This document shows positions 1 to 33,261 of a stretch of 33,261 bases of DNA, piece by piece (position 1 is the stretch's first letter; the number at the start of each line of letters is the position of its first letter). Both the position numbers and the translations under genes were made by a program. The DNA is from Nitrospirota bacterium. Its GTDB lineage: Bacteria > Nitrospirota > UBA9217. The notes below the pieces were generated by a model. The model ran no database searches and was not told where the DNA came from. It was given only the letters and a program-made list of their open reading frames with translations. The stretch lies in assembly GCA_020052615.1 (NCBI GenBank), contig JAGVOT010000067.1, forward strand, positions 1 through 33,261, read 5' to 3'.

Positions 1-340
1 AGGGACGGATAGATGAAGAACATTGGAAATGCTGCGAAGGGATTGTTGCTACGATAAATTGATTGCGACTAACACTGCCGCGCAGCGGCTTAGTTCAACC
101 TGTGTTTGATGGGACGGAAACCGCCCTGCCATTTCCGAAAATCTGGTAATGGCTGGGTGAAGTTTGCGCCTTTTCGCTTAATAGCGCTTCCTTTTGTTGC
201 TGCCGGAACCCGCTCTGCCAAATACGGATTTATGGAATTAGCAGGGCGAAAATATTCTTGCTATGCCTTTGTCGGGTAATCGACTGTAGCATAAACGATC
301 AAGTGCGGCAAGGCAAAACAGGATTCAGCTTAGTGCGGAG
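1..340. other. gene-less left edge with coding remnant and hairpin
   Basis: No intact gene is visible. On the minus strand one frame stays open from about 258 down to the stop codon at 90-92 (56 codons) but has no credible start, so it looks like a fragment. Directly after that stop lies a hairpin at about 70-95: ACTAA and TTAGT form an outer stem, GCCGC and GCGGC an inner stem around loop GCA, with a 4-nt bulge. A stop codon running into a hairpin whose far side reads GTTAGTC recalls integron cassette ends, but the structure is shorter than standard attC sites. Function unknown. Confidence 0.35.
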
Positions 341-361
341 GGCACGACGAGAAGCGGACGC

Positions 362-397
362 GGGGACAGGGGGACAGGGGGACACGTAGACACGGGG
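362..397 (+). repeat. G-rich GGGGACA tandem tract (G-quadruplex-capable)
   Basis: Four runs of guanines (362-365, 369-373, 377-381, 394-397) are separated by ACA, ACA and a 12-nt loop, within imperfect copies of a GGGGACA-type unit. The spacing allows an intramolecular G-quadruplex on the plus strand. Short tracts of this type occur between genes in many environmental bacterial genomes. No coding role is visible. Confidence 0.6.
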
Positions 398-425
398 ACA
401 CGGAGAACAACAAATTGCCCATAAT

Positions 426-457
426 CCGGATTCCCGTTTTCACGGAGGGAATGACGA
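426..457. repeat. dispersed palindromic repeat (ATTCCCG...CGGGAAT type)
   Basis: This stretch contains GATTCCCGTTTTCACGGAGG followed by GAATGACGA. It is a degenerate copy of the common intergenic palindrome that reads CGTCATTCCCG, a short loop, CGGGAATC. A better preserved copy in the opposite orientation lies at 7294-7318 in this window. It forms a short stem and is followed by a terminator. Confidence 0.5.
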
Positions 458-468
458 TGAGAAAAAGA

Positions 469-495
469 AACCCGCTGAATACAATTCAGCGGGTT
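469..495 (-). terminator. rho-independent terminator downstream of the FKBP gene
   Basis: A perfect 12-bp stem (469-480 with 484-495) closes a 3-nt ACA/TGT loop. On the minus strand the stem is followed by a T-rich run (TTTCTTTTTCTC). It lies about 75 bp past the FKBP stop codon. The plus-strand side also has some T residues, so it could work in both directions. Confidence 0.85.
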
Positions 496-569
496 TTATA
501 TTTCGTTTTACCTGCGGCCTTAGAAGCGCCTGCTCTGCGAGAGCGGCCCTATTCTTCCTTCACTCATAA

Positions 570-1001
570 TTAGCCGGCGATCGATACTACCTCGATCTCG
601 AAGGTCAGGTCCTTCCCCGCGAGAGGATGGTTCGCGTCCAGGGTCAGGCTTGTCTCCGTTGCATCCGCCACGGTCACCAGGATGGTGCTGTCATCCTCCT
701 GGGTGAGCTCCAGCCGCTGACCAACCTGCGCGTCCAGGTCCGGCGGCAGATTTTTCCGGTCAACCTCCACGATCGAGGAATCCTTCCGCTGCCCGTAAGC
801 CTCGGCTACGGGGATGACCACGGTCTTCTTGTCGCCCGCTGACATGCCGAGCACGGCTTTTTCAAAACCTGCGATCAGCTGGCCCTTGCCCAGGGTGAAC
901 TGCACCGGGTGGCGTCCTATCGACGAGTCGAATATCGTTCCGTCCGAAAGCTTCCCCGTGTAATTCACCGTTACTGTGTCTCCCTGCTTTACTGATGCCA
1001 T
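570..1001 (-). CDS. FKBP-type peptidyl-prolyl cis-trans isomerase, SlyD-like
   Basis: The 143-residue protein is predicted to isomerise Xaa-Pro bonds and act as a folding chaperone in the cytoplasm; no signal peptide is visible. The FKBP core starts near residue 7 (GDTVTVNYTGKLSDGTIFDSS) and continues through LGKGQLIAGFEKAV. An insert-in-flap region (about 68-120) interrupts the fold as in SlyD proteins and is followed by the closing strand FEIEVVSI. The histidine-rich metal-binding tail of E. coli SlyD is absent, which is common in short SlyD-like proteins. The start ATG follows a purine-rich GAGGGAG element. It is the last gene before a strong terminator and appears to be transcribed alone or after its neighbour 80 bp upstream. 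Confidence 0.9.
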   Translation of the reverse strand: MASVKQGDTVTVNYTGKLSDGTIFDSSIGRHPVQFTLGKGQLIAGFEKAVLGMSAGDKKTVVIPVAEAYGQRKDSSIVEVDRKNLPPDLDAQVGQRLELTQEDDSTILVTVADATETSLTLDANHPLAGKDLTFEIEVVSIAG

Positions 1002-1083
1002 GCCGTTCTCCCTCTTTTTATCCGTCTATTTCGACATTAGTCGTTTGGTGCCTCTCTGTGCGCTGCTTTATCTCCCATCATCA

Positions 1084-1554
1084 TCATGGTTTTTGCTGCT
1101 GTTCCTGCGTGCTCACAGACCCGCCCAGAAAGGGCTCGAACAGCTTGTTCAGCTGAGGAAGCTGGTCGGCCAGCCAGATGAGCTGCTTCGAGTTCTCCAC
1201 GGTCACGCGGTCGCGTTCATCACCGATCGGGAGGCTCGTGCTCTTTAACTGCTCATTGGTCATGTGCAACCTCGAGGCTTGGCCGTACAGCTTTTCGAGA
1301 TAGTCCGCTATGGTCTGGTCAAAGAGGAACACGCTTTCCTGGGTCCGGGACCGGAAATCCTGCAAGGCCTGGCGCGTGATATCCCCGTCGCGGGTGATCG
1401 CGCTCAGGAACCGGACGATCTCGCGGTAGAGACGCAGACGATTTTCATACTGTGCGGCGTCCGCCCGCGCCCTGTCGGCCCTGTAATAATGATAGGCGAT
1501 GTATGCCGTGCTGGACGCGATGACGAGCAGGAGAAACGTGTCGAGAATGTTCAT
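1084..1554 (-). CDS. membrane-anchored protein of unknown function
   Basis: The product is 156 residues from the chosen ATG. One hydrophobic segment (about residues 4-20, LDTFLLLVIASSTAYIAYH) should anchor it in the inner membrane. The rest is charged and helical with a glutamine-rich tail. The body (YENRLRLYREIVRFLSAI, then ESVFLFDQTIADYLEKLY) resembles a widespread uncharacterised family of single-span helical proteins; I do not know a function. An in-frame ATG 48 bp earlier (1602) exists, but the chosen start has AAAGGCGGG upstream and puts the hydrophobic segment at the N-terminus. It follows purL by about 60 bp on the same strand and may be co-transcribed with it. Confidence 0.7.
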   Translation of the reverse strand: MNILDTFLLLVIASSTAYIAYHYYRADRARADAAQYENRLRLYREIVRFLSAITRDGDITRQALQDFRSRTQESVFLFDQTIADYLEKLYGQASRLHMTNEQLKSTSLPIGDERDRVTVENSKQLIWLADQLPQLNKLFEPFLGGSVSTQEQQQKP

Positions 1555-1617
1555 GACAGGACCCGCCTTTCTCTGCAGATCAAGGCGCACGCCCTCGATC
1601 ATCAGGTGATGCGGCAG

Positions 1618-4600
1618 CTACCGCTCCTTTTCGCACCACTCCCGGGCATTCTGGAACATCCGGAGCCAGGGCGATGCGGCGAGGTTCTTCTTCATTTGCT
1701 CGGGCATCCACCCCCATTGCCAGGGGATCACTGACCGCTCGGGATGCGGCATCATGGTAAGGTGGCGTCCGTCGGGCGAACAGAGGCCGGCGATGCCCGC
1801 GGGCGATCCATTGGGGTTGAAGGGATAAGCTTCGGTTATGCGGTTGTCATCGTCAACATACCGGACCGGCGCGAGACCGAACTCGGCCTCGCGATAGATC
1901 GCCTTGTCCGGGAAATACGCCATGCCCTCGCCGTGGGCGACCCAGATGCCGAGCGCCGATCCTTCCATGCCCTGAAGCATGATGGCCGGGCTTTTTACTA
2001 TTTTCACGGTCGAGAAGCGCGACTCGAACCTGCCCGACCTGTTGTGGATGAACCTTGGCTGGAGCTCGTCCGCGATGCCGCGCCACGGCACCCAGCCCAG
2101 GAGCGCCATGAGCTGACAGCCGTTGCACACACCGAGGCTGAACGTATCAGGCCGATGGTAGAACCGCTCGAACTGGTCCCACACCTGTTTATTGAACCGG
2201 ATGCTTGCCGCCCACCCCTTCGCCGAATCAAGCACGTCCGCGTAGCTGAACCCGCCGACGAACACCACGCCCCGGAACCCGTCAAGGGTCACACGGCCGT
2301 CCAGGAGATCGGTCATCATGACATCCCACGGCTCAAAGCCCGCGAGGTGGAACGCCGAGGCCATTTCGCGGTCCCCGTTGCTCCCTTCTTCGCGGATGAT
2401 CGCCACCCGGGGTTTGTCGGTCCGCCGGAGCAAGGAAGCCTCCGTCGGCTGCGGGACAAAAGGAACCACAAAGTGCGGACTTTTGCGGTCGTAGCTGTTC
2501 GTTCGTTCTTCGCGGATATTCTCGGGATCGCGCTGCAGAAGATCGAGCTGGTGGCTCGTCTCTTCCCAGATGTCCCGGAGCACAAGCATGTCCTCGTCGA
2601 GCATGCATTTCCACCCGAAGTTTATGGTTATGCGCTTTTCCCGCTGCGATCTCCCGATCTCAAAATAAGGCACGTCCGCTCTCTTCAACGCTGCAAATAT
2701 CGCCGCCTCGTTCTCCGGCTGGTACTCGATCACGAGACCTGCTTCCTCGGAGAATAACGCCGCGATCGGATCTGCCGTGCGGGCGTCCTCCGCCGGAATG
2801 TTCACGGCGATGCCGCAGTTGCCGCTGAACGCCATTTCGAGCAGCGTGGTGATCAGTCCGCCGTCGGAACGGTCATGGCCGGCCAGGATCAGGCGTTGCT
2901 TCACCAGCTCCTGCACGGCATTGAACCCGCGCTTCAGAAGCCCGGCGTCCTCAATGTCCGGCGACTCATTGCCGACCTGGCCGAACACCTGAGCAAGCGC
3001 CGATCCTCCCAAACGGTTCTTCCCGCCCGAGAGGTCGATGAACAGGAGCTTGCCCCGGCCCGGCATCTTGATGTCCGGGGTCACGGTCTTGGTGATGTCG
3101 GGACAGGTGACGTAGGCTGAGATGACGAGCGTCCCCGGCGATCTCACCGTTTCCGTTGTACCGTCGGCATTGGTGACCCGGGCCGCCATGGAAAGACTGT
3201 CCTTGCCGCCGTCGATGGCGATCCCCAGCGTGATCATGAGGTCGCGCATGGCTATGGCCGCGTCGTAAAGACGGATGCCCTCGCCGGCCAGTTTCGGCGC
3301 CCACATCCAGTTCCCCGAACAGCGGATGTCCCCAAGGCCGCTCACCTCCGCCCAGACGATGTTCGTGAGCGCCTCGGCCACGCTCATCCTCGCCATGGCC
3401 GCCGCGTCGATCAGCTCCTTCACCGGCTGCTCTCCGATGGAGCAGGCGGCGCCGGTCGTGCCGAAATGGGACTGGGCAATGACGGCGACGTCCGAGACCG
3501 TGAGCTGCAACGGACCGCAGCACTGCTGGCGCGCGATAAGCCCGGTAACGGAACGATCGACCTTGTTCGTAAGGAACCGCTTGGATCCTACCGAAAGGAG
3601 CCGGAGCACGCGGTCAAGGGCTTCCCGGACCGTAAGGTCGTGAGGAAGCTCGAGCGGAGCGAGGGTTGTCTGCACGCGATCGAGCGTAAAGGTCTTCTGC
3701 GGCATATCGCCGAGCACTTTCGACAGCTCCAGATTCACAGGCGTTGAACCGTCGGTCTCATCGTGAAGCACGATGTACCCGTCGCCCGTTACCTGTCCGA
3801 TGAACGCAACCGGTACCTTCTCGCGCCTGCAGAGGTCCTCGAAGAGCGGCGCCTCCGATGGGCCCAGGAGCAGCGCGTTCTGTTCCTGATATTCGGCGCC
3901 CCAGATCTCGAGCACCGAAAGCGTCTCGTCGCCCACCTGGATCTTCCTGATCTCGATCCTTGCGCCGGCGGGATGGACGATCTCCTTCACGACGTTGCAG
4001 TTCCCGCCGGCGCCCTGGTCGTGAATGCTCACGATGGGGTTCTTCTCCCCCAGTTCCACGCAGGCGCGGATCACTCGGTTCAGCTTCTGCTCCATCTCGG
4101 CATCGCCGCGCTGGACCGCATTGAAGTCAAGCTCCGCGAGGTTCTCTCCCTGGATCATGGACGAGGCCGCGCCGCCGCCCATGCCGATGCGGTAGGCGGG
4201 TCCGCCCACCTTGACGACCAGCATGCCCTTCGCGGGTTCGGATTTTTTCGTATGACGGCTGTCCATCTGGCCGATGCCGCCGCTGAACATGATGGGCTTG
4301 AGCCATTCCCTGCGCTCGCCTCCGGAAAGGCGGAGGCCGAAGGACCGCGTGAAGCCCTGGATCAGGGGCTCGCCGAACTTGTTTCCATAATCCGATGCGC
4401 CGTTGCTCGCCTCAACCTCGATCTGGAGCGGCGAAGCAAGGTTCGAAGGATAGGCGAAGGACGGATCCTCCCAGGGAAGCCCGTAGCCCGGGATGCGCAG
4501 GTTTCCCACGCAGTACGCCGCCGTGCCGGCGACGACGAGTCCGCCGATGCCGGTCGCCTGAACGTCGCGAAGCCTGCCGCCGGTGCCGGTCTCGGCGCCG

Positions 4601-5571
4601 GGGAACGGCGCCACGCCAGACGGAAAGTTATGCGTCTCCGCCGTGAAGATGATGTCATGCTTCCGCCTCGCCTCGCGGAAGGGCGAAGGTTTTCCCGGGA
4701 CGTCCGGAATGATCGTCGTGATGCTGTAGCCCTTGATGGAGCTTGAATTGTCGCTGAAGGCGATGACGCTATTGTTCCGGTTCGCCTCGTACGTTTCCTT
4801 CACGATCTTCATCAGCGTATGAGGGACCTCTTTCCCGTCGACGATGAGCCTGCCGCGGAAGAACCAGTGGCGCGAGTGCTCGCTGTTCGACTGGGAAAGG
4901 TCGAAGCATTCCACGTTGGTGGGGTTACGCTTGATGTCGTTCACAAAGAGATTGGTGTAGTAGTCCAGGTCCCAGTCGTCGAGGCCCAGACCCATCTCGC
5001 GGTTGATCTTTTCGAGCGCCGCCCTTCCCTGCTCCCTGAGCGGGATGACGCGTACGGGTTCCGGCATCACTCCCGTCTCGAAGGTCGTGAGCGGCGACCG
5101 ATAGGGGCACTCGGTCATGCGGTCGTGAACAAGGGGAAGGAACGCCTCTCGCAGGTCCTGCGCTTTTCCCGAACGGCCGGCAAGTTTGAGGAGATAGCGC
5201 CGGGACCGCTCGATGCGCGTGATCTTCCCGAGGCCGCATGCATGGCAGACCGAGACGGCGTTCGTGGACCAGGCCGTGGTAAAGCTCATACGGGGGCCGA
5301 CTTCGAGAAGCAAGTGCGGATTGCGGATTGCAGATTGCGGATTGAGAAACGAGACGTCGGAAAACTGTTCCGGCTCGAAGGTCTCGGCAAGGAGCCACCG
5401 GAGCAGGCGCATCTCGTCCCCGGTCAGCGGAGAGGACGATGCAACATTAAAGCAGAATTCCGACTCGATCGCGGTGATGGCGCGGGAGACCGTTTGCCGT
5501 GCTGTTGCAAGCAGGCCGTCGGTCTGGAACTTCGAAAGCGCGGGGGTGCGGAAGAGATGAAAGAGAGGCAT
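1618..5571 (-). CDS. purL: phosphoribosylformylglycinamidine synthase, long single-chain form
   Basis: This enzyme converts FGAR, ATP and glutamine to FGAM in step four of purine synthesis. At 1317 residues it is the long form (E. coli type, about 1295), carrying the N-terminal PurS-like domain, the duplicated ATP-binding synthetase half and a C-terminal class-I glutamine amidotransferase. The amidotransferase nucleophile is Cys1149 in LGVCNGCQ; the catalytic His lies in MMPHPERS near the end. The synthetase part shows TAETHNFPSGVAPFPGAETG and the glycine-rich GGPAYRIGMGGGAASSM. Oddity: residues about 76-85 (NPQSAIRNPH) are encoded by a 28-bp tandem 7-mer repeat typical of intergenic DNA, inserted without breaking the frame. 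A TATAAT hexamer on the minus strand at 5675-5680 may belong to its promoter, but no good -35 is visible. Confidence 0.97.
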   Translation of the reverse strand: MPLFHLFRTPALSKFQTDGLLATARQTVSRAITAIESEFCFNVASSSPLTGDEMRLLRWLLAETFEPEQFSDVSFLNPQSAIRNPHLLLEVGPRMSFTTAWSTNAVSVCHACGLGKITRIERSRRYLLKLAGRSGKAQDLREAFLPLVHDRMTECPYRSPLTTFETGVMPEPVRVIPLREQGRAALEKINREMGLGLDDWDLDYYTNLFVNDIKRNPTNVECFDLSQSNSEHSRHWFFRGRLIVDGKEVPHTLMKIVKETYEANRNNSVIAFSDNSSSIKGYSITTIIPDVPGKPSPFREARRKHDIIFTAETHNFPSGVAPFPGAETGTGGRLRDVQATGIGGLVVAGTAAYCVGNLRIPGYGLPWEDPSFAYPSNLASPLQIEVEASNGASDYGNKFGEPLIQGFTRSFGLRLSGGERREWLKPIMFSGGIGQMDSRHTKKSEPAKGMLVVKVGGPAYRIGMGGGAASSMIQGENLAELDFNAVQRGDAEMEQKLNRVIRACVELGEKNPIVSIHDQGAGGNCNVVKEIVHPAGARIEIRKIQVGDETLSVLEIWGAEYQEQNALLLGPSEAPLFEDLCRREKVPVAFIGQVTGDGYIVLHDETDGSTPVNLELSKVLGDMPQKTFTLDRVQTTLAPLELPHDLTVREALDRVLRLLSVGSKRFLTNKVDRSVTGLIARQQCCGPLQLTVSDVAVIAQSHFGTTGAACSIGEQPVKELIDAAAMARMSVAEALTNIVWAEVSGLGDIRCSGNWMWAPKLAGEGIRLYDAAIAMRDLMITLGIAIDGGKDSLSMAARVTNADGTTETVRSPGTLVISAYVTCPDITKTVTPDIKMPGRGKLLFIDLSGGKNRLGGSALAQVFGQVGNESPDIEDAGLLKRGFNAVQELVKQRLILAGHDRSDGGLITTLLEMAFSGNCGIAVNIPAEDARTADPIAALFSEEAGLVIEYQPENEAAIFAALKRADVPYFEIGRSQREKRITINFGWKCMLDEDMLVLRDIWEETSHQLDLLQRDPENIREERTNSYDRKSPHFVVPFVPQPTEASLLRRTDKPRVAIIREEGSNGDREMASAFHLAGFEPWDVMMTDLLDGRVTLDGFRGVVFVGGFSYADVLDSAKGWAASIRFNKQVWDQFERFYHRPDTFSLGVCNGCQLMALLGWVPWRGIADELQPRFIHNRSGRFESRFSTVKIVKSPAIMLQGMEGSALGIWVAHGEGMAYFPDKAIYREAEFGLAPVRYVDDDNRITEAYPFNPNGSPAGIAGLCSPDGRHLTMMPHPERSVIPWQWGWMPEQMKKNLAASPWLRMFQNAREWCEKER
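5317..5344. repeat. four 7-bp CGGATTG units inside purL
   Basis: The units CGGATTG, CGGATTG, CAGATTG and CGGATTG run head to tail at 5317-5323, 5324-5330, 5331-5337 and 5338-5344. Read on the minus strand they encode part of an Asn-Pro-Gln-Ser-Ala-Ile-Arg-Asn-Pro stretch of PurL. Such GCAATCC tracts are usually found between genes. Confidence 0.85.
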
Positions 5572-5699
5572 AGTATTTATTTCCTAGAGACACGAACCTG
5601 ATACTGATGACGGACCTTTTCCAACCAGCCAGAGAGGTCAACTCAACGTTATTCTGGTCCGACATACTTGCATTATTATAAAATATTATCCCGCTTGTC

Positions 5700-5915
5700 C
5701 TATATTTCTATATAAAAAAGCAACGCTATGCCATTGACAAGGATAGATGTAAATAGAAGTAGATACCCTGTGTACTTCGTCAACTTCATCATTTTTATTG
5801 CTTTCAGGTCACCCTGATTCTTTACGATAATGTCGTAAAACTTCCTACTCCGAGATAGCAATATTAACCCAATAGCGAGTGCTAGTTGAGCAATCGGTGG
5901 TACAGTGGCTAACAT
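5700..5915 (-). CDS. small two-span membrane protein, unknown function
   Basis: This 71-residue protein has two hydrophobic segments (about 4-20 and 51-69) separated by a basic loop (SRSRKFYDIIVKNQGD, then MKKLTKYT-like residues), which suggests a hairpin in the inner membrane. The ATG is preceded by GGAG at 8-nt spacing, good support for a real gene despite its length. The surrounding DNA (5640-6050) is clearly more AT-rich than the flanking genes, which may point to later acquisition. I do not recognise the family. It could be co-transcribed into purL, whose start lies about 130 bp downstream. Confidence 0.55.
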   Translation of the reverse strand: MLATVPPIAQLALAIGLILLSRSRKFYDIIVKNQGDLKAIKMMKLTKYTGYLLLFTSILVNGIALLFYIEI

Positions 5916-6052
5916 ATTTTTATCTCCGCAGATCCGAACAATTGACAGCTCCCGATCGATGATATATGTTGAATCGATCCTGGAAACTTGACGATATTGG
6001 TACGATGAGAGTTATGTGAATAAGCTTTTTCTAGCCATTCCTCTGCCTAAGT

Positions 6053-6478
6053 TTACTTAACTTTCTTATACGGCAGCGCCTTCATGGCCACACGGTCCGC
6101 GAGGGCGTCGAATTCTGGATCCTTGTGCACGAGCGTTGCGTTGCGTGTAATGGCGGTGGCGATGATCCAGCTGTCGGCAACCGATATCTTGTGTTGTGCT
6201 TTCAGCTCAGATGCTGTCCAGATCAGCGCATCGTCGACATCAACGCGAATAACAGGAAGATTCTTGAGTGAACGGAAAAGCTCCTCGGCCGCGCTTCGGC
6301 CGTGGTCTTTCCAGACGCGGTAGCGGCACTCCATGAAGGTCATGAAGGACAGGTAGACCGGCTTGCGCTGCGAAGACTCTCGCAGGACCTTTTCGACCAT
6401 TGCGGCGCCGTCTTCGTTGTTCCAGAGCGCGAGGATCGCGGAGGTGTCGAGCACAACGGGCTCAGGACTTCCGGTCAC
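6053..6478 (-). CDS. PIN-domain toxin, VapC type
   Basis: The 141-residue product is predicted to be a Mg2+-dependent ribonuclease that blocks translation when released from its antitoxin. The four acidic PIN positions are all visible: Asp11 (VLDTSAILAL), Glu50 (FMTFMECRYRV), Asp102 (SVADSWIIATA) and Asp120 (LVHKDPEF), so the nuclease looks intact. I chose the GTG start at 6478 because a strong GGAGGAGG lies 6 nt upstream and the PIN domain begins soon after; a longer in-frame ATG at 6565 would lie well inside the antitoxin gene. The start overlaps the antitoxin end by 17 bp, implying translational coupling. The natural target RNA cannot be told from sequence. Confidence 0.88.
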   Translation of the reverse strand: MTGSPEPVVLDTSAILALWNNEDGAAMVEKVLRESSQRKPVYLSFMTFMECRYRVWKDHGRSAAEELFRSLKNLPVIRVDVDDALIWTASELKAQHKISVADSWIIATAITRNATLVHKDPEFDALADRVAMKALPYKKVK

Positions 6479-6710
6479 GTGCTTCCTCCTCCAGGCGCTC
6501 CTGTTTCCGGTCCTTGACAAGATTGGCGGAGGTATAGCGGCCCTTGCCCGCGCCCCGGAACGCACCTACCGGGTCCTTCGGAAGCGGAATGACCGAGATC
6601 CGGTCTCCGTCCTCGATCCAATCCAATTCCGTTTCGGCCTCGATGTGATATTTCTTCCGAATAACAGCGGGAATTGAGACCTGTCCTCTTGTAGAAACTG
6701 TTGATTTCAT
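6462..6710 (-). CDS. AbrB/SpoVT-family antitoxin (VapB-like)
   Basis: This 82-residue protein has an N-terminal swapped-hairpin AbrB DNA-binding domain (MKSTVSTRGQVSIPAVIRKK, then DWIEDGDRISVIPL) followed by a charged C-terminal tail (about 46-82) expected to wrap and inhibit the PIN toxin. It is first in a two-gene operon with the toxin. A consensus-like promoter and an overlapping palindrome lie directly upstream, fitting repression of the operon by the antitoxin alone or with the toxin, the usual rule for such pairs. The start has GAGG about 7 nt upstream. Confidence 0.88.
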   Translation of the reverse strand: MKSTVSTRGQVSIPAVIRKKYHIEAETELDWIEDGDRISVIPLPKDPVGAFRGAGKGRYTSANLVKDRKQERLEEEARDRKS

Positions 6711-6736
6711 GTAATTTCCTCACATGTCTTACTTTG

Positions 6737-6769
6737 CTACATAATATCATGTAGAGGTCTTTGTGTCAA
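6737..6769 (-). promoter_or_regulatory. promoter and operator of the toxin-antitoxin operon
   Basis: On the minus strand, -35 TTGACA (6764-6769) and -10 TATTAT (6741-6746) are separated by exactly 17 bp, a near-ideal sigma-70 promoter. An 18-bp inverted repeat, CTACAT-6 nt-ATGTAG (6737-6754), covers the -10 and is the likely site of antitoxin autoregulation. The start codon of the antitoxin is about 27 bp downstream. Confidence 0.85.
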
Positions 6770-6783
6770 GAAGCTGAGAGGAC

Positions 6784-7185
6784 TTACTGCCGTTCGGTCA
6801 GGGACACGACCTTCTGGTCGGTCGCCTTTTTCTCGCCGGCCATTTCGCACTTACCGTCGAAGGTGACGCCTTCCTCGATGATGAGCTTGGGCGTCCTGAT
6901 ATTTCCCTCGATGACGCCCGGTGCGAGGATGTGCACCTTCTGGCTGGCGTTGACGTTGCCCACGATCTTCCCGCTCGATATGATCGTGCCGACACTGATC
7001 TCCCCCTGGAGGTGGGCCTCGTCACCCGCGATGAGCGTGTCCTTGGAAAGGACCTCTCCCTCCACCCTTCCGTCGACACGGATGGTCCCCTCGAAACTGA
7101 GCACGCCTTTGAACTCCGTGCCCTTGCCGAGGAACGCGGTGATCTCCCCATGTTCCGCTGATACGCCTGATCCCTTTTTCAACAT
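6784..7185 (-). CDS. bactofilin family cytoskeletal protein
   Basis: This 133-residue protein is a polymer-forming bactofilin (DUF583/CcmA family). These make nucleotide-independent filaments from right-handed beta-helices, often at the membrane or cell poles. The central region (about 15-115) shows the repeating short beta-strand pattern with glycine and hydrophobic periodicity (GTEFKGVLSFEGTIRVDGRVEG, VGTIISSGKIVGNVNASQ; each group is a helix turn). Short polar tails flank it. A good AGGAGG-like site precedes the ATG. In some bacteria bactofilins position ParABS components, so its location about 250 bp downstream of parB on the same strand is suggestive, though no link is shown here. Confidence 0.93.
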   Translation of the reverse strand: MLKKGSGVSAEHGEITAFLGKGTEFKGVLSFEGTIRVDGRVEGEVLSKDTLIAGDEAHLQGEISVGTIISSGKIVGNVNASQKVHILAPGVIEGNIRTPKLIIEEGVTFDGKCEMAGEKKATDQKVVSLTERQ

Positions 7186-7437
7186 GAATGAATCCTCCTT
7201 GAAATCACTTCAAATGCTTTTACCACGAAGTCACGAAGACGCGAAGGATGCTTAAAAGGCTTGTCTATAAAAGACGTCTCGTGCAGCCTGATTCGTCATC
7301 CCCGTGAAAACGGGGACCTCGTGATCTCCTGCAAGGCTTGTATGACAGAACAGGGGGCGAAAATCATTTTTCAACAACCTGCCAGGATGTAGTTTGTCTT
7401 GGTGATCTCGCGCCTTTGCGGCAGAGAGTTGTGACCC
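7186..7437. repeat. intergenic spacer with dispersed repeats
   Basis: The spacer between parB and the bactofilin gene holds no ORF that I would support. It contains ACCACGAAGTCACGAAGACG (7220-7239), a copy of the common CACGAAG intergenic repeat, and CGTCATCCCCG-TGAAAA-CGGGGACC (7294-7318), a well-formed palindrome of the type seen at 426-457. Near 7407-7434 lies GCGCCTTTGCGGCAGAGAG, resembling another widespread intergenic motif. Confidence 0.5.
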
Positions 7438-8283
7438 TTACCCGATCTTCTCCAGGATCCGCTCCAGCTCTTCGCCGGAATAGTACTCGATGACGATCCT
7501 GCCGCCTTTTGCCTTGGGCGTTATGCTCACCTTTGTACCGAGGGATCTCCTGAGACGCTCCTCGACCGATCGGTATTCGTTCCCCGCCTTCGTCTTCTTT
7601 TCCTTCACGGGATTCTTGAGCCGATTGGCGAGCGCCTCGGCCTCGCGCACCGAGAGCGCCTTCTTCACGATCTGGTTCGCGGCAAGCAGCTGGTCGCGAA
7701 GACGCTCAAGGGACAGAAGTGCCTTGGCGTGGCCCATGCCGAGCGCCCCCGTCGCCAGGTGCTGCTTGATCTCTCTCGGGAGGCCGAGGATGCGAAGGAA
7801 ATTGGTGATCGTCGAGCGCTCTTTGCCCACGCGCCGGGCAAGATCTTCCTGGGTCAGCTTGAACTCGTCCTGAAGACGCTTGAACGCTTCGGCCGCCTCG
7901 AGAGGATTCAGGTCTTCGCGCTGAATGTTCTCGATGAGGGCCTGCTCGATCAGTTCGCGTTTGGTCGCTTCCCTGACCAGCGCCGGGATGTGCTTGAGCC
8001 CGGCAAGGCGGGCCGCCCTCCACCGCCGTTCTCCGGCAATGAGGCCGAAGTTCGTTCCGATCCGGTGCACGATGACGGGCTGGATGACGCCCTGTTCCTT
8101 GATGGAGGCGGCAAGCTCCTTGAGCTTATCGTCGTTAAAGACCTTCCGCGGCTGGTACTCGTTCGGTACGATCTTGTCCAGCTCGACATCCATGATCCCC
8201 AGGGACTTTTTTTCTTTTTCGTCCAGGACGGAAAGGTCCGGGATCAGGGCGCCAAGCCCTTTACCGAGCGCCGCTTTTTGCAT
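7438..8283 (-). CDS. parB: chromosome-partitioning protein ParB
   Basis: ParB (281 residues) is a CTP-dependent DNA clamp that loads at parS, spreads, and stimulates the ParA ATPase to move newly copied origins apart. Domains: N-terminal ParA-interacting peptide (about 1-20, with basic KAALGKGLGALIP), the ParB/Srx-like CTP-binding domain with the conserved GERRWRA box at 84-90, a helix-turn-helix at about 143-167 (TQEDLARRVGKERSTITNFL) that reads parS, and a C-terminal dimerisation domain after about 215. The start has GGGAGG upstream and overlaps the parA end by 23 bp, so the two are probably translationally coupled. Two parS sites lie upstream at 9245 and 10403. Confidence 0.98.
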   Translation of the reverse strand: MQKAALGKGLGALIPDLSVLDEKEKKSLGIMDVELDKIVPNEYQPRKVFNDDKLKELAASIKEQGVIQPVIVHRIGTNFGLIAGERRWRAARLAGLKHIPALVREATKRELIEQALIENIQREDLNPLEAAEAFKRLQDEFKLTQEDLARRVGKERSTITNFLRILGLPREIKQHLATGALGMGHAKALLSLERLRDQLLAANQIVKKALSVREAEALANRLKNPVKEKKTKAGNEYRSVEERLRRSLGTKVSITPKAKGGRIVIEYYSGEELERILEKIG

Positions 8284-9037
8284 GGCTCAGCACCTCCCTG
8301 GCAAGATCGAGATAGCTCTGCGCGCCTTTCGAGCGAATGTCATAGAGGATCACCGGCTTGCCGTGGCTCGGCGCTTCGCTCAAGGTCACGTTCCTGTTGA
8401 TCACCGTGTTGTACACCTTATTGCCGAAGAACTTGCGGACCTCGTTCGCGACCTGCTCGGCAAGATTGTTCCGGCTGTCGAACATGGTGAGCAGGACCCC
8501 TTCGACAACAAGCTCCGGATTCAGGTCCTGCTTGATGAGCTTCACCGTGTTCATGAGCGCAGACAACCCCTCCAGGGCATAGTACTCGGTCTGGACCGGG
8601 ATCAGGACCCCGTCGGCAGCGGTCAGGGCGTTCACGGTCAGGAGGCCGAGGGACGGCGGGCAGTCGATGAAGATGTAATCGTACTTGTTCCGGAAGGGCT
8701 CGATGGCCCTCTTGAGCACCCGCTCCCGGGAGATCATCTGGATAAGCTCGATCTCCACGCCCACCAGGTCGATCTTGGCGGGAATGACCTCGAGCCAGGG
8801 GAAGTGGGTGGCCTTCTTGATCTCGTCGAGCGACCGTTTTCCTGTAAAGAGGTCATAGGTGCTGATCGCGATGTCCTGCCGGTCGATTCCCATGCCGCTC
8901 GTAGAGTTGCCCTGGGGGTCCGAGTCGATAAGGAGCACCTTCTTCTCTGCTGCTGCAAGCGAAGCGGCGATGTTCACGGCGGTCGTCGTCTTTCCGACGC
9001 CGCCCTTCTGGTTGGCAATGGCAATGACCCTGCCCAT
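8261..9037 (-). CDS. parA: chromosome-partitioning ATPase ParA (Soj)
   Basis: This 258-residue deviant-Walker ATPase coats the nucleoid and is released by ParB, giving directed movement of the origin. The signature KGGVGKTT (residues 11-18) is at the N-terminus, followed by the DSDPQGNSTSG switch motif and the FIDCPPSLGLLT Walker B region. I start it at the ATG at 9037, which has CGGAGG just upstream and begins directly with the P-loop strand (MGRVIAIANQ). Extending to 9238 would add about 67 unrelated residues encoded by spacer DNA. It is the first gene of the parA-parB unit, with a parS about 205 bp upstream. Confidence 0.98.
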   Translation of the reverse strand: MGRVIAIANQKGGVGKTTTAVNIAASLAAAEKKVLLIDSDPQGNSTSGMGIDRQDIAISTYDLFTGKRSLDEIKKATHFPWLEVIPAKIDLVGVEIELIQMISRERVLKRAIEPFRNKYDYIFIDCPPSLGLLTVNALTAADGVLIPVQTEYYALEGLSALMNTVKLIKQDLNPELVVEGVLLTMFDSRNNLAEQVANEVRKFFGNKVYNTVINRNVTLSEAPSHGKPVILYDIRSKGAQSYLDLAREVLSHAKSGAR

Positions 9038-9206
9038 GAAACCTCCGAAAGACCTGTCAAAACCGGGGTACTTTACCATAGGAGGCTGATAAAAGAAAGG
9101 AAAAATTCGTTTTCTTATCACAGCGAACGAAGAGAAAAACCTGTTGTTATGTATGGGATAAACCTGAGGGTAACGAGTGAGAACAACATGGAAAATCCTG
9201 CCTATC

Positions 9207-9240
9207 TCATTCCGCACTCCGCACTCGACACTCCGCATTC
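9207..9240. repeat. CCGCACTC/CCGCATTC intergenic repeat
   Basis: Tandem degenerate copies of TCCGCACTC / ACTCCGCATTC lie between the parA start and parS. They belong to the same general class as the GCAATCC tract embedded in purL: short direct repeats that are usually intergenic. Confidence 0.55.
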
Positions 9241-9244
9241 AGGA

Positions 9245-9260
9245 TGTTCCACGTGGAACA
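9245..9260. promoter_or_regulatory. parS site 1
   Basis: TGTTCCACGTGGAACA is a perfect 16-bp palindrome that matches the bacterial parS consensus TGTTNCACGTGAAACA at all but one or two positions. It lies immediately after the stop codon of the Clp1-like gene and upstream of parA. ParB is expected to load here. Confidence 0.93.
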
Positions 9261-10328
9261 TCACCACTGCCCCAGCTCCTTCCCCGCGGGATTTACCCGG
9301 AGGGATCCCAGTGCTATGTTTCGGACCGCCGAAACATCGTTCAGGGGAGTGATGACACGCATGGTCAGCTCTTTCAGGTCAATGTCCCTGATGATGCCCA
9401 GCCCGAGACAGAGGTTCCGGTCATCGTTCAGGCCGATGAGAAGATAGTCGAGTTCAGATCTTGTTATGACGGAGATCTCCCTGACCCCGTAGCGCTCTCG
9501 CGCCGTGTACTGTTCTTCTTCGGAATAATCGCCATCAGTGATCACGAACAGCCTGTCGGCTGAAAGTTCGGCATGGACAACGATGCTGCTCAGTATCTTT
9601 GACAGCTGGTTGATGTCCCGGAACCCAAGCCGCTCGCCCGTCCCGAGACCGGGCCCGTGGACGCCGACATCGCTCAATGAGATGTCCTGAAAATCTGCTC
9701 CGCGGAAGTATTCCTTGAACCGCTGCTCCCGTGCAGCCTTCCGGGCCTCGCTGGTCGATACCCTGGCATCGGGCGATACGGGAAGCCGGTGGATCAGCAA
9801 TCCCGCGCGGTGGGCATGAGGCGATACCAGATGCTCCACCTCGTTCTTCCTCTCGATGGCAATAACATAACGGGGAGCGAGCATGTCTATCTGATGATAG
9901 ACCAGCTCCCGGGCGGCGCCGCCGTTCACCAGGCCGCAGGTGTTGATGAGGACCAGGTCGGGACCGAGCTCCAGTGCTTTGTTGTATATCTTCTGGACGC
10001 AGGTCACTGCTTCGAGAAGATGTCCCACCGGGCTGACATTGCCGATGAAGCCCATGATGAGGGGCGGCTTGCTTTTCAGGAGTTCGGCGGCGCTGCTGTA
10101 GAGCCCCAGCGAAAACGCCGCCGGCGGGCCGATGAACGACTGGCCGGGGTCCGCATCGATCCAGGCAACTCGCTTTCCCTGGCGGCAAAAGTAACCGGCA
10201 AGGTACAGGCAGAAGGTGGTCTTGCCCGAACCGGAGGCTCCGATGACCATGATCGGCCCGCCTTGAGAAACAACCTCTTCGGCTGATTCCCGCCATTCAG
10301 GAGGGATATGGAGTGATGATTCTGACAT
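9261..10328 (-). CDS. Clp1/Grc3-like P-loop protein (putative polynucleotide 5'-kinase)
   Basis: The 355-residue protein has the hallmarks of the Clp1/Grc3/NOL9 P-loop family: Walker A GASGSGKTT at 30-38, DADPGQS at 58-64 (the DxDxGQ motif) followed by GPPAAFSLG, and VLINTCGLVNGG at about 127-137 in the Walker B region. Eukaryotic and archaeal members phosphorylate RNA or DNA 5'-hydroxyls; bacterial relatives are mostly uncharacterised, so substrate and role are unknown. The C-terminal half (about 200-355) resembles nothing I can name. It sits between parA and rsmG with a parS on each side, and ends one base past parS site 1. The ATG has an AAGG-containing leader. It may equally be a GTPase/ATPase with no kinase activity. 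Confidence 0.8.
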   Translation of the reverse strand: MSESSLHIPPEWRESAEEVVSQGGPIMVIGASGSGKTTFCLYLAGYFCRQGKRVAWIDADPGQSFIGPPAAFSLGLYSSAAELLKSKPPLIMGFIGNVSPVGHLLEAVTCVQKIYNKALELGPDLVLINTCGLVNGGAARELVYHQIDMLAPRYVIAIERKNEVEHLVSPHAHRAGLLIHRLPVSPDARVSTSEARKAAREQRFKEYFRGADFQDISLSDVGVHGPGLGTGERLGFRDINQLSKILSSIVVHAELSADRLFVITDGDYSEEEQYTARERYGVREISVITRSELDYLLIGLNDDRNLCLGLGIIRDIDLKELTMRVITPLNDVSAVRNIALGSLRVNPAGKELGQW

Positions 10329-10402
10329 GGACTCTTAACCTTAGAAGCCAGCTTTGTTATTCTACCGTCTACCTGGTGCCGGCTTCTGACCCATTTCATA
10401 AA

Positions 10403-10418
10403 TGTTCCACGTGGAACG
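10403..10418. promoter_or_regulatory. parS site 2
   Basis: TGTTCCACGTGGAACG shares a perfect 14-bp palindromic core (GTTCCACGTGGAAC) with parS site 1 and differs only at the last base. It lies in the spacer between rsmG and the Clp1-like gene, 1158 bp from site 1. The rest of the 246-bp spacer carries only a weak copy of the ACCACAGATGAACAC-type dispersed repeat (10443-10457). Confidence 0.9.
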
Positions 10419-10574
10419 TTTGATCAATAAACGGCAAATGGAACCACAGATGAACACGGTTTACGACAAATGAACAAAAAGATGATCAGCACCGGATCTT
10501 TTCAAAAGGGTTATTCTGGATGCTGTTTGGACTGTTATCTCTGTGTTGGTCCATGGCTTACATCCTTTCTCTGT

Positions 10575-11219
10575 TCATCGCTCTTTTCGAAAGACCCAGA
10601 GAGACCGGGGATCATTTGAATAAGGAAGCTTAAGGTCCATTCTGTTCTCAATTGCCAGTCCTGCTTTGAGCGCCTTCCCCTCTTCTATCGTTTCCTCCGG
10701 ACCCCGGCTCAGGACCAGAATGCCGCCGGCCTTCAGAAAGGGCGCGCCCTCGGAGAGGGCCGCTTTCATGTCGGCAAAGGCGCGGGCCGTGACGACATCA
10801 TAGGACGCGTGATAGGAGGGCGACAGTTCACCGGTCCTCTTATCGACTACTTCGATCTCCGTAAGTCTCAGCGTTCTGATAATGTGGCGAAGGAAGGAGG
10901 CCTTTTTGTTGACCGCCTCGACCATGGTGATCGAAAGTTCGGGATGGGCGATCTTTATCGGTATGGCCGGGAAACCGGCGCCTGATCCCATATCCAGCAG
11001 TCTGAGCGCAGGCGATTGCGTAAAACCCTTTAGATAGGACAGGGAATCGAGAAAGTGCTTGATCACAATGTCCTGTTCATTTCTGATCGCTGTCAGGTTG
11101 ATCTTGCGGTTCCACTTTTCCAGTTCGACGAGATAGACCAGGAATGCATCAGCCTGCTGGTCTGAAAGCGTGAAGCCGAGCTGCTCGACACCTTTGGTCA
11201 GCAAGTCCCGGAGCGTCAT
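10575..11219 (-). CDS. rsmG: 16S rRNA (guanine527-N7)-methyltransferase
   Basis: RsmG (GidB, 214 residues) methylates N7 of G527 in the 530 loop of 16S rRNA using S-adenosylmethionine; loss can give low-level streptomycin resistance. The SAM-binding motif is [17 protein letters not shown] (about 67-85), preceded by the conserved [11 protein letters not shown] and HFLDSL elements, and followed by [12 protein letters not shown] and the [10 protein letters not shown] strand. Its ATG overlaps the mnmG stop by 4 bp (ATGA), indicating translational coupling. The gidA-gidB pair is typical of origin regions. Confidence 0.97.
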
Positions 11220-13099
11220 GCCTCCATGCCTCCCCGCTTCCGCTTCTCCAGCGCGACCAGGAGAAGGGAAATGGCTGCGGGAGTGACGCCCGATATGCGC
11301 GATGCCTGCCCCAGGGACACCGGCCGTACCTGCTTCAGCTTCTGCCTCACCTCAGCTCCCAGTCCGGTAAGGGCATCATAATCGAGGTCTTCGGGAACGG
11401 CCTTTTTCTCAAGTCCGGAAAACCGTTCGACCTGTTCGAGCTGCCGGGCGATGTAGCCTTCGTACTTCACCTGGATCTCCACTTGCTCGGAGGCATCGCT
11501 CTTGACCGGCAGCGGCGGCGGGCTGATCGCAGCAACATCCTGATAGCTCAGTTCCGGTCTTTTGAGCAATTGCTCAAGTGAGGCCTCTCCTGAAAGGACC
11601 GATGAGCCCTTCGCCACAAGCACGGCATTTGTCTCCGGCAGCGGTTTCACAAAGGTTTTTTTCATTCGAGCGATTTCCCGTTCGACCGTTCCCTTCTTTT
11701 CTACGAACTGTCGGTAGGCGTCATCGGAAACAAGCCCGATCTCGCGGCCCTTTTCCCGCAATCGCATATCCGCGTTGTCCTCCCGGAGAATAAGCCGGTA
11801 CTCGGCGCGGGAAGTGAACATCCGGTAGGGCTCGTTCGTGCCGCGGGTCACCAGGTCGTCGATCAGCACCCCGATGTATGCGGTCGATCGGGAAAGGATG
11901 AACGGAATACGCTTCTGGACCGAGAGGCTGGCATTGATGCCTGCCATGAGCCCCTGTGCTGCTGCTTCCTCGTACCCCGATGTGCCGTTGATCTGACCGG
12001 CGAAATAGAGTCCCGATATCCGCTTTGTCTCGAGGGTGTGCTTGATTTGGGTCGGCGGGGCAAAATCATATTCTATTGCATAGGCCGGCCGCATGATCTC
12101 CGCATCTTCGAGCCCAGGAATGGACCGATAAATTTCCGTCTGTACTTCGAAGGGAAGGCTCGTGGAAACGCCATTTGCATAATACTCCTCCGTGTCCAGC
12201 CCTTCGGGTTCGAGAAAGACCTGGTGCCGCTCTCTTTCTGCGAACCGCATGACCTTGTCTTCGATGGAGGGACAGTACCGGGGGCCGATGCCCTTGATGA
12301 CACCTGCATATAGTGGGGATTTGTCAAGGTTATTGCGAATGATTTCATGCGTAATATTGTTCGTATAAGTAAGAAAACAGGGTAGTTGTGGGAGAGCATG
12401 CTCGCTTTCCGTAAAAGAGAAGAACGGCGCGGGGTCATCACCCGGCTGAATCTTCATTTTCGAGAAATCTATGGTCCGTCCATTCAGTCGCGCAGGAGTT
12501 CCCGTCTTGAGCCTTCCCATCTCAAAACCAAGTTCCCGAAGGTTGTCCGAAAGTCCGACGGAGGGGAACTCACCGGCCCTGCCCGAGGGGTAATGAACAA
12601 GCCCGATATGGATGAGTCCCTTCAAGAACGTGCCGGTCGTAATGATCACGGCTGACGAAAGATATCGTGCACCTATGTTCGTTTCTATGCCGAGTATCTT
12701 GCCATTTTCTACAAGCAGTTTCTCCACAAGCCCCTGTGTCACATCCAGCCCCTGCTGTTTCTCGACCGACTCTTTCATCGCCATGCGGTACCGCTGCTTG
12801 TCCGCCTGCGCACGGGTCCCCCGGACCGCCGGTCCTTTGCTCTTGTTCAGTACGCGGAACTGGATGCCGGTCCGGTCGATGATCTTCGCCATCTCCCCTC
12901 CGAGCGCATCGATCTCCTTCACCAGGTGGCCCTTGGCAAGGCCGCCGATTGCCGGGTTGCAGGACATGAGCGCGATGCTGTCGAGGTTCATCGTCACCAT
13001 GAGCGTGGAGCATCCCATGCGCGCCGCGGCAAGCGCAGCTTCACAACCGGCGTGGCCGGCGCCGATCACGATGACGTCGTAATCCTTCTGAGAACTCAT
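11216..13099 (-). CDS. mnmG: tRNA uridine-34 carboxymethylaminomethyl modification enzyme MnmG
   Basis: MnmG (GidA, 627 residues) works with MnmE to add the cmnm5 group to the wobble uridine of several tRNAs, using FAD, methylenetetrahydrofolate and glycine or ammonium. The FAD-binding motif [17 protein letters not shown] is at about 12-28, the PROSITE-type [11 protein letters not shown] at about 272-282, and [17 protein letters not shown] at about 370-386. Length agrees with the family (about 620-630). The C-terminal helical domain that contacts MnmE is present ([15 protein letters not shown]). Its partner mnmE lies about 250 bp upstream; the spacer holds a decayed small gene. Confidence 0.98.
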
Positions 13100-13104
13100 T
13101 CTTC

Positions 13105-13303
13105 CTAATTCTTCCTATTCCATTTTTTACTGAATATACTCAAAAATCCTCCAATGACTGCTCCAATACAACCAGAAAAGGTGGACCCATCAATGAACCA
13201 TAAAGACTATGTCGTCCCATACCTCTGTAATTTAGTAAATATGCAGTCATAATGCAGTCGTAACAAACGATGCTACACCGCCGACGAGGATGCCGATTCC
13301 CAT
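13105..13303 (-). pseudogene. decayed small membrane-protein gene between mnmE and mnmG
   Basis: Three frames contribute. The first runs from ATG at 13303 (MGIGILVGGVASFVTT) to a stop at 13247-13249. Removing one copy of an 11-bp near-perfect tandem duplication (13241-13251 and 13252-13262) joins it to a second frame reading AYLLNYRGMGRHSLYGS. A second shift near 13185 is then needed to reach DGSTFSGCIGAVIGGFL-type residues and a stop at 13105-13107. The glycine-rich hydrophobic ends resemble a two-span small membrane protein. This reconstruction is my inference; no ribosome binding site of note precedes the start, and chance cannot be excluded. Confidence 0.4.
13241..13262. repeat. 11-bp imperfect tandem duplication
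   Basis: ATGCAGTCATA is followed directly by ATGCAGTCGTA, one mismatch in eleven. The length is not a multiple of three, so the duplication shifts any reading frame through it; collapsing it restores a longer minus-strand frame in the decayed gene here. Confidence 0.85.
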
Positions 13304-13346
13304 TCTGGAACATAATCTTTTCATTTACTTCTCTATGTCTTCTGCT

Positions 13347-14717
13347 TCATTTCCCGATGCAAAAATCCCTGAAGATCCTCTCGAGGATATCGTCTGTATG
13401 GGTCGCTCCGATGATAAGGCCAACGCTGTCAAGCGCATCACGGAGGTCGAGGGCGATGAACTCTGCCGACATGCCTGACGTTGTTGAAGCAAGCGCCTTT
13501 TCCAAGCTCGTCTTTGCCTTTTCAAGGGCTGTCTTGTGGCGTTGATTTACCGCCCAGGAATGCTCTCTCGGCGGAACAGTCCCCTCTTTCACAAGCTCAA
13601 CGAGGGCCATTCTCAAACCATCGAGTCCCGCGCCTGTCTTGCACGAGATCTCCGCGATCGTTTCGGGCCAGGCGGGCACATCGGCCGTTCGTTCGAGATC
13701 ACTCTTGTTCATCACCACGATCGCAGGTTTTTCCCTGGCCTCTTCAATAACGCGCTTATCTTCATCTGTCAAAGGCGTTGATCCGTCGAGGACGATAAGG
13801 ATGACGTCGGCCGCGCCGATCACCCCAAGGCTTCTCTTCACTCCCTCCTGCTCAACAACATCATGGGAATGCCTGATCCCCGCCGTATCCAGTATCTTGA
13901 ACGGAAGCCCTTCTACATTCAGATATTCCTCCAGCACGTCCCGCGTCGTACCGGGAATATCGGTCACGATCGCCCTGTCCTGCTTCAGCAGGCGGTTCAG
14001 GAGCGATGATTTGCCCACGTTTGGTTTTCCGATGATCGCTGTCGCAATGCCGTCGCGCAGGACCTTGCCGTATCTATGGCTGGAGATCAGCTCTTCCACG
14101 TTTTGGATCGCGCTCCTAACCTCATCTACAAGGGGATTGCCGGTCGGGGTCTCGATCTCCTCTTCAGGAAAATCTATCCCCGCTTCCACGGCTGCAATGA
14201 CCGAAATGAGGCAGTCCCTGAGAGCGGTCACTTCCGACGACAGCCCTCCCCTGAGCTGCTCATTCGCCGCCCGGTGGCTGAGTTCTGTCTTTGCGCGGAT
14301 GATATCCATGACCGCCTCGGCCTGGGCAAGGTCTATCCGGCCGTTCAGAAAGGCCCGTTTCGTGAACTCTCCCGCCTCGGCCTGGCGTGCGCCTGACGCG
14401 ATCAGGAGCTTCACGGTCCTCCAGAGCGGCATCATGCCGCCATGGCAGTTTATCTCGACGACGTCCTCGCGAGTATACGATGCCGGCGCGCGCATGACGC
14501 TCACCAGCGCTTCGTCGATGACATCGCCCGTTCGAATATCATGCACCTTTCCATAGAGCAGAGAATGCGATGGCTGGTCTTCAAGTCTCTTGGCATTACG
14601 CACCCTGAAGATCATCGACGCTATTTCTACGGACCTTGGACCGCTCAAGCGTATGATGCCGATTCCGCCCTCTCCCGGTGGTGTTGATACTCCGCAAATC
14701 GTGTCCTGATCAAGCAT
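13347..14717 (-). CDS. mnmE: tRNA modification GTPase MnmE
   Basis: MnmE (TrmE, 456 residues) is the GTPase partner of MnmG in wobble-uridine modification. It has the N-terminal folate-binding domain (about 1-118), a helical domain, and an inserted G domain with GKPNVGKSSLLN (P-loop, about 226-237), the DTAGIRHS switch II and NKSD specificity motif (about 338-341). The C-terminus ends in FCIGK, with the conserved cysteine required for modification. Length is standard. It has no obvious Shine-Dalgarno element. Upstream, where jag and yidC often sit, is a 151-bp divergent spacer shared with pgi. Confidence 0.98.
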   Translation of the reverse strand: MLDQDTICGVSTPPGEGGIGIIRLSGPRSVEIASMIFRVRNAKRLEDQPSHSLLYGKVHDIRTGDVIDEALVSVMRAPASYTREDVVEINCHGGMMPLWRTVKLLIASGARQAEAGEFTKRAFLNGRIDLAQAEAVMDIIRAKTELSHRAANEQLRGGLSSEVTALRDCLISVIAAVEAGIDFPEEEIETPTGNPLVDEVRSAIQNVEELISSHRYGKVLRDGIATAIIGKPNVGKSSLLNRLLKQDRAIVTDIPGTTRDVLEEYLNVEGLPFKILDTAGIRHSHDVVEQEGVKRSLGVIGAADVILIVLDGSTPLTDEDKRVIEEAREKPAIVVMNKSDLERTADVPAWPETIAEISCKTGAGLDGLRMALVELVKEGTVPPREHSWAVNQRHKTALEKAKTSLEKALASTTSGMSAEFIALDLRDALDSVGLIIGATHTDDILERIFRDFCIGK

Positions 14718-14868
14718 GGGCGTATATTACCACAAAGCACCGGACCCGAAAAACGTTCTTTTTGAAAAGCAATGAGCGATGATGTACGGAATCTGCTAAT
14801 TATGATAAAATAACTCCTACGATCGACTAACCGATGTTCTTTTTCGATACGATCATCAAGGAGAGAAC

Positions 14869-16461
14869 ATGGACCAGCAAGCGCTCTGGGAACGGTACAA
14901 AAAATATCTCTGCCAATGCCCATCCGTCGCCCTGACCCTCGATATCAGCAGGATGGGCTTTGCCGACGATTTCTTTTGCCGCATGGAGCCCGAGATCCAG
15001 AAGTCCTTTGCGGCCATGGACGCCCTTGAGTCGGGCGTCATTGCGAATCCCGACGAGAACCGCATGGTCGGCCATTACTGGCTGCGCAGTCCTGCCCTTG
15101 CTCCCTCGCCTGAGATACGCCGCCAGATCGAAGATGCCGGAAGGTCCATCATTCAATTTGCCCGCAACGTCCATACCGGCAAGATCAAGCCCCAGAAAGC
15201 CCGTCGTTTTACCAATCTCCTGTGTATCGGCATTGGAGGTTCCGCACTCGGTCCTCAGTTCGTCGCCGATGCCCTTTCATCGACCGATGACCGGATGAAA
15301 CCTTTTTTCCTGGACAACACCGACCCCGACGGTTTTGACCGGGTCCTTTCCGCCATAGGAGGCTGTCTTTCCAAAACACTGACCATTGTCATTTCCAAGA
15401 GCGGCGGAACAGCCGAGACCAGGAACGGTATGCTTGAGGTAATTCGGGCTTATCGCAATGCTGGTCTCTCTTTTGAGAAACATGCTGTAGCAATTACTGG
15501 AGTGGGAAGCAATCTAGATAATCGAGCCTTAAGTGGCAAGTGGATTGCTCGATTTCCAATGTGGGATTGGGTAGGTGGGAGAACCTCAATTACATCGGCT
15601 GTCGGTCTTTTACCCATGTCACTACAAGGTATTGATATATCAGATTTTATTGGTGGTTCCGCAGAATGCGATATTCTTACGCGAAGTAAGTCAGCAGGAT
15701 CAAATCCTGCCGCCGTTCTCGCCTTAATGTGGTATCACGCAACCGGCGGGCGCGGTCAAAAGGATATGGTGGTCCTCCCCTATAAGGACCGACTTCAGTT
15801 GTTTTCCAAATATCTGCAGCAGCTCATCATGGAATCTCTCGGCAAGGAAAAAGACCTGTCGGGAAAGATCGTCAACCAGGGCATCTCCGTCTACGGCAAC
15901 AAGGGCACGACCGACCAGCATTCCTATGTCCAGCAGCTCCGAGAGGGCGTGAAGAATTTTTTCGCTACGTTCATCGAGGTCTTGAACGACCGCGCCGGGC
16001 TCTCCCTGGCGGTCGACCCCGGCATCACGAGCGGCGACTATCTCAACAGTTTTCTGCAGGGAACGCGAAATTCCCTTTTCGAGAATGGCAGGGAATCCCT
16101 CACGATCACCGTTCAGAAGCTTGATGCCCGCACTGTCGGCGCGCTGATCGCGTTGTTCGAGCGTGCGGTCGGCCTCTACGCGACCTTGGTGAACATCAAC
16201 GCCTACCATCAGCCGGGTGTCGAAGCCGGTAAGAAAATGGCCGGCGCGATCATCGGTCTTCAGCGAGAGGTCCTGGGATTTTTGCATAAGAATCGCGGCA
16301 GATCTTTCTCTGCGGAAGAGCTGGCAAAAGCTATCCGTGCGGAGGAAAAAGTCGAATCGGTGTTCAAGATCCTTGAACATGTATCGGCCAACAGGGACCA
16401 TCGGGTCAAAAAGGCGGCCGACAAGAATGCCTTCCTGTCTCGATACGGGATGCCTCGCTAG
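14869..16461 (+). CDS. pgi: glucose-6-phosphate isomerase
   Basis: This 530-residue enzyme interconverts glucose-6-phosphate and fructose-6-phosphate in glycolysis and gluconeogenesis. Visible motifs: [14 protein letters not shown] (about 120-133), [15 protein letters not shown] (about 175-189, the sugar-phosphate SIS loop), [11 protein letters not shown], and the C-terminal [28 protein letters not shown] precedes the ATG. Oddity: from about 15437 to 15715 the codons switch to A/T-ending and otherwise rare types (CTA, TTA, ATA, AGA, TCA); my line counts give roughly 45% GC against about 55% nearby, while the protein motifs remain intact. This suggests a recombined segment from another source. 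It is divergent from mnmE and convergent with the PLP-enzyme gene, 6 bp apart. Confidence 0.97.
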
Positions 16462-16467
16462 GCTCGA

Positions 16468-17610
16468 TCACTGAGGATAAATACTGTCGAGGTTCTTAAA
16501 TACTGCGTTGATGTCCTCTCGGGTGTTGTAGAAATGCGGTGACAATCGCAGACCGCCGCCGCGTACATTCACCATGATCCCCCGCTCCCGCAACGCGTCC
16601 CGTACTGCTGCGGGATCAAAGCCGCCGGCGATCGTAATGTTCCCTCCCCGCTCTTCCCGATCGATCGGCGTCATAATTCCGAAATCCCTTTTTCCCGCTT
16701 CCCCGATGATACGGTCGCCGAGATCGAGAACACGTTTTTCGATATTCTTTATTCCGACCTCAAAGAGAAGTTCGATCGCCGCACCGAGCCCGAATATTCC
16801 CATTAAATTCTGCGACCCTTCCTCGAATCTCTGCGCATTGTCCTTCAACCGCAGAACGGGATGGTCGAAATCGAACTCGTTCCGTACGCTCTTCCAGCCC
16901 ACGAGCGGCGGCCGCATGGCCTGAACAAGCTCCTTCCGGCAAAAGAAGACGCCGATGCCCTCCGGCCCGAGCAGCCATTTATGGGCGTCCGCCGCAAGAA
17001 AATCGATATTGAGCTCCCGCACATCCATGGGTAGGATACCGAGGCTTTGTATGGCGTCAACACACAGCAGGATCCCGCTCTTCCTGCATAACGCTCCAAG
17101 CCGCCTCAGGTCGATCCGAAATCCAGTCGAGTACTGTACGGAGCTTACGGAGATGAGACGTGTCCGACCGTCCATTAACCGTTCAATGTCCTCTATCAGG
17201 ATCCTTCCACCATTCGCAGGTATGGCACGCGCTTCTACGCCCTTGCTCTTCAGATTGATCCAGGGAAAGATGTTTGAAGGAAAGTCCTTTTCATAGAACA
17301 GGACGTTGTCCCCGCTCTGCCAGTTTATGCCTTCCGCGACAAGGGAGAGGCCGTTTGATGTGCTCTTAATGAAGGCTATCTCGTCCGCGTCCGCGTTCAC
17401 CAGCTGCGCACAGAGCTTCCTGACCCCTGCAACCCGCTGCGCCCATCGGGGATAGTGAAATGCCGCGCCCTCTGCGGATTCCCCGAGAAACCCATCGATC
17501 GCGTTCATTACACGGATAGATACCGGAGCAACGCCGGCATGGTCCAGATAGATATACTTTTCTGCAATGGGGAATTCCCGGCGATATCGTTCAGCGATTT
17601 TTGTATCCAT
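16468..17610 (-). CDS. class-V aminotransferase family PLP enzyme
   Basis: The 380-residue product is a fold-type I PLP enzyme of the class-V group (cysteine desulfurase, isopenicillin-N epimerase and kynureninase relatives). The PLP lysine is in LAADAHKWLLGPEGIGVFF (about 210-228); upstream are YLDHAGVAPVS at 20-30, STSNGLSLVAEG and VDAIQSLGI. The C-terminal RLSPHFYNTREDI is the usual end motif. The loop where SufS-type desulfurases carry their catalytic cysteine reads VNVRGGGLRLSP with no cysteine, so simple cysteine desulfurase activity is doubtful; an epimerase, lyase or aminotransferase is more likely. Substrate unknown. Its first 20 bp overlap the end of the GIY-YIG gene upstream, so the two probably share a transcript. 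Confidence 0.88.
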   Translation of the reverse strand: MDTKIAERYRREFPIAEKYIYLDHAGVAPVSIRVMNAIDGFLGESAEGAAFHYPRWAQRVAGVRKLCAQLVNADADEIAFIKSTSNGLSLVAEGINWQSGDNVLFYEKDFPSNIFPWINLKSKGVEARAIPANGGRILIEDIERLMDGRTRLISVSSVQYSTGFRIDLRRLGALCRKSGILLCVDAIQSLGILPMDVRELNIDFLAADAHKWLLGPEGIGVFFCRKELVQAMRPPLVGWKSVRNEFDFDHPVLRLKDNAQRFEEGSQNLMGIFGLGAAIELLFEVGIKNIEKRVLDLGDRIIGEAGKRDFGIMTPIDREERGGNITIAGGFDPAAVRDALRERGIMVNVRGGGLRLSPHFYNTREDINAVFKNLDSIYPQ

Positions 17611-17869
17611 GTCTCTTTATGTATACTTCCTTCTCCTCGCGTTTTAACTTCTTGAGGGCGTGTTCCTTCTTGAGAGCATCTGATCTGCTTCTGCACGGCT
17701 CTTGATGCACCAGCTTCACAGGAAGCCTGCCCCTGGTGTACCGTGCCGCAACCCCTTTCCGGTGCAGCAGAAGCCGGCGTTCCAGATCGTTCGTAATGCC
17801 GGTATACAACGTCCTATCCCTGCACCGCAGCACGTACAATAACCACTCTGCTCCTGCCGCTTTTGTCAT
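17591..17869 (-). CDS. GIY-YIG nuclease-domain protein (UPF0213/YhbQ-like)
   Basis: This 92-residue protein consists almost entirely of a GIY-YIG domain: LLYVLRCRDRTLYTGITNDLERRLLLH at about 10-36 carries the two tyrosine motifs and the conserved arginine, and KKEHALKKLKREEK at about 66-79 carries the catalytic glutamate. Stand-alone proteins of this size form the UPF0213 group, some of which have weak DNA nuclease activity; the biological role is unclear. The start lies about 80 bp from the divergent Nudix gene. The end overlaps the PLP-enzyme start by 20 bp. Confidence 0.92.
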   Translation of the reverse strand: MTKAAGAEWLLYVLRCRDRTLYTGITNDLERRLLLHRKGVAARYTRGRLPVKLVHQEPCRSRSDALKKEHALKKLKREEKEVYIKRHGYKNR

Positions 17870-17948
17870 CTCAGGATTCTATCCAAAAAACACATTTAAT
17901 AGCAAGATGATTATAGACGCCATCGGAAAAAGGGTTTATTATTCCGCC

Positions 17949-18383
17949 ATGAAAAAAGGTGTCGATTACATCGGCGTTGGTGCGGGTGCCATCATTTTTA
18001 ACAAGGAAGGCAAGGTGTTCCTGGCAAAACGCGGTGCGGAAGCACGCAACGAAAAGCACCGCTGGGAGTTTCCGGGCGGCAGTGTCGAGTTCGGCGAGAC
18101 CCTCGAAAATGCCCTGGTACGAGAGATCAGGGAAGAATACGGTTTTGTCGTCGAGGTAGTGCAGCTCCTCGATGTCGTGAACCATATCCTGCCCGAGGAA
18201 AAACAACACTGGGTCTCCCCCACTTATCTCTGCAGATACAAGAACGGCAAGCCTTCCATCAAAGAGCCCCATAAATGCGAAGAGATCGGCTGGTTCAACA
18301 TCGGCGCCATTCCCTCCAAGGAACTTTCCAAGGCGTCCCAAAAGAGCCTGCAAAGCCTGAGAAAATACCTCTCTTCAGAATGA
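17949..18383 (+). CDS. Nudix hydrolase (MutT-like)
   Basis: The 144-residue product has a complete Nudix box at 44-66 (G, five residues, E50, seven residues, R58-E59-I-R-E62-E63-Y-G), so it should hydrolyse a nucleoside diphosphate linked to another group. Flanking elements WEFPGGSVEFGET and the C-terminal EEIGWFNI are typical of the ADP-ribose pyrophosphatase / 8-oxo-dGTPase-like group; the exact substrate is not predictable. I start at MKKGVDYIGVGAG, which matches the usual family N-terminus; an in-frame ATG at 17907 would add 14 residues and neither has a strong ribosome binding site. It is followed 24 bp later by a nucleotide-kinase-like gene on the same strand. Confidence 0.9.
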   Translation: MKKGVDYIGVGAGAIIFNKEGKVFLAKRGAEARNEKHRWEFPGGSVEFGETLENALVREIREEYGFVVEVVQLLDVVNHILPEEKQHWVSPTYLCRYKNGKPSIKEPHKCEEIGWFNIGAIPSKELSKASQKSLQSLRKYLSSE

Positions 18384-18407
18384 CGATTCTCCTTTTTCTT
18401 GCAAACT

Positions 18408-19085
18408 ATGAATACAGCCTATTCCTTCCCTGTTGAAGCCGTCCTGCTTCTGGGTCCCACGGGTTCCGGAAAAAGCCCCTTGGGCGAACACATCGCCAGG
18501 AACGGGTTCTTCGGAAAAAAGGCCCATCACCTTGACTTTGGTGCGGAGCTTCGCGCCATTCTTTCCCACAACGATCCATTACCATGCTATACCGCTGCTG
18601 AGATCGCTTTTATCAGGGGCGTTCTTGAGCAGGGCCAGCTTCTCGAAGACCGGCATTTCCCCCTTGCCAAAAAGATCATTGATTCGTTTCTCGAGCGCTC
18701 CTCCTTTTCCCCGAACGACGTGCTGATCCTCAACGGGATCCCACGGCATGCAGGACAGGCCAACGATATTGCTTCCGTAGCAGCGGTCCGTACGTTGGTC
18801 GTTCTCCAGTGTTCGGTCGATTCCGTGTTCAGCAGATTGCGGGACAATGCGGGAGGTGGCAGGACAGGACGGTTCGATGATACTGCCGGGCTTGTCGAGA
18901 AAAAACTTCGTTTATTTACTGAGCGTACAACGCCGCTTATTGATCATTATAAGAAAACCGGAACAACGGTCATCCCGGTCGTGACGAGCGGCATGACAAC
19001 AGCCGAAGATGCCTTCCAGCAGATTTCAATGCCTGCCCCCGGTCACCCACCAGTCCCCTTTGTCGCTGAACCACCACAACGATGA
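18408..19085 (+). CDS. adenylate-kinase-like nucleotide kinase
   Basis: The 225-residue protein resembles nucleoside monophosphate kinases. The P-loop is GPTGSGKSPLG (about 16-26); LNGIPRHAGQ (about 106-115) corresponds to the DGFPR motif of adenylate kinase, and GRTGRFDD with KLRLFTERTTPLIDHY (about 155-182) to the LID arginines and following helix. The zinc or long LID insert is missing. The expected reaction is phosphate transfer from ATP to an NMP, but the preferred nucleotide is unknown, and a separate canonical adk likely exists elsewhere. The proline-rich last 20 residues (from about 19026) lie entirely inside the convergent HD gene and look like read-through rather than conserved protein. 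No strong ribosome binding site. Confidence 0.75.
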   Translation: MNTAYSFPVEAVLLLGPTGSGKSPLGEHIARNGFFGKKAHHLDFGAELRAILSHNDPLPCYTAAEIAFIRGVLEQGQLLEDRHFPLAKKIIDSFLERSSFSPNDVLILNGIPRHAGQANDIASVAAVRTLVVLQCSVDSVFSRLRDNAGGGRTGRFDDTAGLVEKKLRLFTERTTPLIDHYKKTGTTVIPVVTSGMTTAEDAFQQISMPAPGHPPVPFVAEPPQR

Positions 19086-19601
19086 ATCCGTCTCAAGGAT
19101 GACCCTTGCAAGTTCCTTTGCGCAGTCTGTTTGCAACCGTTTCAGCGAGAATTGAAGCCATTCATCGGCATACTTGTTTCCCAGATCCTTGTATTCCTTA
19201 AGGGCCAGGATCATCTCGAGCTGGTCGGCATCCCGCGCCAATCTTGCCACTTCTGTCGTTCCCCTCTCATATTCCAGCACCATCTCTTCTATCTCGCTTC
19301 CAAAAGGGAGCGTTGCAGCAAGATCCGTGACCGCTTTCTTTTCGTCGGCCTTCACATATTTTTTATTGACGTAATTAAGGTCGCCGGTCCGGGCTTCCGG
19401 CAGATCGTGGAACAGGCACATTTTTATCAGACGATCCACGTCAATGTCCTTCGCAAGTCTGCCGAGGGCATATCCGATATAGGTCGTCCTGAATATATGC
19501 TCGGCCACCGACTCCGCGCCGGTTCCAAGAAATTGGAATCCGCTTCTCGGCGTGCGTTTCAGCATTCCCGCCTCGAACAGAAAGTTTGCTATATTCTTCA
19601 T
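19026..19601 (-). CDS. HD-domain phosphohydrolase, YfbR/HDDC2-like 5'-deoxynucleotidase
   Basis: This 191-residue protein belongs to the HD family that dephosphorylates deoxynucleoside monophosphates. Metal-binding residues are visible in ESVAEHIFRTTYIGY (His), CLFHDLPEARTGD (His-Asp) and ARDADQLEMIL (Asp). The N-terminus FLFEAGMLKRTPRSGFQFLG is characteristic of the family. I start at ATG 19601 because it matches family length; ATG 19625 (eight residues longer) is possible. Its last 60 bp overlap the end of the convergent kinase gene. Nudix, NMP-kinase-like and 5'-nucleotidase genes side by side suggest nucleotide-pool handling. Confidence 0.88.
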   Translation of the reverse strand: MKNIANFLFEAGMLKRTPRSGFQFLGTGAESVAEHIFRTTYIGYALGRLAKDIDVDRLIKMCLFHDLPEARTGDLNYVNKKYVKADEKKAVTDLAATLPFGSEIEEMVLEYERGTTEVARLARDADQLEMILALKEYKDLGNKYADEWLQFSLKRLQTDCAKELARVILETDSSLWWFSDKGDWWVTGGRH

Positions 19602-19651
19602 GGCGGGTTCTTTTTCTTTACTCATTGCCGTGCATGCCTGTGTTCCCTTTT

Positions 19652-19861
19652 TTAAACGATCCGCACTTCCCTGCCTTCCATGGCAACGATCTGTCCTGAG
19701 CGGATCTTGCACCGTCTTTTTATTTCCACTTTACCGTCAACCGTTACTCTGCCTTCGGTAATCATGGTCTTTGCCAGGCCGCCGCTTTCACACATTCTCG
19801 TGACCTTTAAAAGATCGTTTAGCTCTATAAATTCTTTTTCCGCCAATTTAAATTCTTCCAT
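19652..19861 (-). CDS. small S4 RNA-binding protein (YbcJ/RlbA-like)
   Basis: The 69-residue product is essentially one S4 domain: FIELNDLLKVTRMCESGG followed by AKTMITEGRVTVDGKVEIKR and RCKIRSGQIVAM. Stand-alone S4 proteins of this size (YbcJ, RlbA) bind structured RNA and are thought to act around ribosome assembly; in Gram-positive origins a relative (YaaA) sits between dnaN and recF. Here it lies about 50 bp upstream of the HD gene on the same strand, next to the candidate origin segment. The role is inferred only from the fold. Confidence 0.88.
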   Translation of the reverse strand: MEEFKLAEKEFIELNDLLKVTRMCESGGLAKTMITEGRVTVDGKVEIKRRCKIRSGQIVAMEGREVRIV

Positions 19862-20151
19862 TGTATTTCTGTTAACGTCCGTTCATGATTTTTTCGATGT
19901 TCGAATACAAACTCTTTGCTCGCTGCTGCGCTTCTCCTTGTCTGAAATTACGTCTATGGAAATTCCCTGAATTGAAAATATCCTTCGTCAAGGAAGTTAT
20001 ATTTGTTCTGCCGAAGGAAGAACAATACCACGCGCTTGCGAGAAAGGCCAATCTTTTTTTCTGAAACCGCCGCTTTTAGAAATATTATTTTTGAGCACCT
20101 CATTTTGCGTCTCTAAGATTATTATTACTTCACATATATAAAGAAAAACAG

Positions 20152-20166
20152 TAGTAGTAGTAGTAA
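20152..20166 (+). repeat. TAG trinucleotide run (possible DnaA-trio)
   Basis: Four consecutive TAG triplets and one TAA lie just downstream of an AT-rich stretch. DnaA-trio elements consist of repeated 3'-GAT-5' on the strand that DnaA engages during opening. A simple-sequence repeat without function is the alternative. Confidence 0.5.
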
Positions 20167-20316
20167 GAGGTGTTGAAACGTGGGAAGTAAAAATAACGTG
20201 AGGAAAAAGAACGGGAATCAATCACGGACAAGGCTGATGATCCGTGAAGCAGAGAGAAGGGATTCGTGTTGATGAAAGAGTGCTTTTGGGAATCCACAGG
20301 GTTATAAGATGAGTTC

Positions 20317-20332
20317 CCACAGTGAACTGTGG
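20317..20332. repeat. inverted repeat CCACAGT-GA-ACTGTGG
   Basis: A 7-bp perfect inverted repeat with a 2-nt centre lies 20 bp past the HIT stop codon. No T-run follows on the minus strand, so it is a poor terminator; its arms contain part of the CCACA core of DnaA boxes. Confidence 0.6.
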
Positions 20333-20351
20333 AAAGAGCTGTAAGCCCTTG

Positions 20352-20705
20352 TTATCCCGGAGGCCAGGCGAATGCACGGCCCGACAACAGGTGAAGATGA
20401 ACATGAAAGACCGCCTGACCGGCATCTCTTCCGTTGTTGATGACCAGACGATATCCTCCCTTGTCAAGCCCCCTCTTTTTTGCAAGGTTTTTGGCGACGA
20501 AGAACAGGTGTCCGATAATATTTCGGTCCTCTTCACCCATGCTTTGAATGTCCGAGATATGTTTATTCGGTACGATCAAGATGTGCGTAGGCGCCTGCGG
20601 ATTGATATCCGCAAAGGCAACAGCCATCTCGTCGTTGTGCACGAGCTTCGCAGGCATCTTGCGATCAACGATCTTGCAAAAGAGGCAGTTCGGGTCCCTG
20701 CTCAC
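20352..20705 (-). CDS. HIT family protein (HinT-like)
   Basis: This 117-residue histidine-triad protein is expected to hydrolyse adenosine 5'-phosphoramidates or related nucleotide conjugates. The triad HVHLHLL is near the C-terminus (about 101-107). The N-terminal [19 protein letters not shown] and the central [13 protein letters not shown] are typical of bacterial HinT. Length agrees with the family. Its ATG overlaps the hisI stop by 4 bp, so it is translationally coupled to hisI; such pairing is seen in several bacterial groups. Confidence 0.95.
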
Positions 20706-21040
20706 GATATCGTCCCCCCTGAGGAAAACCGTCTAAAAAAACAAGATCGCTCTCCGGTATGACACGCCGGCCCGGTCTGGTCTACTTTTATGAGGAGCGT
20801 GTCCTGATCGCAGTCGTAGAGAATGTCCTTCACGCGCTGCACGTTTCCCGACGTTTCCCCTTTTTGCCAGAACTTTTGGCGCGAGCGGCTCCAGTACCAG
20901 GTGAGACCGGTCTCCACGGTCTTTTTCAGCGATTCCGCGTTCATATACGCGACCATGAGGACCTCGCCGGTCCTCCATTCCTGGATCACGGCAGGGATAA
21001 GACCCTTCTCATCGAATTTGAGATCTGCAGGTATTTTCAT
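20702..21040 (-). CDS. hisI: phosphoribosyl-AMP cyclohydrolase
   Basis: HisI (112 residues) opens the adenine ring of phosphoribosyl-AMP in the third step of histidine synthesis, using zinc and magnesium. The metal-binding [21 protein letters not shown] (about 74-94) and the later SCFF supply the aspartates and cysteines; ARTG-like [14 protein letters not shown] and [16 protein letters not shown] are conserved. It is the stand-alone form without a HisE domain, so HisE should be encoded elsewhere. No other his gene is nearby. It overlaps the HIT gene downstream by 4 bp. Confidence 0.97.
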
Positions 21041-21093
21041 TGTGTTTTTTTATCACAATCGTGCGGAAAAGTCCAGAGGGCAGAAAAATGAAA

Positions 21094-21124
21094 GAGCCGG
21101 TCCTCCTGTTCAAGGGACCGGCTC
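21094..21124 (-). terminator. terminator after the tusA-dsrE unit
   Basis: GAGCCGGTCC (21094-21103) pairs perfectly with GGACCGGCTC (21115-21124) around an 11-nt loop. On the minus strand it is followed by TTTCATTTTTC. It lies about 35 bp past the DsrE-like stop codon and before hisI, so it should end the tusA-dsrE transcript. Confidence 0.88.
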
Positions 21125-21158
21125 ACAGTGCAGAAATATTCTTCGGCTAGCCTGTTTC

Positions 21159-21632
21159 TTATATAAAGAGGTTGATCTGTGAATCAGCGGCGATATCAAG
21201 CCACGATGCGGCGCCGCCGACCTCGACACCGTCAACAATTGATTCCTTTTTGTATCCAAACAGATCCATGGTCATCTGGCAGGCAATGAGCTTGACGCCG
21301 CTTTCTTTTGCAAGGTCAAGGAGGGTCCCGATTGAGGCGACGCCATGTTTTTTGCACATCGACTTCATCATGGCCGTTGCCATTGCCTCCATACCCGGAA
21401 GCGACGACACCAGCGTCGGTATCGGCATGGGCATCGGCATGGCGGGGTTTCCCAGCGGCGAGACCTTCAGTCTGTCGGCGTTGTCCTTTTTGATGATCTC
21501 GAGACCGTAAAAGGTGAAAAAGATCGTTACATCGACATCCATGGCAGCTGCCGTGGTCGCAAGGATCAAGGGAGGATATGCCATGTCAAGCGTACCCTTT
21601 GACGCGATTATAGTCATCTTTTTCTGTGCCAT
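21159..21632 (-). CDS. DsrE/DsrF-family sulfur-transfer-like protein
   Basis: The 157-residue protein has the DsrE/F-like fold: an N-terminal strand (KKMTIIASKGTLDMAYPPLILATTAAAM), a middle segment with GNPAMPMPMPIP and LPGMEAMA, and C-terminal LIACQMTMDLFGY holding a cysteine likely to bind sulfur. A second cysteine is in KSMCKKHG. Members of this DsrE2-like group accept persulfide sulfur and are commonly encoded next to TusA in sulfur-metabolising bacteria and archaea. Here it follows a TusA-like gene by 18 bp in the same operon. Whether it serves sulfur oxidation, sulfate reduction or tRNA thiolation cannot be told from this window. Confidence 0.9.
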   Translation of the reverse strand: MAQKKMTIIASKGTLDMAYPPLILATTAAAMDVDVTIFFTFYGLEIIKKDNADRLKVSPLGNPAMPMPMPIPTLVSSLPGMEAMATAMMKSMCKKHGVASIGTLLDLAKESGVKLIACQMTMDLFGYKKESIVDGVEVGGAASWLDIAADSQINLFI

Positions 21633-21650
21633 TCTTTTATCTCCTCTTCC

Positions 21651-21893
21651 TCAAGCCGATTTTTTTATGTAGAAGGTGAATGTTCCCGATCCTTCATCCA
21701 CCTTCAGAATCTCATTCCCGGTCCTCTTTGCCCAGGAGGCCATATCGTTCTTGGAGCCGGGATCGGTCGTCTCCACCTTCAGGACCTGGTCCTTGGCCAG
21801 AGTTTCAACGGCCTTTTTCGTTTTGAGGATCGGCAGCGGACAGCTTAACCCTTTTGCATCCAATACTTGATCAAATTTAATATCTGCGGACAT
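21651..21893 (-). CDS. TusA/SirA-family sulfur carrier protein
   Basis: This 80-residue protein has the family motif LDAKGLSCPLPILKTKKA (about 12-29); the cysteine in CPxP carries the persulfide. The C-terminal half (LKVETTDPGSKNDMASWAKR, then FYIKKSA) completes the two-layer fold. I place the start at 21893 because AGGAGG lies 8 nt upstream; the longer in-frame ATG at 21917 would overlap that site. It is the first gene of a unit with the DsrE-like gene, driven by a recognisable promoter and ended by a terminator. Confidence 0.93.
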   Translation of the reverse strand: MSADIKFDQVLDAKGLSCPLPILKTKKAVETLAKDQVLKVETTDPGSKNDMASWAKRTGNEILKVDEGSGTFTFYIKKSA

Positions 21894-21956
21894 AGCTTCA
21901 TCCTCCTCCTTAGTCAAGAAATGTTATAGAAACAGACATCATGAAACAAGCGTTTT

Positions 21957-21985
21957 ATAGTAGCCCATGATAGTTTCGAAGTCAA
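21957..21985 (-). promoter_or_regulatory. promoter of the tusA-dsrE unit
   Basis: On the minus strand, -35 TTGACT (21980-21985) and -10 TACTAT (21957-21962) are separated by 17 bp. The tusA-like start codon is about 65 bp downstream. Confidence 0.7.
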
Positions 21986-22217
21986 GCAATTTTTAGATTA
22001 TACAACAGGGAAGCTTAATTAACAAGAACCAGCGAGAGGAGCTCGCTGTGAAAAAGACCTTGCCAGCCATGGGGTGTTCTGGTATAGTCTCTTTTTGTTG
22101 CCCCGCCGGCCTTTGATGATATGAGCAAGAAGCATGCTCAGCAGTGTTTTTCATGGACCCGAGAACACCAGCAAATACGGGGTCAGATAAACCGGACAAA
22201 CAACCTCCTGACGCGCT
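21986..22217. other. gene-free spacer between tusA promoter and dnaA control region
   Basis: No gene is supported here. A 7-bp hairpin, CAGCGAG-AGGAG-CTCGCTG (22030-22048), lacks a transcript for which it would be an obvious terminator. AAATACGGGGTCAGATAAAC (22173-22192) resembles a short motif often seen beside REP-associated (RAYT) transposase repeats; here it is alone and could be chance. Confidence 0.35.
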
Positions 22218-22281
22218 CGTAACAATTTAATTAATAAGGAATATATCAATTGTCCACAGGTGTGGATAAGGGTGTGTGTAA
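22218..22281 (+). promoter_or_regulatory. DnaA-box cluster with AT-rich flank upstream of dnaA
   Basis: TTGTCCACA (22250-22258, 8 of 9 to TTATCCACA) and TGTGGATAA (22261-22269, perfect, opposite strand) form an inverted pair 2 bp apart. A third, weaker match TGTGTGTAA lies at 22273-22281. AT-rich DNA (about 22220-22249) adjoins the pair. It could be the origin, part of a two-part origin, or the autoregulatory operator of dnaA, whose start is 38 bp from the pair. Confidence 0.8.
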
Positions 22282-22306
22282 CAGTAGGGGTTTATTGAGG
22301 TAACTT

Positions 22307-23641
22307 ATGGATTTAGCGAAGGTTTGGGAAGAGATCCTTTTCCTCATAGAAAACAAAATGACGAGGCAGGGGTACGATACCTGGTTTGCCCAATCAAAAC
22401 TTGTTTCCTTTGACGGCTCCAAGATGGTCATTCAAGTGCCGAGCAAATTTCACCGTGACTGGATCAGGGAACATCACGGAGAGGTGCTGAACGATGTGAT
22501 CAAAGAGGTGACGAAGAAGGATACCATCGAGATCGACTTTTACGTCGAGCCCCAGGAGCCCCAAAAAAAGACCTCCAGGACCGTAAAGGAAGAGAAGAAA
22601 GAAGACCGTCAGGAAAAAACCAACCTGCTCCATGACAAGAAGTACACTTTTAATTCTTTCGTCGTCGGCCCAAGCAATCAGTTCGCCCATGCTTCCGCCA
22701 AGGCGGTGTCGGAAGCGCCGGGCCGCGCCTATAATCCGCTCTTTATCTACAGCGGCGTAGGGCTCGGCAAGACCCACCTGGTCAATGCCATCGGCCATTT
22801 TGTTCAGAGCAAAGCGCCGCGCGCACGGGTCGCCTACCTTTCTTCCGAACAGTTCACGAACGAGTTGATCAGCCATCTGAGCCACAAGACAATGGATGCC
22901 TTCCGACTGAAATATCGGAACATGGACATCCTCATCATCGATGATATCCAGTTCATGGCCGGCAAGGAACGCACTCAAGAGGAGTTCTTTCATACCTTCA
23001 ATACTCTCTACGAGGCTGAGAAGCAGATCGTGCTTACCAGCGACCGGCAACCCAAGGAGATCCCGGACATAGAAGAACGACTTCGGTCGCGGTTCGAAGC
23101 GGGACTTATCGCAGACATCCAGCCGCCGGACCTGGAAACGCGCATCGCCATCCTGAAAAAGAAAGCCGACCTCCAGAACATCAGGCTTCCCGATGCCGTT
23201 GCGGAATATCTTGCCACGATCCTCAAGAACAATATCCGTGAGCTTGAAGGAGGCCTCATGAGACTGGGCGCGATCGCCTCATTGACGAACACGGATATAA
23301 CCGTCGATCTGGCAAAGGCGGAGATGAAGCACTTGGCAAATTTGCGGGAGAAGGTGATCACCAACGAGCTTATCCAGAAGGTCGTCGCGGAGTCCTTCGG
23401 GGTAAAACCGTCGGACCTCAAGTCCAAACGCCGGACCAGAACGGTCGTTTTGCCCCGTCAGGTCGCCATGTATCTTTGCCGTCAGCTTGCCGGTTCCTCG
23501 CTCCCCGAGACGGGCAATTTTTTCGGCGGGAAGGACCATAGCACTGTTATTCACTCCTGCAAGGTCATCGAAGAAAAAAGGGAAAAAGACCCCGAGCTTA
23601 AGGCCCGTATAGAGGCCTTGATAAAGCAGTTAAAATCTTGA
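22307..23641 (+). CDS. dnaA: chromosomal replication initiator DnaA
   Basis: DnaA (444 residues) binds DnaA boxes, forms an ATP-dependent helical oligomer and opens the origin. Domain I covers about 1-85, a charged linker (lysine/glutamate-rich, about 86-108) is domain II, and the AAA+ domain has Walker A GVGLGKTH at about 150-157 and Walker B ILIIDDIQF at about 208-216, with the arginine-rich EERLRSRFEAGL sensor region. Domain IV ends with GGKDHSTVIHSC (about 407-418), the DnaA-box reading signature. GAGG lies 7 nt before the ATG. DnaA boxes upstream indicate autoregulation. dnaN follows after 85 bp. Confidence 0.99.
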   Translation: MDLAKVWEEILFLIENKMTRQGYDTWFAQSKLVSFDGSKMVIQVPSKFHRDWIREHHGEVLNDVIKEVTKKDTIEIDFYVEPQEPQKKTSRTVKEEKKEDRQEKTNLLHDKKYTFNSFVVGPSNQFAHASAKAVSEAPGRAYNPLFIYSGVGLGKTHLVNAIGHFVQSKAPRARVAYLSSEQFTNELISHLSHKTMDAFRLKYRNMDILIIDDIQFMAGKERTQEEFFHTFNTLYEAEKQIVLTSDRQPKEIPDIEERLRSRFEAGLIADIQPPDLETRIAILKKKADLQNIRLPDAVAEYLATILKNNIRELEGGLMRLGAIASLTNTDITVDLAKAEMKHLANLREKVITNELIQKVVAESFGVKPSDLKSKRRTRTVVLPRQVAMYLCRQLAGSSLPETGNFFGGKDHSTVIHSCKVIEEKREKDPELKARIEALIKQLKS

Positions 23642-23726
23642 TTTTTCATTGTTTTTGGCGGGATTTTTGTGTTGCTATTTACCAGGCTTTCTGATAGTAT
23701 TGACCATCTCGAGGGAGGCTTTCTGA

Positions 23727-24842
23727 ATGAAACTGAAGATAAAGAAAGACGAAATCCTCAAAGGTTTACAGCGAATTCAGGGTGTCGTCGATAAGAAGAA
23801 CACCATGCCGATCCTATCCAACATGCTTCTTGTTGCGGATGGAAAGGGTGTTGAGATCATCGCCACTGATCTTGAGATCGGGCTGCGCGGACGATACACG
23901 GCAGAGGTGGAAAAACCCGGCGCGGTAGCGGTCTCGGCGAAAAAAATGTTTGAGATCGTGCGTGAACTGCCGGAAGAGGACATCCAGATCCGCGTCGATG
24001 AAGGAAACTGGGTGAAGATCGTGTCCGGTCACTCCCAGTTCAAGCTGGTCGGCCTGCCGAAGGAGGAGTACCCCAGCATGCCCGATGTTGCCGAAGAGGG
24101 CATGATCGCCATGGATGGAGATACCCTCCGCGACATGATCAAGAAAACATTGTACGCAGCCGGTGAGAACGACGCGCGGTATGTGCTGAACGGCCTCTTC
24201 GTTCATCTTTCGCCGTCGAAGGGCGGGCTCAATATCAGGATGGTGGGCACCGATGGCCACCGCCTCTCCATGATCGACAGGATCGTCGATGCCAAGCACA
24301 AAGAAGAAAGCGTCATCATTCCGAAAAAGGCAATGATGGAGCTTCGCCGCCTCCTTGAAGAGGACTCGTCCCAGGGAGGGTTCCAGATAGGGCTCAGCAA
24401 GAACCACGCATTGTTCAAGCGGGACGGCCTGGTGATGGTCTCCAAGCTCATTGACGGCAACTATCCCAACTATCAGCAGGTGCTCCCGACGCAAAACACC
24501 AAGAAAGTATCGGTGTCCAAGGATATCTTCACCCATGCCGTAAAGCGCGTCTCGATCCTGTCAAAAGAAAAGACGAACGCCGTGAAGCTTCAGCTCGAGA
24601 AGGACACGCTCCTGCTGTCCACGAACAATCCCGAAGTGGGCGAGGCGAACGAAGAGCTTTCCATTGACTACAAAGGCGAGAGCATATCCATCGGCTTCAA
24701 TTCGCGCTATCTCATGGACGTGCTTATGGCCATGGACAAGGAAACGATCACCCTGGAACTGAACGATTCCCTCAGCCCCTGCCTGGTCAAGGAAGAGGGG
24801 AACGACGACTATAAATGCGTCGTCATGCCGATGCGTGTATAA
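23727..24842 (+). CDS. dnaN: DNA polymerase III beta sliding clamp
   Basis: DnaN (371 residues) is the ring-shaped processivity clamp for replicative and repair polymerases. The three repeated clamp domains are recognisable (about 1-120, 128-245, 246-371), with MKLKIKKDEILKGLQRIQGV at the start, VGTDGHRLSMID in domain 2, and the C-terminal VVMPMRV that forms part of the peptide-binding groove. A GAGGGAGG-like site precedes the ATG. It is in the usual dnaA-dnaN order, but recF does not follow. Confidence 0.99.
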   Translation: MKLKIKKDEILKGLQRIQGVVDKKNTMPILSNMLLVADGKGVEIIATDLEIGLRGRYTAEVEKPGAVAVSAKKMFEIVRELPEEDIQIRVDEGNWVKIVSGHSQFKLVGLPKEEYPSMPDVAEEGMIAMDGDTLRDMIKKTLYAAGENDARYVLNGLFVHLSPSKGGLNIRMVGTDGHRLSMIDRIVDAKHKEESVIIPKKAMMELRRLLEEDSSQGGFQIGLSKNHALFKRDGLVMVSKLIDGNYPNYQQVLPTQNTKKVSVSKDIFTHAVKRVSILSKEKTNAVKLQLEKDTLLLSTNNPEVGEANEELSIDYKGESISIGFNSRYLMDVLMAMDKETITLELNDSLSPCLVKEEGNDDYKCVVMPMRV

Positions 24843-24966
24843 CCGCTCTTTCTGTATACGAGGGCGGCGGGAACAATCGCGGGATTGAAGATCAATAACC
24901 TCATCGGAGAACGGTATATTCCGATTGCTGTTGTACATCGTTCAACGTGAAGTTCGGCAATGATGT

Positions 24967-27419
<2,453 letters not shown>

Positions 27420-27455
27420 GTTGTCATCTGCGAACAGAACATACGGAATGAAGAC

Positions 27456-28094
27456 GTGACGATCAGAGAGACCATTCTTCGCCCTCAGCGATATCTTCTG
27501 TTCGTTCTGCTCTGCTCGCTGACCGCGGCGGTGTGTGCGCCGAAGCATGGCGGCGAGCACGGGCCGCATGGGACGGCAGACCCGGAGGCATCAAGGGTCT
27601 GGAACGACGAGAGCGTCGAGCTGAACCAGGCCGGCAGATATCTTGAAGCTGCGGAGGCAGCCGACCGCGCGATACGGCACGATCCGAAGAATGCCTTCGC
27701 CTGGAACAACAAATGCGTGGCGCTTATCGGCATCGGCAACCACGCCGGCGCGCTCGAAGCGGCGGACAGGTCCCTTGAGCTGATGCCGAACAATGCCCTG
27801 GCCTGGAGCAATAAAGGCGTTGTCTTTCGTCTGCAGGGCCGGTACGACGCGGCGCATGCCGCGACGGAACAGGCCCTGAAGCTCGAGCCCCGGAACGCCC
27901 TGATCTGGTACAACAAGGCATCTTACGCCGCACTGAAGAACTCCCGGGAAGATGCGCTCGAGAGCCTGTCGCGCGCCTTTCTGCTCGATGGACGGCTCAA
28001 GGCGGCAGCCGGCCGGGAGCCGGACCTGGAAGGCCTTTGGAACGACCCTGGGTTCAAGCAGCTTGTCGGGTCCCCGCTCGAGAGCATTCCGTAG
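27456..28094 (+). CDS. exported TPR-repeat protein
   Basis: This 212-residue protein starts at a GTG; an ATG seven bases earlier is out of frame. A basic N-terminus and hydrophobic stretch (about 13-27, YLLFVLLCSLTAAVC) suggest export; the cysteine lacks a standard lipobox (V at -1). Then follow three to four tetratricopeptide repeats of 34 residues (about 46-180), with the recurring pattern AWNNKCVALIGIGNHAGALEA / AWSNKGVVF / IWYNKASYA, which mediate protein binding. The partner is unknown. It lies 36 bp after gyrB and 108 bp before gyrA, separating two genes that are usually adjacent. The start lacks a strong ribosome binding site. Confidence 0.85.
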   Translation: MTIRETILRPQRYLLFVLLCSLTAAVCAPKHGGEHGPHGTADPEASRVWNDESVELNQAGRYLEAAEAADRAIRHDPKNAFAWNNKCVALIGIGNHAGALEAADRSLELMPNNALAWSNKGVVFRLQGRYDAAHAATEQALKLEPRNALIWYNKASYAALKNSREDALESLSRAFLLDGRLKAAAGREPDLEGLWNDPGFKQLVGSPLESIP

Positions 28095-28132
28095 CTCGCA
28101 GCGGGTTAGCGAGCGTTGAGAATAGTATTATC

Positions 28133-28182
28133 TTGAGGATCGAAGATTCCCTGCAGCACGCCGCAGGGAGCTACACTCTCTT
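28133..28182. repeat. REP-like palindrome in the gyrA leader
   Basis: TCCCTGC (28148-28154) and GCAGGGA (28163-28169) form a stem around an 8-nt loop, within GATTCCCTGC...GCAGGGAGCT. This resembles the dispersed palindrome with arms near GATTCCCCGC and GCGGGGAGCT found in many environmental bacterial genomes. It lies about 35 bp before gyrA. No T-run follows. Confidence 0.5.
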
Positions 28183-28202
28183 CCCAGGAAACGGTTGAAA
28201 CC

Positions 28203-30686
28203 ATGGAACAACAGGAAACCAAATCACAGATAAACATCGAGCAGGAGATGAAGACGGCCTATCTCGATTACTCGATGAGCGTGATCGTCGGTCGCGCCCT
28301 TCCCGACGTGCGCGACGGTCTGAAGCCGGTGCACCGCCGTATCCTGTACGCAATGTTCCGGGAAGGCCTCCTCCACAACAAGAAGTATTCCAAAAGCGCC
28401 GGCGTCGTCGGCGAAGTGCTCAAGAAATATCATCCCCACGGCGACAGCGCGGTCTACGACACCATGGTGCGCATGGCGCAGGATTTCAATCTTCGCTATC
28501 CCCTCGTGGACGGGCAGGGGAACTTCGGTTCCATTGACGGCGACTCCGCAGCCGCATACCGGTACACGGAAGCTCGGCTCACGAAACTGGCGGAAGAGCT
28601 GCTCGCGGACATCGACAAGGAGACCGTCGAGTTCGTCCCGAACTTCGACGACACGACGGTCGAGCCGGCGGTGCTACCGACGCGCGTTCCGAACCTGCTG
28701 ATCAACGGCTCTTCGGGCATTGCCGTGGGCATGGCCACGAACATCCCGCCGCACAATCTCGCCGAGGTCGTCGACGGCCTGGTGATGTTGATCGACAATC
28801 CCGAGGTGACGATCCCCGAGCTCATGACAGCCATCAAAGGCCCGGACTTCCCGACGGCCGGATTCATCCACGGGTACGAGGGGATTCGCCAGGCCTATCT
28901 GACCGGGCGGGGCATCATCCAGATGCGCGCCCGCGTGACTATCGAGGAAGGCAAGGGCGACCGGGAGAGCATCGTCGTCACGGAGCTGCCCTACCAGGTC
29001 AACAAGGCAAGGCTCCTGGGGAACATCGGCGAGCTGATCCGCGACAAGAAGATCAACGGCATTGCCGAGCTCCGCGACGAATCGGACCGGCAGGGCATGC
29101 GCGTCGTGGCCGATCTCAAGAAGGGCGAGATCGCGAGCGTTATCCTGAACCAGCTGTACAAGCATACGGCCCTGCAGTCCACCTTTGGCGTGATCATGCT
29201 GGCGCTGGTGAACAACCAGCCCCGGGTCCTGAACCTCCGGCGCATTCTGCAGAACTTTCTCCAGCACCGCCGCGAAGTGGTCATCAAAAGGACCAAGTTC
29301 GACCTGCGCAAGGCCGAAGAGCGGGCCCACATCCTGTTGGGGCTCAAGATCGCCCTCGAGAACCTCGATGCCGTCATTGCCCTCATCAAGGCGTCCAGGA
29401 ACCCCGACGAGGCGAAGACCGGCCTTGTGGCTGAGTTCAAGCTCTCGGAGATACAGGCCCAGGCGATCCTCGAGATGCGGCTCCAGCGCCTGACCGGGCT
29501 CGAGCGGGACAAGATCATCACCGAATACGAAGAGGTGCTTAAGGAGATCGCCCGGCTGAACGAGATCCTGGGTTCCGACCTATTGGTCATGAAGATCATC
29601 CGCGACGAGCTCCTGGCGCTCAAGACGGAGTACGGGGACGTCCGCCGCACCGAGATCGTTGCCTATACCACGGAAATCGGCATCGAGGACCTGATCAAGG
29701 ATGAGGAGATGGTGATCACCATCTCCCATGCCGGCTATATCAAGCGGAACCCGCTGACGAACTACCGGGCGCAGCGGCGCGGCGGCAAGGGAAAGATCGG
29801 CATGGAAACGCGCGACGAGGACTTCGTTGAACGGTTGTTCATGGCGACCATGCACAGCTACATCCTTTTCTTCACGAACAAGGGCCGCGTGTACTGGCTC
29901 AAGGTGCACCAGCTTCCCGAGGCGGGGCGGCAGGCCAAGGGCAAGGCCATCGTGAACCTGCTGCAGATCGGCCAGGACGAGCGGGTCACCGCGGCGCTGC
30001 CGGTGCGCGAGTTCACGCCGGGCCACTATATCCTGATGGCCACCAAGCAGGGGATCATCAAAAAGACCGAACTCGAGGCCTACAGCCATCCGCGGCCTTC
30101 GGGCATCATCGCGATAACCCTCGAGGAGGGCGACGACCTCATCTCCGCCGAGGTGACCGACGGTACGCGCGACGTGTTCCTCGGCACCCGCGACGGGCTT
30201 TCGATCCGCTTCAACGAAGAAGACGTGCGCGACATCGGCCGCACGGGCAAGGGTGTCATCGGCGTGCGGCTCGAAGAGGGGAACGTGGTCATCGGCATGG
30301 AGATCGTGCGCGACGACTCCACGATCCTCACGGTGACGGAGAACGGCTTCGGCAAGCGGAGCTCGCTCGAAGATTACCGGAGCCAGAGCAGGGGCGGGAA
30401 GGGCATCATCACCATCAAGACGACGGAGAAGAACGGAAGGGTCGTCGGCATCGCCCAGGTATCAAAGGACGATGAGATCCTTCTCATCACCGGCAACGGC
30501 AAGATCCTCCGTACGCGGGCAAAGGACATCTCCGTGCAGGGCAGGAACACCCAGGGTGTGCGGCTCCTGGAGACCGAGGAAGGCGACAAGGTGAAGAGTC
30601 TCGCGAAGGTCGTTGAGCGGGATGACGAGAAGGACGCCATCGTCGAGAAGGACGGCCCCGTTTCACCGGTGGCGGGGAACGCGTAG
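28203..30686 (+). CDS. gyrA: DNA gyrase subunit A
   Basis: GyrA (827 residues) cleaves and rejoins DNA in gyrase. The catalytic tyrosine is Tyr121 in [11 protein letters not shown]; the quinolone-resistance region (about 66-106) reads [20 protein letters not shown], with Ser and Asp positions of the usual sensitive pattern (Asp81, Ser82 region). The coiled-coil and C-gate follow, and the C-terminal beta-pinwheel starts near 510 with the GyrA box QRRGGKG (about 523), which marks it as gyrase rather than topoisomerase IV. The short acidic tail is typical. It ends one base before the next gene, implying coupling. Confidence 0.99.
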
Positions 30687-30687
30687 G

Positions 30688-31479
30688 ATGGGAAGGCGGC
30701 TGGTGGTCATGGTCGTCCTTGTCGCCGCGCTGGCGGGATGCGAGGTCTTCGACAAGCAGGCGGCGCTGGAGTACGAGGCGGCGACAAAACGCTGGTATGC
30801 CGGTGATTATCCGGCCGCCGTATCGATGTACATCGGCCTGGTAAAGAGCCATCCGTTCAGCCCTCATGCCGACAATGCCTTGTATTGGGTCGGCGTGAGC
30901 CAGTTCCTGTACCTGGGAGAGACCGAGAAGTCCCTTCAGACGTTCAGACTCCTCCTGAAAAAATATCCGCGCCGCGACATGGCCCCCGCGGCGCAGCTCT
31001 ATATCGCCGAGATATACGAGCTGGGCTATAATGATTATCCCCGCGCCATCGAGGAGTACCGAAAGGCGGCCCACTACTCCGACAAGGACGTGCGCGAGAA
31101 AAGCCTGTACAGTCTCGCCGACAATCTCTTTCGGGTCGGCAAGACCGACGAGGCGCGGGACACCTGGACGGGGCAGGTCAAGGAATTCCCCCGCGGCGGG
31201 AAAGCGGACATCGCGTTCTACCGGCTCGGGACCCTGGCGTTCTCGAAAGGGAGCATCGACGAGGCGGCGGCCTATTACCGGAGGTCGCTCGAGGTAAGCA
31301 AGGACCAGGAGATCGCCATTAAGGCGAAGTACGCACTGGCCCAATGCCTGGAGGCCTCGGAACACCTGAAGGACGCCCTCGCGATCTACCGGGAGCTGGA
31401 GCCGTTGTACCAGAACAAAGAGGCCATTCAGATCAAGATCAGGGCACTTGAAACGCGGATCATCAAGAAAAGTTATTGA
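30688..31479 (+). CDS. TPR lipoprotein, BamD/YbgF-like
   Basis: The 263-residue product has a lipoprotein signal (VVMVVLVAALAGC, modified Cys about residue 18) and so should be anchored to the outer membrane facing the periplasm. The rest is tetratricopeptide-like repeats: YEAATKRWYAGDYPAAVSMY, then HADNALYWVGVSQF, then the 34-36-residue units through DALAIYRELEPLYQ. This arrangement resembles BamD and the Tol-associated CpoB/YbgF group, but no motif decides between them. It begins one base after the gyrA stop, so translation is probably coupled. An upstream in-frame start inside gyrA would not preserve the signal peptide position. Confidence 0.85.
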   Translation: MGRRLVVMVVLVAALAGCEVFDKQAALEYEAATKRWYAGDYPAAVSMYIGLVKSHPFSPHADNALYWVGVSQFLYLGETEKSLQTFRLLLKKYPRRDMAPAAQLYIAEIYELGYNDYPRAIEEYRKAAHYSDKDVREKSLYSLADNLFRVGKTDEARDTWTGQVKEFPRGGKADIAFYRLGTLAFSKGSIDEAAAYYRRSLEVSKDQEIAIKAKYALAQCLEASEHLKDALAIYRELEPLYQNKEAIQIKIRALETRIIKKSY

Positions 31480-31506
31480 CATATCCAGGGGAGCGTGTTA
31501 CTTTTT

Positions 31507-32802
31507 ATGCTCGATTTAAGGCTCGTCAGAGAGCGGACAGAAGAAGTACGGGCGGGGATACGCAGGCGCGGGGGCGAGATCGACCTCGGCGAATTCCTTG
31601 CGCTGGACGAAAAGCGCCGAAAGGCCCAGCAGGAAGCGGACGACCTTCGGCGAAAGCGGAACGACGTTTCCGAAGAGATCGGCAGGCTCAAGAAAGCGGG
31701 CCGGCAGGCCGATGTCCAGGTCGCCGAAATGCGGGCGGTTGGCGACTCCATTGCGGCGCTCGAGTCGGTGATCCGCGAGGCCGAAGATGCCCAGCGGAAC
31801 ATCCTGCTCACGATACCGAACCTGCCGCATGCGTCCGTTCCCGACGGCAGAGACGAGACCGCGAACGTTGAAGTGAAGCGGTGGTCGCCGATCGGGACCG
31901 AACCGCCGAAGCTCTCCTTCGAGCCCAAGCCGCACTGGGACCTCGCAGAATATCTTGATATCATCGATTTTGACCGGGCAGCCAAGATCACGGGCGCCCG
32001 CTTCGCTCTTTATAAAGGCATGGGCGCAAGGCTCGAGCGGGCGCTCATCAACTTCATGCTCGACCTTCATACCACCGAGCACGGCTATCTTGAGGTGCTG
32101 CCGCCGTTCATGGTGAACCGGGCGAGCATGACCGCCACGGGACAGCTTCCGAAGTTTGAGGAAGAGCTCTTCAAGGTGGAGAACGGCACATACTTTCTGA
32201 TCCCCACCGCCGAGGTCCCGGTGACGAACATTCCCCGGGACGAGATCCTGCCTGACGAGGACCTTACGCTCAAGTACACCGCTTACACTCCGTGCTTTCG
32301 CCGCGAGGCTGGCTCCTACGGCAAGGATACGCGCGGTCTCATCCGTCAGCACCAGTTCAACAAGGTGGAGCTCGTGAAGTTCGCGAGGCCCCAAGAGTCC
32401 TATCAGGAGCTGGAGGCGCTGCTCGCCGATGCGGAAGAAGTCCTGAAGCGGCTCGGCCTGCCGTACCGGGTGATAACGCTATGTACCGGCGACATGGGCT
32501 TTTCCGCGGCAAAGACCTATGACATCGAGGTCTGGCTTCCCGCGCAGGACCGCTACCGCGAGATATCGTCGTGCTCCAATTTCGAGGAATTCCAGGCGCG
32601 GCGGGGCAATATCCGGTATAAACCGAAGGGCAGCAAGAAGACCGAGTTCGTGCATACCTTGAACGGCTCAGGACTTGCCGTCGGGCGTACGGTCGTGGCG
32701 ATCCTGGAGAACTATCAGCAGCCTGACGGAACCGTAGCGATCCCCGAAGTGCTCAGACAGTATATGGGCGGGGCGGAGCGGATCGAGCCCAGGAAAAAAT
32801 AA
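31507..32802 (+). CDS. serS: seryl-tRNA synthetase
   Basis: SerRS (431 residues) charges tRNA-Ser, and also tRNA-Sec where present. The N-terminal long coiled-coil arm (about 25-105, heptads of charged residues) grips the extra arm of tRNA-Ser. The class-II catalytic core shows motif 2 [20 protein letters not shown] (about 266-285) and motif 3 with [18 protein letters not shown] near the end; TAEVPVTN is the serine-site loop. I start at the ATG at 31507 (MLDLRLVRE, the usual N-terminus) rather than GTG 31495; GGGGAG lies upstream. Two tRNA-Ser genes follow. Confidence 0.98.
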
Positions 32803-32870
32803 CGGTCCTGCCGGTTTCGCAGAACGGCCTTGCCGGGCAGCCGGTGCGTTGAGAAAGAGGTTTCAGGAAC

Positions 32871-32956
<86 letters not shown>

Positions 32957-32985
32957 TACATCAGTTTGAGATCGTGATAGCATTC

Positions 32986-33075
32986 GGAGAGGTGGCCGAG
33001 CGGCTGAAGGCAGCTGCCTGCTAAGCAGTTGTGGGGGTAACTCCACCCCGGGTTCGAATCCCGGCCTCTCCGCCA
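32986..33075 (+). tRNA. tRNA-Ser (anticodon GCT)
   Basis: Acceptor GGAGAGG/CCTCTCC, anticodon loop CTGCTAA in a GCTGC/GCAGT stem (anticodon GCT, reading AGC/AGU), a long variable arm (TGGGGGTAACTCCACC) and T arm GGGTTCGAATCCC, ending in an encoded CCA. It lies 29 bp after the other tRNA-Ser gene, so both are probably processed from one transcript. Confidence 0.97.
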
Positions 33076-33142
33076 GTTTTGTTCGTACGGTTCAGAGCTC
33101 GCCATTCCTAAAAAGAATATCCTAGTGAAGGAGGAAGCATAC

Positions 33143-33261
33143 ATGAAGAGGATCGTAGCAGCAGTGCTGGTCGCCGGGCTTGTGGTCTCGTTCGCCGGCT
33201 GCAAGAAGAAAGAGGAAAAGCCGCAGCTTCCGGCCGGACATCCGAGCATGGAAGGCGGAAT
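33143..33261 (+). CDS. lipoprotein, 5' part only (cut by window end)
   Basis: The first 39 codons are present. A lipoprotein signal is clear: basic start (MKR), hydrophobic core (IVAAVLVAGLVVSF) and lipobox FAGC with Cys20, followed by a lysine/glutamate-rich tether and PAGHPSMEGG. A strong AAGGAGG lies 8 nt before the ATG. The product should be lipid-anchored; the function cannot be judged from this fragment. Confidence 0.85.
   Translation, partial: MKRIVAAVLVAGLVVSFAGCKKKEEKPQLPAGHPSMEGG

Follow-up and report, generated by a model that had tools for sequence, protein, structure and literature searches.

A probable DnaA-trio replication origin set apart from dnaA in a family of Nitrospirota

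The stretch of DNA analysed here, called the window, makes up the entire 33,261 bases of one contig in a genome of 135 contigs, and it raises the question of where this chromosome starts to replicate: at a run of TAG triplets some distance upstream of dnaA, or at a pair of DnaA boxes directly before that gene. An initial annotation had proposed the former, as a DnaA-trio origin. We find that proposal well supported, and consider it very probable from sequence comparison that 20110–20340 is the chromosomal oriC and that it is opened by a basal unwinding system (BUS) of the DnaA-trio type, because the architecture of the element, its conservation, its single copy, its coincidence with changes in GC skew and the recognition of known BUS origins by a model of the family element all point to it.

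The trio array and its surroundings

The gene neighbourhood is of the classic origin type. To the left of the trios lie parB, parA, a CLP1-like gene, rsmG, mnmG, mnmE and two parS-like palindromes; to the right lie dnaA, dnaN, gyrB and gyrA; and between the trios and dnaA are a hinT-like gene, hisI, dsrE2 and a tusA-like gene. The element had been placed about 2 kb from dnaA, which agrees with the 2.14 kb to the dnaA start, and in the zone where gene direction switches, which is nearly so, the switch falling slightly to the right of the trios, between 21917 and 22307. The features that bear on the argument are as follows.

20110–20148, plus strand: AT-rich putative duplex-unwinding element, 82% AT
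20118–20129, minus strand: ATTATTATTACT, which is trio-like AGTAATAATAAT on the opposite strand, on the far side of the AT-rich DNA
20149–20166, plus strand: six DnaA-trios, CAG-TAG-TAG-TAG-TAG-TAA
20167–20170, strand not applicable: 4-nt spacer, gagg
20171–20179, minus strand: trio-proximal weak DnaA box, TGTTGAAAC, 6/9 match
20179–20187, minus strand: anchor DnaA box slot, degenerate, CGTGGGAAG, 4 mismatches, in the +30 register
20267–20275, minus strand: distal DnaA box A, TGTTGATGA, 7/9
20290–20298, plus strand: distal DnaA box B, GAATCCACA, 7/9, inverted relative to box A
20328–20336, minus strand: distal DnaA box C, TGTGGAAAG, 7/9
22250–22269, both strands: dnaA-proximal inverted box pair without trios, TTGTCCACA (plus) and TGTGGATAA (minus)
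22307–23641, plus strand: dnaA, 444 aa, with Pfam domains DnaA_N, Bac_DnaA and Bac_DnaA_C

Most of what had been read at this locus stands. The AT-rich stretch before the trios is real, and the 40-mer with the highest AT content in the 33-kb window (start 20114, 82.5% AT) overlaps it; the plus-strand run TAG-TAG-TAG-TAG-TAA is present at 20152–20166, and a CAG at 20149–20151 extends the array to six triplets; and the weak box-like sequence after them corresponds to TGTTGAAAC. The two 7/9 boxes reported farther on are boxes B and C, a third, box A, having been overlooked. The acknowledged weak point, that no strong box adjoins the trios, holds for the window, where the anchor slot is degenerate, and for most of the family, though the slot is better preserved in some relatives. 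The exact 15-mer of the TAG run occurs a single time in the 3.99-Mb genome, counting both strands, the reversed control pattern does not occur there, and 0.01 matches to the 14-mer TAGTAGTAGTAGTA with at most two mismatches would be expected from shuffles of the window.

The element resembles the B. subtilis oriC BUS (PMC8287927, PMC10721633) in its AT-rich DNA, its six trios, the gap of about 4 nt after them and a pair of co-oriented boxes at the trio end, the trio-proximal one being the weaker; unlike in B. subtilis, where the second (anchor) box is strong and required, the second box of the window is degenerate, and dnaA starts 2.1 kb downstream of the element. The rule published for BUS searches asks for three or more NAN trios, predominantly 3'-GAT-5', and for a DnaA box, with two mismatches at most, no more than 16 bp from them (PMC8287927). 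The window has trios in excess of this number (CAG, four TAG and TAA), but its proximal box carries three mismatches and its second box four, so that the rule would miss the element; boxes with at most two mismatches are found in the copies from G002, G003, G005, G010 and G011. This rule is a search threshold rather than a functional limit, DnaA being able to bind weaker boxes (PMC8287927).

The DnaA protein encoded in the window aligns with the B. subtilis structure 8btg such that N185, I188, L191, R200 and E226 correspond to N187, I190, I193, R202 and E228; four of the five trio-binding residues are thus unchanged and one shows a conservative change from Ile to Leu. At about residues 410–414 its box-binding signature reads DHSTV rather than the usual DHTTV, as it also does in other genomes of the family and in some f8 genomes.

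Three further observations were made around the element. A second, mirror-image array of trios to the left, suggested by AGTAATAATAAT, was rejected: no DnaA box lies beside it at 20118–20129, and ATTATTATTACT, identical within the genus and similar in G008, is reduced elsewhere to a TATTA-like core. Of the parS-like palindromes (TGTTCCACGTGGAACA/G, at 9245–9260 and 10403–10418; 0.08 expected by chance), one lies immediately ahead of the parA start (8261–9238). Between parA and rsmG, a minus-strand gene at 9261–10328 encodes a P-loop domain of the CLP1 type (Pfam CLP1_P, E 3.7e-35), which is known from RNA kinases of eukaryotes.

Conservation within and beyond the family

Searching at the DNA level with the intergenic sequence gave matches in G001, G002 and, from another genus, G008, and a scan of the region upstream of dnaA added G004, G007, G010 and G011, each with six triplets, 4 nt and TGT. 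We then built a model from the sequences of eight family copies, with G003 and G005 unseen, and its blind search gave a single strong match in each of these two genomes (E 9e-14 and 2e-14, respectively), again with six triplets and 4 nt. Triplet number and gap are therefore constant in 10/10 element-bearing family genomes, which represent six genera. The trio-proximal box is likewise present at +22 in all ten copies, as TGT(G/T)(G/A)A with an invariant TGT, and the DNA 5' of the trios is AT-rich in the family copies too. Each element-bearing genome has one strong match, the next standing at E 0.03 or worse. The triplets themselves are mixed, consisting of TAG, TAA, CAG and TCG with one TCT and one TAT. 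The T of a trio is not captured by DnaA, cytosine is tolerated in place of the middle adenine, and in the B. subtilis structure DnaA engages six trios (PMC10721633); the family variants agree with these tolerated bases except for the final base in TCT and in TAT.

The trio element was not found in genus g8 (G009, G012 and G013, three incomplete genomes) or in G006, which is 74% complete. Weak matches in G012 and G013 (E 0.1–0.4) to this model and a second family model were rejected as copies; both of these genomes carry an additional perfect box at position −280 relative to dnaA. A strict pattern, TARTARTARTARTARNNNNNGTGKRWW, gave 0 matches in 61 genomes, being too tight for real boxes, and this is not evidence of absence.

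The ten copies also largely share the placement of their distal boxes. Counted without gaps and with at most two mismatches per box, box A, the best conserved of the three, lies at +118/119 in 10/10 copies and box B at +141/142 in 8/10, against a background average of 0.006 such boxes per position; box C lies at about +178–180 in 6/10. Mean identity in the 80-bp spacer between the box at +22 and box A is 38%, so that by sequence comparison the position of the distal boxes, rather than their sequence, is what is kept. Firmicutes origins keep distal boxes at lineage-specific places too, so the fixed spacing of the family has precedent, though at distances peculiar to it. Within this otherwise variable spacer, an invariant AA and a near-invariant GAAAA occur in nearly fixed register at about +45 and +54 to +58 from the trio start (about 20194 and 20203 in the window) and are possibly a site for another protein.

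When the second family model was searched against Firmicutes and non-family Nitrospirota genomes, it matched Firmicutes origins between dnaA and dnaN, for most at E 4e-12 to 1e-6. In the named loci of this interval (Clostridium L064, Siminovitchia L076 and Planococcus L092), (TAR)5–6 is followed by 4 nt, a weak box such as TGTGAATA and a strong box, TGTGGATAA, the two boxes overlapping by one base. The trio, gap and box register is identical to that of the family, whose +30 slot is the one held by TGTGGATAA in Firmicutes and by TGTGGATAG in G010. These Firmicutes loci differ in having a perfect or near-perfect second box, which has decayed in most family members, and in placing their distal boxes elsewhere, such as at +64, +84 and +114. 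Of 20 non-family Nitrospirota genomes that gave a match (E ≤0.05), 17 had their best one just upstream of dnaA, by about 200–500 bp, 16 of them by coordinates and G026 as inferred across the start of a one-contig genome; a clean trio register is unreadable in some of these, e.g., G034. Other families, including those of G028, G050 and G015, share with the window the trio runs, an equal gap and the same strand relative to dnaA, but have their elements about 200–490 bp from that gene.

Which site is the origin

Skew by itself cannot tell dnaA and the trio element apart in the window, but in two relatives they are separated: the two are 16.6 kb apart in G005 and on separate contigs in G003. Skew change points were taken on single contigs and are approximate intervals; purine skew was also computed and was weighted less, as it mostly tracks gene direction. 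The change interval in the window, 19.7–27.1 kb, covers both the trio element and dnaA, and in G001 the best GC-skew change point is at 48.6 kb, with the element at 48,590 and dnaA also within the interval. In G003, the change point on the element-bearing contig C70 is at 8.8 kb and the element at 8,845, whereas on the dnaA contig the change point is at 25 kb and dnaA at 63 kb. The skew minimum of G005 falls at 68.4 kb, with the element at 62.3 kb and dnaA at 45.6 kb, leaving dnaA unsupported. A skew peak away from the element had been named as what would count against it; at contig level, the change point is at the element in G001 and on C70, and the minimum in G005 is about 6 kb beyond it, on the side away from dnaA.

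The boxes next to dnaA nevertheless require explanation, as at least one is present at about −45 to −57 of the gene in 12/12 family genomes examined, regardless of where the trio element lies. One could envision a bipartite origin, refining the trio reading, in which the trio module and these boxes cooperate by looping over 2 kb. Both are conserved in most family genomes, and bipartite origins are known in other bacteria, as PMC8235120 describes for H. pylori; however, both modules are kept in G005 and G003, where they lie apart, from which it follows that a close pair is not needed, and we regard cooperation of this kind as unlikely. It is more doubtful still, and to our minds quite improbable, that the box pair at 22218–22281 is itself the true origin and the trio element an accessory. 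This pair holds the only perfect TTATCCACA in the window, beside a stretch of 81% AT, and its boxes are conserved family-wide, but we found no trios in register and no match to the second family model there, and the skew switch is not at dnaA in G003 and G005, with none found at dnaA on the dnaA contig of G012. That these boxes are kept wherever the element lies, while the skew switch is not at dnaA, fits autoregulation of dnaA, which, judged from sequence, is probably their role rather than unwinding.

The remaining explanations concern the element rather than its partner. The arms TTATTATTACT and TAGTAGTAGTA could pair with G-U wobbles, and RNAalifold draws a 13-pair stem, as for an RNA hairpin, promoter or 5' leader of a neighbouring gene; yet covariation scores against it (term +0.73), most of those pairs are disrupted in one or more of eight sequences, and the form of the element is constant beside different genes (hinT in most family genomes; MFS transporter-like and DksA-like genes, identified by eye, in G003 and G005), so that we give this very little credence. 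A plain trinucleotide microsatellite, which the TAG units resemble and which would vary freely in length among relatives, is almost certainly not what is seen, given a fixed length and gap, mixed units in six genera and uniqueness in the genome.

Proposed mechanism and meaning

For a trio origin at 20110–20340, we infer DnaA binding, strand opening and firing by analogy with the known systems. DnaA on the box or boxes to the right of the trios, aided by the distal inverted pair at its fixed spacing, would build an ATP-DnaA oligomer; this would extend leftward over the six plus-strand trios, capturing their bases, and would melt the AT-rich DNA at 20110–20148, where the helicase would be loaded. 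The weak anchor may be compensated by cooperative binding of ATP-DnaA to weak sites or by help from the distal pair. A bolder suggestion, which we offer tentatively and with considerable doubt, is that anchoring has shifted in this family, the strong box having decayed and the inverted pair about 96 bp away, or about nine helical turns, now seeding the filament by looping; if true, this would make the element a BUS variant anchored at a distance.

The DnaA-trio type of origin is already well known, and the family element is an additional member with its own distances. Its probable identification places a replication origin for a Nitrospirota family represented here by fragmented genomes alone. 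The combination of a degenerate anchor box with an inverted pair at fixed distance would be a natural variant that bears on how strong a box is needed for unwinding. The trio module holds its register while dnaA moves away, and the position of dnaA would thus be a poor proxy for oriC in this family.
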